A stretch of DNA of 64,000 nucleotides from Methanomethylovorans hollandica DSM 15978 (GTDB lineage Archaea; Halobacteriota; Methanosarcinia; Methanosarcinales; Methanosarcinaceae). Below, one piece after another: positions 1 through 64,000 of the stretch. Position 1 is the first letter of the stretch. Each line of letters begins with the position of its first letter. The translations under genes were made by a program, and so were the position numbers. Where the stretch lies: the NCBI RefSeq assembly GCF_000328665.1, contig NC_019977.1, forward strand, positions 930,001-994,000, read 5' to 3'. The notes beneath the pieces were generated by a model. It saw nothing but the letters and a program-made list of their open reading frames with translations. It had not been told where the DNA came from and did no database searches.

Positions 1-91
1 ATATTATCTTCATTCCAGAGTGCTGAGGCCCGCTGCTGTGACTGTGTCAAAGCTTCCCGAACTGTCGCTGGAAGATAAGGATTGCAAGTAA
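1..91 (+). CDS. grpE: GrpE nucleotide exchange factor, C-terminal end (partial)
   Basis: The window opens inside a gene; reading from base 2 gives 29 residues before the TAA at 89-91. The fragment contains LHSRVLRPAAVTVSK, which matches the conserved GrpE beta-domain end that contacts the DnaK nucleotide-binding domain. GrpE speeds ADP release from DnaK. It lies 91 bases upstream of dnaK on the same strand, in the grpE-dnaK-dnaJ order common in Methanosarcinaceae. The tail after the conserved block is short and acidic. Identification rests on this short motif plus the gene order. Confidence 0.85.
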   Translation, partial: YYLHSRVLRPAAVTVSKLPELSLEDKDCK

Positions 92-182
92 GGCGCATCG
101 TATTGCGCGACGACCGTACGCACAAAGTCACAAATATTTAGTTATAACAGAATGATCTTATAAAGATTTGAGAGGTAATAAT

Positions 183-2036
183 ATGGCAAAGATATTGGGT
201 ATTGACCTTGGAACTACAAATTCCTGTATGGCTGTAATCGAAGGTGGAGAGCCAACTGTCATCCCGAATGCAGAAGGAGGGAGGACAACACCTTCTGTAG
301 TAGGTTTTTCCAAGAAAGGGGAGAAACTTGTGGGGCAGGTTGCCAAGAGGCAGATGATTACAAACGCAGATAATACTGTGTATTCCATTAAAAGACACAT
401 GGGAGAGGCCGGATATAAGGTAGCCCTCAACGGGAAGGACTATACCCCGCAGGAAATATCTGCCATGATCCTGCGTAAAATGAAGGAAGACGCTGAGGCG
501 TATCTGGGAGAGACCATCACACAGGCTGTCATTACAGTTCCTGCTTACTTCAATGACGCTCAGAGGCAGGCCACCAAAGACGCGGGTGCCATTGCAGGTC
601 TGGAAGTGATGAGGATCATCAATGAACCTACTGCAGCATCACTTGCATATGGTCTGGACAAGACAGAAGGAGAACACAAGATCCTTGTATATGATCTGGG
701 GGGAGGTACCTTTGATGTATCTATCCTGGAGCTGGGAGAAGGTGTGTTCGAAGTTCTTTCCACAAGCGGGGATACTCAACTTGGTGGAGATGACTTTGAC
801 CAGAGGATAGTAGATTATTTTGTTGAACAATTCAATAAAAATGAGGGTATTGATCTCTCCAAGGACAGAGCAGCATTGCAGCGTCTGAGGGATGCTGCAG
901 AGAAAGCAAAAATCGAGCTTTCTGGTATACCTTCCACCAACGTCAACCTTCCTTTCATCACGGCAGATGCCAACGGGCAGCCAAAGCACATTGATATAGA
1001 TATCACAAGGGCTCAGTTCGAAAAGATGACTGCCGACTTACTGGACAGGACTCTGGTTTCAGTAAGAAGGGCACTTGAAGATGCAAAGCTTAACCCCCAG
1101 GATATCGAGAAGGTGCTGCTGATAGGCGGTTCTACAAGAATGCCTGCAGTGTACGAAGCTGTAAAGAAGATATTCGGCAAAGACCCGTACAAAAATATCA
1201 ACCCGGATGAAGCCGTAGCAGTCGGTGCTGCCGTGCAGGCAGGTGTGCTTACAGGCGAAGTGCACGATGTGTTGCTGCTGGATGTCACACCCCTTACCCT
1301 CGGTATAGAAACCCTGGGTGGCGTGGCAACTCCGCTCATAGAGCGTAACACGACCATACCTGTGAGAAAAAGCCAAATATTCTCTACAGCTGCTGACAGT
1401 CAGCCATCCGTGGAGATCCATGTGCTGCAGGGTGAGAGAGGTATAGCTTCTGCGAATAAGACCCTGGGACGATTCATCCTGGATGGTATCCCGCCAGCTC
1501 CAAGAGGGATTCCCCAGGTAGAAGTTACCTTTGACATAGATGCAAATGGTATACTTCATGTCAAGGCAAAGGACCTGGGTACGGGCAAGGAACAGTCCAT
1601 ATCTATCCAGAAGCCAGGCGGCCTGTCTGATGAAGAGATCAACAAGATGGTAAAGGATGCGGAACTTCATGCTGAGGAGGATCGTAAGCGTAAGGAGCAG
1701 ATAGAGGTAAAGAACACTGGAGAATCCCTGGTGAACGCAGCCGAGAAGACCCTCAAGGAAGCAGGGGATTCTGTGACTGCAGATCAGAGGTCAAAAGTGG
1801 AAAGTGCCATCTCCGAACTTAAGGACGCTCTTCAGAAAGATGATGTTGAAGATATCAAGTCCAAGACAGAAGCTCTTCAAACTGCTATCTATGATATATC
1901 AGCTGCTATGTATCAAAAAGCACAGCAAGAAGCTGCTTCCGGGGCCGGGGCTTCTGAAGGTGCAGCTCCAAAGTCGGATTCCGGCGATGAAGTGGAAGAT
2001 GCAGACTACGAAATAGTTGATGACGGCAAGAATTGA
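183..2036 (+). CDS. dnaK: Chaperone DnaK (Hsp70)
   Basis: Cytosolic ATP-dependent Hsp70 chaperone, 617 residues, normal for the family. The N-terminal phosphate-binding loop [12 protein letters not shown] is at about residues 6-17, [14 protein letters not shown] follows near 145-160, and the interdomain linker and substrate domain begin around [14 protein letters not shown]. The helical lid and the acidic end [15 protein letters not shown] are intact. The ATG at 183 follows GAGAGGTAAT, a good ribosome site; the in-frame ATG five codons upstream has none and would precede the conserved start [10 protein letters not shown]. It works with GrpE (upstream) and DnaJ (downstream). The family entered these archaea from bacteria, which is established knowledge rather than something seen here. 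Confidence 0.98.
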
Positions 2037-2053
2037 ACTGTTTCAGAAACATT

Positions 2054-2090
2054 GGTATGTTCGATTTTTTGAACGTACCTTATTTATTTT
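2054..2090 (+). terminator. Hairpin with T-rich tail after dnaK
   Basis: GGTATGTTC (2054-2062) pairs with GAACGTACC (2071-2079), one wobble pair, loop GATTTTTT, followed by a T-rich run. It sits between dnaK and dnaJ and may end or attenuate the dnaK transcript; dnaJ begins only 34 bases after the stem. Confidence 0.5.
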
Positions 2091-2112
2091 ATATTGACAT
2101 ACAGGGTCTCTC

Positions 2113-3279
2113 ATGTCCACTACACGTGATTATTATGAGATCCTTGGAGTTACCAAGGAATCTACTGAAGCCGAGATAAAAAAGGCATACAGAAAGCTTG
2201 CAATGCAATATCATCCGGATAAGAACAAGGCTCCGGATGCAGAGGAGAAATTCAAGGAGATCTCAGAAGCTTATGCTGTGCTCTCGGATGAAGAAAAAAG
2301 GGCTCAGTACGATAAGTTTGGTCACGCTGGAATAGATGGACGCTATTCCCAGGAAGACATTTTCCGTGGTGCTGATTTCAGAGGTTTCGAAGACCTGGGC
2401 GATATCTTATCCAGTATATTCGGAGGCGGCTTTGGAGGATTTTCAGGCGATATATTCGGAGGCGGAAGGGGCAGGCGCAATGCTCCGATGAGAGGTTCTG
2501 ACCTGCGTTATGATCTGGCCATATCTCTGGAAGAGGCGGCCAATGGCGTGGAAACTACCATCAATGTCCCAAGGGCCGAGAACTGTGAAACTTGCGGGGG
2601 GACCGGTGCAAAGGTAGGTACTAACCCAATAACATGTCCTGCATGTCATGGCTCCGGACAGATCACCAGTGCACGCAATACTCCTTTTGGCCGTTTCATG
2701 AGTACGACTGTCTGTAATAAATGTAATGGTAATGGCCAGATAATAGAGGATCCTTGTCCTGCATGTAAAGGCACGGGTAAGATCAAGAAAGTAAAGAAAC
2801 TTTCTGTGAAGTTACCAAAGGGTGCTGATAACGGGCTACGCCTGAAGATCAGAGGAGAAGGTGAAGCAGGAAGTTCTGGAGCACCATCAGGAGATCTTTA
2901 TGTAATGGTGCACGTGCAACCTCATAAGACCTTCGAGCGCATAGGAGATGATATTCTCTACGAGCTGCCAATTTCATTTGCACAGGCGGCTTTGGGTGAT
3001 GAGGTACCTGTTCCCACACTCTACGGAAATGTGAAGATGACCATTAGACCCGGAACGCAGACACATTCTGTTCTGCGACTCAAAGGTAAAGGCGTACCGC
3101 ATTTACATGGAAGTGGCGAGGGTGACCAGCTTGTCAAGGTTATCGTGCAGATACCAAAGAACCTGAACTCTGAGCAGAAAGAGTTACTTCGTAAGTTCGA
3201 TGAGATTGATAAGAAGAGTGGTGGAAAAAGCAAGCATTCTGGCATATTTGAGAAAGTAAAGGATGCTTTTAATCCATAG
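2113..3279 (+). CDS. dnaJ: Chaperone DnaJ (Hsp40)
   Basis: Type I DnaJ co-chaperone of 388 residues that delivers unfolded substrates to DnaK and stimulates its ATPase. The J domain has the HPD motif at residues 34-36. A Gly/Phe-rich linker lies at about 85-115. Four CxxCxGxG-type zinc motifs follow ([32 protein letters not shown]), so the zinc centre is complete. The C-terminal substrate-binding beta domains follow. It is 76 bases downstream of dnaK and probably belongs to the same heat-shock unit, although the hairpin between them could reduce read-through. Confidence 0.97.
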
Positions 3280-3416
3280 TTTTGGCTGTTTTTGATGGTC
3301 TAATATTTTTATCTTCTTTTTTTAGTAAAATTTAAAGCCAATGACACCATAAGAGCCTATTCTTCAGATGCACGTACTTTTATATGAACCGTGCAATATA
3401 AATCTAAAGGGATCTC

Positions 3417-4751
3417 ATGAAAGCTGTTATTATAGGTGCAGGGGAAGTAGGCTATCATATAGCAAAATCACTGTATGCTACTAATGATGTAATAGTCATA
3501 GAACAGGATGAAGAGGCCTGCAAACGGGCCGATGAACTGGATGTTCAGGTCATTCAGGGTAATGGCGCGAATGCATCAATATTGTCCCAGGTTATTAAGG
3601 GGACTGACATCCTAATGGCTGTCACTGGTTCCGATGAGGTCAACATTGTAGCATGTATGGCTTCCAAGCTCATTATAGGAGATAAAAATAAGCTTAAGAC
3701 AATGGCAAGAGTCAGTAATCCTGACTATATTGATAAACCAATAGCTAAACGCACCAGTATCGGTATCGATGTGATGATATGTCCTGAACTTACAATGGCC
3801 TCTGAAGTCGCACAGATACTTGCAATACCATCTGCCATTGATATTGAATCATTCGCAGAGGGAAAAGTGGAAATGATGGAATTGGTGGTTTCCAAAGAAA
3901 GTTATTTTGCCAATAAGATGATGAAAGACCTGCATCTTGCTGATTGTTGCATAGTAAGTGCTATTTTTCGTAAAGACGATGTGATCATTCCCCATGGCGG
4001 GGATTCCATACAGGAGAACGATCATATAGTTGTTATCGGCCAACCTTCTGCAATGAAGGACATAAGGGGACTTTTGGGAGAGGTCGTTGGCAGACGCAGT
4101 AAGGTCATGATCATAGGTGGAGGCATAGTTGGTTTTTATCTTGCGAAGCTCATCGGTAAAAGTGAGGCAGATATTAAGATCATTGAATCCCGTAAGGATC
4201 GCTGTGAAGAAATAGCAGACGAACTTTCGGGGGTTCTTGTATTGAATGGTGACGGAACGGATATCAATCTGCTGAAGGATGAGGGAATCAATGAGATGGA
4301 CGTGGTCGTTTCTGTCACGGATAGTGATGAAAAGAACCTTTTGTGTTCTTTGATAGCCAAAAAACTGGGTGTTAAGAAAGTTATTGCCAGGTCGGACAGA
4401 TCTGATTACATCTCTCTGTTTGAAATGGTCGGGGTGGACAGTGCAGTAAGTCCCAGGGAAGCAACAGTCAACGAGGTGCTTAAACTCACCATGGGAAAAG
4501 GAATTGAGGCTATCACTACTATAGAAGGACAAAAAGCTGAGATCATCGAATATACTGCTTCGAGCAAGTCAAAGATAGTAGGTAAACCGTTGCGTGATGT
4601 AAAATTCCCTGCTGGTGCCATTGTTAGTATGATAGTGCACAAGGGAAGAACCATAGTCCCCCGTGGCAGTCATGTTATCGAGGAAAATGACAGGGTAGTA
4701 GTTTTCGCTCTTCCCACTGCTCTGGAAGCTGTGGAAAAACTTTTCAAATAA
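3417..4751 (+). CDS. trkA: Trk potassium uptake regulatory subunit TrkA
   Basis: Peripheral NAD(H)-binding subunit of the Trk potassium uptake system, 444 residues, the full double-RCK form. Each half has a Rossmann RCK_N domain followed by RCK_C: the first nucleotide motif is GAGEVG at residues 7-12 and the second, IIGGGIVGFYLAK, is near residue 225. The ATG follows AAAGGGATCTC. The gene is 12 bases upstream of trkH, so the pair is almost certainly cotranscribed and forms the gate and channel of one transporter. In high-salt or methylotrophic methanogens Trk systems serve osmotic potassium uptake; that role is inferred here. Confidence 0.95.
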   Translation: MKAVIIGAGEVGYHIAKSLYATNDVIVIEQDEEACKRADELDVQVIQGNGANASILSQVIKGTDILMAVTGSDEVNIVACMASKLIIGDKNKLKTMARVSNPDYIDKPIAKRTSIGIDVMICPELTMASEVAQILAIPSAIDIESFAEGKVEMMELVVSKESYFANKMMKDLHLADCCIVSAIFRKDDVIIPHGGDSIQENDHIVVIGQPSAMKDIRGLLGEVVGRRSKVMIIGGGIVGFYLAKLIGKSEADIKIIESRKDRCEEIADELSGVLVLNGDGTDINLLKDEGINEMDVVVSVTDSDEKNLLCSLIAKKLGVKKVIARSDRSDYISLFEMVGVDSAVSPREATVNEVLKLTMGKGIEAITTIEGQKAEIIEYTASSKSKIVGKPLRDVKFPAGAIVSMIVHKGRTIVPRGSHVIEENDRVVVFALPTALEAVEKLFK

Positions 4752-4763
4752 GAAAGGTGGAAC

Positions 4764-6197
4764 ATGAACCAAAAGGTCATACTCAGCGTATTGGGAACTC
4801 TTCTGCGTTTCCTGGGAATGATGATGATAGTTCCCCTGCTCGTGGCTTTTTATTATCATGAATCTCCTCTTCCTTTTCTTATCGGTATAGGTTTAACAGA
4901 GATCACAGGCATCTATCTCTGGTCATCTTATAAGTCAGACGACGACTGGAAGCTCAGAGAAGCTTTTGCTATAGTAGCCTTTAGCTGGCTGGCAGCTATG
5001 TTTTTTGGTGCTATCCCATTCATTGTCGAGGGTATATCTCCCCTTAACGCTTTTTTTGAAACTATGTCGGGTTTTACAACTACAGGTTCATCTATTCTTG
5101 ATAACATAGAAAGCCATTCTAAAAGCATTCTTTTCTGGCGCAGCATGATTATTTGGGTAGGTGGGATGGGTATTATCGTCTTGTTTGTTGCAATTCTTCC
5201 TAAATTAGCTATTGCAGGCAGGCAGCTTGTCCGTGCTGAAGCTCCCGGCCCTACTGAGGACAAGATAAAACCCAGGATAAGGGATACAGCCAAGATCCTC
5301 TGGATGGTATATGTAGTGCTATCAGCCTTGGAAGTTGCAGCTTTACATCTGGCTGGCATGTCAACCTATGATGCTGTTACGCATATGTTTGCTTCCATGG
5401 GCACTGGAGGTTTTTCTCCTTATGGTCGGGGGATTGAAGCTTTTAACAGTCCTTTGATAGAAGCTATACTTATACTATTCATGTTCATTGCAGGAGCAAA
5501 TTTTGCACTGCTGTACAGGACACTTTATGTGAATCATAAAATAATCTTCAAAGATGAAGAATTCAAGTTCTACACTGCAGTTGTTGTTGTGGCCACTGCT
5601 GTGCTGATCCTTGCATTGAGGCGAGATATAGGTGCAGATCCCTTTACTTGTCTGCGTTATGCTTTGTTCCAGGTGGTATCTCTCCTCACAACTACTGGTT
5701 TTGCTAATACGGATTTTAATTTGTGGCCTGACTCTTCGAGAATCGTGTTATTACTTGTAATGTTCATCGGAGGGTGTGCCGGATCAACTGCCGGTGGTCC
5801 AAAAGCAATAAGGATTCTATTGTTATTGAAGTATGCCAGATGGGAACTGTTCAGGTCCGTTCATCCAAAAGCAGTAAAACCTATCAAGTTCAATGGAAAA
5901 ACAGTTCCAGAAAACACTATGCAGGAAATCATATCCTTTGTGGTTATTTATTTCCTCGTATTTATAGCAAGTACATTCTGTATCTCTATTATGGGCGTAG
6001 ATATTCTCACTTCTATCACCGCATCCATTACAACTCTGGGTAACATTGGTCCTGGATTCAATCTTGTTGGACCAATGGCAAGTTTCAACGGTATGCCTGC
6101 ACTAGCTAAAGTGATAATGATAGCGAATATGTGGATAGGCAGACTTGAGGTATTCACGGTAATTGTTATGTTCACACCAGAGTTCTGGAAAAAGTAG
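4764..6197 (+). CDS. trkH: Trk potassium uptake channel subunit TrkH
   Basis: Integral membrane potassium-translocating subunit, 477 residues, from the TrkH/KtrB superfamily. The sequence is strongly hydrophobic and shows repeated membrane-pore-membrane units with selectivity-filter glycines in segments such as [32 protein letters not shown] and [12 protein letters not shown]. The ATG follows AGAAAGGTGG. It pairs with TrkA directly upstream and ends just before a strong convergent terminator. Confidence 0.95.
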
Positions 6198-6204
6198 AAT
6201 GAAC

Positions 6205-6237
6205 CCAGTACTAATGTAGTTAAGTACTGGTATTTTT
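6205..6237 (+). terminator. Hairpin terminator between convergent trkH and geranylgeranyl reductase
   Basis: CCAGTACT (6205-6212) and AGTACTGG (6223-6230) form a perfect 8-bp stem with a 10-base loop, followed by TATTTTT. It starts 8 bases after the trkH stop codon. The opposing gene ends at 6260, so the stem may serve both strands. Confidence 0.75.
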
Positions 6238-6259
6238 AACTTACAATTTTGTTAATCTT

Positions 6260-7468
6260 TTACATGTCCATTTCATTCTTCACGACATTCTTGAATAACA
6301 CTCTCAAATCCCACAACAGTTTTTTATTGGCTTTGAAAAGTGCATATAGCAAGTCAGTAAGGCTCATTTTGTTGAAGTTCACATCCTTTAAGGAATACGC
6401 CAGAGAATTCAGTTCTTCATCCGTGAATTTCACAAAAAGGTCCTTGACGATCAGACCGTTATCTATTGCCTTGCCAATCGTTGCTCTCCATCGGTCTTCA
6501 TATTCCTGGAGAGATTTTATGGAAACATCGCCCGCAAGTATTGCATTACAAGCCACTTCACCTGCTATCTCGCCTGCGTCCATGGCATTTATGATACCTC
6601 CGCCTGTAACTGGATCGGATTGCCTTGCTGCATCACCTACCAGCATGAGCCCATTGGCGATGGTACGTTCAACTGTTCCACTTACAGGTACGCCACCATA
6701 ATCAATTTCAATAATAGAAGCGTCCGGAAGTTTTTCTTTTACAAATTCATTGAGGTAGTCTATGGCTCTTTTTTCACCAGATTCGCTTCCAAGTATACCG
6801 ATACCCACATTGGCCATATTCCCGCCTTTAGGGAATAACCAGAGATAGCCACAAGGTGCTATTTTCTTACCCACATAGAACTGGCAGTATTCCTGATCGA
6901 TATTGACACCGCTCATAAGATACTGCACACAGGTCTCCATGTCCGAAGGTTTTAGAGAAGTATCGATACCTGCCCATCTGCCGACCTTGGATTCCATACC
7001 ATCTGCACCGATCACTATCTTGGACCGGATCTTATATTCCTTTCCAAGGTGCATGGCTTTGATGCCGCATACGTATCCATTTTCAATAATCAGACCTGTA
7101 GCTCTGGTCTTGACCATGACTTCGGCGCCTGCCTTTACACTTTCATAGACAAGTGCCCGGTCAAATATCTTTCTTTCCAGGACATAACCGACTTCTCCGC
7201 CGGCTATCTCTTCAGCCATCTGTACACTCGTGCCATCAGGAGAGAATATTCTTGATCCTTTCATGTCGGCACATATCCATCTTGGATCCGGTTCGATATG
7301 CTTTTTCAAGGCTATTTTGCTGATACCTTCTGCGCATCTTACTGGATCACCAATCTCCTGGCGTTTTTCTATAAGTAGCACGCTAAGGCCCTTCTTGGCT
7401 GCGGTTTTTGCTGTAATTGAACCAGCAGGTCCGGCACCTACAACGATGATATCGTAATTATCTTTCAT
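6260..7468 (-). CDS. Geranylgeranyl reductase family FAD protein
   Basis: FAD-dependent reductase of 402 residues, most likely the enzyme that saturates geranylgeranyl chains of archaeal membrane lipids (digeranylgeranylglycerophospholipid reductase type). The Rossmann motif VVGAGPAG is at residues 9-16. The family motif [11 protein letters not shown] is near residue 205, and the second FAD motif [14 protein letters not shown] is near 275. The ATG overlaps the stop of the upstream ferredoxin gene by four bases (ATGA), implying translational coupling. The ferredoxin is a plausible electron donor, consistent with ferredoxin use reported for the Methanosarcina enzyme. Paralogues act on other isoprenoids such as quinone-like compounds, so the exact substrate is inferred. 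Confidence 0.85.
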
Positions 7469-7638
7469 CTGATCACCCTAATAGCCCCCACGGGGCATAT
7501 CTTGCCACAGAGACCACAGCTGGAACAGTTCATATCCACTTCTATCCACGTCTCCACAAGTTCCAGGGCTCCCGCCGGACACACACCCACACATGCACCA
7601 CAATATCCACATTTATACCTGTTCACTTCAATGGACAC
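7465..7638 (-). CDS. Small 2[4Fe-4S] ferredoxin
   Basis: A 57-residue electron carrier with two classic cluster motifs, [12 protein letters not shown] and [12 protein letters not shown], spaced as in bacterial-type 2[4Fe-4S] ferredoxins. The chosen start is the GTG at 7638, preceded by AGGTGATAATT; an in-frame GTG at 7647 would place the ribosome site inside the gene. It overlaps the geranylgeranyl reductase start by four bases, so it probably feeds low-potential electrons to that enzyme. The coupling is inferred from gene order. Confidence 0.9.
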
Positions 7639-7738
7639 AATTATCACCTATAAATTTGAGATCGCATAACTTAACGTACTCTAATAATGTATTCAGCCTT
7701 ATATCTTTTGTAGCTTACAGCCTCGGGATACATCATCC

Positions 7739-8371
7739 TCAATGAAGGCAGTTAAGCTTTACACGTGCTCTGCCACTTTCCAGTTCAAACTTATTCTGCA
7801 CATATTCAAAGGAAAGTCCATGTCCATGCAGAAGTATTTCCACAATATCGTTTGGCTCATCGATATCGGTACTCAGCAGGAAGGAATCATATATTCTCAA
7901 TGAGCAGTTCAGATATTTAGCTATACTACAGTGGTTACGAAAGCTCATTCCATAATAACAGACAGAGAATCCAGCTGGCTCCTTTATAAAAAGTATGTTC
8001 GTTCCGCCTCCTTTGCCAGGCACGATCACCACATCTTCTTCAGAGTTAATTATGTCGTTGATCTTTTCTGGCCTGGTAAGAGGAAGATCTGCCATTATAA
8101 TAAGTACTGGCTGATTAACCTTCTTAAGATATTTATTGATGGATTCGTTCAGATCAGCGGGGTCGATCACAAAATTCACATCGAGATCTGAAAGTGAACT
8201 ATATTTAAACGTTGCAAGTATATCGATATCTTTCACTCCTGCCTCTCTCAGGGAACACACTACATCTCTTAACATCAATTCTACGAATTCTTCCCTTTCT
8301 GTCCGGCTGAGCACAGGAGAAAGCCTTGATTTTGCATTTTCTTGTTTGTATGGTATGACAGCACGCATCAT
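7739..8371 (-). CDS. cofC: 2-phospho-L-lactate guanylyltransferase
   Basis: CofC joins GTP and 2-phospho-L-lactate to make lactyl-diphospho-guanosine, the side-chain donor for coenzyme F420. It has 210 residues, usual length, with the nucleotidyltransferase start MRAVIPYKQENAKSRLSP and a central IIMADLPLTRP segment where the metal-binding aspartate lies. Its start overlaps the cofH1 stop (ATGATG), making it the last gene of the F420 cluster on this strand. The alternative start three bases inside cannot be ruled out. Confidence 0.9.
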   Translation of the reverse strand: MMRAVIPYKQENAKSRLSPVLSRTEREEFVELMLRDVVCSLREAGVKDIDILATFKYSSLSDLDVNFVIDPADLNESINKYLKKVNQPVLIIMADLPLTRPEKINDIINSEEDVVIVPGKGGGTNILFIKEPAGFSVCYYGMSFRNHCSIAKYLNCSLRIYDSFLLSTDIDEPNDIVEILLHGHGLSFEYVQNKFELESGRARVKLNCLH

Positions 8372-9444
8372 ATTCCTTCATAAAGTGCATTTCTTTGTTT
8401 TGGGATCCTTCCGGAAGACCTGATGATCCATTCGATCTCAGCAGGCGCAACATATTCTCCGTTAGTGCTTCCGGAAGCTGTGGAGATCTTATCTTCCATC
8501 AGCGTACCGCCCAGATCATTGGCACCGCAATGCAACGCTACCTGAGAAAGCTTTTTCCCAAGCTTGACCCAGCTGGCCTGAATATTATCGATGTGGCCAT
8601 TAAGGATTATCCTTGCCAAAGCATAGAACCTCAGATCTTCAATGCCTGTGGTCATAAATTTACCCTGGGAGAGCATATTTTCACCAATCGGGTTATTATA
8701 TGGCATAAAGGGCAAAGGTACCAGTTCCGTGAACCCGCCTGTCCTTTGCTGTATGGAACGCAGAATGAAGAGATGATTCAGACGCTCTGTGAGGGTTTCA
8801 ACATGGCCATACATTATAGTGGAGTTGGTTTTAAGTCCGGCCTGATGAGCTGTCATTATAGTATGTACCCATTGTTCAGTGCTCAGTTTTCCAGGGCATA
8901 TAATCCTGCGTACTCTGTCAGAGAGTATCTCTGCCGAAGTGCCTGTTAGTGTATCAAGACCTGCTGCTTTAAGCCTTTCAAAGGCTTCCTCAAGGGAAAC
9001 GTCACTGTTCCCGCATGCATAGAAGATCTCCATTGGAGAAAAGCCGTGTATGCTCATCTTTGGAAATTCTACCTTTATATTCTCTACAACAGAAGTATAG
9101 TAGTCTATGTCAAGCTGCGGTAGGAATCCTCCCTGGATACAGACTTCCACTGCACCAGCTTTGCTGGCCTCTGATACTTTTTCAAGTATCTGGTCCATGT
9201 CCAGCATAAATCCCTTTTCAGAACGATAAGCACAGAAACCACAGTTGCCCCTGCACATATTGGTAATGTATATATTCCTGTTCACAACATATGTGACCAC
9301 ATCACCTACAGTACTTGAACGAAGTTCATCTGCAAAATTAAAAAGTATCAGAGGAGATAATTCTGCCAGTTCAAGAGCATCCATGAGGGTGATTTCCCCC
9401 TCATAGACCTTCTCCTTCATAGCCTCAGGAATAAATGGCAGCAT
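8368..9444 (-). CDS. cofH: FO synthase subunit 2, first paralogue (downstream copy)
   Basis: Radical SAM enzyme that with CofG builds 7,8-didemethyl-8-hydroxy-5-deazariboflavin (FO), the F420 chromophore; CofH joins a tyrosine-derived unit to the ribityl-diaminouracil. With the ATG at 9444, preceded by GGGAGG at six bases, the protein has 358 residues and its [4Fe-4S] ligands CxxxCxxC fall at residues 64, 68 and 71. An upstream TTG at 9471 is possible but lacks a good ribosome site. The gene overlaps the end of the second cofH by 20 bases and cofC by four. It is a close homologue of its neighbour, so one copy may have a different substrate. Confidence 0.9.
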   Translation of the reverse strand: MLPFIPEAMKEKVYEGEITLMDALELAELSPLILFNFADELRSSTVGDVVTYVVNRNIYITNMCRGNCGFCAYRSEKGFMLDMDQILEKVSEASKAGAVEVCIQGGFLPQLDIDYYTSVVENIKVEFPKMSIHGFSPMEIFYACGNSDVSLEEAFERLKAAGLDTLTGTSAEILSDRVRRIICPGKLSTEQWVHTIMTAHQAGLKTNSTIMYGHVETLTERLNHLFILRSIQQRTGGFTELVPLPFMPYNNPIGENMLSQGKFMTTGIEDLRFYALARIILNGHIDNIQASWVKLGKKLSQVALHCGANDLGGTLMEDKISTASGSTNGEYVAPAEIEWIIRSSGRIPKQRNALYEGI

Positions 9445-10564
9445 TGCCAGCCTCCCTTGGGCGGTTGCCAAGAGACGTATCTCTCATATTATCTATCTCG
9501 TAGAGAGTTGTCCGTTGTTTTGGGATCCGATTTGCCCCTTTGATCATCCATTCAAACTCCTGTACCGAGATCGAGGTGCCATTGTTTGCACCGGCTGCAG
9601 TAGAGATGCTTTCCTCCATGAGCGTCCCTCCAAGATCATTAGCTCCACAATAGAGAGCCACCTGAGCCAGCTTTTTTCCAAGTTTTACCCAGCTAGTCTG
9701 GATGTTTTTGATGTGTCTGTGGAAGATTATACGGGAGAGTGCATACACTTTGAGATCATCGATCCCCGTGGTGGCATAGTGCCCTTCCTCTATCATTTTT
9801 TTCCCGATGGGATTATTATAAGGCATGAATGGCAAGGGTACGAATTCTGTGATGCCGCCTGTATCTTTTTGTATATCCCTTAATATCATCATATGTTCTA
9901 TTCTGTCCTGCCAGGATTCAATGTGTCCATACATCATTGTAGAGGTAGTACGGATACCTGTGCTATGAGCTGATGTGACCACATCTCTCCATTCTGCTGT
10001 TAGGAGCTTGTCAGGACACAGTTCTCTTCTCACATGGTCACAAAGTATCTCAGCTGCAGTACCTGGCATGGTTCCAAGACCAGACTTTTTCAGTTCACTC
10101 AATACCTGCCTGATGCTCAGGTCACTGGTCCTTGCAGCATGATAAACTTCCATGGGAGAGAATGCATGTATATGAATTGAAGGATATGCTTCTTTCACTG
10201 CTTCTAAGATGCCGGTATATAGCTCAAGACCAGCATTTGGTAAGAGACCGCCCTGGATGCAAACTTCGGTTGCACCTGCTTTGTGGGCTTCTTCTACTTT
10301 GGCAAGTATTTCCTCTGTGCTCAGGATGTAGCCGTTTTTCTCTTTAAAGGCGCAAAAACCACATGTTCCTACACAACGGTTGGTAAAATTAATATTGCGG
10401 TTCACTACGTAGGTGGTAATGTCACCGACTGCTTCGTAGCGTAAATTATCAGCAAACCTAAAAAGTTCGAAAGGTTCAGTATCCAGAAGCAAGAGCGCAT
10501 CGTCAATGCTGGTTTTTCCATTGTAGGCTCTTTCCACCAGCTCTTCATCAATCTTTGACATCAT
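9425..10564 (-). CDS. cofH: FO synthase subunit 2, second paralogue (upstream copy)
   Basis: A second full-length CofH-type radical SAM protein directly upstream of the first. Starting at the ATG at 10564 gives 379 residues, with cluster cysteines (CVGTCGFC) at residues 64, 68 and 71, exactly the numbering of the other copy, which supports this start. An upstream in-frame start at 10684 would overlap cofG coding by 32 bases and add about 40 residues absent from the paralogue. Both copies share the family blocks TYVVNRNI, CIQGG and EFVPLPFMPYNNPIG-like segments. Paired cofH1/cofH2 genes are known from Methanosarcina; their division of labour is not settled as far as I know. Confidence 0.88.
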   Translation of the reverse strand: MMSKIDEELVERAYNGKTSIDDALLLLDTEPFELFRFADNLRYEAVGDITTYVVNRNINFTNRCVGTCGFCAFKEKNGYILSTEEILAKVEEAHKAGATEVCIQGGLLPNAGLELYTGILEAVKEAYPSIHIHAFSPMEVYHAARTSDLSIRQVLSELKKSGLGTMPGTAAEILCDHVRRELCPDKLLTAEWRDVVTSAHSTGIRTTSTMMYGHIESWQDRIEHMMILRDIQKDTGGITEFVPLPFMPYNNPIGKKMIEEGHYATTGIDDLKVYALSRIIFHRHIKNIQTSWVKLGKKLAQVALYCGANDLGGTLMEESISTAAGANNGTSISVQEFEWMIKGANRIPKQRTTLYEIDNMRDTSLGNRPREAGNAAIYS

Positions 10565-10652
10565 AATATGACCAGACCAGTGTATTGGAATAGTATGCTC
10601 AATTGGTTCAAAATATAAAGCATTATCTAAATAAATAAAAGAACGTTCTTTA

Positions 10653-11642
10653 TCATCCGGATCGCCTATAACCTTCATCATCAACCATGGACCTGATAAG
10701 TGGCTTTAAGTGCTTACTGTACCATCCTTTGTTTATGTAATCAGGATAAATGGGCAGTCTTTCCCTAAGAGATATATCTTTGAGCAACCTTCGCAAGTTA
10801 TCCACTGTGGGCCACTCTGTTTCAGGATTGATCCAATCGATGGTAGTGGGAGATATGCCTCCCAGATCCGAAGCCCCGTATTTGACAAGTAAATATGGAT
10901 CTATCAGGTTTGGAGCCACCTGGATGGCTATATCGGCAGGTAATATCTCCCGCGCCATGGAAACTATCTGTACCATTTCCTCGATTTCAGGAGAGGATTG
11001 TTTTTCCATGGATGTCCCCGGCTTTGGTACAAAGTTCTGTATTATTACTTCCTGGATGTGTCCGTATTCCACGTGCATATTGGCAATACACTGCAGGGAA
11101 TCTATCCTGTCATCCAGTGTCTCCCCGATACCCACGAGTATACCAGTTGTGAACGGTATCTGTAGTTCACCTGCATATTTTATGGTCTTGACCCTGACAT
11201 CAGGTTGTTTCCCCGGGCAATTCAAATGAGCAGCTACCATGCCTGTAGTTTCCAGCATGAGACCCATACTTGCATTCCAGGGTTTAAGGGCTTCAAGCTC
11301 CATGTAGTTCAGGACACCTGCATTTGTATGCGGCAAAAGGCCGATCTTTATTGCCAGTTTGCAAAGGTCGACCACATACTCCACATTAGAAGAATAACCC
11401 AGTTCTTCAAGCCATTTCTTATACTCGGGCACCTCTTCGGCATATTCCCCGAATGTAAAAAGCACCTCAGTACAACCTGCTTTGTTTCCTTCTTTAAGTA
11501 GTGGGATAACATCTTCTGGGGACATGAAGTATGATCCGGGCTCATCGGGCTCACGCCTGAAAGTGCAATATCCACATTTATTCCTGCAGACATTGGTCAC
11601 GGGTATGAATACATTGCGAGAAAATGTAATAAAATCTGTCAT
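10653..11642 (-). CDS. cofG: FO synthase subunit 1
   Basis: CofG is the radical SAM partner that closes the deazaflavin ring in FO synthesis. It has 329 residues with CRNKCGYC at residues 19-26 supplying the three cluster cysteines, followed by a TIM-barrel domain. The motif SDLGGISPTTIDWINPE near the end is typical. It lies 33 bases downstream of the FAD oxidoreductase and upstream of both cofH copies, so FO synthesis genes form one minus-strand unit ending in cofC. Confidence 0.93.
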   Translation of the reverse strand: MTDFITFSRNVFIPVTNVCRNKCGYCTFRREPDEPGSYFMSPEDVIPLLKEGNKAGCTEVLFTFGEYAEEVPEYKKWLEELGYSSNVEYVVDLCKLAIKIGLLPHTNAGVLNYMELEALKPWNASMGLMLETTGMVAAHLNCPGKQPDVRVKTIKYAGELQIPFTTGILVGIGETLDDRIDSLQCIANMHVEYGHIQEVIIQNFVPKPGTSMEKQSSPEIEEMVQIVSMAREILPADIAIQVAPNLIDPYLLVKYGASDLGGISPTTIDWINPETEWPTVDNLRRLLKDISLRERLPIYPDYINKGWYSKHLKPLIRSMVDDEGYRRSG

Positions 11643-11675
11643 GGCTTTCGTTGGACTATATAGGCTACCATAAAT

Positions 11676-12977
11676 TTAATCTATCGATTGAATGCCATAA
11701 TTCCTGATATCTTTCATGGCATTTCTTACACCAAGTGCAATACCATCGACTTCTATGCCACCTTTGCCTTTTGCACCATCTCCAACTACATAAAGACCTT
11801 CTATGGGAGTCCTATTGGTAAGGTCCGTACCGGAAGACGAACGATTCACCGGCCATTCTCCGGAATATGACTGAATGAGAAGTATCTCGTAATCTCTGCC
11901 TGCAAATATCTCGGAAAGGTCCTTAAGACCGAGGTCTATTTCTTCTTCCAGCCGGTCAAGTTTTTCCCATTCTACACATTGATGTGCCATTGTCAGGTGC
12001 TTTCCGGAAGGTGCAAGAGATGGATCGATATTTGTCACTTCATTGATACCATTGACCCTGCGGGCGTAAGGTGTCAGGAGGGTACCAGCATGGCCGATGA
12101 GAGATTCTTGCGACGAAAGGCAGATCTTGACGCCGGCTGAGGGTTTTAGTTCTTTGATGGACGTAAGATATTTTTCTGTATCTACGTCCAGTGCATTGGT
12201 ATCGTATAGCCTGCTTGTTTCTATATGACCTGTATCGCTTATCACAATGTTTCCACGGTACTCTTTTCCATTAGCTATTATTCCCACAGCTTTCTGATCT
12301 TCTATAATTATCCGGGAAACCTCTGAAGAAGTCTGTATTGTTCCTCCACTGGAGTATATGACGTCAACAAGGGCGTCAGTAATTCCTTTACAGCCGCCGA
12401 GAGGTACTCCGGAGCCACTGTATCTATACATGTTCTCAATGATCTCAAATACTTCTGCTGCAGGTACGTCTTTAGCCCTCAGGCTTAATGCCCACCCGCA
12501 GAAAGAGTCAGCTATCCTTATGGCCCAGTCCTCTTTAAGGTGCTTAGAACACCACTCTTCCATTGAACCCTTTTTCGGAGGGAAGATACGTGTAGTGGTT
12601 ATGAGGATCGCCAGTTTTATCTTATTGATCAGTGAAAAACGTTTTCTGAAATCATGGAAGTCTATATCCTGATAACCATGCACGTAATCTGTGGTATTTT
12701 TCTCTATTGGGACACGGATGACAGCCATCGGATCGGCACGTATTATCTTTACAGCTGCTCCAATGTCCCTGAGCAGGGTACCAAGAGGACCAGTCGGACC
12801 ATGAGGTATCATGTGCAAAGCCCCCGTAGACAGCTGGAATCCTTTATATTCAATATTGGTAAACCTTCCACCTGTAATGGGGAGCCGCTCAAAAACAGCC
12901 ACTTCGTGGCCTTCCTTTGAGAGCCAGGCAGCAATAAGAAGACCTCCGAGGCCTGCACCGATCACTAGAACCTTCAT
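11676..12977 (-). CDS. Phytoene desaturase-like FAD-dependent oxidoreductase
   Basis: Predicted FAD enzyme of 433 residues from the amine oxidase/CrtI superfamily. The dinucleotide motif VIGAGLGGLLIA starts at residue 4, and the C-terminal flavin motif TPIEGLYVVGDGAKGKGG is intact. The start at 12977 overlaps the stop of the small ferredoxin upstream (ATGA), so the two are probably coupled. It precedes cofG. A role as an isoprenoid desaturase/saturase or reductase is suggested by family; a link with F420 metabolism is suggested only by gene order. Nothing in the sequence fixes the substrate. Confidence 0.75.
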   Translation of the reverse strand: MKVLVIGAGLGGLLIAAWLSKEGHEVAVFERLPITGGRFTNIEYKGFQLSTGALHMIPHGPTGPLGTLLRDIGAAVKIIRADPMAVIRVPIEKNTTDYVHGYQDIDFHDFRKRFSLINKIKLAILITTTRIFPPKKGSMEEWCSKHLKEDWAIRIADSFCGWALSLRAKDVPAAEVFEIIENMYRYSGSGVPLGGCKGITDALVDVIYSSGGTIQTSSEVSRIIIEDQKAVGIIANGKEYRGNIVISDTGHIETSRLYDTNALDVDTEKYLTSIKELKPSAGVKICLSSQESLIGHAGTLLTPYARRVNGINEVTNIDPSLAPSGKHLTMAHQCVEWEKLDRLEEEIDLGLKDLSEIFAGRDYEILLIQSYSGEWPVNRSSSGTDLTNRTPIEGLYVVGDGAKGKGGIEVDGIALGVRNAMKDIRNYGIQSID

Positions 12978-13135
12978 ACACTTTCCTCTATAGCTTTCAT
13001 AGGGCAGTAGGCTATACATATTTTGCACTGGATGCAATCTGCAGTTATCCAGGCATTCCCTTTAACAATAATAGCATTCTTTGGACAGAAAGCAGTGCAT
13101 TGACCGCACCCAACACATCTTTCATCGATTTTCAT
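12974..13135 (-). CDS. Small 2[4Fe-4S] ferredoxin
   Basis: A 53-residue ferredoxin beginning MKIDERCVGCGQC. Cluster motifs are CVGCGQCTAFCP and CIQCKICIAYCP, each with the CxxCxxCxxxCP pattern. It ends in an ATGA overlap with the FAD oxidoreductase gene, which it likely serves as an electron partner. This ferredoxin-FAD enzyme pairing repeats the ferredoxin-geranylgeranyl reductase pairing at 6.3-7.6 kb. It is probably the first gene of the cof transcription unit. Confidence 0.9.
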   Translation of the reverse strand: MKIDERCVGCGQCTAFCPKNAIIVKGNAWITADCIQCKICIAYCPMKAIEESV

Positions 13136-13363
13136 TGGCTATACACCGTTTACCCAGTATAGAAGCATTCAATGAACAAAAACATTGTTGTTATAATTAT
13201 CTCCAGAGATCTTCTACAGACCTATCTTTTCAATACCAAAGGACACTAAAATAGAAATGATATTTAAAGTTTGTTGTGACATAAAAACAGAAAGTTGATC
13301 AGAATTCTCTTTTTTCTAAAATTTTCTTTATGGTAAGTAAATCGAGCTGAAATTATAATTAGA

Positions 13364-13371
13364 TTTATATA
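13364..13371 (+). promoter_or_regulatory. Probable TATA box for the tandem microprotein genes
   Basis: TTTATATA in an AT-rich stretch, about 118 bases before the first microprotein ATG. Archaeal start sites lie about 25 bases downstream, which predicts a leader of roughly 85-90 bases. The rest of 13136-13481 is AT-rich and holds the divergent promoters of the cof unit and this locus; I see no other gene in it. Confidence 0.5.
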
Positions 13372-13481
13372 TAATAAATACAAATAATAAACTGGATTGA
13401 GTAACACCTGAATAGATCGTTATGTCAATCAGTTCGTATATTATTAGCAAATTGGTATTTATCCGGACGGAGGTGAAATTG

Positions 13482-13553
13482 ATGGAACAGAAAAAAGACG
13501 CACAGAAGAAGGGAAACACCCCTGCACCTGCTAAAGAACAGAAAAGGAAGTAA
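13482..13553 (+). CDS. Microprotein A, 23 residues, Lys/Gln-rich
   Basis: A tiny gene with an excellent ribosome site, GGAGGTGAAATTG before the ATG. The product starts MEQKKDAQKKG, contains a Pro/Ala middle (TPAPAKEQ) and ends in KRK; it is strongly basic and has no hydrophobic core, so it is likely unstructured or binds nucleic acid or another polymer. It is followed 58 bases later by a near copy (microprotein B), which is the main evidence that both are real genes: 17 of the 23 residues match with one residue of length difference. I recognise no family. Confidence 0.65.
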   Translation: MEQKKDAQKKGNTPAPAKEQKRK

Positions 13554-13611
13554 TTGCTGAAACTTACTGTATACTATTGATCAAATAGTATTCTTTGATG
13601 AGGTGAAAACA

Positions 13612-13686
13612 ATGGAACAGAGAAAGGATGTACAGAAGAAGGGAATAAAATCCCCGGCTCCTGTAAAAGAACAGAAAAAGAAGTAA
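13612..13686 (+). CDS. Microprotein B, 24 residues, tandem paralogue of A
   Basis: Second copy of the tiny gene, again with a ribosome site (GAGGTGAAAACA before the ATG). The product starts MEQRKDVQKKG, keeps the Pro-Ala-Pro core and the KEQKKK end. Several codon differences from copy A are silent or conservative (K/R, A/V), which suggests selection on the protein. A clear terminator follows 20 bases after the stop, so A and B form a short two-gene transcript. Function unknown. Confidence 0.65.
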   Translation: MEQRKDVQKKGIKSPAPVKEQKKK

Positions 13687-13706
13687 TTATCAAGAACAGC
13701 TTTACC

Positions 13707-13730
13707 GGGGGTATGAACCCCCATTTTTTA
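13707..13730 (+). terminator. Terminator after the microprotein pair
   Basis: GGGGGT (13707-13712) and ACCCCC (13717-13722) form a perfect stem with a four-base loop, followed by ATTTTTTA. The convergent nuclease-like gene ends at 13753, so it may also act there. Confidence 0.8.
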
Positions 13731-13752
13731 CATATAGTGCATTAAATATTTA

Positions 13753-14505
13753 TCATAGGTCTGGGGTCTTTTTCTTCAGACTGAGCACATAGACCTCTAT
13801 GCCGGCACCAATACAGGCATTCACGCGGCTTTCAGCTATCCGGGCACAGACGATTCCCAATCTGATCTTTTCCGGGGGGACGTTATATTTCTCTGAATAA
13901 GTGATGAATCTTTGTACCTGTCCTATGGCATTGTCCCTGGCCTCGATTTCTATCTCTATCAAAAGATGTTCATTCTTTTTGCTTTTGAATACGACATCTA
14001 TCCTACCCCCTTCTGTCTCCACCTCAGTATCTATGAACTCCAGTCCTTCCTCTATAAGTTCGGGGAAAGTAGAGATCATTCTGGCAATATCCTGTTCTGA
14101 AATGGAACCATGGTCCGTTATATCATTCAGACAGCTTGCTTTTAGCACCCTGTTCAAATGAGAAGCGATATCTGTCCTCTTCTTATTGGTCTCATGAGGA
14201 TAAACATTCGTGATCTGTTCATTTTCCAGCTGGAGCAGTATACATATTTTTCCTAGCTTTTTGCTGCGGGAAATAGGAAGAGCACCAGTGCCTTTGCTAA
14301 CAACACCAATCCCATTTTTCCTGCTTATTATCCTGAGATCCTCAATCAGTTCCTCTTTTTCTTCATCTTTGAGAGTTGCAATATCCACACTTTCATGCCC
14401 TATATCATGCTTTTCCTTAATAGCATCAAGTAAATTATTATAGGAAAGAATATCCTTGTACTCTGCCTCAGCAGCTGTAAAAAGTCTATATGTAATCATT
14501 CTCAA
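13753..14505 (-). CDS. NucS/DUF91-like protein with altered catalytic motif
   Basis: A 250-residue protein whose C-terminal half resembles the NucS (EndoMS) nuclease domain: GGRIDVVF at 167-174, LLIEIEIEARD at 181-191, and GQVQRF at 195-200. Archaeal NucS uses Asp, then Glu 14 residues later, then Lys two residues on (D-E-K). Here D170 and E184 fit the spacing, but the lysine position is E186. The N-terminal half does not obviously match the NucS DNA-binding domain. It may be an inactive relative, bind DNA without cutting, or use a nearby residue. It stands alone on the minus strand, convergent with the microproteins. Confidence 0.6.
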   Translation of the reverse strand: MRMITYRLFTAAEAEYKDILSYNNLLDAIKEKHDIGHESVDIATLKDEEKEELIEDLRIISRKNGIGVVSKGTGALPISRSKKLGKICILLQLENEQITNVYPHETNKKRTDIASHLNRVLKASCLNDITDHGSISEQDIARMISTFPELIEEGLEFIDTEVETEGGRIDVVFKSKKNEHLLIEIEIEARDNAIGQVQRFITYSEKYNVPPEKIRLGIVCARIAESRVNACIGAGIEVYVLSLKKKTPDL

Positions 14506-14980
14506 ACTTTCCTGTTAGACCGGTATGCATCTGACACTTACATGAGGACATGATTGAACATACATTTTGTCATATAAGTTTATCTGCAATATACTGTAAA
14601 GGATTTCATCAAACTCTTCATGAAACCACCTAGTAATTCATTTGTTTAAATACCTTCATGTAAAAGAAGTATGACTTAATCTGTATCATATGTGATGTAT
14701 AAAGGCATTGCACAATGATTACACAGTGTTGTAATGAATAAGATAATGGTTCAAAAATACAGAACTATCAGCAAGTACCTGCTTTGTTTTCAGAAAATCA
14801 CCTTTAACAGAAACTTCATTCCTAATAGCGTTAGCTATGGAAAAAAAAGGGTTCAATAGTGTTCAGTGAACGACACTAGAGAGGGATCTAGTGTAGATAT
14901 AATTACGATCGAGAAAAGAACATAACTATAAGAGTGATATGTGTTGTGAAGATCGCCAAAATTTAGATGAGGGTGTAGTT
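14506..14980. other. Gene-free AT-rich gap with two inverted repeats
   Basis: No convincing gene. Two adjacent inverted repeats are visible: GTTCA-G-TGAAC (14861-14871) and ACACTAG/CTAGTGT (14873-14879 with 14888-14894, purine-rich loop AGAGGGAT). They lie about 90 bases upstream of the frameshifted small gene and could be operators or an RNA hairpin. Confidence 0.4.
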
Positions 14981-15129
14981 ATGTTTACGACAGATGAATC
15001 AACAAAAGCGATTTTTTTGCAGGTATAGCATTGTGGTCTATTTTAGGCCTTCTAGGAAATAGTATAGTTACTTTTAACTTTAGAAAAAGTGATTGTAAAA
15101 CATTTACTACAGCAGACACGTCATTATAA
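14981..15129 (+). pseudogene. Small membrane protein gene with a frameshift at a T7 run
   Basis: The ATG at 14981 has a good ribosome site (GAGGGTGTAGTT) and reads MFTTDESTKAIF, then stops after a run of seven T at 15012-15018. Shifting frame at the run continues with FAGIALWSILGLLGNSIV, a clean membrane segment, and a polar tail ending SDCKTFTTADTSL before TAA at 15127-15129. The composite would be a 49-residue one-helix protein. Either it is a broken gene, or the T-run is a sequencing/phase-variable or slippage site. No family recognised. Confidence 0.5.
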
Positions 15130-15220
15130 ATCGCATCAGTCTTTGATTTTTAATACTATTCTTTTTTCAGTTTCTAAGTTTCTGTAATTACCATAAATCT
15201 ATAGGATAGAACACGAATAT

Positions 15221-15607
15221 ATGAATATTAACGGAGAGAATAGTATCCAAAGTGCATATGGCCGCAGAAGAGGAACTGCGATAATCAACACTGAAAAGGG
15301 AATCATTGTAGTAGCTGAAAGAAATTCAAAATTCCTTCTTCCAGGTGGAGGTACACGACCTCATGAAATGCAAATAGAGTCGGCAATAAGAGAAGTAAAA
15401 GAAGAACTTGGTGTCTATCCAGTAGAAGTAAAGTTTTTATTTAGATATATGGCAGCAAAAGTATTCTTTATGAAAGTAGTGGGTACTCCAATCCCTCATA
15501 ACGAAATAAGCAGAATTGGGTATTATAATCCAAGTTGTAATCTTGAGGTTTCTAATAATACAAAAAAAATATTGGACATTTATTATGGATCATACATGGC
15601 TCCTTAA
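15221..15607 (+). CDS. Nudix family hydrolase
   Basis: A 128-residue Nudix protein that should hydrolyse a nucleoside diphosphate linked to another group. The Nudix box is complete: G43-x5-E49-x7-REVKEELGV at 57-65, including the metal-binding REx2EE core. Substrate cannot be read from the box. It lies alone among remnants and AT-rich sequence. The start is an ATG preceded by ATATATG-rich sequence without a strong ribosome site, which would be compatible with a leaderless transcript. Confidence 0.85.
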   Translation: MNINGENSIQSAYGRRRGTAIINTEKGIIVVAERNSKFLLPGGGTRPHEMQIESAIREVKEELGVYPVEVKFLFRYMAAKVFFMKVVGTPIPHNEISRIGYYNPSCNLEVSNNTKKILDIYYGSYMAP

Positions 15608-15673
15608 ATAGATCATGTGAGTGATTGAATGTCGATGATCATAGAGTCTATGGAATATACAAGACTTTTATAA

Positions 15674-16095
15674 TTATTTTAATATAGAATATGATTGCCT
15701 CAATATTTTATATACTGTGAAAGATGGCTCTGTAGAAATGCTCACTTGAGCAATATATCTAACCTTGACATATCTGTCAAGGTTATGTATCAATAACTTG
15801 ATTTTAACTTCTTTTACTTGATTCCAGTATCCTCTTGCTTTTATTTCTTCACCATATTTTCTTTTAATGACTGAGAACATAGTTTCTGCCAGGTTTCTAA
15901 TATGATACAATACCTTCTCAAACTCTTGTATCATTTTTTTGCGATATTTGCCTTTTATCTTCTTCCTTTTCCTTTCTCTCAAAGGGATCATAGCTATTGC
16001 TTTTAGTTCTTCCCTTACCAGAGAATGTATTCCCCAGCAGCATCCTAGCTTTCTCTGACCTCATAACAAGCTGCAGCACTATAATAATTTAGTTT
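15674..16095 (-). pseudogene. Remnant of a DDE transposase (IS4/IS5 type), C-terminal part
   Basis: The 3' part of a transposase gene: the readable frame (15674-15991) contains [19 protein letters not shown], the conserved block around the last catalytic glutamate of IS4/IS5-type transposases. Upstream, [20 protein letters not shown] continues in the same frame to about 16040, and beyond that the frame is broken by stops. No N-terminal DDE region or terminal repeats are present, so the element is dead. Confidence 0.75.
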
Positions 16096-16112
16096 GGATG
16101 CCATGTTAAGGA

Positions 16113-16143
16113 AAAGGTCTGGATTTAAGAGCCCAGGACCTTT
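16113..16143 (-). terminator. Hairpin terminator after the cation antiporter
   Basis: On the minus strand AAAGGTCCTGG pairs with CCAGACCTTT with one bulged base, followed by TCC/T-rich sequence. It begins 7 bases beyond the antiporter stop codon. Confidence 0.5.
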
Positions 16144-16149
16144 CAAAAC

Positions 16150-17106
16150 TTACCCCCTGTTTATGATAAAAAGGGTATATCCGACATAAATTGCCAAGAA
16201 AGTTAGGGCTTCCCATCTTTCAAATTTATGCTTCTTGCCGATAAACATGAAGATAAAGAACAGCAATGTTGCAATTGCTAGAATAATTAAGTCTACATTA
16301 ATACCAATTGGCACCGTTAGAGGAGATATTATTGAAGAAACTCCCATGATAAAAAATATATTGAAAATATTTGAGCCGACAATATTTCCAACAGAGATGT
16401 CCATCTCCTTTTTGAGTGCTGCCGCAACCGATGTAACTAACTCAGGGAGTGATGTTCCTGCAGCAACGATTGTTGAAGATATGAGAAACTCGCTTATTCC
16501 CATTTGCCTTGCAATCGACACAGCACCATCCACAGTCAATTTTCCTCCTATTACTAAAAAGATAAATCCCGCTATTAGCATAAATGAAATTTTTGTGCTG
16601 GAGTGTTCCTTAATATTATCAGATGATTCATTTGTGCTATTTCGGATAGTTTCAAATATATAATAAAGAAACATTGAAAAGAAAAAAAGTAATATTATCC
16701 CGTCTGCTCTCGTAAGAATATTGTCTGAATCATTGGCCAACATTATTTTGTTTGACATGGTTGTCAGAACAAGGACAGCAAGTAAAGCAAAAGGTATCTC
16801 TTTCCAAACGGTTGGCTTTTGCACAATTAAAGGAGCTATTAATCCGGTTACACCAAGAATTAGCAGTAAATTGATTATATTGCTTCCAACTATATTACCA
16901 AATGCTACATCACTGTTACCTTGAATGGAAGCAAAGAAATTAACAACGAGTTCAGGCATGGAAGTTCCAAATGCAACAACAGTCAATCCTATTACCAAGG
17001 AGGATATGCCAAGATGCTTAGCAAGAGACGAGGCACCTTCGACGAACCAGTTTGCCCCCTGATATAACAATGCAAGACCTATCAGAATAAATATGTAATC
17101 GATCAT
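16150..17106 (-). CDS. Calcium/sodium antiporter family membrane protein (CaCA, YrbG-like)
   Basis: Integral membrane exchanger of 318 residues with about ten helices and the two inverted alpha repeats of the CaCA superfamily. Repeat 1 contains AFGTSMPELVVN then GNIVGSNIINLLLILG; repeat 2 contains AAGTSLPELVTS then GNIVGSNIFNIFFIMG. The glutamates after Pro in both repeats and the Asn residues of GSN form the ion site in the structurally known archaeal homologue. It probably exchanges Ca2+ for Na+ or H+. Monocistronic, with a terminator directly downstream. Confidence 0.92.
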   Translation of the reverse strand: MIDYIFILIGLALLYQGANWFVEGASSLAKHLGISSLVIGLTVVAFGTSMPELVVNFFASIQGNSDVAFGNIVGSNIINLLLILGVTGLIAPLIVQKPTVWKEIPFALLAVLVLTTMSNKIMLANDSDNILTRADGIILLFFFSMFLYYIFETIRNSTNESSDNIKEHSSTKISFMLIAGFIFLVIGGKLTVDGAVSIARQMGISEFLISSTIVAAGTSLPELVTSVAAALKKEMDISVGNIVGSNIFNIFFIMGVSSIISPLTVPIGINVDLIILAIATLLFFIFMFIGKKHKFERWEALTFLAIYVGYTLFIINRG

Positions 17107-17128
17107 GGCTTTACATCATCTATATCAA

Positions 17129-17412
17129 TGATTATAAAATCATCGAATCACCTACGGTACTGTACATTCCCCTGCCCGAAATCCATCAGCATATGACCCA
17201 GCTGGACGAGATCAACGAGAAAATATTAGTAACTCCGAAAGAGATCGAAGTTAAAAAGATCAAGATGATCAATACAGCAACCTGAAACGTGTTCGAAAAA
17301 GATCTCACGGATGTGATCTTTGAGGAATTAAATATGATGCCAAAGCTCATCTTTTCGTGACATCCCTCGAAGAAACCGGAATGAGCTCTGGAAGAGCAAT
17401 TTATTTATAGCC
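17129..17412 (+). pseudogene. Relic of an unrecognised gene
   Basis: One reading frame shows protein-like sequence broken by stops: DYKIIESPTVLYIPLPEIHQ, then VTPKEIEVKKIKMINTAT, stop, NVFEKDLTDVIFEELNMM, PKLIFS, stop. There is no start codon with a ribosome site. The codon pattern is far more protein-like than the surrounding AT-rich bases, so this looks like a decayed gene. I cannot name the family. Confidence 0.4.
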
Positions 17413-17500
17413 ATCTGATATTATAGACCGGGCTAGTTAGCATTTATGCGTATAATATGCATTTTTTAAGTGGGGGATAAAAATTTCATTTATTAGATCA

Positions 17501-17788
17501 ATGAACAACGAGCAAAAACTCGAACTCTCCAGTAGTCTATTGTCATGGTTAGTAGAAGAGATGAGAATAAGCATTCCTGAAAGGGCACTGGAATTATTTG
17601 AGAAAACACTGCAACTGGAAAAAATTCAGCTGAAATTGTTCCATGGCCAGCAGATTTCAAATGAGGAAATTCTCACAATAGCTACTCTGAAACACTTTAT
17701 CCATTCTTCTGAGGAAATAGCTCAAATGCCCTCTCCTTACAAAACAGTGGAATATACATCTGTGGATAATAAAATTACAGAAACATAA
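17501..17788 (+). CDS. Hypothetical protein, 95 residues
   Basis: Small soluble protein, mostly alpha-helical by composition: an acidic N-terminal helix (EQKLELSSSLLSWLVEEM) followed by a long amphipathic stretch (LELFEKTLQLEKIQLKLF). No cysteine motif, signal peptide or membrane helix. The ATG lacks a strong ribosome site; a purine run GTGGGGGA lies 28 bases upstream. Its neighbours are a gene relic and a tRNA gene, so context gives no role. Confidence 0.6.
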   Translation: MNNEQKLELSSSLLSWLVEEMRISIPERALELFEKTLQLEKIQLKLFHGQQISNEEILTIATLKHFIHSSEEIAQMPSPYKTVEYTSVDNKITET

Positions 17789-18052
17789 TAGTTCAGATGT
17801 GCAATTGATTGGATACTTTATCAGAACTTGGAAGTAGGGTAATAAGTGCCTGAGCTAAGGGTATTGAAAGTAACCGGAACAATGGGTTTTGAAAACACAT
17901 TTAAATTAAGGAAAGATAACTTTAGTCCCTACTGAGCTTTGTGACATATGATACATACAAAATACACTTACATCAAGATAAGGTAGTATAAAACCCCAAA
18001 AAATGCAGACCAAAATAAGCAGTGAGGGGATAGCGTTAAACCATTAGATTTA

Positions 18053-18138
18053 CGCTGAGGGGGAGATTCGAACTCCCGCAGCGCGTGAGCACTACCGGTT
18101 TTCAAGACCGGCGCCGTAGTCCACTTGGCTACCTCAGC
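18053..18138 (-). tRNA. tRNA-Ser (anticodon UGA)
   Basis: The minus strand folds as an 86-base class II tRNA: acceptor GCTGAGG/CCTCAGC, discriminator G, D arm with GCCAAGTGG, anticodon stem GCCGG/CCGGT-type around CTTGAAAA (anticodon TGA at 18102-18104), a long variable arm rich in GC, and the T loop GTTCGAATC. The long variable arm and G73 are serine identity features. No intron and no encoded CCA. Confidence 0.97.
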
Positions 18139-18238
18139 AATATGTTCCAATGAGTGTGGTATCCTTAATACCACTTTTGAATATAAGACTTTTGATAAGA
18201 GATGCGATAGCGCCTGATAAATAAAGGAACGAAGAGTG

Positions 18239-18973
18239 TTACTCTTCGGTTTCGACTTCTTCAGAAGCTACTGGCTCTTCGGATTCATCCTTATTTGGCG
18301 CATAGGGATATTTCTCAACAAATTCCAGATTAGATATGCCCAGATTTTCGATGAGTTCGTGGGCTATACGGCCCTTGGAAATAAGCCATCTCTGATTGAA
18401 ACTGAACTCTATGGGTATAATAACGCGGATAAGTTCCGGAGTTATCTCCATATCCATGTTCGATGCACCGGTGTACAGGGCAAGCAGACCTCTGGCCTTT
18501 TCCTCAGAGTCATCCAGCTTCTTTTCAATGGTATACTCGTAGGTTACAGCCCGGCCTGCAAGAGAGTGATTAAAATCCACACGCAGCCTGCGGCCAATGA
18601 TCTTCTGTACAACACCCTTCTTGCCATCTACTTCGACCTCCATACCCGGGTATGCACGTGTGTCCTTAAGCTGTGTTGCAACCTTGGTGATGGAAACAGA
18701 CTCCACCAGAGCAGGGTTGTGTACACCAAAAGCCTTCTCCGGAGGGATCTCCAGGGTGCCTGTGTATCCTACTTCCTTGTCCACAAAGTCCTCATCCAGA
18801 CCTTTTATGGTATGGCCGGAACCAACTATGACAACGTCTCCCCCATAAATACCACGGGGATTGAAGATACCATTCTCTTTTGCAATTTCCTCGCTAGTAG
18901 TGTCAAAGACCTGTCCGTCCTCGAACCTTCCAGTATATGTTATCTTTATGAAATCTCCTTTCTCTATTGCCAC
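18239..18973 (-). CDS. FKBP-type peptidyl-prolyl cis-trans isomerase (long archaeal form)
   Basis: Prolyl isomerase and chaperone of 244 residues. The FKBP domain starts IEKGDFIKITYTGRFEDGQVF and contains VIVGSGHTIKGLDEDFVDKE; the inserted-flap region after GTLEIPPEKAFG is present, followed by a C-terminal extension found in long archaeal FKBPs and an acidic tail (SEEPVASEEVETEE). The GTG at 18973 matches the family start; upstream in-frame starts would add about 50 atypical residues. It is likely cytosolic. Confidence 0.9.
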   Translation of the reverse strand: MAIEKGDFIKITYTGRFEDGQVFDTTSEEIAKENGIFNPRGIYGGDVVIVGSGHTIKGLDEDFVDKEVGYTGTLEIPPEKAFGVHNPALVESVSITKVATQLKDTRAYPGMEVEVDGKKGVVQKIIGRRLRVDFNHSLAGRAVTYEYTIEKKLDDSEEKARGLLALYTGASNMDMEITPELIRVIIPIEFSFNQRWLISKGRIAHELIENLGISNLEFVEKYPYAPNKDESEEPVASEEVETEE

Positions 18974-19190
18974 ATATATCAACTCTGTTCCTTTGATGAA
19001 TGTAATTATGTATACAGTGTCTCTGCTATACTCCTGTGCCTTTAAGAACTTTTTGCCATCAAAGCAGAGCAAAGAAAAGTATGGATAAGGAGAGATAAAT
19101 AAGACGGTCAAAAAGTATTTCAATGGAGCCCTTAAAAAATGAAAAATAAGAAGAAGAGGAAAAAGAAAAAGAGAGAGGGACTTTTATGTC

Positions 19191-21284
19191 CTAGTCCTCA
19201 GCCTTCAATGAAAAGCGGGCTACATAAGCCTGCATATCATCCGAAAGCTTTGCAAGTTCCTGGGCTGACTTAGCAAGCTCCTGCATAGAAGATGTCTGCT
19301 CCTCCACAGCCGCAGAAGCCTGTTGTGTGCCTGCAGCTGCATGCTCTGAAATAGCTGATATCTCTTCAACTGATGATGTGATCTCCTCGATACTGGCAGA
19401 CTGTTCCTGCGCAGCAGCAGCAATATCCTGAGCCATGATCGCCACTTTTCCACTCCTCTCCACAATGGACTGCACTGCCTGTACAGTTTCAGAAAGGGCT
19501 GTGGATCCTGTATTCACCTGCTCAGTACCTTTATCCATGGCTTCCACAGCATTTTCAGTACCGACCTGTATCTCCTTGATCAGGCCAGCTATCTCCTTCG
19601 CGGCATCACCTGATTCTTCTGCCAGCTTTCTAACCTCATCAGCAACCACTGCAAATCCTCGGCCATGTTCACCAGCCCTTGCTGCCTCAATAGCTGCATT
19701 AAGCGCAAGCAGATTTGTCTGATCTGCAATGTTCGTGATAAGACTAACGATCTCATCAATCTTTCTGGATTTCATTTCCAGTTCACGGATCACATCAGCA
19801 GATTCACCTACAGCTGATTGTATGGAACTCATCTGGATGATCAGGTTTTCAGACTGTACACCTACATCCTTTATTGTATCACTGGTGATCGTTGCGGTCT
19901 CTGCAGCCCTCTGCGCATTTACAGCTATTTCCTGCACACTCTGAGTCATGTCGGTCATGGCCCTGGAAACTTCTTCGGTTTTCTGCGATTGGCTGGTCGA
20001 ACCTTTTGCGATCTCCCCAACATTAGATGCGATCTCAGTGGAAGAAGCTGTCATCTCCTCAGATGCTGCAGACATCTCCTGTGCAGAAGCTGCAATATTG
20101 GCTGCATTTACTCCTACCATCCTGACCATCTTATTCATGTTGTCCATGATAAGGTTTAGTCCGGCCGGAATTCCCTTGAAATCTATGCCAACATCAGTAT
20201 CAGCCCTTATGTCCAATTTCCCGTCTACGGCCCCATTGGATATTTGGTTAAAATCCTCAATGATCCTGTTAATAGGATTGGTTATGGACCTTGCGATCAG
20301 ATAAGCCACAAATGCCATAAAACCGATTGCAACAACCGAGATGATGATCAGGTTATTCCTCATGGCTGTAGCTCCTGCAAGCATCTCTGCTTCTGGAACG
20401 GACAGCACTAATGCAAAATTAGAGGAAGGTATAGGTTCATAAAATAAAACCACATCTTTGCCGCTCACAGGGTCTAAGGAAGCTATAGTTCCCTTCTTGC
20501 CGGCACTGATATCCTGTGCCATCTTTGCATATCCAGGTGCATTTACATCTTTGATAGATCTGGTGCCTATCCAGTCCTTGTTATTTGGATGTGAGAGGAA
20601 AACGCCGGACTTACTGGTAATGAAAGCGTAGCCGGTATCGTATATAGAGATCTGTCCGGCAGAGCTGTCTATCTCAGTGAGTGAAACATCCAGACCGCTT
20701 ATTCCTATTGCATTTCCATCTTTGATAACCGGAGCCACATAGCTCACTAGCAGGACGCCATCATACACGAACGGCTCAAGGACTACGGTCTCTTTTAATT
20801 TTATAGGCAGCTGATAATAATCAGATGTATCGGTGTCTGCCAGCGGGTCCAGTACAAGTGAACCGCCCAGATTATTCCAGTAAGGCATGAACCTGCCCGT
20901 GGCATCGTGACCCACAGCATTGACAAATTGATTATCTCTGCCATCAAAAGCGTTGGGTTCGAATCCTACATAAGCTCCCACAACACCCGGAGTAGTAAGA
21001 AAGAGATCCTTTACTATGGCACTTACCTCTTCCCTGTTTCCGGAGTTGTAGTTTTCCATGGTACTTGCAAGGGTCTCTGCAACGATGACATTCCTCTGAA
21101 GATTACCATCAAATGCCTGTGCATGAGCTAACGCAGTATTTTCTGCATCTGCATAGGCCAGTTCATTTTCCTGCTCAGTTACCTGAGAAATGATCATGTA
21201 ACTGGAAGCACACATTACAAGTGTGACACCAAGAACAATATAGATCATAAGTTTTGTTTTTAAATTTAGATTCTGCAATTTCAA
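19191..21284 (-). CDS. Methyl-accepting chemotaxis protein with extracellular dCache-type sensor
   Basis: Transmembrane receptor of 697 residues: an N-terminal helix (about 12-32), a large extracellular sensor domain of Cache type (about 35-310), a second helix near 312-335, HAMP, and the cytoplasmic signalling rod. The hairpin tip contains [20 protein letters not shown], the CheA/CheW contact. The TTG at 21284 follows AGGTGATAAA. No che genes or archaellum genes are in the window, so its kinase partners are elsewhere. The ligand is unknown; Cache sensors usually bind small molecules such as amino or organic acids. Confidence 0.92.
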
Positions 21285-21411
21285 TTTATCACCTTATTAA
21301 AATATATATAATTGACACTTGATATAAATGCGCTGTAAAATATATAAAATACATGGTTTTAAATTGGCAGTAAAAATAGGCAGTGCATCTAAAATGCTGT
21401 AAAATATGATA

Positions 21412-21459
21412 GTCCTGTACCTTAGTAGAATCTTGGAAATAACTAGAAAGGTACAGGAC
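21412..21459. repeat. 12-bp inverted repeat flanking a 24-base spacer
   Basis: GTCCTGTACCTT (21412-21423) and AAGGTACAGGAC (21448-21459) are perfect reverse complements. The right arm ends one base before the ATG of the IS256 remnant, so the pair may derive from that element's regulatory end, or may fold into an RNA hairpin hiding its start. Confidence 0.7.
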
Positions 21460-21460
21460 C

Positions 21461-21640
21461 ATGAACCTATATGACCTGTTAGACGATTATTTTGTCGATA
21501 GCGAAGGTGCTGTGAGAACACTCATAACTACCAGGCATTTCCAAAAGAGCACTGGAAACAGATATTTACCTATGGAAGATTAAGAATAGGCTGAAGTACA
21601 GGGGATGTACAGCAAAATGGGGACACTGCCAGTTACAGAG
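21461..21640 (+). pseudogene. Internally deleted remnant of an IS256-type transposase
   Basis: The ATG at 21461 reads MNLYDLLDDYF-DSEGAVRTLIT, resembling the start of IS256-type (mutator) transposases. About 70 bases in, another frame reads NYQAFPKEHWKQI, which resembles the conserved C-terminal FPxxHWKxI block of the same family. The whole catalytic middle is missing, so N- and C-terminal pieces have been joined by an internal deletion. Beyond 21640 the sequence up to the symporter promoter is AT-rich without a gene. Confidence 0.6.
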
Positions 21641-21874
21641 AGATTGAACAATAAATTTAAACTATATTTAAAAAAATCATCTGTATAAAGACGGAAAAAT
21701 ACCGAAATATCATGATCTGTCTGGTGATCAAAAATTGATATTACCCACACTATGTCGAAGAGATACTAGATTTTTAATTAAGGGATAAACCAATTAAATC
21801 ATTTATAGCTATTAATTTGCTTAGTTGTTTTTAAAATTTTACTTGGATATGCAATGAGAAGTTCCGAATCATCT

Positions 21875-21908
21875 TCGAAAGGTTAAAGAATGAGCCATGC
21901 TAACAAAT
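21875..21908 (+). promoter_or_regulatory. Conserved upstream element of symporter module 1
   Basis: A 34-base stretch beginning TCGAAAGGTTAAAGAATGAG that recurs upstream of the second module (23731-23764) with only four mismatches. TCGAAA followed by a TTAAA(G/T)AA box resembles an archaeal BRE plus TATA box. It ends 27 bases before the accessory gene start. Confidence 0.6.
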
Positions 21909-21935
21909 GTCATTAGAACTCAAGGAGATATGAAG

Positions 21936-22058
21936 ATGTTTGGAATAAATGACCCGCAGATATGGCTGGCATATCTGCTCAGTGTGCTAAGTGCTCTGGG
22001 CTGCATAATATATGGACTGATGCACTGGAATGACAAAGACCCTCTGGAGGAAAGCTGA
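21936..22058 (+). CDS. Small symporter accessory membrane protein (module 1)
   Basis: A 40-residue protein: MFGINDPQIW, one membrane helix (LAYLLSVLSALGCIIYGLMH) and a charged tail. The ribosome site AAGGAG is eight bases before this ATG; an ATG two codons earlier is too close to it. The stop overlaps the symporter start (TGATG), so the two are cotranslated. Near-identical architecture in module 2 supports it. Small accessory proteins encoded directly before SSS symporters are known in methanogens; what they do is unknown to me. Confidence 0.85.
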   Translation: MFGINDPQIWLAYLLSVLSALGCIIYGLMHWNDKDPLEES

Positions 22059-23641
22059 TGGCAAGCACTATAGTTCTTGGAATTGCTGTACTCATTTACC
22101 TTATGCTTACCTGCTATTGCGGATGGATGGGGTACAAACATACTAAAAGCACCGATGATTTCATGGTGGGAGGAAGGAAGGTAAATCCTTTCGTGCTGGC
22201 GCTGTCCTATGGAGCTGCTTTTATAAGCACTTCAGCTATAATTGGTTTTGGAGGATATGCCGGTGCCTTTGGAATGGGAATATTATGGCTCGTATTCCTG
22301 AATATTTTTATTGGAATATTCATTGCATTTATCGTGTTCGGCTCAAGGACAAGAAGAATGGGAGTAAATTTAAAAGCCGTTACTTTTCCTGAACTTATAG
22401 GTAAAAGGTTCCAATCCCGCTTTATCCAGGGCTTTTCAGGCCTTTTAATAGCCATATTTATGCCTATATATACAAGTGGCGTGCTTATCGGCGGGGCCCG
22501 TTTCATGGAAACTGCCCTTGGTATTGACTATAATACATCTGTGCTTATGCTTACAATAATAACTGCAGCTTATGTGATCACAGGTGGCCTCCTGGCTGTG
22601 ATGTACACAGACGCAATGCAGGGAATTCTTATGTTTGTAGGCATGGCAATTCTCATGATACTGACCTACCGAAATCTTGGAGGTGTAGTCGAAGCGCATC
22701 AGGCACTCACCAATCTTGCGTATCTTGTACCTGAAACCATGGCACAACAAGGACACAATGGCTGGACTTCAATGCCCACCTTTGGCTCCCCTATATGGTG
22801 GACCCTTGTTTCTACAATCATTCTCGGAGTGGGAATCGGAACGCTTGCCCAGCCTCAGCTGGCTGTTAGGTTCATGACTGTTAAAAATACTACTTCACTG
22901 AAAAGAGCAGTACTGTCAGGTGGGCCTTTTATCTTCATGATGGTTGGAGTCGCCTATGTGGTTGGAGCTCTCTCCAATGTGTATTTCTTCAATAACAAAG
23001 GCATGTTAGCATTTGATGTGGCTGGGGGGAACATTGATAAGATCATGCCTGAGTATATCAACAGCGCAATGCCCGAAATATTTGTTGTCTTTTTTATGCT
23101 CACCCTTCTTGCCGCCGCCATGTCAACCCTCAGTTCACTATTCCATAACATGGGTACAGCCATAGGCCACGACCTATATAGAGAATACATAATGCATGGG
23201 AAAATCGGACATACAATAAGCATTACAAAATTGGGTATTGCTTTTACTATTATAATAAGCGTTATTCTAGCTTATGTCCTCCCCATAGGCATCATTGCCA
23301 GAGCAACAGCTATATTTTTTGGTTTGACAGCTGCTGCTTTCCTGCCCATGTACGCGGGCGCAATATTCTGGAAGCGCATGACAAAGGAAGGAGCAGTAGC
23401 CAGTATGCTTGTAGGTACTTTCAGCAGCCTTTTCTGGCTTACTTTCGTACATGCCAAAGAAGCTAGCGCACTGGGAATAAGCCAGGCGATCTTCGGCCAG
23501 ACAACATTACTTACAGGCACATGGACATTGGTGGACCCTATACTTGTAGCTACACCTATTTCAGTGCTTGTTGCTATAGTTATCAGCCTTCTCACAGAAC
23601 CTGCACCAAAAGAACATATAGAGAAGTGCTTTGGAAAATAA
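22058..23641 (+). CDS. Sodium:solute symporter family protein (module 1)
   Basis: SSS-family secondary transporter of 527 residues with about thirteen membrane helices. The region YGAAFISTSAIIGFGGYAG in the first helices and the GARFMETALG segment fit the sodium-site helices of this fold. It is coupled to the 40-residue partner by a one-base-shifted overlap. The substrate is unknown; SSS members carry amino acids, organic acids, sugars or betaines. About 70 percent of residues match module 2, so the pair arose by tandem duplication. Confidence 0.9.
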   Translation: MASTIVLGIAVLIYLMLTCYCGWMGYKHTKSTDDFMVGGRKVNPFVLALSYGAAFISTSAIIGFGGYAGAFGMGILWLVFLNIFIGIFIAFIVFGSRTRRMGVNLKAVTFPELIGKRFQSRFIQGFSGLLIAIFMPIYTSGVLIGGARFMETALGIDYNTSVLMLTIITAAYVITGGLLAVMYTDAMQGILMFVGMAILMILTYRNLGGVVEAHQALTNLAYLVPETMAQQGHNGWTSMPTFGSPIWWTLVSTIILGVGIGTLAQPQLAVRFMTVKNTTSLKRAVLSGGPFIFMMVGVAYVVGALSNVYFFNNKGMLAFDVAGGNIDKIMPEYINSAMPEIFVVFFMLTLLAAAMSTLSSLFHNMGTAIGHDLYREYIMHGKIGHTISITKLGIAFTIIISVILAYVLPIGIIARATAIFFGLTAAAFLPMYAGAIFWKRMTKEGAVASMLVGTFSSLFWLTFVHAKEASALGISQAIFGQTTLLTGTWTLVDPILVATPISVLVAIVISLLTEPAPKEHIEKCFGK

Positions 23642-23730
23642 GAGGAAGCTACTATTTTATTTTTTGTAGCTACTATTTTTTATTTTTTCTTATTATTTAG
23701 GCGATAATGTATACTGAACCACAGGTATAA

Positions 23731-23764
23731 TCGAAAGGTTAAATAATGAGTCGTGCTAACATAT
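23731..23764 (+). promoter_or_regulatory. Conserved upstream element of symporter module 2
   Basis: Reads TCGAAAGGTTAAATAATGAG and continues with TCGTGCTAACATAT; 30 of 34 bases match the element before module 1. Probably the module promoter (BRE/TATA-like). It lies 50 bases before the accessory gene start. Confidence 0.6.
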
Positions 23765-23813
23765 AGCACATATATTTTTCATTATTAATCAATATAGAAA
23801 GAGATGACCCAAA

Positions 23814-23939
23814 ATGCTTGGAATAGATGACCCGCAGATCTGGGTGGTATACTTACTGTGCATTCTCAGTGCCATAGGCTGCATGATATATGGTGCTTTG
23901 AAGTGGAATACGGGTACTGAAGATGAGGACGTGCAATGA
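23814..23939 (+). CDS. Small symporter accessory membrane protein (module 2)
   Basis: A 41-residue paralogue of the module 1 protein: MLGIDDPQIW, a single helix (YLLCILSAIGCMIYGALKW) and an acidic tail (TEDEDVQ). GAGATGACCCAAA precedes the ATG. The stop overlaps the symporter ATG by three bases (ATGA). The conserved DPQIW N-terminus and GC-IYG helix motif in both copies point to a specific contact with the transporter. Confidence 0.85.
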   Translation: MLGIDDPQIWVVYLLCILSAIGCMIYGALKWNTGTEDEDVQ

Positions 23940-25531
23940 TGGTTTTGAACACTGCGATTCTGGGAATCACTGTACTTATCTACCTGATGATAATTTTCTA
24001 TCTTGGGTGGCTGGGATACAAGAGAACGAAAGGAATTGATGATTATATGGTAGCAGGCAGGAATATACATCCATATATTCTTGCACTTTCATATGGGGCT
24101 ACTTTCATCAGCACATCTGCAATAGTAGGTTTCGGAGGCGCCGCTGGTGCTCTTGGAATGGGACTTTTATGGCTCGCCCTGATGAACATTATAGTGGGAA
24201 TATTCATTGCTTTTGTCGTTTTCGGCTCAAGAACACGCAAGATGGGAAAGAACCTACAGGCTGTTACATTCCCTGAACTGCTTGGCAGACGTTTCGATTC
24301 AAGGTTCATACAGGGTTTTGCAGGAATTCTGATCGGTATATTCATGCCCCTCTATACAGGAATAGTGCTCATCGGAGGTGCCCGTTTCGTAGAGACCACC
24401 CTTGGGATCAACTATGATGTTGCACTGATGATCCTGACCATCATCGTCGCAGCATATGTGATCACTGGAGGGCTCATTGCGGTCATGTACACGGATGCTT
24501 TGCAGGGCACACTCATGTTCATAGGCATGGCGATCTTGCTCGTCTTTACCTACATCAGACTTGGAGGTGTAGTTGAGGCACATCAGGCTCTGACAAACAT
24601 GGCACACCTGGTACCTGAAAGTCTTGTAAAGGGAGGGCACATGGGGTGGACAGCCATGCCTGCCTTTGGTACACCTATCTGGTGGAACCTGGTTTCTACA
24701 CTGGTGCTTGGTGTGGGAATTGGGGTGCTGGCACAACCTCAGCTAGTAGTAAGGTTCATGACGGTAAAGGATGACAAAGCCCTTAACAGAGCTGTTTTCG
24801 TCGGCGGTCCGTTCATTCTGATGATGACAGGTGTAGCCTTCACGGTCGGTGCACTTTCAAACGCATATTTTTTCCAGAAAAAGGATATGATATCACTTGC
24901 AGTCGCCGGAGGGAACACGGACCTTATCATCCCGGAGTTCATCAATAGTGCTATGCCCGAAATGTTTGTTGTTCTTTTTATGCTCGTACTGCTTGCAGCA
25001 GCCATGTCCACCCTTAGTTCCCAGTACCATACCATGGGAACTGCAATAGGACATGATTTTTACAGACAGTACGTTAAAAAAGGAAAAATCAGCCATACTG
25101 TCGATGTCACCAAAATTGGTATCGCACTAACCATCCTTGCAAGCGTGGTGCTGGCCTATGTATTACCAATAAGTATCATTGCCCCAGCAACAGCCATTTT
25201 CTTCGGATTGTGTGCAGCTGCTTTCCTGCCCATGTACATTGGGGCCATATTCTGGAAACGCATGACTAAAGAAGGAGCAATAGCCAGTATGCTGGTAGGT
25301 ACCTTGAGTAGTCTAAGCTGGATTGCATTCGTACATGCAAAAGAAGCAGCTCCTCTTGGGATAAGCCAGGCTCTCTTTGGTAAAGCAACATTGCTTACAG
25401 GGACATGGACGGTCGTAGACCCTATCCTGGTAGCTACACCTCTTGCTATGCTCACGGCTATTGTAGTGAGCTTAGCCACACGCCCTGGGGCCACAGAACA
25501 CCTGGAGAAATGTTTTCATAATATCAAATGA
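23936..25531 (+). CDS. Sodium:solute symporter family protein (module 2)
   Basis: Second SSS transporter, 531 residues, same topology as module 1 and strongly similar throughout (shared blocks include LAQPQL, MPEMFVV/MPEIFVV and AFLPMY-GAIFWKRMTKEG). The C-terminal tail EHLEKCF is also shared, with a cysteine near the end. An alternative ATG lies one codon inside. Differences are spread evenly, so the duplication is not recent. Keeping two modules suggests different substrates or affinities. Confidence 0.9.
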   Translation: MMVLNTAILGITVLIYLMIIFYLGWLGYKRTKGIDDYMVAGRNIHPYILALSYGATFISTSAIVGFGGAAGALGMGLLWLALMNIIVGIFIAFVVFGSRTRKMGKNLQAVTFPELLGRRFDSRFIQGFAGILIGIFMPLYTGIVLIGGARFVETTLGINYDVALMILTIIVAAYVITGGLIAVMYTDALQGTLMFIGMAILLVFTYIRLGGVVEAHQALTNMAHLVPESLVKGGHMGWTAMPAFGTPIWWNLVSTLVLGVGIGVLAQPQLVVRFMTVKDDKALNRAVFVGGPFILMMTGVAFTVGALSNAYFFQKKDMISLAVAGGNTDLIIPEFINSAMPEMFVVLFMLVLLAAAMSTLSSQYHTMGTAIGHDFYRQYVKKGKISHTVDVTKIGIALTILASVVLAYVLPISIIAPATAIFFGLCAAAFLPMYIGAIFWKRMTKEGAIASMLVGTLSSLSWIAFVHAKEAAPLGISQALFGKATLLTGTWTVVDPILVATPLAMLTAIVVSLATRPGATEHLEKCFHNIK

Positions 25532-25806
25532 TATGCGAGCAACCATATCATCAACTTTTTTTATAAAAAAATAGACAGGTCCATTGAAAATGAAAAGAAT
25601 TGCCTGGAGAAAGGATTATTTTTAAAACGCCGCAGAAAAATCAGTATTAGCATTTGTATCAGGCGCAACATAGTACCCTTAATAAGGCAAAAGCCGTATG
25701 ACGAGAACTAGAGGGGATATTTAATATAATAATGTTCGACTTTTGCCAGCTTATCTTCGGTACTAATTATATATAAACGTGATCCTCGTCCTCTTGTAAA
25801 TTTATC

Positions 25807-26499
25807 TCACAGATCCAGTACATCTCCAGTGTTCATTATCAGCACTTTGGTTTCACATGAACCCATAACTTTGTTCATGAAATCCAGAGGATCCTGCGCG
25901 ATCACATCAAATGTGTTATAATGCATGGGTATTGCTATTTTGGGGCGTATAAGGGCCACAGCTCTGGCCGCATCTTCTGGATCCATTGTGTATCTGCCTC
26001 CAATAGGCAACAACGCCACATCCGGCTTGTATATATCCTCGATAAGCTGCATATCTGCGAAAAGACCAGTATCTCCGGCATGATAGATGGAACAACCGTT
26101 CATCTGTACAATGAATCCTGCAGCTCTGCCCGCATACAAGCTTAAACCTGCATGTGATACTGATGAAGAGTGATTGGCATCTGTCATTACCACTGACATA
26201 CCATTGACATTCATCCTGCCTCCTATGTTCATGCCTTCGGCTGTCACATTCTGGGATTTAAGGTATTGAGCCAGCTCATGCACTGCAATAACTTTACATC
26301 CTGTCCTGTGTGCTATCTCAATTGTATCCCCCAGATGATCAAAATGACCATGGGTAACAAGTATAAGATGCGCTTCCACATCTTCAGGGAGTATTTTTGC
26401 CTTTGGGTTACCTCTGAAAAAAGGATCAATAAACACATTTATGCTAGCCTTTATCTCAAAACAGGCATGTCCATGCCATATCAATTGGATCCCATACAT
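25807..26499 (-). CDS. UPF0173-type metallo-beta-lactamase fold hydrolase
   Basis: A 230-residue metal-dependent hydrolase. It begins with the family pattern IQLIWHGHACFEIK, contains the metal motif THGHFDHLGD (HxHxDH) near residue 50, and further ligands in HAGDTGLF and PMHYNTFD. Family members are often labelled L-ascorbate-6-phosphate lactonase-like, but no substrate is established. It is convergent with symporter module 2 and divergent from the DUF2117 gene. The 275 bases before it hold only an 8-bp inverted repeat (GGCAAAAG/CTTTTGCC). Confidence 0.88.
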   Translation of the reverse strand: MYGIQLIWHGHACFEIKASINVFIDPFFRGNPKAKILPEDVEAHLILVTHGHFDHLGDTIEIAHRTGCKVIAVHELAQYLKSQNVTAEGMNIGGRMNVNGMSVVMTDANHSSSVSHAGLSLYAGRAAGFIVQMNGCSIYHAGDTGLFADMQLIEDIYKPDVALLPIGGRYTMDPEDAARAVALIRPKIAIPMHYNTFDVIAQDPLDFMNKVMGSCETKVLIMNTGDVLDL

Positions 26500-26577
26500 A
26501 AGATAATAGAATATGTTCTCAGACTAATATATTCCGTGTGGGATCATTATTACGTATAAGCGATATTAGAGAGGATC

Positions 26578-27732
26578 ATGGAAATAGGACTGGTGATACA
26601 TGGTCCGGAAGCGATCGATTCCGGACAGGCCAGGAAGATAATCAAGGTCTTAAGCGCAAAAGGTAATGTTACAGCCATGATTGCAGGCACTATGGGCAAG
26701 ACTGCTGTCATAGATGCACACATGGAAAAAGTAATTGACATAAGCAGAAGCTTCAAACCAAGTGACTGCATAGAAAAATGCATTGACACAAAAGATGTGA
26801 TCTACCTGTTAAACCATGGAAAGAACCTGCAAACAGGAATAGCATTTGCAGGGATCGTTATTTCTCGCCTTAACAGAAAGGATGATAAGCCTATAGTTCA
26901 CATCGAAAGACCTGGCAGTTCGGATGGTGCCGTAATTCCATGGAATGATCTTGCCCTTGAGTATGCAAAGATCATTGCCACTGAACTTAACCTTTCCATT
27001 ATTTTAGCGTCAGAAAGAGATAAAAAAGCTGTATTAGATACAGAAGGAAACCAGGTCATAAGACACCTGGCCGGAGTGCAGCCCGGAGAGAATATACTTG
27101 TCAATGGGCTAGTAGTGGGCTATGCAACCTCCTGTGAAGTTAGCATCGTTACGGAGAATGGTTATATCACCCATATCATTGGAGGCACTCTAAAGAAGCA
27201 TGGTGTGGAAAAACTGCATAATTATGAACATCTGGTTCCTGTGGACCTTAAAACAGCCTGGGTGAAAAGTGGAAGGCTACGCTCTGGCAATTTCAAAGCG
27301 CGTACACTGCGATCCTGCGAACTGGGAGCCCTTGTAAGGAACAGAAGAGAGAAGGGGACTGAAAAGGGAATAAATGCAGTGATAGTTGATCATGCGGCAG
27401 AAAAAGTATTTGACATCGCACCGGGAGCAGATGTTGCCGTAACCATAGGAGATGATACCACCATCCTAGCAGCAGACATACTGTACAGGCTGAGCATACC
27501 GATCATTGGAATAACTGATGGAGATCCGGATGGTGTATCCCATAGAACACATATATTTCCAGGTTCAAGTATCCTGAGACTAATACCAGATAGCGATGAC
27601 GTGATAGGCAGAAAAATCGTTTCTAACGTGTTCATGAATAAAAAGAGCATGAACTTCAAAAGCTTCCAGGAGTTGAAAGACATGGTCATACATCAGGCTT
27701 TTGATGCCATTAAATATATAAACGAATATTAA
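26578..27732 (+). CDS. DUF2117 family protein
   Basis: A 384-residue protein conserved in methanogens (DUF2117 type). It begins EIGLVIHGPEAIDSGQARKI and contains GTMGKTAVIDAHMEK; the C-terminal half has ITDGDPDGVSHRTHIFPGSS, which looks like a nucleotide- or phosphate-handling loop. No membrane segment. Function unknown. It is transcribed divergently from the UPF0173 gene and followed 108 bases later by a regulator. Confidence 0.8.
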   Translation: MEIGLVIHGPEAIDSGQARKIIKVLSAKGNVTAMIAGTMGKTAVIDAHMEKVIDISRSFKPSDCIEKCIDTKDVIYLLNHGKNLQTGIAFAGIVISRLNRKDDKPIVHIERPGSSDGAVIPWNDLALEYAKIIATELNLSIILASERDKKAVLDTEGNQVIRHLAGVQPGENILVNGLVVGYATSCEVSIVTENGYITHIIGGTLKKHGVEKLHNYEHLVPVDLKTAWVKSGRLRSGNFKARTLRSCELGALVRNRREKGTEKGINAVIVDHAAEKVFDIAPGADVAVTIGDDTTILAADILYRLSIPIIGITDGDPDGVSHRTHIFPGSSILRLIPDSDDVIGRKIVSNVFMNKKSMNFKSFQELKDMVIHQAFDAIKYINEY

Positions 27733-27840
27733 ACATCCTGTCCTTCAAAAAGTCCGGCTATAAAAGTTTAAATATAATAATGTTCATACTATCAAGTAGA
27801 TCTCATGAAAGAGATAGAAACATAGAATAAGGGGTTATTT

Positions 27841-28224
27841 ATGAAGGACTTTGAAGTAAAAATATTGGACGACACCGACTATCGGTTCATAGATGCATTG
27901 AAGAACCTGGGAATGTCAAGAAACGTTGCAACAACGCTGACATATCTTTCAAACGTAAGAGAGGCTTCATCCCAGGAGATAGAAATGAGCACAGGCCTAA
28001 GGCAGCCTGAAGTAAGCGTGGCAATGAGGCAGATGCGTGAAAAGCACTGGATCAGCGTGCACAATAAGAAGGCTGTTGGAAAGGGCAGGCCAACGAAGAT
28101 CTACACTCTTAATGCTCCGATCGAAGAGATAATCAAGCACTACGAGGAAAAGATAATAGAAGATACGAAGACAACAATGATAGCCATCAAGAAGCTGAAG
28201 ACAATAAGCAAAGGGATGGAGTAA
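27841..28224 (+). CDS. Winged-helix transcriptional regulator
   Basis: DNA-binding protein of 127 residues. A winged helix-turn-helix of the ArsR/TrmB type covers about residues 22-90: the recognition helix is in GLRQPEVSVAMRQMREK and the wing in KGRPTKIYTL. The C-terminal end is a charged helix, probably for dimerisation. No metal or ligand site is visible. The ATG lies after GGGGTTATTT. Its target is not evident; it could regulate itself or the DUF2117 gene. Confidence 0.85.
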   Translation: MKDFEVKILDDTDYRFIDALKNLGMSRNVATTLTYLSNVREASSQEIEMSTGLRQPEVSVAMRQMREKHWISVHNKKAVGKGRPTKIYTLNAPIEEIIKHYEEKIIEDTKTTMIAIKKLKTISKGME

Positions 28225-28260
28225 ACTTTCGTCCCTTTAGTTCAGAAATTTTCTCAAAGC

Positions 28261-28282
28261 TGAAGGGCCTGAAGGGCCTTCA
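28261..28282 (+). terminator. GC-rich hairpin after the regulator gene
   Basis: TGAAGG (28261-28266) and CCTTCA (28277-28282) form the ends of a hairpin that also contains a direct repeat GAAGGGCCT. Located 37 bases after the regulator stop. The following 28283-28681 is AT-rich with no gene that I can support. Confidence 0.4.
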
Positions 28283-28681
28283 TTGAAAAATTACAAATAT
28301 TTAGATTTAATTTTTATATCTTTTCATGCATATCTTTTCAATTGCTTGTAATGGAAAGTCTATTGAGTTTTTTAGTTCATTAAGTCCATTAAATTGTTCG
28401 AATAGACAGAATATTACTTATTTTCTCAGACGAATCCCATATTTCTAATGAATTTAAGCCATACATCTTGTACACAAGAAGAATAGGATGTCCGTAAAAA
28501 GACACATGCCTTATTCATATATATACAGACACTAATATAATTTATAGCAATACTATTTTCATGGAGCTGCCATAATTATTAGAGTACCCGATATATTTTC
28601 CTGGTCTGAGAGTAGTGATAATAAATTATTCATTGCTGGACTGAGATCATTATAGGATTTAATATAAGCACCTCATGAATA

Positions 28682-29038
28682 AAGCAAACAGGAGTAGTTC
28701 CAGAAAATAGAAGGCTTCTTAGATTTAATGGAACTGTATGGGAAGTATTGCCCACTCATGTATAAAGCAATGGCATTGAATATGTAATGTTCGAGTCTCA
28801 GATCCCGGGATTCTCACCTTTTACAATAATTGTTGAAAAAGCAGTTGAAGCTGTGTTTGTTCCATCTGTCACTGCTGATAATGAGCCGGCACCAGTTCAA
28901 ACAAGACAGCAAATTGAAAATGTCGATAAGGAACGGATACAGACAGAAAGATCAAATATATAGATATTGGTCCTGATCCTCCTCCTGGCAGGAATATTTG
29001 CAGTATGAGCTGAATATCTTAAGAAAGAGGATAACTGA
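28682..29038 (+). pseudogene. Decayed C-terminal end of a PGF-pre-PGF surface protein
   Basis: Reading from 28682 gives KQTGVVPENRRLLRFNGTVW, EVLPTHV, an in-frame stop, then IEYVMFESQIPGFSPFTII. This matches the PGF-pre-PGF domain of archaeal cell-surface proteins (W-x-x-LPT followed by the PGFSPF block). After a Pro/Gln-rich linker the frame ends at 28961-28963; a shifted frame encodes ILVLILLLAGIFAV, the remnant of the membrane anchor, and ends KKEDN. No N-terminal part remains. The ISL3 element begins 117 bases later. Confidence 0.75.
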
Positions 29039-29155
29039 GTCTGTTGAATTTACTGCATTAGATCGGATGATCTGAAATAACTCGGGATAAGATAGAGTAT
29101 GATAATATAAGAAACACTAAACGCATGGATATATGAAAAATAAATTAATTTTTTT

Positions 29156-30430
29156 GGTTCTCTTCAACATCGTGTGGGTAATGTCAATTTTCCCGCCATC
29201 AGATAGATCATGGTATTCCTGTATTTTTCTGTCTTTAGGCCATAAGATCTTTTAAAAGCAGTTTTAATTTTATTGTTTAGTCCCTCTACAGCTCCATTGT
29301 TTAGACCGTTCTTCATTGCTTCAAGAATTCCCTGCGCATGTTTTTTGATCGCTTTTGACACTGAACTTATCTCTGGGATATTGCTATGGGTTCCCCAATA
29401 ATGCCATTTATCAAGGTATTCCCTTGCTATTGATGTCTCTTTTATTGTCCACAATCTTTGAAGGGCCAATCTAAACTGGTATGCTTTAGCAGTTTTTGTA
29501 TCAAGGTTCTTGATGGCTTCCATGAGAACGTTTTCTTTCTCTGACAATCTATCAGGGTTCTTTAACCACATAAACCTGGTATTCTTAAGAACATAGTTTT
29601 CTTTTGATTCAGTTCTTCTAACTCTATCAACTGAATCATTCATCATCTTTATCACATGGAACTTATCAAAAACGATTGTAGCTTTTGGGAAATACTCCCT
29701 GGCTCCACTTTTGAATGCAGGATACATATCCATAGATATGTATTGGATCTGTTCGTGATCTACCTTGCCAGCGATCTCTGTTCTGAATTTTTGGAACACA
29801 TCTTTTCCTTTTCCATTTTCGATGTGTATGACTCTTGCTTCTTCCATATCATAGAACAAAGTGACGTAGTTATGGCCCTTTTTAACAGCTATCTCGTCTA
29901 CTCCGATCGTTTTAATATATGATATATCCCTTTCTTCTTTTGCTTTGTCTACATAATGACTAAGTATTCTCCACACAGAATCCTCATGAATATGTACAAT
30001 ATCAGCTACAGAAGCTACTGGCATTTCTTTGCACATAGCAACGATCAATGCTTCAAAGAACAAGGTAAATCCAGTGTTCTGTCTGGTCCATGGAAGATCG
30101 ATCAACTTCACACCATGTCCATTACACTTTATTCTGGGAACCTTTGCATGTAGATAGGTTTCGTAATGGAAGAAATCCAGGTGTCTCCATACTCTTTCTT
30201 TTGTATCATGAATAGGGCATAAATCATTACATACAGGACAGAGAAATTTGCTTCCTTTTATAAAATCAAGGTAAATATCCATCCTTTTCTTAGAAGTATC
30301 GAGATTTAGTTCTTTTACAAACCAGGGAGGAATTATTCCCAGAGCAAGTTGAATGAGGTCTTTGTCTTCCATTAAAAAGGGTTTAGATGAATTAACATAT
30401 TAATTTACCCACTCAATGTTGTGGAGATCC
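29156..30430 (-). mobile_element. Complete ISL3-family insertion sequence
   Basis: A 1275-bp element. The ends are imperfect inverted repeats: GGTTCTCTTCAACATCGTG at the left and GGATCTCCACAACATTGAG on the opposite strand at the right, about 20 of 25 bases matching and both continuing into TGGGTAA. A single intact transposase gene fills it. The flanking octamers ATTTTTTT (29148-29155) and ACTTTTTC (30431-30438) match at six of eight bases and may be a worn 8-bp target duplication. Confidence 0.88.
29164..30372 (-). CDS. ISL3 family transposase
   Basis: Transposase of 402 residues, full length. A zinc-ribbon-like CPVCNDLCPIHD near residues 41-52 is followed by a helix-turn-helix, then the DDE region: TIGVDEIAVKKGHNYVTLFY (first Asp), ISMDMYPAF (second Asp) and GAVEGLNNKIK (Glu), the last two being typical ISL3 signatures. 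No frameshift or stop, so it may be active. It lies within the inverted repeats described for the element. Confidence 0.95.
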   Translation of the reverse strand: MEDKDLIQLALGIIPPWFVKELNLDTSKKRMDIYLDFIKGSKFLCPVCNDLCPIHDTKERVWRHLDFFHYETYLHAKVPRIKCNGHGVKLIDLPWTRQNTGFTLFFEALIVAMCKEMPVASVADIVHIHEDSVWRILSHYVDKAKEERDISYIKTIGVDEIAVKKGHNYVTLFYDMEEARVIHIENGKGKDVFQKFRTEIAGKVDHEQIQYISMDMYPAFKSGAREYFPKATIVFDKFHVIKMMNDSVDRVRRTESKENYVLKNTRFMWLKNPDRLSEKENVLMEAIKNLDTKTAKAYQFRLALQRLWTIKETSIAREYLDKWHYWGTHSNIPEISSVSKAIKKHAQGILEAMKNGLNNGAVEGLNNKIKTAFKRSYGLKTEKYRNTMIYLMAGKLTLPTRC

Positions 30431-30455
30431 ACTTTTTCTTATTCAGGCATTGTTC

Positions 30456-31019
30456 TTATTCAGGTATTGCCTCTACTTCTCCAGGATGTTGTGACTTTTC
30501 AGGAGCATTTGTATAAAAATCTTCGCCATAGAAGTTCATCTTATTGTTCTCAAGTATGATCACGTAATCTGCAGAGTTCCTCAGAGCAGCAGAGAAACCG
30601 GGTTCCACTCCAAAAAGAATGGTCTCTTTTCCGTGCTCGTTAGCCTTGCTTAAGAGAGGTTTAAAATCAGCATCCCTTGTGACAAGGGCCAGCGTATCAA
30701 TAGTAGGATTAAAAACAAGTTCCATTCCTTCCACTGCGAGACGCACATCGACATCACTCGAACATATGATCGGCTCGAAACCATTGTTTTCAATGGCCTC
30801 TACTAGTTTATCAGAGGCATACTGATTGAGGAAGACCCTGCCTATTTTCACATTGCCATACTCTTTGAGCACATCCCTGATCTCTTCGAGGTTTACATTG
30901 AACTCCTTACGAAGGACATTAGGTCCGTCAACAAGAAGACCTATCCTGCGCCTTCCTACTTCTTTTTTTGTGCTGAGGTATTTGACAATGGAATTTAATC
31001 CAGTCTTTACGTTCTGCAT
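30456..31019 (-). CDS. NYN/PIN-like domain protein (TIGR00288 type)
   Basis: A 187-residue protein with a NYN (PIN-like) nuclease fold, of the archaeal TIGR00288/LabA-like group. Acidic residues expected for metal binding are in IGLLVDGPNVL near residue 27, in ICSSDVDVRLAVEG, and in LALVTRDADFKPLL. PIN-like proteins usually cleave RNA. It is preceded by a tandem 20-bp repeat. Transcribed in the same direction as the unknown and rhomboid genes but separated from them by 135 bases. Confidence 0.82.
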   Translation of the reverse strand: MQNVKTGLNSIVKYLSTKKEVGRRRIGLLVDGPNVLRKEFNVNLEEIRDVLKEYGNVKIGRVFLNQYASDKLVEAIENNGFEPIICSSDVDVRLAVEGMELVFNPTIDTLALVTRDADFKPLLSKANEHGKETILFGVEPGFSAALRNSADYVIILENNKMNFYGEDFYTNAPEKSQHPGEVEAIPE

Positions 31020-31040
31020 ATTGTCCTCACTAAAGATATA

Positions 31041-31080
31041 TTGTTACCTTATAATAACCACTGTTACCTTATAATAACCA
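31041..31080. repeat. Tandem 20-bp repeat in the promoter of the NYN gene
   Basis: Two adjacent copies, 31041-31060 and 31061-31080, differing at one base, core GTTACCTTATAATAACCA. Each contains GTTA...TAAC, an inverted repeat, so the array offers two dyad sites. It begins 22 bases before the NYN start codon on the minus strand and overlaps where the TATA region should be. Confidence 0.85.
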
Positions 31081-31154
31081 TTGAATAGTATTATACTCTA
31101 ATTAAGTTTTATAGTTTTGTGTAGACAAATGATGTCTTTGAAGAGCAATTTTCT

Positions 31155-31586
31155 CTAATTTTCAAGCAGTTTATACATCGAGATTTTTTTAACATCTATT
31201 TCCTCACGTCCTGTTTCCACGAGCATGAAGTAATTGATCATCCACTTGTCCTGGCTTTTGCGTGTATAAACTATCTGTCCTCCCTTTTCAGTAAATTTAT
31301 CAAGAACATCTCTGAATTGACCAAGCTCCATCTCAGAAAGTTCTATGAAACTTATACCTTCAAGTAACCAGTTGTATACTTCAAGAAGGATCACTTCGCG
31401 CACTCTTTTAAGACCCTTGGTGTCCGTGAAGTCCTGTTTATAGACCGTCCTTTTCAGTTCAGGGGACCAGCCAGCAAACACTTCGCGCATATCGATAAAG
31501 GTAATCGGGACAGCTTCACCTTCCAAAGGTCTTGGATAGCTTGTCCTTAAGTGTTTCTGGTCCTCCAGATCACCACCTTCGATCAT
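31155..31586 (-). CDS. Conserved hypothetical protein, 143 residues
   Basis: Soluble protein of 143 residues without signal peptide, membrane helix or cysteine motif. It looks like a mixed alpha/beta domain: PITFIDMREVFAGWSPELKR, then a helical middle (EVILLEVYNWLLEG) and a C-terminal sheet (KWMINYFMLVETG). Its start overlaps the rhomboid end by 17 bases, so the two are cotranslated. I do not recognise the family; a role tied to the protease is possible by position only. Confidence 0.75.
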   Translation of the reverse strand: MIEGGDLEDQKHLRTSYPRPLEGEAVPITFIDMREVFAGWSPELKRTVYKQDFTDTKGLKRVREVILLEVYNWLLEGISFIELSEMELGQFRDVLDKFTEKGGQIVYTRKSQDKWMINYFMLVETGREEIDVKKISMYKLLEN

Positions 31587-32442
31587 AACTGTTATATGCG
31601 CTATTATATTTTCGCATATTACTCTTAATGCGGAAGCCCATGAACAAGCCTACCAGCATACCGCTCAGATGTGCAGTATGAGCTACCATATCGCTCGATC
31701 CCATCATAGCAAAGTCCAGAAGTGCAAAGAGCAACAGTGCATATTTTATTTTCATAGGTATGAAATAAACGTAAATCCTCATATCAGGGGCAAGCACCGT
31801 CAGAGTTGCAAAAACACCCAGGATGGCACCACTTGCACCCACGACAGCCGAGTAAGGGTTTGCAACTGTCAGGGAATAACCTATAGCTGCCACAATCCCT
31901 GAAACAAAGTAAACTCCCCAGAATCTGCTCTTGCCAATACGATTCTCCAGTTCGCGTCCGAAGAAGAACAGCACAAGCATATTAAAGAACAGATGACCGA
32001 AATCCACATGCAGGAACATATGGGTCACAATTGTCCAGGGCTGTGTCAGCATAAATGCAGGCGTGAGCTTAAAAAGATTAAAGTATGTGGCTCCCAGAAA
32101 AATATTTCCGACAAAGAACGATACCAAACAAATATAGATGATAGCCATTGAAGGACTATTTTTCATTGAACTCATAATACTACTCCAAATACCCTTACCA
32201 AGTCCCTTTGCAGTTTTTCGGATCGTGGTGCGGATCATATCTTTGAATACATTATCCGAACCTTTGTTGCTTATACTGCCTGTGTATCCCGGATGACGCT
32301 GTTCGAATTCCAGTCCCTGGCATGCATGCTGCTCCGGTAACCTGTGTGTTGCACAGAAGTTCTTTCCACAAAATCTGCATGTGAAAGGCAAAAGTTCTTT
32401 TTTACCGCATATCCAGCAACTATCATCTACATCCTTCACCAA
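31570..32442 (-). CDS. Rhomboid family intramembrane serine protease with N-terminal AN1-type zinc finger
   Basis: A 290-residue fusion. Residues about 9-45 form an AN1-like zinc finger (CWICGKKELLPFTCRFCGKN followed by FCATHRLPEQHAC). After a linker come six or seven membrane helices of a rhomboid protease: HMFLHVDFGHLFFNML near 140, the catalytic serine in GASGAILG and a histidine in AHTAHLSGMLVG. It cleaves proteins within the membrane. The finger would lie on the cytoplasmic side and may recruit substrates. The gene is divergent from the cdh operon. Confidence 0.9.
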   Translation of the reverse strand: MVKDVDDSCWICGKKELLPFTCRFCGKNFCATHRLPEQHACQGLEFEQRHPGYTGSISNKGSDNVFKDMIRTTIRKTAKGLGKGIWSSIMSSMKNSPSMAIIYICLVSFFVGNIFLGATYFNLFKLTPAFMLTQPWTIVTHMFLHVDFGHLFFNMLVLFFFGRELENRIGKSRFWGVYFVSGIVAAIGYSLTVANPYSAVVGASGAILGVFATLTVLAPDMRIYVYFIPMKIKYALLLFALLDFAMMGSSDMVAHTAHLSGMLVGLFMGFRIKSNMRKYNSAYNSYDRRW

Positions 32443-32497
32443 ATTATCCTCTACCTACCTACAGACACATAAAATAAAACTGTTTCTGAGAGGACCA

Positions 32498-32527
32498 TGT
32501 CACAGATTGTCAAGAACAATCGTGACA
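32498..32527. promoter_or_regulatory. Bulged inverted repeat in the rhomboid-cdh intergenic region
   Basis: TGTCAC-A-GATTGT (32498-32510) and ACAATC-GTGACA (32516-32527) are reverse complements apart from one extra A, with a five-base spacer. It lies between two divergent promoters and is either an operator or an RNA hairpin. The remainder of 32443-32797 is AT-rich leader and promoter sequence without a gene. Confidence 0.6.
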
Positions 32528-32664
32528 TTTGCGGAAACTATATATTATACAATTACCTATGTAACCTTCAATCCACTGCAGTTTAATTCTTTTTTTTAAT
32601 AACGTTTTATTAGAGTACATTATGTGTAAGTCTGTAACCATCAATCATGATAAATAGGGGAATG

Positions 32665-32672
32665 TTTTTATA
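32665..32672 (+). promoter_or_regulatory. Probable TATA box of the cdh operon
   Basis: TTTTTATA at 32665-32672, about 130 bases before the cdhA ATG. A start near 32697 would give a leader of about 100 bases, in line with the long cdh leaders known in Methanosarcina. The leader reads open in the cdhA frame from 32678 but lacks a good ribosome site there. Confidence 0.45.
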
Positions 32673-32797
32673 GGCGCTTGCGCATTAAGGTTGAACCAAA
32701 TACTCTTATAAAAGTATTACGCTTGATTTCATTTGTAACATATGTTGCTATGGAAACGGCTAAAAGTATGCAGTGGGACATAAGGAGGGTCAAACAC

Positions 32798-35212
32798 ATG
32801 ACTAAAATATCAACAGGCAAGTTCTCCCTTGAAGATTTGGAGAACGTCCAGATCACGATCAACAACATAGTTGGTGCCATAGAGACAAAAGCCGAAGAGG
32901 AAGGTATTGAAACCGGACCTACACCAAAACCCGGTGTTTCCGGCCTGAGGGAATGGGACTATAAATTGCTGTCCCGGTATCAGCCAGTATACACTCCTGT
33001 TTGTGATCAATGCTGTTACTGTACTTATGGCAAGTGTGATCTCGGTGGAAACAAAGAAGGAGCGTGCGGTATTGACCTAGGTACACATCAGTCAAGGGAG
33101 TTCCTTTTGAGGGTCATCACCGGTGCAGCGGCGCATTCAGCTCATGGACGCCACATACTGCATCACCTTATAGGAATACATGGAAAAGACCACCCCATTG
33201 ACGTAGGACCTTCAAATCTGTTTGCTCCCAACACTCAACTGGTCACAGGGATCATGCCAAAAACCCTGGGTGATCTCGAAGAAGTTGTGGCATATGTCGA
33301 AGAGCAACTGATGCAGCTCCTCTCTACGATCCATGTCGGACAGGAAGGTTCAGCTCTTGACTTTGAATCCAAAGCACTGCACGGAGGAATGCTTGACCAT
33401 GTAGGTATGGAAGTTTCTGATATTGCTCAGATCTCATGCCTCGGTATGCCAAAATCCGATCCTGAAGCCCCCCTTGCAGAGATCGGCATGGGGTGTATCG
33501 ATTCAACAAAACCTGTGCTGCTGGTCATAGGACACAATGTTGCAGGCATAACCTACATTATGGACTATATGGAAGAGCAGGGACTAAACGACAAGATAGA
33601 GCTTGCCGGACTGTGCTGTACAGCCATAGACATGACACGCTACAAGACAGAGGATCGCAGCCAGCCAAGAGCCAAAGTTGTTGGCCCCATGGCAAAAGAG
33701 CTCAAGATGATACGTTCTGCTGCCCCTGATGTTATAGTAGTGGACGAACAGTGTGTCAGAGCAGATGTCCTTGATGAGGCAAAGAAGCTGTTCATACCTG
33801 TGATCACAACCAACGAAAAGATCATGTATGGTTTGTCCAATAGATCAAACGATACTGCAGACCAGATCATCGAAGACCTTTCCAGCGGGAAGGAACCAGG
33901 AGCACTTATATTGAATTTCGACCTGCTTGGAGAAGTGGCTCCCCGCCTTGCCATGAAAATGGCACCCATAAGAGATGCAAAAGGTATTAAGTCACTGCCT
34001 TCTGATGAAGAACTGAGGACCTTGACCTCTGCATGTGTGCAGTGCGGTGCATGTGAACTGGTATGCCCCAACAATCTGCCCATAATGAACGCTATGGTAG
34101 CAGCTGTTGATGGGGATCTTACCAAGTTTGAGAAACTGCATGACCATTGTATTGCTTGCGGGCGCTGTGATCCTGTGTGTCCAAAAGACATTCCGATCCT
34201 CAATGTTATCGAAAAGGCTGCACAGAAAGTTATCCGCGAGGAAAAAGGGAAGATGAGGGCAGGCAGAGGTCAGATCAGTGACCCTGAGATACGCGAGGAA
34301 GGAGTTAATCTTGTAATGGGTACCACACCGGGTATCGTGGCAATGGTCGGGTGCTCCAACTATCCGGAAGGCACCAAGGACCTGTTCACTGTAGCCAATG
34401 AGATGCTCCAGAGGAATTACATAGTGGTAGTCTCCGGATGTTCTGCCATGGACCTGGGCATGTACAAGGATGAAGAAGGTCAGACCCTCTATGAGAAGTA
34501 TCCAGCCAAGTTCCTGGCAGGTAATCTCATAAATGTGGGTTCCTGTGTTTCCAATTCCCACATAACAGGTACTGCAATTAAGGTGGCCTCCATATTCGCC
34601 CAGAGGAACATTACAGGTAACTTTGAAGAAATAGCAGACTACATCATGAACCGTATAGGTGCAGTGGGTGTGGCATGGGGTGCATATTCTCAGAAAGCTG
34701 CAGCCATAGGCACTGGTTGTAACAGGCTGGGTATACCGGTAATAGTAGGACCGCATGGTTCCAAGTACAGACGTGCACTCATCGGTAAACCTTATAATGA
34801 AGAGGATTGGAAAGTGTATGATGCGCGTAACGGTGAGGAAATGCCAATCCCATCCTCCCCGGAGTTCCTGCTTACGACCGCAGAGACCATTGAAGAGCTT
34901 ATGCCCATGATCGCAAAGAACTGTATCAGGCCAAGTGACAATAACATGGGACGCATGATCAAGCTCACTCACTATATCGAACTTAGTCAGAAGTATATGG
35001 GTCATATGCCAGAGGACTGGTACAAGTTCGTGAGGATCGAGACAGACCTGCCTCTTGCAAAACGTGAGGAGTTGCTGAAGATTCTTGAAAAGGAACATGG
35101 ATGGGAGATCGACTGGAAGAGGAAGAAGATCATTTCCGGCCCGACCATGAAACTCGATGTGTCTGCACAACCTACAAATGTCAAAAGACTCTGTAAGGAG
35201 AGTGTGTGCTGA
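32798..35212 (+). CDS. cdhA: CODH/ACDS complex alpha subunit (CO dehydrogenase)
   Basis: CdhA is the nickel-iron CO dehydrogenase subunit, 804 residues, oxidising CO to CO2 in the five-subunit decarbonylase-synthase complex that makes or splits acetyl-CoA. The N-terminal [12 protein letters not shown] and CGID region holds the B/D cluster ligands; two ferredoxin motifs in the middle are [12 protein letters not shown] and [12 protein letters not shown], characteristic of the archaeal alpha subunit. C-cluster cysteines are in the later GCSNYPEG and [10 protein letters not shown] segments. The ATG at 32798 follows AGGAGGG. Its stop overlaps the cdhB ATG (TGATG). Confidence 0.97.
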
Positions 35213-35721
35213 TGGTGGATACTACGAAGAACACAATGATATATACTACCTGGGGAACTAGGAATGCAAAACCAGTGCAGCCTTTAGTGGCTGCCAAACT
35301 TATTTCCAAAGCCAAGAGACCACTTTTGGTAGTAGGTGCGGATGTTCTTGAAAGTGATGTACTTTCCAAGGCCATAGAATTAGGCAAAAAAGGTATGCAG
35401 ATAGCTGCAACAGGCCATTCCATGCAGGGTTTCAAGGACCAGGACGTAAATGCAAAATATATCAATATCCATTTCCTTGCTACTTATCTAGGCGATAAGA
35501 CATGGAAAGGACTGGATGGCCTGGGTCCCTATGATCTTTTGATATTCCTTGCACACAAAAAATACTATCTTAACCAGGTATTATCAGGCCTCAAGAATTT
35601 TACTGATATCAAGACACTGGCTATAGACAGGCACTATTTCCAGAATGCAGATATGTCCTTCGGAAATCTGAAACCGGATGACCATCTGGCAGCACTTGAT
35701 GAGCTCATATCTAACCTTTAA
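35212..35721 (+). CDS. cdhB: CODH/ACDS complex epsilon subunit
   Basis: CdhB, 169 residues, is the small subunit bound to CdhA and thought to help electron transfer or cofactor contact. It shows a Rossmann-like fold: PLLVVGADVLES early, then YDLLIFLAHKKYYLNQVLSG. It has no cluster cysteines. The ATG overlaps the cdhA stop; a GTG two codons upstream (35206) is also possible, because AAGGAG lies five bases from it. Both give essentially the same protein. Confidence 0.93.
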   Translation: MVDTTKNTMIYTTWGTRNAKPVQPLVAAKLISKAKRPLLVVGADVLESDVLSKAIELGKKGMQIAATGHSMQGFKDQDVNAKYINIHFLATYLGDKTWKGLDGLGPYDLLIFLAHKKYYLNQVLSGLKNFTDIKTLAIDRHYFQNADMSFGNLKPDDHLAALDELISNL

Positions 35722-35752
35722 ATCATGATCTAGAAATCGCGGAGAAAGTAAA

Positions 35753-37183
35753 ATGGCAGATGAATTCCCTTTTGAGATATCTCCTATGTTCGAGGGAGAA
35801 AGAATTAGAAAGGACAATATGCATGTTGAACTTGCTGGCCCGAAATCTATTGGTTTCGAACTGGTAAGAGCAGCTGATATGAACGATTTGGAAGATGACA
35901 AGTTCACACTTATCGGTCCTGACATTGCAGATATGGCTGAAGGTTCCAGATATCCTATCGCTATGATCTACAAGATCGCAGGTGAACTGGTGGAAACCGA
36001 CCTGGAATCAATAGTAGAAAGGAGGAACCATGAGTTCCAGAACTATATTCAGGGACTTATGCACCTCAATCAGAGAGACGATGTTTGGTTAAGAGTAAGC
36101 AAAGAAGCTGTGAAAAAAGGACTCACTTCTTTTGAACAGATCGCAAAGGCCATTATGATGCTCTTTAAGAACGAGCTTCCATTCATAGAAAAAGTGGAAA
36201 CCGTGTATATCACGGATCAGGCAGAGATCGAAAAAGAGATCGAGAACGCCAGAGCTGTCTATCAGGCAAGGGATGACAGGACAAAGGGACTGCATGATGA
36301 AGATGTAGACACCTTCTATGGTTGTACTCTGTGCCAGTCCTTTGCACCGACCAATGTATGTGTTATTACACCAGACAGGATTTCCCTGTGCGGTGCTATC
36401 AACTGGTTTGATGGAAGGGCAGCTGCCAAGGTCGATCCTGAAGGTCCTCAGTTCGCCATCGAAAAAGGAGAACTTGTGGATGCAGCATCAGGTGAGTACT
36501 CCGGTGTGAACGAACATGCAAAGCGCTTGTCCAATGGTGAATACGACAGGCTCAAGTTGCATTCTTTCTTCGAATACCCTCACACCTCATGTGGGTGTTT
36601 CGAAGTGGTAGGTTTCTACGTGCCTGAAGTGGATGGTATTGGCTGGGTGGACAGAGACTTCGCAGGAACTGCACCCAATGGACTCCAGTTCTCTACCATG
36701 GCAGGACAGACAGGTGGAGGTAAACAGGTAGTAGGTTTCCTGGGTATCGGTGTCAACTACTTCCGTTCACCGAAGTTCATCAGTGCCGATGGTGGCTGGG
36801 ATAGGGTAGTATGGATGCCCAGCATGCTGAAACAGAAAGTTCTAGACAGCATCCCTGCTGAACTTAAGGATAAAATAGCAACCGACGAAGATGTAAAAGA
36901 TGTTGAATCCCTGAAAAACTTCCTAAAAGAGAAAGATCATCCGGTGGTCAAGAGATGGGTAGTCGAAGAGGAAGAAGCTCCTGAAGAGGAGGAAGCAGAA
37001 GTCAGTCAGGCTCCTCAGGCACAGTATCAGCAGCAACCTATGCAATATGTTCCACAGCAGATGCCAGCGGGCTTTATGCCTTCCATGCCAATGATGGGTG
37101 GCTCCGGTAGTGGTGGCGTAAAGATAGTGCTCAAGAACGCCAAGGTGACCGTAGACAAGATTATAATTAAAAAAATAGAATGA
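35753..37183 (+). CDS. cdhC: CODH/ACDS complex beta subunit (acetyl-CoA synthase)
   Basis: CdhC carries the A cluster (Ni-Ni-[4Fe-4S]) where the methyl group, CO and CoA are joined. It has 476 residues, the archaeal short form lacking the bacterial N-terminal domains. A-cluster cysteines are in FYGCTLCQSF, RISLCGAINW and HTSCGCFEVV. After about residue 400 comes a Glu-rich then Gln/Pro/Met-rich low-complexity linker ending in GSGSGG and a short basic beta strand pair (VKIVLKNAKVTVDKIIIKKI), probably a docking tail. It follows cdhB by 31 bases. Confidence 0.97.
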   Translation: MADEFPFEISPMFEGERIRKDNMHVELAGPKSIGFELVRAADMNDLEDDKFTLIGPDIADMAEGSRYPIAMIYKIAGELVETDLESIVERRNHEFQNYIQGLMHLNQRDDVWLRVSKEAVKKGLTSFEQIAKAIMMLFKNELPFIEKVETVYITDQAEIEKEIENARAVYQARDDRTKGLHDEDVDTFYGCTLCQSFAPTNVCVITPDRISLCGAINWFDGRAAAKVDPEGPQFAIEKGELVDAASGEYSGVNEHAKRLSNGEYDRLKLHSFFEYPHTSCGCFEVVGFYVPEVDGIGWVDRDFAGTAPNGLQFSTMAGQTGGGKQVVGFLGIGVNYFRSPKFISADGGWDRVVWMPSMLKQKVLDSIPAELKDKIATDEDVKDVESLKNFLKEKDHPVVKRWVVEEEEAPEEEEAEVSQAPQAQYQQQPMQYVPQQMPAGFMPSMPMMGGSGSGGVKIVLKNAKVTVDKIIIKKIE

Positions 37184-37195
37184 TCGGGGACTATT

Positions 37196-37948
37196 GTGAC
37201 CAGAGTAATAGCAGTGACCGGGAAAGGTGGGACTGGCAAGACAGCCATCACTACCTTACTCATACGCCATCTCACCAGGGGAAACAAGGTAGTTCTGGCA
37301 GTGGATGCCGACCCTGATACAAATCTTCCTGAAACGCTGGGATGTGAGGTGCACAGGACAATTGGTGATGTGAAAGAATTCATGCACGAAGAGCGTGACA
37401 ATCTTCCTCCCGATGTCAACAAGCAATCAATTCTTGAGTCCAAGCTCTACGAGGTATTGGAAGAGATGCCAGGATATGATCTGCTTGTCATGGGTCGGCC
37501 CGAAGGGTCCGGATGTTATTGTTATGTCAATAACCTGCTAAGAGGCATCATGAACAAGCTCGTAGACAACTATGATGTCCTTATAATCGATACCGAGGCC
37601 GGACTTGAACATTTCAGCAGGAAGATATTCAAGCAGGTGGATGACCTTATTGTAGTTACAGATGGATCCCGCAGGGGAATGGGGACTGCAGAACGTATCC
37701 GTGAGCTTGTAGGAGAACTGGAAACCGATGTTGCCCACATATACGTGATCGCTAACAAGGTCACTGACAGCACCAGTGAAACGATCATAAGGACCGCTGC
37801 AGAGCTGGAGTTGGAACTTATAGGTATGGTACCGCTGGACGAGATGATAGTACAAAGAGACCTTGCAGGACAGCCGCTTATGGAACTTCCGGACGACTCG
37901 CCTGCTGTGAAGGAAATAGAGAATATCTCCCGGAAACTGAATTTATAA
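37196..37948 (+). CDS. CooC-type nickel-insertion ATPase of the cdh operon
   Basis: P-loop ATPase of the MinD/CooC family, 250 residues, expected to load nickel into CODH or acetyl-CoA synthase. Walker A GKGGTGKT lies at residues 9-16, and the CxC metal motif in [10 protein letters not shown] matches CooC proteins that bind Ni through a cysteine pair across a dimer. It starts at a GTG 12 bases after cdhC and sits between cdhC and cdhD, the usual place in Methanosarcina cdh operons. A second, different CooC is at 63.1-63.8 kb. Confidence 0.92.
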
Positions 37949-37976
37949 GGCTCTTTTGATTTATGGTGGAATGCAT

Positions 37977-39314
37977 ATGACAAAGAAGACAAAATTAACT
38001 GATATCACTCAACTTTTCAAGGATTTCGATATCGAAGCCCTTGAAGGAGTGAGCATTGAGGGTGATATCGAATTGAATATCACTGGCGGTGGAGGGCTTA
38101 ACCCTGCACTAGCCTATGCACTGGGACAAGAGATCTCACACATTTCTCTGCACATGGCCAATATAGGCAGGATATTGGGATATCCGGTTGACCAGCTGTT
38201 AGCCCAGTCTTTGGGTATGGGAGTTGCCGGTGCCCCCTCGCCTGTGGGTGAGATGGTTGCCGCAAAGACAAAAATACAGGAATTGCTGGCTGCAAAATTC
38301 GAAGTGGCTTCAGTAAAGAACTGGACCAATCCCATACAGGAAGTCACTCTGGGTGCCACTTCCGGAGATGGTGGGTCCAGGAAGAGTACTATCACATTAG
38401 GAGGAGAGAACGCCCTCCCATATTACTTTGATGCGGAAATGCCTCACCGCAACTACATTACCATGGATGTCTTTGATATGCCCATTGGCATGGCCAAGGC
38501 AGTGAAATCCAACTATGATGATGTCATCAACGACCCGGCAGAATGGGCAAAGAAAGTCGTCAGGGACTTTAATGCCGACATGGTGACCATCCATCTGATA
38601 TCCACTGATCCTCTTATCAAGGATACCTCTGCCCGCGATGCAGCTAAAGTGGTGGAAGATGTATTGCAGGCTGTGGACGTGCCTATTGTCATCGGTGGTT
38701 CCGGTAACCCGCAGAAGGACCCCGAAGTGCTGGAGAAAGCTGCAGAAGCTGCTGCAGGTGAGCGTGTACTTCTCGCTTCCGCAAGTCTGAACCTGGATTA
38801 TGAGAGGATAGCCAAAGCAGCTATAAATAACGGTCATGTTGTGTTGTCCTGGACCCAGCTTGAGATCAATGCCCAGAAAGAGCTTAACAGGAAGCTCATG
38901 AAACAGTGTAATGTCCCAAGGGACAGTATCATAATGGACCCGACCACTGCGGCTTTGGGTTATGGTCTGGATTATGCTTATAGTAACATGGAACGTATCA
39001 GGCTCGCCGGCCTTATGGGCGATGATGAGCTGACATTCCCGATGTCCTCCGGTACCACCAATGCATGGGGAGCCCGCGAGGCATGGATGGTCTCATCACC
39101 ACTGGCACAGGACTCTGAGTGGGGACCCAGGGAATATCGTGGTCCCATATGGGAGATAGTCACCGGTCTGGCTCTGTCCCTTGCAGGTAATGATATGTTC
39201 ATGATGATGCACCCAACTTCCGTACAGGTGCTCAAGGAAATCACCCAGACCCTTTATGGCTCTATTGAATCAGAAGCAGTTGATATCAGCAACTGGGTCG
39301 GAGCGGAGGTGTGA
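37977..39314 (+). CDS. cdhD: CODH/ACDS corrinoid iron-sulfur protein, small subunit (delta)
   Basis: CdhD, 445 residues, is the TIM-barrel subunit that with CdhE carries the methyl group on a corrinoid between tetrahydrosarcinapterin and the A cluster. Barrel segments such as [15 protein letters not shown] and [15 protein letters not shown] are visible, with [20 protein letters not shown] near the end. The chosen ATG (37977) is eight bases after GGTGG; an ATG two codons earlier is too close to the ribosome site. It is followed three bases later by cdhE. Confidence 0.95.
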
Positions 39315-39317
39315 AAC

Positions 39318-40727
39318 ATGAAAATAAACAGTCCGCTTGAAGCGTATAGATATCTGCCCGGTACTAACTGCGGCGAGTGTGGTGAACAGACATGTATGGC
39401 CTTTGCTGCACATCTGATCGATCGGTCGAAAAAACTCACAGACTGTACTCCCATGCTTGAACAGAAGTTCAGCAAGAAGTTAAAGGATCTACAGGCACTT
39501 CTTGCTCCGGAGATCCGCGAAGTGGAGATCGGTGTGGGTGAAAAGGCCGTGAAGATCGGAGGGGACGATGTGCTGTACCGTCACAGACTCACATTCTTCG
39601 ATCCAACAGCACTTGCCTATGATGTGTGGGACACTATGCCTGAAAATGAACTTGTGGAAAGGGTCAAGAAGATCCATGATTTCAAGAAGTTCTATGTAGG
39701 CAACTTCCTTACACTGGACATGGTAGCTGTGAGATGTGTTTCCAAAGACCCGAAGAAGTTCGCTGACACTGTGAAGAAGGTCATTGGTACTACTGATCTC
39801 CCTCTTATTCTGTGTTCCTTTGATCCGGAAGTGCTGAAAGCTGGTCTTGAAGTGGCAAAGGATAAAAATCCACTCCTATATGCCGCAAACAAGGATAACT
39901 GGCAGCAGGTTGCAGATCTGGCACTTGAATACAATGTGCCTGTCACACTGTTCTCACCTGATGACCTGGATACACTCAAATCCCTTGCAGTGACCTTTGC
40001 AAAGATGGGTACAGAGAAGCTTGTGCTTGATCCAGGAACGTTCCCCTCAGGCAAGGACCTAAAGAAGACCTTTACCAATTTCCTGAAGATCAGAAGAGCT
40101 GGTGTTGAAGGGGACAGAGATATAGCCTATCCTATAATGGCGGTCCCGCTCACTGCCTGGATGGTGCAGGATGATGCTGTCAGTGCTTCTTATTGGGAAA
40201 CTGTTATTGCATCCATATTCACCATAAAGTATGGAGATGTAATGATAATGCATAGCATCGAACCCTATGCTCTGCTTCCGCAGCTGCACATAAGGGATAC
40301 GATCTATACAGATCCCCGAAAGCCTGTAAGCGTGCAGCCTGCCATGTACAAGGTAGGTACTCCGGACAAGGATTCACCGGTGCTCGTCACGACCAACTTT
40401 GCCCTTACCTACTACACAGTGGAGAGTGACCTTGCTTCCAGCAAGGTCAATTGTTTCCTATGGGCCATAGATACCGATGGTATCGGTGTGGAGGCTGCAG
40501 TAGCAGGCGGTCAGCTTACAGCAGCAAAGATAAAAAAAGGCATAGAAGATTCCGGTTTTGATCTTAAGAACGATACAACGCACAACACCATAGTCCTTCC
40601 GGGCCTTGCAGCACGTCTGCAGGGTGACGTGGAAGATGAAACAGGTGCAAGAGTAATGGTCGGACCTGCGGATTCCGGAAGACTTCCGGGCTGGATGGAA
40701 AAGAACTGGCCTCCAAAAGCAAAGTAA
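39318..40727 (+). CDS. cdhE: CODH/ACDS corrinoid iron-sulfur protein, large subunit (gamma)
   Basis: CdhE, 469 residues, last gene of the operon. The N-terminal [4Fe-4S] domain has GTNCGECGEQTCMAFA and the fourth cysteine in LTDCTPM, the CxxCxxxxC...C pattern that receives electrons for corrinoid reactivation. A TIM barrel and a C-terminal corrinoid-binding domain (from about residue 340; LPGLAARLQGDVEDETG) follow. It lies directly behind cdhD with overlapping ribosome site GGAGGTG. A terminator follows. Confidence 0.95.
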   Translation: MKINSPLEAYRYLPGTNCGECGEQTCMAFAAHLIDRSKKLTDCTPMLEQKFSKKLKDLQALLAPEIREVEIGVGEKAVKIGGDDVLYRHRLTFFDPTALAYDVWDTMPENELVERVKKIHDFKKFYVGNFLTLDMVAVRCVSKDPKKFADTVKKVIGTTDLPLILCSFDPEVLKAGLEVAKDKNPLLYAANKDNWQQVADLALEYNVPVTLFSPDDLDTLKSLAVTFAKMGTEKLVLDPGTFPSGKDLKKTFTNFLKIRRAGVEGDRDIAYPIMAVPLTAWMVQDDAVSASYWETVIASIFTIKYGDVMIMHSIEPYALLPQLHIRDTIYTDPRKPVSVQPAMYKVGTPDKDSPVLVTTNFALTYYTVESDLASSKVNCFLWAIDTDGIGVEAAVAGGQLTAAKIKKGIEDSGFDLKNDTTHNTIVLPGLAARLQGDVEDETGARVMVGPADSGRLPGWMEKNWPPKAK

Positions 40728-40748
40728 AAAAGCAAAGTAAAATCAGGC

Positions 40749-40780
40749 GTCCGCATTTTGCGGACCCTATTATATATTTT
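40749..40780 (+). terminator. Terminator of the cdh operon
   Basis: GTCCGC (40749-40754) and GCGGAC (40760-40765) form a perfect stem with loop ATTTT, followed by an AT-rich stretch with a T run. It starts 22 bases after the cdhE stop. Confidence 0.65.
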
Positions 40781-40998
40781 TTGACAGGACACAATTAATA
40801 AAAATCTGCCTGTTTCCATCCATTCCTATTTTATCCTCAACTACTATTTTTTCTTTCCTTTTACATCCCAGAATCGCGGTGAACTGTAACCTCAAAGCAA
40901 AAACAGTAATAAAATGTTTCAATGAATTATTTTTGACTTATACAAAAAGAACGCAAGATAATTATAGTACTTCTTTGTTGTCTTATTTGGTTTTTATC

Positions 40999-41355
40999 AT
41001 GTCAGAGATAGTTCGCCAGAAAAACAGTATAGAATTAACCAAAAACTGCAAGCACTGTGTAATTTTAGGTAATGTTGAGGAAGTAGCAGATGAATATATC
41101 TTAAAGTTTGCACAATGGGCTACATCTCTATGGGATTATGAAAAGATTAAGATGTGGAAAAAATCCGATACTTTAAGTCCCGGCTATTATACTAGAATGG
41201 CTGAACATGGGGCATACAAAGTACATGTACTCGATGAGAATAAGATGAAAGACCTTTTTGACGGTGCACGGAAAGACAGTCCGGCAAGACTAAAAGATTG
41301 GGATAAGAAAGAACTTGTCGCATATGTGGGCTGGTATGTGGATGATATCTGCTAG
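40999..41355 (+). CDS. Hypothetical protein, 118 residues
   Basis: Soluble protein of 118 residues, rich in Trp, Tyr and Lys (for example KFAQWATSLWDYEKIKMW). Cysteines CKHC at about 18-21 and a final cysteine hint at metal or disulfide use but do not make a known motif. The open frame extends to a GTG at 40879, giving 158 residues, but that extension has unlike composition. Convergent with the 53-residue gene, from which its stop is only 5 bases away. No family recognised. Confidence 0.6.
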   Translation: MSEIVRQKNSIELTKNCKHCVILGNVEEVADEYILKFAQWATSLWDYEKIKMWKKSDTLSPGYYTRMAEHGAYKVHVLDENKMKDLFDGARKDSPARLKDWDKKELVAYVGWYVDDIC

Positions 41356-41360
41356 TGCCA

Positions 41361-41522
41361 TCAGAAATTGACATCGTCTATACATGTAAAATACTCGACT
41401 TCTTTCAACCATTTTTTACCAAGTTCAGAGTAAGTGATGCTAACTGTTCCTTCTGACGCTGCAACATCTTTCTTTTTTCTTAAAGTGTTCGTGGGCCTGA
41501 CCGTCTCAGCAGTTTTTTCCAT
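41361..41522 (-). CDS. Small hypothetical protein, 53 residues
   Basis: Overlooked by size: an ATG at 41522 preceded by a near-perfect ribosome site GAGGAGGTGTCGC. The product has a basic N-terminal half (PTNTLRKKKDVAASEG) and ends TYSELGKKWLKEVEYFTCID, DVNF. No membrane helix. It is the second of two small minus-strand genes, 52 bases after the 48-residue gene. Unknown family; the ribosome site and codon use support it. Confidence 0.65.
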   Translation of the reverse strand: MEKTAETVRPTNTLRKKKDVAASEGTVSITYSELGKKWLKEVEYFTCIDDVNF

Positions 41523-41574
41523 TAATGCGACACCTCCTCTAAATTATTATTCTGACACACTTCATTTTTATACT

Positions 41575-41721
41575 TTACTTACTAAGCATTCCACCGATCA
41601 TGAAACGGTAGATCTCCATATCTTCAGCGGTGAAATAACTTTCAATACGACCATTGATTATTGTGTGGAAACCATTTGTTTCACCACACACTAATTTTTC
41701 CATCTTTACTCGCTTTTTCAT
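41575..41721 (-). CDS. Small hypothetical protein, 48 residues
   Basis: ATG at 41721 preceded by AGGAGC at seven bases. The product starts MKKRVKMEKLVCGETNGFH and continues TIINGRIESYFTAEDMEIYR, ending in IGGMLSK. It has one cysteine and mixed alpha/beta character. An exact palindrome lies 53 bases upstream of the start, suggesting autoregulation. First gene of a two-gene small transcript with the 53-residue protein. No family recognised. Confidence 0.6.
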   Translation of the reverse strand: MKKRVKMEKLVCGETNGFHTIINGRIESYFTAEDMEIYRFMIGGMLSK

Positions 41722-41773
41722 TTATTTGCTCCTATTGTCTTTGTACGTGCTATAGTATGTAAACAGAGCATAT

Positions 41774-41790
41774 ATATTTTGCCAAAATAT
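41774..41790. promoter_or_regulatory. 17-base palindrome, candidate operator
   Basis: ATATTTTG-C-CAAAATAT is a perfect 8-bp dyad around a central base. It lies within a very AT-rich divergent promoter region between the small genes (minus) and the DUF362 gene (plus). Palindrome plus adjacent TATA-like runs suggests a repressor site. Confidence 0.5.
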
Positions 41791-41989
41791 TCTATATATA
41801 TTTTTAAAAAACATAGGTGCTATATATGGGTTTACTTATGGCCGTAGGTTGGCTGTAATGAAAATAGAACAATCTTAATGAAAAGTGATATGTGTTAAAT
41901 TTACAGAACTTCTACCGCTGCTCTGACATATGTTTTTATATTGTATGTCACAAAATACCTTTCGTTCGCCAGTTGAAGGAGACAACATC

Positions 41990-43051
41990 ATGAGTGAAGT
42001 ATTTTTTAGATCTGCTGCAGATGTAGGACCGACAAATACACAGATAGATCAGATAAAAGAACTTTTTCGGAAAATACCCGTAGTGGAAAAAGGTGATCTT
42101 GTGGCCATCAAAATCCATCCCGGGGAATACGGCAATACCACATATGTGCGCCCGGTCTTAATCCGTACTATCGCAGACCTTGTTAAAGAAGCCGGTGGAA
42201 TACCGTTCATAACCGATACTACTGTCCTTTACGGCGGGAAACGCTTCAACGGCCCTGACATGCTCTGGACAGCAGCCGTGAATGGTTTTACGTTCGGTAG
42301 TATGAATGCACCGTTCATTTCTGCAGATGGTCTGCTTGGGGACGACAGTGTGAAGGTGCCCATAGGAGGGGAATATATAGGCGAGATCACAGTAGCCTCT
42401 GCCATTGCCAAGGCTGATGCGATGATCATGATCTCACATTGCAAAGGCCATCCGGCATCAGGTTTCGGTGGTGCTGTGAAGAACCTGGGCATGGGATGTC
42501 TAGATAAGGAAGGCAAAGCAAAAGTGCATTCTCCCGGAATGCCGGACATTGATACGGAAACTTGTATAGGATGTGGAAAATGTGTCAGAGCATGTCCCTG
42601 GAATGCTATATACCTGGAAAACGGCAAAGCATTTGTCGATAAGAGCATGTGTATGGGCGAGCTATCTTGTCTTGGGTCATGCAGTTTTGACTCTATAATG
42701 CCGCATGAGGGCTATACCATTGAACTGCAGGCTCGCTTAGGGGAAGCTGCCCTTGGACCGGTCAAGCTCCTGCCCGAAAAGATAGGATATATCAACTGGG
42801 TATTTGATCTGACTCCAGGATGCGATTGTTTCAATTTCTCTGCTCCTGCTTTTGCAGGAAATGTGGGCATTCTTGCCTCAATGGATCCTGTTGCCATTGA
42901 CAAGGCTAGCCTTGACCTGGTCAATAAAAAAATTAATGAAGAGGGTTGCATGCACTCTATTGAGGATGTATGGGGTATTGATCCAATGATACATCTGGAG
43001 CGCGCTGCAAAGATAGGTGTTGGCAGCCTGGAATATTCCTTGGATATTTGA
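41990..43051 (+). CDS. DUF362 domain protein with 4Fe-4S ferredoxin domain
   Basis: A 353-residue protein. The DUF362 body contains VAIKIHPGEYGNTTYVRPV and SHCKGHPASGFGGAVKNLG, the latter with conserved His and Gly residues. A ferredoxin insert near 190-225 has CIGCGKCVRACP and CMGELSCLGSCS, the second being imperfect for a cluster. The ATG at 41990 is eight bases after AAGGAG. The exact reaction of DUF362 proteins is not established; they occur widely in anaerobes. Alone in its unit, upstream of the DUF2193 gene. Confidence 0.88.
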   Translation: MSEVFFRSAADVGPTNTQIDQIKELFRKIPVVEKGDLVAIKIHPGEYGNTTYVRPVLIRTIADLVKEAGGIPFITDTTVLYGGKRFNGPDMLWTAAVNGFTFGSMNAPFISADGLLGDDSVKVPIGGEYIGEITVASAIAKADAMIMISHCKGHPASGFGGAVKNLGMGCLDKEGKAKVHSPGMPDIDTETCIGCGKCVRACPWNAIYLENGKAFVDKSMCMGELSCLGSCSFDSIMPHEGYTIELQARLGEAALGPVKLLPEKIGYINWVFDLTPGCDCFNFSAPAFAGNVGILASMDPVAIDKASLDLVNKKINEEGCMHSIEDVWGIDPMIHLERAAKIGVGSLEYSLDI

Positions 43052-43254
43052 AATCCAGTCTATTATTTTGTGGAGGGTTTGTTATTTATATGACTTTCCA
43101 CTATTTTTATTATGGGCGTTAGCAATTTAGTGAGGGTGCATATGGTTATGTCCATTTTGTAAATGGATAATCTATTTCCCATTACAAATTTGTTCATTTA
43201 GTGGAACGGTTACCTTCCGGTTGCAACAGCTGCAAAAAATAAGGGGTATTATAT

Positions 43255-44730
43255 ATGAAAGAACTATATGATAAAATGGCAACTGAAGCCATGAGTGCAC
43301 AAAGAGCTGTAGTGGACACTATTAATGCAAAGAGGGGTACTACATTCAAGGTAAAGGATGCACAACCTTATGTCGATGCTGTGAACAAAATGAAACCCAT
43401 GGGCGAACAAGCCAAGTCAGTTTTTGCCCTGCATATGGATTCGGTTAACACACATTTCAACGTGCTTACCGGGCTTACTGACACTGTCAGGCCAGAAGAT
43501 GATCCTTTTGTCGAACATTACCAGACACCGCCTATAATGGAGATCCTGTATGAGGAAGATCCTGCTTTTAGAAAATCCGTTGAAAAGTTTGTGGATGAGA
43601 TCGGCAGGTCTGAAGCCCTCATTGGAAAAGAGTCAGTGCGCAGGTATGGAGGGTTCTATGGACCCACTTGTGTGGTAGACTTTGCATTTGTACCTGGAAG
43701 TACCAGTAATGTTGTCAATAGGATCCTGCAGAAAATGGATATACCACAGGATCACAAAAGAGCTATCCTTTCGTCCAAATCGTGGGGTATGAACACTTCT
43801 TATGGGGTGGGAGCAAAGTTCCAGATGGCCATCGAGGAAGGCAAGACGTTATCCGAAGCTATGAAAGAAGAAATAGACATGCTGAAGATGGTCTATGATA
43901 CACCCACGGATGCCCAGGCCAAGCTCATGGACGAAGCCGGTCATACGTCCTTTGACGTGCGTAAATATATGTCACAGTATAAGGACAAGATGAGAAAGAC
44001 GGTAAAGGCTGCAATGGATGATGAAGTGTTCTATGGTAACATAGTCACGGTCCCTGCCTATGGAGTAGGTGATGTGGCGCATCACATATCTCAGTCCATG
44101 TTTAACATGACCAAGGATGATGTGGTGATGGCTGTGATCAATGCTGTTACTGAAGTAATGGAAGCTACAATGGAGAAAGCCAAAGGCAAATTCAGGAACG
44201 AATATTCTCCGCTCACCATTGCCACGGACGCAGCAGCTGCAGCAGCTACAAAGATCCTATGGATGGATGGGTTCACCACCATGATGGTGCTGGACCTGCT
44301 GGTGAAGAGATTCCATAATCTAGTACTCACCAATCCCAAAAGAGGTGCTGCGGCAGAATTGCATAACGTTGACTTCATCGACCTGATAGAGAAAGGAGAA
44401 AGGATCATAGATCACAAACCAAGAGGTGCTGGTTGTGTAATTCAGGGAATACCTATTGACCTGAGCCCCATAGAAAGAAACACAGTACTCAATAATCCAC
44501 AATGGTACACTTATCCGGCATGTGCTATCACTGTGAGGTTCTCTGCCCTGATGAGACTAGCTGATTTCCCGTGTCTGCTTACCAGTGAACCAGTGACAGC
44601 AACCATGATGACTAACATAATATCTCTCCACAAGAAAGAGCCTCATTCCCCTGCAAGGGTATGTAAGTTCTGCGCAGCCAACTACTTCGATTATAAATGC
44701 AAAGACTGCAACTGGACGGAGGCCGTCTGA
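43255..44730 (+). CDS. DUF2193 family protein
   Basis: A 491-residue soluble protein that I assign to DUF2193, a family restricted to methanogens and relatives. It starts MKELYDKMATEAMSAQRAVV and has a Cys-rich end resembling a zinc ribbon (CKFCAANYFDYKCKDCNW). An Ala-rich helical core (ATDAAAAAATKILW) lies near 325. Function unknown. A 203-base leader precedes it, containing a TCCATTT/AAATGGA inverted repeat. It is followed by a hairpin and then the aquaporin gene. Confidence 0.75.
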   Translation: MKELYDKMATEAMSAQRAVVDTINAKRGTTFKVKDAQPYVDAVNKMKPMGEQAKSVFALHMDSVNTHFNVLTGLTDTVRPEDDPFVEHYQTPPIMEILYEEDPAFRKSVEKFVDEIGRSEALIGKESVRRYGGFYGPTCVVDFAFVPGSTSNVVNRILQKMDIPQDHKRAILSSKSWGMNTSYGVGAKFQMAIEEGKTLSEAMKEEIDMLKMVYDTPTDAQAKLMDEAGHTSFDVRKYMSQYKDKMRKTVKAAMDDEVFYGNIVTVPAYGVGDVAHHISQSMFNMTKDDVVMAVINAVTEVMEATMEKAKGKFRNEYSPLTIATDAAAAAATKILWMDGFTTMMVLDLLVKRFHNLVLTNPKRGAAAELHNVDFIDLIEKGERIIDHKPRGAGCVIQGIPIDLSPIERNTVLNNPQWYTYPACAITVRFSALMRLADFPCLLTSEPVTATMMTNIISLHKKEPHSPARVCKFCAANYFDYKCKDCNWTEAV

Positions 44731-44733
44731 TCA

Positions 44734-44762
44734 GTGTACCCTTCAATGGGTACACCCTTTTA
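44734..44762 (+). terminator. Hairpin between DUF2193 and aquaporin genes
   Basis: GTGTACCC (44734-44741) and GGGTACAC (44748-44755) form a perfect 8-bp stem with a six-base loop, followed by CCTTTT. The aquaporin ATG is 20 bases beyond, so this could end most DUF2193 transcripts while allowing some read-through. Confidence 0.7.
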
Positions 44763-44775
44763 AGAGGCTGATCAA

Positions 44776-45522
44776 ATGGCAGAAATAAGTCTTTTTAAAC
44801 GGTCCATAGCCGAACTAATAGGAACCTATGTTCTGGTTTTTCTTGGAACTGGTTCCGTAGTTACTACTGTGCTGCTTTTCCAGGGGTGGACGCCATATCC
44901 GGATAACAATTTCAATGTAGGGATAGACATCGCTGCCTGGCTGACAATAGGTATGGCCTTTGCGATAGCTATAATAGCCATGATCTATGCTTTTGGACAT
45001 ATCTCAGGTACGCATATAAATCCCGCTGTAAGCATAGCACTGTGGGCAACAAAACGCTTCCCTGCATCAGATATGGTCAGCTATATTGTAGCCCAACTCA
45101 TAGGCGCCAGCCTGGCTTCCTTTACGATAGTCGCAATCCTGGGTCAGAGAGCGGTTGGAACTGGTCTGGGTGCAACTGCCATGTTCTCAGGAGTAAATTA
45201 TGGACAGGCTATACTTTGTGAAACAATAGCCACATTCTTCCTGATGCTAACGATCATGGGCACAGCTGTGGATAAAAGGGCACCTGCCGGATTTGCTGGC
45301 CTTGCCATAGGTCTTGTTGTCGCAGCTGATATAATCGTAGTGGGTAATATCACAGGTTCATCCCTTAATCCCGCACGTACTTTTGGTCCATATCTAGCAG
45401 AATTTCTTTTAGGTGGAAGTAACCTCTGGTGGCAGTTTCCCATCTATATTATAGGTCCCATAGCAGGTGCTTTATTGGCAGCTTTCCTTTATGACTATGT
45501 AGCACAGACAAAGCAAGGATAA
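44776..45522 (+). CDS. Aquaporin (MIP family, AqpM-like)
   Basis: Membrane channel of 248 residues with six helices and both NPA loops intact: HINPAVSIALW near residue 80 and SSLNPARTFGP near 198. The Arg after the second NPA forms the selectivity filter. The extended extracellular loop before helix 2 resembles AqpM of methanogens, which passes water, glycerol and possibly other small uncharged molecules. RBS is AAGAGG. It shares a transcript or promoter region with DUF2193. Confidence 0.93.
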   Translation: MAEISLFKRSIAELIGTYVLVFLGTGSVVTTVLLFQGWTPYPDNNFNVGIDIAAWLTIGMAFAIAIIAMIYAFGHISGTHINPAVSIALWATKRFPASDMVSYIVAQLIGASLASFTIVAILGQRAVGTGLGATAMFSGVNYGQAILCETIATFFLMLTIMGTAVDKRAPAGFAGLAIGLVVAADIIVVGNITGSSLNPARTFGPYLAEFLLGGSNLWWQFPIYIIGPIAGALLAAFLYDYVAQTKQG

Positions 45523-45622
45523 CAGGAAATTTACTTTTTTTACTTTTTATTATGTGTTTTCCAGTCACCTCAGAAAAACCCCTACCGAAAATCCTATCTA
45601 ATCACAGACATTATGGAGTACA

Positions 45623-46687
45623 ATGACCACTACCATCTGCCCTAAATGTGGAAAAGGCACTAATATATCGCTCAGCGGTGTATGCAGAGATTGTTTTTTT
45701 CAGAATTTCGTTCTGGCCCAGTTACCCCAGGTGATACAAGCAAGGCTATGTGCCACCTGTGGAGCACGTTTTACTCGCGGCAGATGGGCCGATGAATATG
45801 ACATTGAAACTGCGGTCCTGAAAACCATTGAAGACAACCTTTCAATACATGAAGCTGCAGAAGATGTTGAAGTATGCATAGTTCCCCGGCAGTTAACTCC
45901 GCACATGTACAAGGCAGAAGTGGAAGTGGTTGCGGCAATACAGGGAGAAAGAATCACTGTAGTTCTATCAACCGAGATCAGAATAATTCGTGAATCATGC
46001 GAGATGTGTAGCCGGATTTCAGGAGGTTATTTCGAAGGTATACTCCAGATAAGGGCCACCGATAGATCACTTACTGATAACGAGCTTGCAACATGTCTTA
46101 GAATTGTGGATACGACCATTGACAGGATGCGTGCCAAAGGTGATCGTCTGGCATTCGTTACTGAAACTATCAGATCAAAAGAGGGGCTGGACCTCTATAT
46201 CGGGTCGATCAATTCCGGCAGACATATTTGTAAATCAATAATAGACGAACTAGGTGGCACTTTCACTGAGTCTCCTTCCCTTTTCGGGCAGAAAGATGGC
46301 AGGGACGTCTACAGAATAACTTTTTCCATGAGACTGCCGCGCTTTACACCCGGGGACATCATAAGTATCAGGAACAGGAAAATAGTGGTCAAACATATGG
46401 AGAAAAAGCTGACTGGTACTGACCTTGCGGATAGTTCACGCTTTATAGCCACCGAAGATGAAATTGCATTGGCCAAACATGTAGGAAACATCAGGGATGC
46501 GGTCAATGCTGTGCTTGTTTCTGAAGAAGAACATGAACTTATGATATTGGACCCATTCACTTTTAGGACCATAAATTTGAAGAAACCTTCAGGATTTTCA
46601 ATGCCGCAAGATGAGGAGATCTCGGTGATAAGAATCGAAGATGTATTATTCCTCTTGCCCCCCGAATGGAGAAAGAACAATAACTGA
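45623..46687 (+). CDS. NMD3-like zinc protein
   Basis: Archaeal homologue of the eukaryotic 60S export adaptor NMD3, 354 residues. N-terminal zinc motifs CPKCGKG, CRDCFF and CATCGARF precede a domain with CEMCSRISGGYFEGILQIR. The conserved C-terminal OB-like region (FSMRLPRFTPGDIISIRNRK) is intact. In archaea it probably acts in late large-subunit ribosome maturation. First gene of a dense operon with the ATP-grasp gene and possibly TFE. Confidence 0.92.
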   Translation: MTTTICPKCGKGTNISLSGVCRDCFFQNFVLAQLPQVIQARLCATCGARFTRGRWADEYDIETAVLKTIEDNLSIHEAAEDVEVCIVPRQLTPHMYKAEVEVVAAIQGERITVVLSTEIRIIRESCEMCSRISGGYFEGILQIRATDRSLTDNELATCLRIVDTTIDRMRAKGDRLAFVTETIRSKEGLDLYIGSINSGRHICKSIIDELGGTFTESPSLFGQKDGRDVYRITFSMRLPRFTPGDIISIRNRKIVVKHMEKKLTGTDLADSSRFIATEDEIALAKHVGNIRDAVNAVLVSEEEHELMILDPFTFRTINLKKPSGFSMPQDEEISVIRIEDVLFLLPPEWRKNNN

Positions 46688-46699
46688 AGGACTGATCTA

Positions 46700-47851
46700 T
46701 TGAATGTGCTTGTAATTGGTTTCAGTGCCCGTAATATTGTCTGCTCCGGTAGCCGGGCAGGCTATAATATGTATGCTATTGATGCATTTTGTGATCAGGA
46801 CACAATAGGTTGCTGTATTGCCACAAAGGAGCTGCCTCATGAACTTGACATCAGGAGCAAAGATGCGGCAGATATTGTTTTAGACATGGTCCGAAGCTTT
46901 GAAGTGGATTTTGATGCAATAGTCCCGGGTTCCGGGTTCGAGACAATGGACTTTAGCTCTCTGCCCTGGTTAGTATTTGCAAGTGATCCGGGAAGTATTC
47001 ATGTAGTGCAGGATAAGTTCACTCTGTCCCGCAAGCTTGCAGAACTTGGACTTCCTCACCCGCACGTTTACGGGAATGTTGATGATAAGCCGGACAAATT
47101 CCCTGTAATGATCAAGCCCCGTAAAGCAGGCGGCGGGATATTAAACAGGATAGCCTGCAACGGACAGGAACTTTTAGAGGTAGTAAAGGATATCCTCGAA
47201 ACTGAACCGTCTTTTACCCGCAATGACCTTATGATGCAGGAGTTCATCCAAGGTGAACCTGCAAGTGTATCACTTATTGCAAGTAAAGATAAAGCAGTAG
47301 CTGTTGCAGTGAATGAACAGTTGATCGGTCTTCCCTGGCTGACAAGGATTCAATTCGCCTATTGCGGCAATATCACTCCTTATGAAGGAAAATATGCAGA
47401 GGAAATGTGCAACATCTCAGAAAAGCTCATAAGCGAACTGGGACTCCTCGGATCTGTAGGTATAGACTTCATAGTAACGGAGGATGGACCAAAGATCATT
47501 GAAGTGAATCCCAGATTCCAGGGAAGTCTGGATACCGTAGAACTGGCTACCGGGATAAACCTTTTCGATGCACATATGCAAGCATTTCGGGGAAAGCTGC
47601 CCCCAAGGGGCGTAAAGGCACAAAGATCTGCCGGCAGGTGCATAATATATGCATATAAGGAGGTAAGGATGAACCCACAGGTTCTGGCCGAGATGCGTAA
47701 ACAACAAATAGTAGACATACCTCAGACTGATTACGTGGGGCTTGCAGACTGCCCTGTGACCTCTGTCCTGCACACAGGCTTGAACCGGAGCAGCGTCCTT
47801 AATTCTTTGAAAAGGGATTCTGAACGGGTCAGGAGACTAATTGAGAAATAA
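46700..47851 (+). CDS. ATP-grasp family ligase (COG2232 type)
   Basis: Predicted ATP-dependent carboxylate-amine/thiol ligase of 383 residues. N-terminal Rossmann-like domain starts NVLVIGFSARNIVCSGSRAG; the ATP-grasp fold contains FPVMIKPRKAGGGILN (Lys binding ATP), MQEFIQGEPASVS and IIEVNPRFQGSLD (metal ligands Glu, Asn). Starts at a TTG 12 bases after NMD3. The substrate is unknown. Archaeal COG2232 proteins are conserved next to translation and transcription genes. Confidence 0.85.
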   Translation: MNVLVIGFSARNIVCSGSRAGYNMYAIDAFCDQDTIGCCIATKELPHELDIRSKDAADIVLDMVRSFEVDFDAIVPGSGFETMDFSSLPWLVFASDPGSIHVVQDKFTLSRKLAELGLPHPHVYGNVDDKPDKFPVMIKPRKAGGGILNRIACNGQELLEVVKDILETEPSFTRNDLMMQEFIQGEPASVSLIASKDKAVAVAVNEQLIGLPWLTRIQFAYCGNITPYEGKYAEEMCNISEKLISELGLLGSVGIDFIVTEDGPKIIEVNPRFQGSLDTVELATGINLFDAHMQAFRGKLPPRGVKAQRSAGRCIIYAYKEVRMNPQVLAEMRKQQIVDIPQTDYVGLADCPVTSVLHTGLNRSSVLNSLKRDSERVRRLIEK

Positions 47852-47945
47852 TCCATATGATCAGGTACATGAAATATTAGCATCATGTGCAAAAATTAAT
47901 ATTACAATACAGCAGATTATAGTTCTATTCTTGAGGTGAGTATTT

Positions 47946-48440
47946 TTGATAGATATGAATGATCCTGTTACTCGGGGATACCTTATTCGGCTTGTGGGTG
48001 AAGACGGGCTGGCCATGATAGAAAAGATGCCGGAGGGTGAGGTCACTGACGAACAAATAGCTCAGGCCGCAGGCATACTTCTCAATATTGTAAGGAGAAC
48101 TCTGTTTATATTGAATGAGAACAAACTTGCTATTTGCAGGAGGGAAAGGGACGCCAGTAGTGGCTGGCTCACTTATCTCTGGACCCTCGATATGTCAGAC
48201 GTAGAAAAACAGCTTATGAAGGAGAAAAAGAGGTTAATAAAGAACCTTAAAATACGCAAGGACTTTGAGGAAAGTAATGTCTTTTATATTTGTCCTGAGG
48301 GCTGTGTAAGAATGGATTTTAAACAGGCTTCAGATTCTGCATTTATGTGTCCAGACTGTGGAGAGGATATGGTACACCAGGATAATCTGCCATTTATTCA
48401 TATAATACAGGAAAGGATCAAAAACCTGGAAAGCAGATGA
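47946..48440 (+). CDS. tfe: Transcription factor E, alpha subunit (TFE)
   Basis: General transcription factor, archaeal homologue of TFIIE alpha, 164 residues. An N-terminal winged helix (about residues 5-85) is followed by a coiled linker (KEKKRLIKNLKIRKDFEE) and a C-terminal zinc ribbon (CPEGCVRMDF and CPDCGEDM). It helps RNA polymerase open promoters. The TTG at 47946 follows TTGAGGTGAG; an ATG three codons in is also possible. Lies 94 bases after the ATP-grasp gene and one base before the HD gene. Confidence 0.95.
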   Translation: MIDMNDPVTRGYLIRLVGEDGLAMIEKMPEGEVTDEQIAQAAGILLNIVRRTLFILNENKLAICRRERDASSGWLTYLWTLDMSDVEKQLMKEKKRLIKNLKIRKDFEESNVFYICPEGCVRMDFKQASDSAFMCPDCGEDMVHQDNLPFIHIIQERIKNLESR

Positions 48441-48441
48441 T

Positions 48442-48948
48442 ATGATCACTCCGGACAGGGCATTGCAAATACTCAGAGATGAGGGCTGTTCTGAGAAGGT
48501 TATTGCACATTGTATTGCTGTTTCCAGACATGCTACCGAAATTGCAGAAGTAATGGTAACATCCGGGAAACACTTGAATGTAGAGCTGGTGACAATAGGA
48601 GGTTTGCTCCATGATCTGGGGCGATGTCGCAGTCATGGTATAGACCATGCTGTGATAGGTGCGGATATTGCTATGGAACTGGGCCTTGATCCTTTGATAG
48701 TCAATATTATCAAGAAGCATATAGGAGCAGGCATTACCATAGAAGAGGCAAAAGAACTTGGTCTTCCGGAAGATGATTATGTTCCATTTACCTTCGAAGA
48801 GAAGATAGTAGCACATGCTGACAACCTTACTTCAGGTGATACAAGAATAAACATGGTCCAGCTAGTGGAAAAGATGAGGAAACGAAATTTCACTGAAAAA
48901 AGTATGGAGCGTGTCATTTCACTGGCACAAGAGATTGGTATCTATTGA
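48442..48948 (+). CDS. HD-domain phosphohydrolase (TIGR00295 type)
   Basis: A 168-residue HD-superfamily protein. The first metal histidine is in VIAHCIAVSRHATEIAEV, the HD pair in GGLLHDLGRCRS, a further histidine in IDHAVIGA, and the last Asp in VAHADNLTSGD. Members hydrolyse phosphate esters, often of nucleotides; the archaeal substrate is unknown. It starts one base after the TFE stop, so it is cotranslated. Confidence 0.88.
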   Translation: MITPDRALQILRDEGCSEKVIAHCIAVSRHATEIAEVMVTSGKHLNVELVTIGGLLHDLGRCRSHGIDHAVIGADIAMELGLDPLIVNIIKKHIGAGITIEEAKELGLPEDDYVPFTFEEKIVAHADNLTSGDTRINMVQLVEKMRKRNFTEKSMERVISLAQEIGIY

Positions 48949-49101
48949 ACTATGGTCTAATGAACAAATCTTTATTTTAGCTGATTGAAGTAATTTTAAC
49001 GGAAAGACTTATATATATTATAAATAATCAATAATGTGTCTGGGTGACAGATATTATCTTTTTGTTAAAATTTTCTCATTTTGCGACGATGAGGTATACT
49101 G

Positions 49102-49734
49102 ATGGTCGATGATAAATATTTAAAAGGTACAACTACTGTAGGTATAGTTTGTGATAAAGGCGTGGTACTCGCTACCGAAAGACGTGCAACTATGGGTCAT
49201 TTCATAGCCAGCAAGACAGCCAAAAAAATTTATCAGATCGATGATCTTGTGGGTATGACCACTGCAGGATCCGTAGGAGATGCTCAACAGATCGTACGCG
49301 TAATGAGTGTTGAATCACACCTGTACAAAATGAGGCGAAAAGAGCCTATGACCATCAAAGGCATAACTACGCTCCTGTCAAACATCCTGAGCGGACAGCG
49401 CTACTATCCTCTGATGGTGCAACTGCTTGTGGGTGGTGTGGACAAGAACGGGCCTGCAATATTCTCTCTTGATGCACTTGGCGGCACCATCGAAGAAACA
49501 AAAGCTGTAGCAACAGGTTCTGGTTCACCTATGGCTTATGGAGTGCTTGAGGACCGCTTCGTGGATGGGCTCTCCATCGAAGAAGGAGTAGAACTGGCAA
49601 TACGTGCCCTTCATAATGCAATGAAGAGAGATTCTGCTTCAGGTAATGGAATAGATGTTGTGGTTATCACAGCTGACAAATTTGATCGGCTGGAAGAAGC
49701 AACGGTTCAGCAGTACAGGGATAAATTAAACTGA
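49102..49734 (+). CDS. psmB: Proteasome beta subunit
   Basis: Catalytic subunit of the archaeal 20S proteasome, 210 residues. A nine-residue propeptide (MVDDKYLKG) is removed to expose Thr10 in [20 protein letters not shown]. Asp and Lys partners follow in this stretch (the Lys is in SKTAKKIYQ) and the SGNGIDVV serine segment near the end is present. A TATA box (TTATATAT near 49010) and RBS GATGAGG precede it. The alpha subunit is not in the window. Confidence 0.96.
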
Positions 49735-49743
49735 TAACATTTT

Positions 49744-49770
49744 GTCAACTTTGTTGACGTTAATTTGACA
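49744..49770 (+). terminator. Small hairpin after psmB
   Basis: GTCAAC (49744-49749) and GTTGAC (49753-49758) form a tight stem with loop TTT, followed by T-rich sequence. It lies 9 bases after the psmB stop. Confidence 0.5.
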
Positions 49771-49834
49771 TTTGTTCTATCTTTCATAGATCAAAATTTT
49801 ATATTTTTTTATTTTTCTCAAAGGAAGGCTTTTA

Positions 49835-51745
49835 ATGGCAATAGATGAAGTATTAGCTGATCTGAAACAAAAAATAGACGAGAAATTGCCGAAAGGTACC
49901 ACTATTTCTAGCGTAGAGTTCGAGGGTCCTCAGCTTGTAATGTACACTGAGAACCCGTGGAGTTTTGCGGACAATGGCAATATAGTACGGAACCTCGCAA
50001 AAACATTAAGAACACGTATTGTTGTCCGTCCTGACCCAAAGGTTTTGGTGCCACCGGAAGAGTCTGTTAATAAAATCGTTGAGACAGTACCTGTAGATTC
50101 GGCCATAGCCAACTATCATTTCGATCCTGATGTGGGAGAAGTTATAATAGAGGCAGAAAAACCCGGGCTTGTGATCGGAAAACACGGTGAGACACTTAGA
50201 GAGATCACTAAAAAGATCGGGTGGACCCCTAAAGTCGTACGTGCCCCGCCCATATCCTCACGGACGGTAAAGAACATCCGTGAATTCATGAAAACAAACC
50301 ACAAAGAAAGGAAAGAAATACTTAAGACCGTAGGGCGTAAGATACACAGAGAATGCACTTCCAAAGATCAATGGGTCCGTGTAACTTCACTGGGTGGCTG
50401 CAAAGAAGTCGGAAGAAGCTGCTTCTTGCTTTCCACACCAGAATCATGTGTAATGATAGATTGCGGTGTTAACGTTGGTTCTGAAGAACATATGACTCCT
50501 TATCTCTATGTTCCGGAGGTTTCACCCTTTAGCAAGCTTGATGCAGTGGTCATCACCCACGCTCATCTGGATCATCAGGGTTTATTGCCACTTTTGTACA
50601 GGTACGGGTTTGAAGGACCTGTTTATTGCACACCTCCTACAAGAGACTTAATGGCCTTATTACAACTTGATTATATAGATGTAGCTTCCAAGGAAGGTGG
50701 CAGACCTCCATATTCTTCGGCTGATGTGCGTGAAGTGCTTAAGCACTCCATTGTCCTGGATTATGAAGAGGTGACCGATATTGCACCTGATATTAAGCTT
50801 ACGTTCCATAATGCAGGGCATATCCTTGGCTCAGCTATTTCTCATTTTCATATAGGCGATGGTCTGCACAATGTGGTCTTTACAGGTGATTTCAAATATG
50901 AGAAGACCAGGCTTTTTGATCCGGCCGTCAACAAGTTCCCCCGTGTGGAAAGCGTGGTCATGGAATCCACCTATGGAGGCGTGAACGCGCTCCAGCCATC
51001 CCTGCAGGATGCAGAAGGCCACATGCAACAGGTTATTAAGAATACTCTCCAGAACAAGGGAATAGTACTGATACCTGCCTTTGCAGTCGGAAGGAGCCAG
51101 GAGGTTATGATCGTTCTGGAAGATGCCATACGCAAAGGACTGATAGACAATGTGCCTGTGTATCTTGATGGTATGATATGGGAAGCCACGGCCATACATG
51201 CTACATATCCTGAATATCTTAACAACGATCTGAGAAAACTTATTTTCCAGAAAGGAGAAAATCCATTCCTTTCAGAATGCTTCAGACCTGTAGATTCCAA
51301 TGAACTCCGGCAGGAGATCATATCCAAACGTGAGCCGTGTGTGATCCTGGCCACATCAGGAATGATGAACGCAGGACCTGTGATGGAATATTTCAAAGCC
51401 TTTGCTGAAGATGAAAGGAACACGCTTGTGTTTGTAGGCTACCAGGCGGACGGTACACTGGGACGCAGGATCCAGAAAGGCTGGAAAGAGATACCTCTGA
51501 AAACCGGGAAGGGAACAGAGATGATACACATGAATATGAATGTGGAGATCATCGATGGTTTTTCAGGTCATTCTGACCGCAGGCAGCTCATGGAATATAT
51601 ACGCAAGATGAAACCCAGGCCTGAGCGTGTATTTACAGAACATGGAGATGAAAGGTCATGTATCGATCTCGCAACATCCATCCATAAAAAGAACAAGATG
51701 GAAACAAGAGCTCTCACGAACCTCGAAACCATTCGTCTTGTTTAA
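49835..51745 (+). CDS. aCPSF1 beta-CASP ribonuclease
   Basis: Archaeal cleavage and polyadenylation specificity factor 1, 636 residues, the endo/5'-3' exoribonuclease now known to terminate transcription in methanogens. Two N-terminal KH-type domains ([17 protein letters not shown] is a KH loop) precede the metallo-beta-lactamase domain with THAHLDHQG and the beta-CASP insert. Later metal motifs include [16 protein letters not shown] and FSGHSDRRQ. The C-terminal EHGDERS segment is complete. Monocistronic after psmB; convergent with the HAD gene 5 bases away. Confidence 0.96.
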
Positions 51746-51750
51746 TAGTT

Positions 51751-52392
51751 TCATAGAAGTCTGTATAAATATGTTATCAGTTCGGCATGGTTCGTAAATA
51801 CCATGTCGGCATCTATTAACTTTTCTTCTGGAAGATAGGTAGGGACTGCCACACAGTAGATACCAGCTTTTTTTGCGGACTGTATTCCCAGGGGGGCATT
51901 CTCTATCACCATACATGCTGCCGGTTTCAGCCCAAGCTTACCGGCTGCTGTGAGGTAAGGCTCAGGATCAGGCTTTCCACGGGTAACATCTTCTCCTGAA
52001 ACTATCACCTCGAAGATACCTGGATAGAATTTGTCCATGAGGGAGTTGACTATAGTCCTGTCCGCTCCCGACGCAACAGCAAGCTTATACTTCCCTTTGA
52101 GCGCCTGCAGGCATGTCGGCATATCCTTGAAGGGTTCTGCCCTGTTGTTCTGCAAGAAATATTCTCTTTTCTTTTTGAGAAACGCTTCGTAATCCGATGA
52201 ACTGGGTTCCATGCCTGCCTTATGAAAAATGATATCCACTACACCCTTATGATTGGAGCCTTCTATTTCATATATGTCCATATTTGTTATATGAATGCCC
52301 ACTTCTCCGAATGCCTTTACCCAGGCATCGGCATGGTAGGGCATGGAATCCATAAGCACCCCATCAACATCAAAAACCAGACCTTTCAACAT
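51751..52392 (-). CDS. HAD-family hydrolase (beta-phosphoglucomutase-like)
   Basis: Phosphatase or phosphomutase of 213 residues. The nucleophile motif FDVDGVLMDSM is at residues 6-16, motif II Ser is in LAVASGADRT, the lysine of motif III in GKPDPEPY, and motif IV in MVIENAPLGIQSA, which has EN in place of the usual ED. The cap domain of the beta-PGM type sits after motif I. The sugar phosphate substrate is unknown. Confidence 0.87.
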   Translation of the reverse strand: MLKGLVFDVDGVLMDSMPYHADAWVKAFGEVGIHITNMDIYEIEGSNHKGVVDIIFHKAGMEPSSSDYEAFLKKKREYFLQNNRAEPFKDMPTCLQALKGKYKLAVASGADRTIVNSLMDKFYPGIFEVIVSGEDVTRGKPDPEPYLTAAGKLGLKPAACMVIENAPLGIQSAKKAGIYCVAVPTYLPEEKLIDADMVFTNHAELITYLYRLL

Positions 52393-52479
52393 GCATCTTC
52401 ATCTCTGGGTATCGGATAAATATTTGTGCATGGGGATGTACGTATATAAAATTCCATATGGGTTTAAATTGGGGATACT

Positions 52480-52659
52480 ATGGGTCAAAAAGTGGAAGAA
52501 CTAAGTGTCTGTCCCGATTGCGGCTATGAGCGAGGATTTCATCTTTTTTCAGGAGATTTTCTGATAACAGGGTGCAGACAGGCATAATATGACCTTCATG
52601 CGGGCAGAGCTATGATATTGGCTGGATAACTTCCAATCTAGAAGAACTGAAACAATGAA
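52480..52659 (+). pseudogene. Frameshifted zinc-ribbon small protein
   Basis: The ATG at 52480 reads GQKVEELSVCPDCGYERGFH and stops after GCRQA at 52585-52587. A shifted frame downstream encodes PSCGQSYDIGWITSNLEELK and ends at 52657-52659. Together they would supply the two CxxC halves of a zinc ribbon in a protein of about 58 residues. A frameshift (and loss of one cysteine codon, TGC to TGA context) has broken it, or the sequence has an error there. An intact copy may exist elsewhere in the genome. Confidence 0.65.
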
Positions 52660-52680
52660 AGGTGAAACCTGCGATATTGA

Positions 52681-53652
52681 TCATTGATTTTGCTTTTTGT
52701 CAGGTATTTTGTCCAGTTCTTTTTTTATTTCCGATGCCTGTTTCATGTATTTGGCGGACATTAAACTGTGAACCTCTGCATCTATGATCTTTTCCTTCAG
52801 GTCCGAATCAATTGCTGAAAGGACTTTCTGTATTGCAGCGTATCTGTATTCCAGTTTCTGGATATCTGTATCCTTATGCGCATCTTTGTTCTTTCTATTC
52901 AGATAGATGGCGCCGCCAAGAACCAGAAGACCAGTAATGAAAAACAAATAAGACAAGTATGTGGTATCATTTGATGTCTTTGCCTTTGTTGTGGACACTG
53001 TGATCTCATTGAAGGACGGATGGGTGAATAAGAAACTTGTGATATTACCCTCGCGCCTGGAATTCGAAGATAGTGGCATCCCGTTCCCGTCAACTATCAC
53101 CGGATCAAAACCCTGCTTTGTTTTCACGTTCAACACAAGAGAGTGGACCGAAGACGGCTGATATCCTGGCAGTGTGAGCATTTTAGTGAACTGGCCATTA
53201 GAACTTTCAGGTAAAAGATATACAAGACCGTACAACTGCGGCAACCCGGACGGAGAAGTACTGTTCTCAATGAAATAGAGGATATCTCCTGTTCTGTTAT
53301 AGGCTATATCCATTGCAGATGTTGCATCAGACATATCCTGTTTTTGAAAAAGCATCACTGTAGAATCTGCTGGAACTGAGAGGCCTATCATAGTAACATT
53401 TGCATTATCGGGCAGAAGTGTCCATGTTTCCTGAACAAGGATCCCATCCACATAGCTCATGTCCATATCAATGATGTATTGCTGAAAATACATGTCAGAA
53501 AAACCTGTATCATTCCCGGTTGTCAGAGCAGTTGTGTTACCTGCTGCAACCGTATGGAGCAACATAAAAAGGCAGGTGATCATGAAGAGCGAGCGCTTCA
53601 GGCGTATGAACATCTGATGATCCTGTTTTCTGTGCGATAAATGAAGATTCAT
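52681..53652 (-). CDS. Secreted/membrane-anchored protein with cytoplasmic coiled domain
   Basis: A 323-residue protein. Residues about 16-38 form a signal peptide or anchor (SLFMITCLFMLLHTVAAG); the outside domain (40-225) is beta-rich and carries many N-x-S/T sites (for example AYNRTGD, ENSTSPS, EGNITSF), consistent with glycosylation. A helix near 230-250 (YLFFITGLLVLGGAIYL) is followed by a charged cytoplasmic region of about 70 residues with heptad-like pattern. No enzymatic motif. Function unknown; a cell-envelope role fits the topology. RBS AAGGGATC precedes the ATG. Confidence 0.75.
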   Translation of the reverse strand: MNLHLSHRKQDHQMFIRLKRSLFMITCLFMLLHTVAAGNTTALTTGNDTGFSDMYFQQYIIDMDMSYVDGILVQETWTLLPDNANVTMIGLSVPADSTVMLFQKQDMSDATSAMDIAYNRTGDILYFIENSTSPSGLPQLYGLVYLLPESSNGQFTKMLTLPGYQPSSVHSLVLNVKTKQGFDPVIVDGNGMPLSSNSRREGNITSFLFTHPSFNEITVSTTKAKTSNDTTYLSYLFFITGLLVLGGAIYLNRKNKDAHKDTDIQKLEYRYAAIQKVLSAIDSDLKEKIIDAEVHSLMSAKYMKQASEIKKELDKIPDKKQNQ

Positions 53653-54221
53653 GGACTGATCCCTTTTAGTGCATTCATGTGTGCCAATTGTTATATGTTT
53701 TTGCTTTTAGCAGCGTGGTCCTGGATCATAATGTAATCATCCTGTGTTCTTTTGGAGAACCGTATAAATGGCTCCGACAAACACATATTTATATATCAAT
53801 TTGTAAAGTATAGATCTAGTAAAGTTGTCTATGAGGATGATAGATGCCGGAAGATGGTGGTAAATAGGTAGCCTTTGGTCTGAGATCTGTCTGACATCAG
53901 TAAACTCTCACAGCAACTGTCGAGCACCTTCTTAAAGATGGTCTGACTGAAAATTTCGCATGCTACAAGGTGTCATGTTGGGCATCATGACGATATACAG
54001 AAGGATAAGTGATAGGTAAGCTGTCCTGCACCATAGTATGTTGGCTTACCTCTATCTTTAAATATAAACACATAAGTATAAAAGTAAGTAATGGTATATA
54101 GTATCGCTATAGTGTAATGACGCAATTCCATAGATTAGGAATTCGTGTGAAAATGCATATTACAGCTATGTGTTCATTCACATGTTCATTACAGAAGTGT
54201 ACTCAGTAATCCAGCGAGGGG
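53653..54221. other. 570-base gap upstream of ftsZ with a possible RNA transcript
   Basis: No intact gene. A TATA-like TTTATATA at about 53789-53796 precedes a stretch that ends in a hairpin: GGTAAGC (54015-54021) pairs with GCTTACC (54043-54049), with GATA/TATC flanks, followed by TCTATCTTT. This would give a transcript of about 240 bases. Short frames in it are all broken by stops, for example VEHLLKDGLTENFACYKVSC then a stop, so it could also be a gene relic. A second TATA-like box (TTTAAATATA near 54058) probably drives ftsZ with a leader of about 130 bases. Confidence 0.35.
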
Positions 54222-55388
54222 ATGAACGTGCAGTCCATAGTACAGGAAGCATTAAAACACACAGAAAAGGATAGAGAACATCGAAAAACAGTAGCAGTGG
54301 ATGATCAACTCGAAGGCTTCGGAATGCCGCGTATCACGATCGTAGGTTGTGGTGGCGCAGGCAATAACACCGTAAACAGGCTCTACAACATTGGTATAGA
54401 AGGTGCCGAGACCATTGCCATCAATACTGACAAACAGCATCTGGACAATATCAGGGCTGACAAGAAGATCCTTGTAGGTAAGACACTTACCCGTGGGCTT
54501 GGTGCCGGAGGCTATCCCGAAGTGGGTGCAAAGGCAGCAGAACTGGCTCGCAGCACCCTTGAAGATATATTCAAGGAAACAGATCTTGTGTTCATTACTG
54601 CAGGTATGGGTGGAGGTACAGGTACTGGTGTCGCACCCGTTGTGGCCGATATAGCCAAACAACAGGGAGCTATAGTAGTGGGTATGGTCTCCAGTCCGTT
54701 TAGGGTTGAAAGGGCAAGGACCGTCAAGGCAGAGGAAGGTCTTGAGGACCTGCGTAAAGCCGCAGATACCGTAATAGTACTTGACAATAACAGATTGCTG
54801 GAATATGTGCCAAATCTACCCATCGAGCAGGCTTTCTCAGTAATGGACCAGCTTATTGCGGAAACGGTAAAAGGTATCACTGAAACAATCACACAGCCAT
54901 CTCTCATTAATCTGGACTACGCAGACATAAGGGCTATTATGGGTTGTGGCGGTGTTGCTGTCATGCTTGTGGGAGAGAGCAAGAATCAGGACAAGAGTAA
55001 TGATGTAGTGCGCACAGCATTGAACCATCCCTTACTGGATGTGGACTACAGGGGAGCAACCGGTAGCCTTGTACATATTACAGGCGGTCCGGACCTTAGT
55101 CTTAAAGAAGCGGAAGAAATTGCTTCATCCCTTACTTATGAACTTTCACCCAGTGCCAATGTAATATGGGGTGCGAGGATAAGGGATGACTACGAGGGTA
55201 AAGTGCGTGTTATGGCCATCATGACAGGTGTCCAGTCTGCACAGGTGCTTGGTCCTAAGAATTCAGCAGGTGCAATGCCCCTGTCAGTAAAAGGCAATTC
55301 ATCTGTGTATAGCAGAACACGTCAACCAGTTGTTGAGTCTCTTGGTCAGAGAAGGCAAAGCGGGTCAATAATCGATATAATAGGCTGA
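54222..55388 (+). CDS. ftsZ: Cell division protein FtsZ
   Basis: Tubulin-family GTPase of 388 residues that forms the division ring at mid-cell. The N-terminal nucleotide motif [17 protein letters not shown] is near residue 38, the tubulin signature [16 protein letters not shown] near 128, and the T7 loop region [11 protein letters not shown] near 230, so GTP binding and hydrolysis parts are complete. The short C-terminal tail ends [12 protein letters not shown], a possible partner-binding tail. The ATG follows GCGAGGGG. A hairpin terminator follows. Confidence 0.97.
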
Positions 55389-55400
55389 ACTTAGAAAACT

Positions 55401-55432
55401 CAGGTTACTTTAATGTACCTGTTCCTTTTTTT
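55401..55432 (+). terminator. Terminator after ftsZ
   Basis: CAGGTTAC (55401-55408) pairs with GTACCTG (55415-55421) with one bulged base, followed by TTCCTTTTTTT. It lies 13 bases after the ftsZ stop. Confidence 0.6.
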
Positions 55433-55474
55433 ATAGCAGATATTCTTTTTAACTATCTGTACAATTAGTGTTAC

Positions 55475-56956
55475 ATGAATGTCCTGATTGCTACGGGAAA
55501 ACTTGCAGAAGGTACTGTAAGGAAAGCTGTAGGTTCAAAAGCACATATTATGGTACTGGATATAGACATAGCGGCATTTATCACTCCACGTCGCCTTATA
55601 GAAGCTTTGAAAAAAGGATCCGCCCAAAAACACTACGACATTATCTTTGTTCCTGGCCTTGTATCAGGGAATTTCTCAAAAGCTGTTGAGGAGCTTGGAA
55701 GTAAAATATACCTCGGTCCGAAACATGCTTATGATTTAGGGTATGTTCTGGATTTTGTAGGAAAGATAGAGTTTTCCACCAATATCCCTGCCTGTGAACT
55801 GCTGGCAGATGTCAGAAAAAAATTGGCCATGGAGAAAGTGGAACAGCTAGAAGCTTCCTGTGAACCTTTGATGTGTATAAGAGATGTAAAGCTTGGTGGG
55901 GGCAGCCGTATGAAGGTACTGGCCGAGATCGTGGATGCGACTGGTATGGAGACCACTGCCCTTGAAAAGAAAATAATGGCCTTTACTAACTATGGTGCAG
56001 ACATGATCGACCTGGGCGCATCTCTCAATGCTACACCCGATGATGTGGAACGCACTATCCGTGTTGCCAGAAAAGTGACAACTTTGCCCATCAGTATCGA
56101 TACGCTTGACCCTGCTCTTCTCAGGCGTGCAATAGAAACAGGTGTTGACCTGGTATTAAGTCTCAACAACAGTAATCTAAATGAGATCGGTCCTCTTGCA
56201 GCATCTGCAGAAGTTACTGTTGTGGTCATACCCGATAGTTGCGAAGAACTGGGTAGCCTTGTAAAAAATATCGAAAAGGCAAAAGAACTGGGCATTCGGA
56301 AGATCATTGCAGACCCTGTGCTTGATCCCATTGGCCACGGCATAGCCGGTTCCATTGTGCGCTATTATGAATTCCAAAGATATTTACCTGAAATTCCTGT
56401 TTTCTTCGGAGCGGGGAACGTAACTGAACTTCTGGATGTTGATTCCCATGGAGTGAATGCGACCCTTTGTGGCATAGCAGCAGATCTTGGTGCCAGTATA
56501 CTTTTTACCCCGGAGTATAGTAATAAGACCCAGGGATCGATAAGAGAATTAAAGATTGCATCCCAGATGATGATACTTGCCATGGAAAGGCAGAGTTCTC
56601 CAAAGGACCTGGGCATAGACCTTATAGTAGTTAAGGAAAAAAGGCGACGAACAGATTCAGATATGCCTTTGAAGTTCACGACGGCTAAAGAGAACAGGAT
56701 GTGGAAGATCGATCCTGCCGGCAGTGTGGGGATAGGCATAATACCTCATGAGGAAAGAAGGGGTGAAGGTTTGATAGTTGCCAAACATACCACTTCCACA
56801 ATAGTGGGTACCAATGCAAAAGCAGTTTTTGATACGCTTGTGGACCTGCAGCTAGTATCTACTTTAGAACATGCCGGCTATCTCGGGCGGGAGCTTAAAA
56901 AAGCGGAAATTGCCTTAAGGTTTAATAGAAGTTATGCACAGGATGATGAGTTCTAG
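55475..56956 (+). CDS. Dihydropteroate synthase-related protein (TIGR00284 type)
   Basis: Archaeal protein of 493 residues with an N-terminal domain of its own (about 1-150) and a central pterin-binding TIM barrel like dihydropteroate synthase: MIDLGASLNATPDDVERTIR and LPISIDTLDPALLRRAIE are the recognisable barrel segments, and IIADPVLDPIGHG follows. A C-terminal domain of about 130 residues follows. It may act in the methanopterin pathway, but that is an inference; archaea lack folate and the reaction is not established. It is coupled to the next gene (spacing 8 bases). Confidence 0.85.
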   Translation: MNVLIATGKLAEGTVRKAVGSKAHIMVLDIDIAAFITPRRLIEALKKGSAQKHYDIIFVPGLVSGNFSKAVEELGSKIYLGPKHAYDLGYVLDFVGKIEFSTNIPACELLADVRKKLAMEKVEQLEASCEPLMCIRDVKLGGGSRMKVLAEIVDATGMETTALEKKIMAFTNYGADMIDLGASLNATPDDVERTIRVARKVTTLPISIDTLDPALLRRAIETGVDLVLSLNNSNLNEIGPLAASAEVTVVVIPDSCEELGSLVKNIEKAKELGIRKIIADPVLDPIGHGIAGSIVRYYEFQRYLPEIPVFFGAGNVTELLDVDSHGVNATLCGIAADLGASILFTPEYSNKTQGSIRELKIASQMMILAMERQSSPKDLGIDLIVVKEKRRRTDSDMPLKFTTAKENRMWKIDPAGSVGIGIIPHEERRGEGLIVAKHTTSTIVGTNAKAVFDTLVDLQLVSTLEHAGYLGRELKKAEIALRFNRSYAQDDEF

Positions 56957-56964
56957 GTGTTATT

Positions 56965-57426
56965 ATGATACTTCAGCAAGAAGATAAAGATGCCATAGTA
57001 GCCATAGTAGCTGCACGTCATTTCTCAGAGCAGAAATGGAAATGGATCAATCTGAAAAAAGATCTACAAAAGGTTCTGAAAGCTTTTGAGGAAATAAAGG
57101 AGCAGTATGATAAATATCCATATATGAGCAAGGACTGGTATGTAGAGAATTCCGCTACCAAAAGTACACATATGTGTGATACCTGGGAAGAGCTTCTTCT
57201 TCTGGTGGAGTTCCTGAGGGATTATGCCCAGTACTTCGATTTCATGGTCAGGTATGAAGGTGGAAGAAAAATGTTCTCCATTGCCAGCCATGATGGGGAA
57301 CTCACACATGAGCAGGAGAATGCGATCACTGTCGCAAGGAGGCTCAGATGCAATGTTATCGTATTCTCCGTAGAAGTACCGGATTCCATTGAGTTCAATC
57401 TGATCCAGATTGGAGGAGGAATATAA
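56965..57426 (+). CDS. Conserved hypothetical protein, 153 residues
   Basis: Soluble protein of 153 residues starting MILQQEDKDAIVAIVAARHF. A helical, Lys- and Trp-rich N-terminal half (SEQKWKWINLKKDLQKVL) is followed by a mixed domain ending VIVFSVEVPDSIEFNLIQIG. No membrane helix or cysteine motif (two isolated cysteines). It starts eight bases after the dihydropteroate-synthase-like gene and is probably its operon partner. I do not recognise the family. Confidence 0.75.
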   Translation: MILQQEDKDAIVAIVAARHFSEQKWKWINLKKDLQKVLKAFEEIKEQYDKYPYMSKDWYVENSATKSTHMCDTWEELLLLVEFLRDYAQYFDFMVRYEGGRKMFSIASHDGELTHEQENAITVARRLRCNVIVFSVEVPDSIEFNLIQIGGGI

Positions 57427-57612
57427 CTTAAAGTGTATCGAGATGCCATTAGTGACTTAGGATCCTAACCAACTTTTTATATAGTATTGAAGAATATTAG
57501 CCCCAGCCAGTCTCATTTATACATGAGCTGTGAATACAGCTTACAAATATGATACTCATACGTGATATATAATATATAAATCAGAATCAAAGACAAATAG
57601 AGGAGTTACATA

Positions 57613-59634
57613 ATGGATGTTCTATACTACCTGGCACCTCTTGCCGGTCTTGTCAGTCTGATATTCGCTGGCTTCTTTGCAAGAAGTGTTCTTAAAGAAG
57701 GCACTGGATCAAAGGAGATGCAGGCAATATCAGCTGCCATACAGGAAGGTGCAATGGCTTATCTGAATCGTCAGTACAAAACAATAGCCGTCGTGGCAAT
57801 CATTCTGGCAGTCCTTATATACGCACTGCTGCCTGATGGAGATAAGATCGCCATCGGTTTCCTGGTGGGTGCCATCAGTTCTGCTATTGCAGGGTACATA
57901 GGAATGAACGTGTCTGTAAGGGCAAATGTAAGGACAGCGCATGCTGCTTCCAGTGGTCTGCAAAAAGCAATGCATGTGGCATTCCGTGGTGGAGCGGTCA
58001 CCGGTCTTGCTGTGGTCGGACTTGCCTTGCTTGGTACCAGTGGATTCTACATACTTTACGGTGATGTAGACCTTGTAGTAGGTTTCGGTTTCGGTGCCAG
58101 TCTTATCAGCCTGTTCGCCAGGGTTGGCGGTGGTATATTCACAAAGGCCGCAGACGTAGGTGCAGACCTCGTGGGTAAGATCGAAGCAGGTATCCCTGAA
58201 GATGACCCGCGTAATGCTGCTGTTATTGCTGACAATGTAGGAGACAATGTAGGTGACTGTGCTGGCATGGGTGCAGACCTCTTCGAGACATATGTTGTCA
58301 CTGTGCTGGCTTCAATGCTGCTCGGTTCAATTATAATTGACAAATACCCCAATGCTATCCTGTATCCCCTGTTGCTGGGAGCATCAGCAATTATCGCTTC
58401 CGTCATATCGGTCTTCTTCGTAAAGATCGGCTCAGATGGTAAAATAATGAAAGCTTTGTACAAGGGTGTTGCAGGCTCTGCTATCATCAGTCTTGTATTC
58501 TTCTATTTCATCACCGATTCACTGATGAATGATATGAGGATATATCTTGCTGCTGTAGTGGGTATAGTGATCATGGTCCTCATGGTGGTTATCACCGAAT
58601 ATTACACTTCTACGAAATTCCGTCCTGTGAAGATAATTGCCGAGGCTTCCAAGACCGGTGCAGGAACTAACGTTATCTCTGGCCTTGCCATTGGTTTTGA
58701 GAGTACTGCTCTGCCTGTGATAACAATCGTCCTCGGTATACTTGCTTCTTACTTTGTTGTGGGAGGCATGGCAGATCCTGAAGTAGGGTTATATGGCATA
58801 GCCGTTGCAGCTGCAGCAATGCTCTCCACAACTGGTATGATCGTTGCGCTTGACTCCTATGGCCCCATCACCGATAATGCAGGTGGTATCGCTGAAATGG
58901 CAGGTATGCCTTCAAGCGTGCGTAAGGTCACAGATGCCCTGGATGCAGTAGGTAACACCACAAAGGCTGTTACAAAAGGTTATGCGATCGGTTCTGCGGC
59001 TTTGGGCGCCCTGGCTTTGTTCGCAGATTATAAACACAAGGTTTCACCTGTTGGCGCTTCCCTCAACCTGAGCCTGGATCAGCCAGTGGTGCTCGTAGGT
59101 CTCTTCATTGGCGGACTGTTACCTTTCCTTTTCACAGCTGTCACCATGCAGGCTGTGGGTAAGGCAGCTATCAAGATCGTTGATGAAGTACGCCGTCAGT
59201 TCAGGGAGATCCCCGGTATCATGGAAGGGACAGCAAAACCGGAATACGGGAAATGTGTAGATATTGTGACCGCTGCAGCCATCCGTGAAATGGCCATCCC
59301 CGGTTTCCTTGCAATTGTAGTCCCTCTTGCAGTAGGCCTTTTACTTGGTCCATCTGCCCTTGGCGGACTGCTTATAGGTCTTATTGTTGCAGGTTTGCTG
59401 CTTGCACTTACAATGGATAACGGCGGAGGAGCCTGGGACAATGCCAAGAAGTACATAGAGGATGGAAACTATGGTGGAAAAGGTTCAGATGCACACAAGG
59501 CTGCAATAGTAGGTGACACCGTAGGTGATCCTTTCAAAGACACATCCGGTCCTGCCCTCAATGCTCTGATCAAGGTGGTAAACATGATCGCCATCCTGTT
59601 CTCAACTCTTTTCATTGGCAAAGGACTGCTGTAA
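57613..59634 (+). CDS. hppA: Membrane-bound ion-pumping pyrophosphatase
   Basis: Integral membrane pyrophosphatase of 673 residues with about sixteen helices that couples PPi hydrolysis to ion pumping. Substrate and Mg motifs [20 protein letters not shown] and [19 protein letters not shown] are complete, as is the C-terminal [17 protein letters not shown]. The K+-dependence signature reads [10 protein letters not shown], with Lys451 and Thr454, the pattern of K+-independent, H+-pumping enzymes; K+-dependent ones have Ala at the first position. It probably recovers energy from PPi made in biosynthesis. A perfect terminator follows. Confidence 0.96.
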
Positions 59635-59646
59635 TGGATCAAAAAA

Positions 59647-59676
59647 GAGTGAGGCTACGTGGCCTCACTCTTTTTT
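59647..59676 (+). terminator. Strong terminator after hppA
   Basis: GAGTGAGGC (59647-59655) and GCCTCACTC (59662-59670) form a perfect 9-bp stem, six-base loop, with an A-run before and a T6 run after. It begins 13 bases after the hppA stop. Confidence 0.9.
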
Positions 59677-59734
59677 AAGTTTTTAGAAACACTTTTTATA
59701 TTAATATGCATTAGGTAGTTACAGGAGCAGAAGC

Positions 59735-60631
59735 ATGCATGAAGATTTGGGCACCTTACTAAACAAGGGATATAGGACATGGAACAGGAACATGATAATA
59801 GCAGTTCCTTTTATTTTAGATATGATGGCAACAATCATTTTTTCCTTGTTCGCTGTGACCATTTTCCTAATGATCTTTGTAGTGCCTGAAATAGCATCTT
59901 CCACTATAGCCGGTGATGTACCCCCTGAAGTATACTTGGAAATACTTGGTTCACTTTTAAAAGAAAATCTCCTGCTGTTAGTAGCAGGTGCTTTGTTCCT
60001 CTTGATATTGTTCTTATTTATAGGATCATTTTTTGAAGCAGGAGCTATCGGCATGTGCCGTCTTGCACTGCTTAGCGGAGATACGTCCGTGGGACAAATG
60101 TGGGCATCTGCACGCCACCATGTTTTGAACCTGATGTTTGCTAAAATACTGGTAGCGCTTATTATTATGGCAGGCGTGGTGTTTCTGGTACCGGGCATAC
60201 TGATTGCAGGCGACCTTGGATCATTGGGGTCCGATCCAACTTCCACAGGAAGTATACTGCTGGCAGTTGGTATGTTAGTCTGGTTCCTCTATGCTCTGGT
60301 TGCCGGAATATTGCTGTTCTTCGTAGAATATGCTTTGGTAGTAGATGACCTGGACCCCATCTCAGCACTTGAGAAGAGTTTAGAGTTCTTTAAAGACAAC
60401 AAAGCTGGTGTGATCTCGATCATCGGAATAATAGTTGCCATTTCCCTGGGACTTGAAATATTCGGAAGTGCTATCAGTTCAGTGGAAGCCCTGTCAGATG
60501 TATGGAGCCTGGTGTATCTTTTCCTTTCTGTGATTGTAATAAGACCACTTACAACTACCTGGATAGCACGGATGTATATGGACCGTACGGGGAAGGAACT
60601 GTATTCGTTTGATATATACAACTTTGAATAA
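59735..60631 (+). CDS. Polytopic membrane protein (DUF7847-like)
   Basis: A 298-residue membrane protein with about six helices, including two long ones early (IAVPFILDMMATIIFSLFAV and LLLLVAGALFLLILFLFIG). It resembles archaeal DUF7847 proteins, related to the membrane part of glycerophosphodiester phosphodiesterases. A conserved EYALVVDDLDPISALEKSL loop follows the fifth helix. No catalytic motif is visible, so it may be a structural or transport protein. It has a TATA-like box (TTTTATATTAAT) 40 bases upstream and is convergent with the thiolase gene 7 bases away. Confidence 0.7.
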   Translation: MHEDLGTLLNKGYRTWNRNMIIAVPFILDMMATIIFSLFAVTIFLMIFVVPEIASSTIAGDVPPEVYLEILGSLLKENLLLLVAGALFLLILFLFIGSFFEAGAIGMCRLALLSGDTSVGQMWASARHHVLNLMFAKILVALIIMAGVVFLVPGILIAGDLGSLGSDPTSTGSILLAVGMLVWFLYALVAGILLFFVEYALVVDDLDPISALEKSLEFFKDNKAGVISIIGIIVAISLGLEIFGSAISSVEALSDVWSLVYLFLSVIVIRPLTTTWIARMYMDRTGKELYSFDIYNFE

Positions 60632-60637
60632 AGGTAG

Positions 60638-61546
60638 TTACTGTTTTCCAAGTAACTTACATGCCTGGCAGAGTTCACTACTGCATGCCTGTCCGCATAA
60701 ACGGCAACTAGCAAGTTTTGCAATGGGTATCTCCCTGGAAAGGACATTTGCTATCTTATCAAAACCGCTCAGCAGAGAATATTTTGTCCCCGGATGTTTA
60801 TCCTCAAAATCATCCAGCATTTCCCTCACTTCATTCCTCATGGCCTCATGTGCATAAGGGCAGGCACCGGTACTAAGCGGCAGACCGTTAAGATAAGCAT
60901 ACATGGCAACCTCTTTTTCAGGAATGTAACGCAAGGGTTTTATCCTGAGCACCAGCCCTTCCAGCTCACAGGGGGGAACAAGACGTACCATACGTGCCAC
61001 ATCGCCTTTGAGATGGTTCATCATTATTGTCTGTGCCTCATCGTCAAGATTGTGACCTATAGCAAGTTTGGTGGCACCTAATTCCAGTGCCTTGCGGTTC
61101 AGAATAGATTTACGCAGAACACCGCAATAACTGCATGTCCCTTTTTCACGTTCCAAGGAAGCTATTTCATCCATTGTCCGTTCATATTGTTCCCTGAAAG
61201 AGAGAATGATATGTTCCACACCAAGCCGGCTGGTAAGTCCTTTAGCCTGTTCCAGAGTATTGTGCCGATATCCGGCAATACCTTCGTCCACTGAAAGAGC
61301 AATGAGTCTGATATCCGGACGTGCTCCCAGGATCTTATGGAGCATATAGAGCATTACACTACTATCCTTGCCCCCGCTGACAGCCACGGCTATGGTCTCG
61401 TTCTTTCTCACAGAGTAATGCTTACGGATCGTGAGCTTGATCTTCCTTTCCACATCTTCCATGAAATGCTTCTTGCACAGATGCATACCGGAATATCTCT
61501 GGTATATAATGGAATCATGCTTACATTTATCGCATTTGATACTCAT
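60638..61546 (-). CDS. tRNA 2-thiolation enzyme (TtuA/Ncs6 family)
   Basis: PP-loop ATP pyrophosphatase of 302 residues that adds sulfur to uridine in tRNA (position 34 or 54). N-terminal zinc motif CDKC at 5-8 pairs with CKKH further on; the PP-loop SGGKDS is at residues 57-62; CSYCGVLRK carries catalytic cysteines for an Fe-S cluster; and the C-terminal zinc ribbon CRLCGQACSSELCQAC is complete. This pattern is typical of Ncs6/CTU1/TtuA. Whether it modifies U34 or U54 cannot be read from the sequence. Confidence 0.92.
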   Translation of the reverse strand: MSIKCDKCKHDSIIYQRYSGMHLCKKHFMEDVERKIKLTIRKHYSVRKNETIAVAVSGGKDSSVMLYMLHKILGARPDIRLIALSVDEGIAGYRHNTLEQAKGLTSRLGVEHIILSFREQYERTMDEIASLEREKGTCSYCGVLRKSILNRKALELGATKLAIGHNLDDEAQTIMMNHLKGDVARMVRLVPPCELEGLVLRIKPLRYIPEKEVAMYAYLNGLPLSTGACPYAHEAMRNEVREMLDDFEDKHPGTKYSLLSGFDKIANVLSREIPIAKLASCRLCGQACSSELCQACKLLGKQ

Positions 61547-61715
61547 AGGTCAATTCCCGCATCAAAAAAGGCATCTTACTATTTATTTTTGTGGTGAACA
61601 GATGATCTTGCTTACTTGCCAGATGCCTGCAGTTATAAGTAACTGGAAAAGTTTATAATATATAAACTATTTTAATGTATATTTTGACTGTTTTAAATAT
61701 AGGGAAGATGAAACA

Positions 61716-63062
61716 ATGCCTGTACTAACTGAAAATTTATCTGTGCTTCTTTTACTGCTGTCTGTATTTGCAGGTTGCCTGATGGGTGTAGTGTCAGGAC
61801 TCATACCTGGGTTGCACAGCAACAATATTGCCCTGTTATTGGTATCGGTGTCACCTGTGCTCATTGAAAACGGCATACCAGCTGTATATATCATCTGCAT
61901 GATCCTGGCAAACTGTATCACTCACACCTTTCATGACATAATACCTGCCATCTATCTGGGAGTGCCTAACTCTGATATGGCACTGGCAGTCCTCCCGGGA
62001 CACCAGTTATTGCTCGATGGCAGAGGACCTGAAGCGATACGCCTGTCTGCTTTGGGAAGCGCAGGTTCTGTCATTGTATCCATTATCCTGCTTTTGCCTT
62101 TTGGTTTCCTGTTGTCCACAATATACCCTCTTATACAGGACTACATAGGCTGGATCCTCCTCTTTATAGCATTAATTATGATCATAACTGAAAAAGGTGA
62201 ACACATACCAGGCCAGGGATCCTTTACTCGTTACAGACCCATCTCTTATGCATTCTTGGTGTTCATGCTGAGTGGCCTGCTGGGCATCTTTGCATTCGGA
62301 AAAGAGAACATGGCAAGTTCACTCTTTGGATCGGACAGTCCATCGATACTGCTGCCTCTGTTAAGCGGTCTTTTTGGAGCTTCACAGTTAGTAGTAAGTC
62401 TGACAACCGGTTCAGTTATTCCACCCCAGCATACTTCGCTTATCACACTGCCTGCCAACAGGACAATAAAAGCGATTACCACCGGAAGCCTTGCAGGTTC
62501 TTTTGTAGCCTGGTTGCCTGGAGTATCATCTTCTGTCGCTACATTGCTGGCAGAACTGGTTGGAAGGATCGGGAATAAAAAAGATCATGACAAATATAAT
62601 ATGACAGATGACCCTCTGAACGAAGCACGAGAGTTCATTATTTCAGTGTCTGGTGTCAACACAGCCAATGCTGTTTTTGGTCTTTTTGTTTTTTTCTTTA
62701 TTGGAAGGGCCCGTAACGGGGCCATAGTTGCGATGTCATCGTTCTTAGAACCATCAGCAATTAGCACACCCATTATCCTTATTCTGTTGTGTGTTGTCAT
62801 CCTTGCATCGATCTTTTCGTATTATTCCACTATCAGAATAGGAAATACAGTCCACCTGTTCATGGAAAAAATTGACTATAGAAAACTGAGCATCACTGTG
62901 CTGACAGGTCTATCAGTTATGGTGATTGTATTCACTGGCGTCTTCGGTGTCATAATATTCCTCATGGCCACATCCATAGGGCTGCTGCCGTCTTTCATGA
63001 ACGTGAGAAAGAGTAATGCTATGGGTGTGATCTTACTGCCGGTTATTCTGTATTTCCTGTAA
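61716..63062 (+). CDS. TctA-like membrane permease
   Basis: Membrane transporter of 448 residues with about eleven helices, from the TctA (tripartite tricarboxylate transporter large subunit) superfamily, archaeal branch. The glycine/proline-rich loop VSGLIPGLHSNNIALLL near residue 24 and the mirror VAWLPGVSSSVATLLAE near 275 form the inverted-repeat substrate site. No TctB or TctC gene lies nearby, so it may work alone. The substrate is unknown; a dicarboxylate or similar anion is only a guess. Confidence 0.85.
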   Translation: MPVLTENLSVLLLLLSVFAGCLMGVVSGLIPGLHSNNIALLLVSVSPVLIENGIPAVYIICMILANCITHTFHDIIPAIYLGVPNSDMALAVLPGHQLLLDGRGPEAIRLSALGSAGSVIVSIILLLPFGFLLSTIYPLIQDYIGWILLFIALIMIITEKGEHIPGQGSFTRYRPISYAFLVFMLSGLLGIFAFGKENMASSLFGSDSPSILLPLLSGLFGASQLVVSLTTGSVIPPQHTSLITLPANRTIKAITTGSLAGSFVAWLPGVSSSVATLLAELVGRIGNKKDHDKYNMTDDPLNEAREFIISVSGVNTANAVFGLFVFFFIGRARNGAIVAMSSFLEPSAISTPIILILLCVVILASIFSYYSTIRIGNTVHLFMEKIDYRKLSITVLTGLSVMVIVFTGVFGVIIFLMATSIGLLPSFMNVRKSNAMGVILLPVILYFL

Positions 63063-63069
63063 ATGCAGA

Positions 63070-63834
63070 TTATTGTTGGAAGCCATTGATCATCTGCATC
63101 ATATTATCCTTGATATGTTCCACAGCATCTACCCATTTGCCTCCCACATCAATGGGTGCAACGCCTTCGAGATCTGCCCGGACAAGATCTTCATCATAGG
63201 GTATCTCACCAAGTACAGGTATCCCAAGAGCCTCAAGCTGAGGTGTGAGGTTCACAGACTTCCCTTTGTTGATGACCGCTGCCAGATGTTTGACCTCTAT
63301 GCCCTCTGAGAGATGCTTTATCCTTTCAGCGGTTTCCAGGGAACGCTTGCCGGGCTCAACAACGATGATCATCAGGTCTATACCCTTTGTAGTCCCTCTG
63401 CCCAGGTGTTCGATACCCGCCTCCATATCAAGTATCACTGCACTTTTATCCTTCAGTACAACATGCCTGAGAAATGCCTTAAGGAAAGAGGATGCAGGAC
63501 ACATGCAGCCGCTACCCCCGCTATCAATGGTACCCATCACAAGCATTTTTACATTATCAGGGCCCACGACCCCGAAACTGTCTACGATATCGTCAACTTT
63601 TGGGTTTAATTTGAACAATCCTCCTTTTTCCCCTGCACGCTCTTCGATCATATCCTGATAGTCGGTAAGAGGATTCGGAGGATTGTTTATGCCGATGGAT
63701 GAAGCGAGGTTCATATCTGCATCAGCATCTATGGCTACTACATCAAAACCATCCCTTGCAAGCATCCGCGCAAGAGTACCCGAAAGCGTGGTCTTACCTA
63801 CACCACCTTTACCTGTGACAGCAATTTTCACCAT
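63070..63834 (-). CDS. Second CooC-type ATPase
   Basis: MinD/CooC-family P-loop ATPase of 254 residues, separate from the cdh operon copy. Walker A GKGGVGKT is at residues 8-15; the CxC nickel motif is in GGSGCMCPASSF near 110; VILDMEAGIEHLGRGTTKGI carries the switch II Asp. CooC paralogues load nickel into CO dehydrogenase or acetyl-CoA synthase, or possibly other nickel enzymes of methanogens. It is alone on the minus strand, convergent with the permease 7 bases away. A TATA-like ATAATATAAATTATA sits 20 bases upstream of its start. Confidence 0.88.
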   Translation of the reverse strand: MVKIAVTGKGGVGKTTLSGTLARMLARDGFDVVAIDADADMNLASSIGINNPPNPLTDYQDMIEERAGEKGGLFKLNPKVDDIVDSFGVVGPDNVKMLVMGTIDSGGSGCMCPASSFLKAFLRHVVLKDKSAVILDMEAGIEHLGRGTTKGIDLMIIVVEPGKRSLETAERIKHLSEGIEVKHLAAVINKGKSVNLTPQLEALGIPVLGEIPYDEDLVRADLEGVAPIDVGGKWVDAVEHIKDNMMQMINGFQQ

Positions 63835-64000
63835 GCATTGAACAGGGTTATAATATAAATTATACCTTCCGGTATCCTGTTATTATATGGTCTGTAAGTT
63901 ATATTAATGCCGTCATATGTGTATCATTTATGTATCATTTATGTACATCATTCATAGTCGTAATATCAATAGTTGCTGAGGTAGAGAATGGATAAAAGAT

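Follow-up and report, generated by a model that had tools for sequence, protein, structure and literature searches.

A tandem pair of genes for basic micropeptides under purifying selection in Methanomethylovorans

The window, i.e., the whole stretch of 64,000 bases of the Methanomethylovorans hollandica DSM 15978 genome that we analysed (G000:C2:930001-994000; genome of 2,714,013 bases in two contigs, the larger of 2,428,904), contains two adjacent micropeptide genes that are under codon-level purifying selection acting on the peptide and that belong to a new lineage-restricted micropeptide family, the MEQ class. Homologues are found in other genomes of the genus, for which we use G000 for the genome of the window and G001-G005 for the five others. 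Beyond the finding of the initial annotation, the genes have a structured, conserved mRNA leader and are part of a wider set of micropeptides. As to function, we tentatively favor an abundant, probably disordered polycationic peptide that would bind RNA, ribosomes, or another polyanion.

Results

Two tiny genes without known relatives

Two adjacent tiny genes with near-identical peptides had been proposed at this locus, and their coordinates proved right (Table 1); the same genes recur in four sister genomes, so they are no product of chance. The peptides share 74% identity, and a tblastn-type search of the whole genome with copy 2 as query returned two places only, which are the pair itself (E 9e-10 and 5.7e-4). 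A longer in-frame ORF (13422-13553) was rejected as the true gene because G002 and G003 carry a 1-nt indel that shifts its frame 5' of the Shine-Dalgarno (SD) sequence.

Both peptides are small (2.6-2.8 kDa), basic, free of cysteine, and end in K(R/K)K, while the invariant or nearly invariant positions of the class include the non-basic G11, P17, and Q8. Neither has a hydrophobic transmembrane stretch (gravy -2.3 and -1.9), unlike a type I toxin or membrane micropeptide. An attenuator or leader peptide was rejected, since the pair is followed on its right by a hairpin with T-run and then by a convergent NucS-like gene, with nothing downstream under control of its ORFs. Profiles of Pfam and NCBIfam gave no match up to E 10 for the MEQ pair or for the 29-aa peptides of the MAKK class described below, and a sequence search of the PDB, ribosomal chains included, returned one chance-level match only (a radial spoke protein, E 2.1). 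The suspicion that this family has no known relative is thus borne out for all three libraries.

Table 1. Features of the micropeptide locus (window positions) and of two YHTYPS-class copies elsewhere in the same genome
Feature	Position	Strand	Details
TATA box TTTATATATAAT of shared promoter	13364..13375	+	~107-118 bases ahead of copy 1
Conserved 5' leader	13395..13481	+	78-86% identity among G000, G002, G003
5'-terminal leader hairpin GATTGAGTAAC...CGTTATGTCAATC	13395..13430	+	11 pairs, one bulge
SD GGAGGTGA of copy 1	13469..13476	+	5 nt ahead of ATG
Micropeptide gene copy 1 (MEQ class)	13482..13553	+	ATG 13482, stop ends 13553; 23 aa, MEQKKDAQKKGNTPAPAKEQKRK
Intergenic inverted repeat ATACTATT-GATCA-AATAGTAT	13571..13591	+	ahead of copy 2; read by eye
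SD GAGGTGA of copy 2	13600..13606	+	5 nt ahead of ATG; conserved GTATTCTTTGATGAGGTGAAAACA context
Micropeptide gene copy 2 (MEQ class)	13612..13686	+	ATG 13612, stop ends 13686; 24 aa, MEQRKDVQKKGIKSPAPVKEQKKK
3' hairpin GGGGGT-ATGA-ACCCCC, then T-run (ATTTTTT)	13707..13729	+	six-pair G+C stem 13707-13722
Convergent NucS-like gene	13753-14505	-	NucS_C domain, Pfam E 4.6e-9
YHTYPS pseudogene	G000:C2:686686-686784 (L065 1501-1599)		SD lost, in-frame TAA
YHTYPS gene split just past start codon	G000:C2:2306671-2306864 (L076 1872-2065); gene C2:2306781		105-bp MITE-like insert

Selection acts on the peptides

Both ORFs are almost certainly coding. When all pairs of ten copies are pooled, pS is 0.41 and pN 0.07 (pN/pS 0.17), and in neutral simulations of three sets of three pairs with 31-33 substitutions each, 12-14 amino-acid changes compare with 20-23 expected (P from <0.0003 to about 0.011, and at most 0.012 in all nine tests). 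These simulations were run at transition biases of 1, 3, and 6 and left out simulated stops, a conservative choice. Between the window copies alone, there are 5 synonymous and 6 nonsynonymous changes (pS 0.41, pN 0.11; Fisher P=0.018; single-pair simulation P=0.16), so that the evidence is modest from this pair and becomes firm only when orthologues are added. The adjoining NucS-like gene shows a pS of 0.49-0.66, and synonymous sites have therefore had time to diverge. Lengths of MEQ copies differ by a whole codon only. Per site, nonsynonymous changes are thus not as frequent as synonymous ones, and the earlier proposal of selection for the protein holds up.

The MEQ class is confined to one genus

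We found the MEQ class in four of the five other Methanomethylovorans genomes, with three copies in G002, two each in G004 (one interrupted by assembly Ns) and G005, and one in G003. No copy was found in G001, a genome that is 76% complete. A search with copy 2 over 60 genomes (its own and those of relatives) matched the sisters at E 1.8e-7 to 3.3e-4, and profile searches did so at about 1e-5 to 1e-13. Nothing convincing emerged from a profile search of the other 106 genomes of Methanosarcinaceae, where the weak matches in other genera, inspected in part, were pieces of larger or unrelated frames. Likewise, a scan of 84,980 species genomes detected three MEQ loci only, which correspond to G002, G004, and G005; the relatives that it names are Methanomethylovorans sp. 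PtaU1.Bin093, Methanomethylovorans sp. MAG-12, and Methanosarcinaceae archaeon UBA470.

The genes adjoin the NucS-like gene in G000, G002, G003, and G004 and lie in a different neighborhood in G005. Copy 1 of the window differs by 7 substitutions from each of the first copies of G002 and G004 and by 11 from its own neighbor, copy 2, which in turn is nearest to copy 2 of G004 (3 substitutions in 45 bases). First and later copies also retain distinct SD contexts (GACGGAGGTGAAATTG and TGATGAGGTGAAAACA, respectively). Because the copies group by position and keep these differing contexts, the tandem duplication seems to predate the divergence of these species.

A conserved, structured leader

The strong ribosome site proposed for each gene is present, and the SD sequence of copy 1, GGAGGTGA, is complementary to the 3' end that archaeal 16S rRNA usually has. 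The TATA box, too, was found where the initial annotation had it, though we take it as shared by both genes only because no clear second one is seen. Among G000, G002, and G003, the core promoter is 80-82% identical, and the leader behind it is conserved to a similar range (78-86%), whereas identity drops to 35-50% in the DNA upstream of the promoter.

The leader opens with a hairpin that begins at the predicted transcription start, ~26-31 nt past the TATA box. Over six sequences, 95.5% of its cells are paired, compared to 16-41% in slid controls, and two pairs are changed on both sides; with so few sequences and boundaries chosen by the analyst, this is supportive rather than decisive. An RNA model of the hairpin matches every one of the six genomes once and no more among 150 candidates scored per genome, and since these matches are its own training sequences, the new information is solely the absence of a second one. 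The matches precede the MEQ genes in G000, G002, and G003 and a MAKK gene in G001, G004, and G005, where the same hairpin opens a leader of ~170 bases. In G004 and G005, where both classes are present, the MEQ leaders lack the hairpin. Rfam covariance models gave no match to the leader up to E 1. Between the genes, inverted repeats like that of the window are seen by eye at the equivalent place in G002 and G004.

All five gene-bearing genomes have a GGGG/CCCC hairpin 15-25 nt past the last copy. The perfect terminator that had been claimed is real as a hairpin and T-run, but archaeal termination usually relies on the T-run, and the logic of a hairpin terminator is bacterial.

Related micropeptide classes

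The MAKK class comprises genes for peptides of 29-38 aa (MAKKEEQKKGAKAPEP...KKKK; MAKKEEQKKGAKAPEPAKAASKAPAKKKK) that are related to MEQ and present in the three sisters G001, G004, and G005; the equivalent spot of G000 has none. In G001 and G004, it immediately precedes a gene for a DEAD-box helicase. Two further classes, YHTYPS (MVVKEQKK-GSKKP...YHTYPSSG-KRK, 31-36 aa) and CSCSCG (M-KEQKK...CSCSCG-KKK, 33-34 aa), are related to each other (E 5e-8), with a common N-terminal part and a differing C-terminal end, and match no Pfam or NCBIfam profile up to E 1. Homology of MEQ and YHTYPS is not supported by profile comparison (hhalign probability 4%), and the relation is one of similar design and neighborhood rather than of significant similarity or of one family. 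All four classes share an SD of the GGAGGTGA type and three basic residues at the end. An AlphaFold model of a YHTYPS peptide is devoid of secondary structure (mean pLDDT 63, pTM 0.10).

YHTYPS genes occur in G001, G002 (two), and G004 (directly after the MEQ pair) as well as in a second genus, g5 (G080 and G086), and in none of the remainder of the 238 genomes of the taxonomic class. A Methanosarcina match to their profile (G110, E 0.006) looks like the tail of a different reading frame, and YHTYP near the N-terminus of longer g5 proteins is at chance level (E 0.01-0.06 per genome over 112 genomes). One such protein, a 417-aa frame of G096 (L082 about 1500-1540), resembles the class with EYHTYPYSSG near its N-terminus, again with a chance-level E-value. 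Both YHTYPS copies of G000 are dead (Table 1), one of them through a MITE-like element with 33-base inverted ends that are 79% complementary; G002 has a similar element, which begins at L080:2421.

CSCSCG genes are located in G002 and G004 (L080:2193-2294 and L077 minus strand 2108-2004). Metal binding or modification of these peptides with Lys-rich ends is conceivable, and no modification or maturation enzyme was seen by eye among the ORFs beside the genes. The YHTYPS/CSCSCG leaders (L067, L075, L076, L077, and L080) have a common inverted repeat GGYTTAAC...GTTAAGCC, and most have a GGAATGGACA-like box ahead of the SD, which makes them a second candidate structured leader.

Discussion

What had been proposed for this pair from its sequence stands with regard to coding, purifying selection, and the lack of a known family, and homologues exist in related genomes. 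Binding to a polyanion stays plausible from composition (net charge +5/+6, pI 10.1-10.2), but composition alone does not show whether the target would be RNA, DNA, polyphosphate, or an acidic protein. Our tentative reading is that a bicistronic mRNA would be dedicated to producing, in quantity, two copies of a short, strongly basic cytosolic peptide that is probably disordered, as the AlphaFold model of the similar-design YHTYPS peptide suggests, with hairpins at its 5' terminus and 3' end that may stabilize or regulate it and tandem copies that may raise dosage. The peptide would then act as a small polycation-like modulator that binds RNA, the ribosome, or a different polyanion, a role unlike that of an enzyme, membrane peptide, or leader peptide. 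The lack of a constant partner gene, with the G005 pair in a different neighborhood, fits a free-standing product, and the MAKK gene upstream of a DEAD-box helicase is a weak hint at RNA. Given that MEQ genes are absent outside one genus and that peptides like them undergo decay or loss, their function is not one that methanogens share at large.

Possible, if rather doubtful, is regulation through a short linear motif, in which the peptide would bind a single specific protein and its basic charge would only help docking. The conserved acidic residues and the Q, G, and P positions, needless for a plain polycation, favor such a specific partner, and peptides of similar design carry the specific motifs YHTYPS and CSCSCG. 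Small proteins of such kind are known from Methanosarcina mazei, where they are reported to modulate the Mtr complex (PMC13370731, PMC12774963). Against it, no partner gene is kept alongside, and there is no PDB relative. We tentatively place the RNA- or ribosome-binding polycation first and this motif peptide second.

Other explanations fare less well. The H1-tail-like composition of the related MAKKEEQKKGAKAPEPAKAASKAPAKKKK class would suit a counter-ion of chromatin or DNA, akin to the Lys/Ala/Pro-rich tails of histone-H1-like proteins, but the window peptides are short and less charged, and with no other support this is improbable. Length and basic character also recall the ribosomal proteins eL41, bTHX, and SRA, of which the peptide could be a lineage-specific counterpart, and eL41 is indeed patchy in archaea and often missed through its tiny size (PMC3353972). 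This is nonetheless very improbable for peptides that are Lys/Gln/Pro-rich instead of Arg-rich, match no PDB chain including ribosomal ones, and are confined to one genus with variable copy number. A locus whose product is a regulatory or structural RNA, with incidental ORFs, is scarcely credible despite the conserved leader with its covarying hairpin, given codon-level selection for amino acids, length variation by whole codon only, and an SD ahead of each copy; on the codon substitution pattern, chance ORFs on a non-coding RNA were rejected.

A broader reading, speculative and in our view unlikely, would see MEQ, MAKK, YHTYPS, and CSCSCG as a set of free basic micropeptides that arose within this lineage and whose mRNAs have structured leaders, with each genome keeping one hairpin-led main copy while others are gained, tandemly duplicated, or lost. 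They might form a new kind of RNA- or protein-binding set, possibly regulated via its own leader. In any case, peptides down to 23 residues are here under clear codon-level selection in an archaeon, and current family libraries detect none of the four classes. The six genomes, which show gains, duplications, and pseudogenes along with a covarying leader that is shared, offer a compact case of micropeptide gene birth and decay that is directly testable in manipulable methanogens.

Among known systems, the Lys/Ala/Pro-rich tails of histone-H1-like proteins resemble the MAKK class in composition, a likeness and not a homology result, whereas the micropeptides are free peptides of 23-38 aa. The ribosome-associated eL41, bTHX, and SRA are alike in size and basic charge but differ in composition, and the window family is narrow in distribution and without a PDB sequence match. 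RiPP precursors with their conserved leader and variable core recall the common N-terminal part and differing C-terminal end of the YHTYPS/CSCSCG peptides, except that no modification enzyme is seen beside the CSCSCG genes, and the likeness does not concern the window pair. Another parallel is with the unannotated small proteins that Ribo-seq revealed in M. mazei (PMC11456600), although no MEQ relative was found in the other Methanosarcinaceae genera searched. Those, too, are tiny, unannotated archaeal ORFs, many of them restricted to a genus or family, and orphan small proteins of this sort are thus a known kind in methanogens (PMC11456600).
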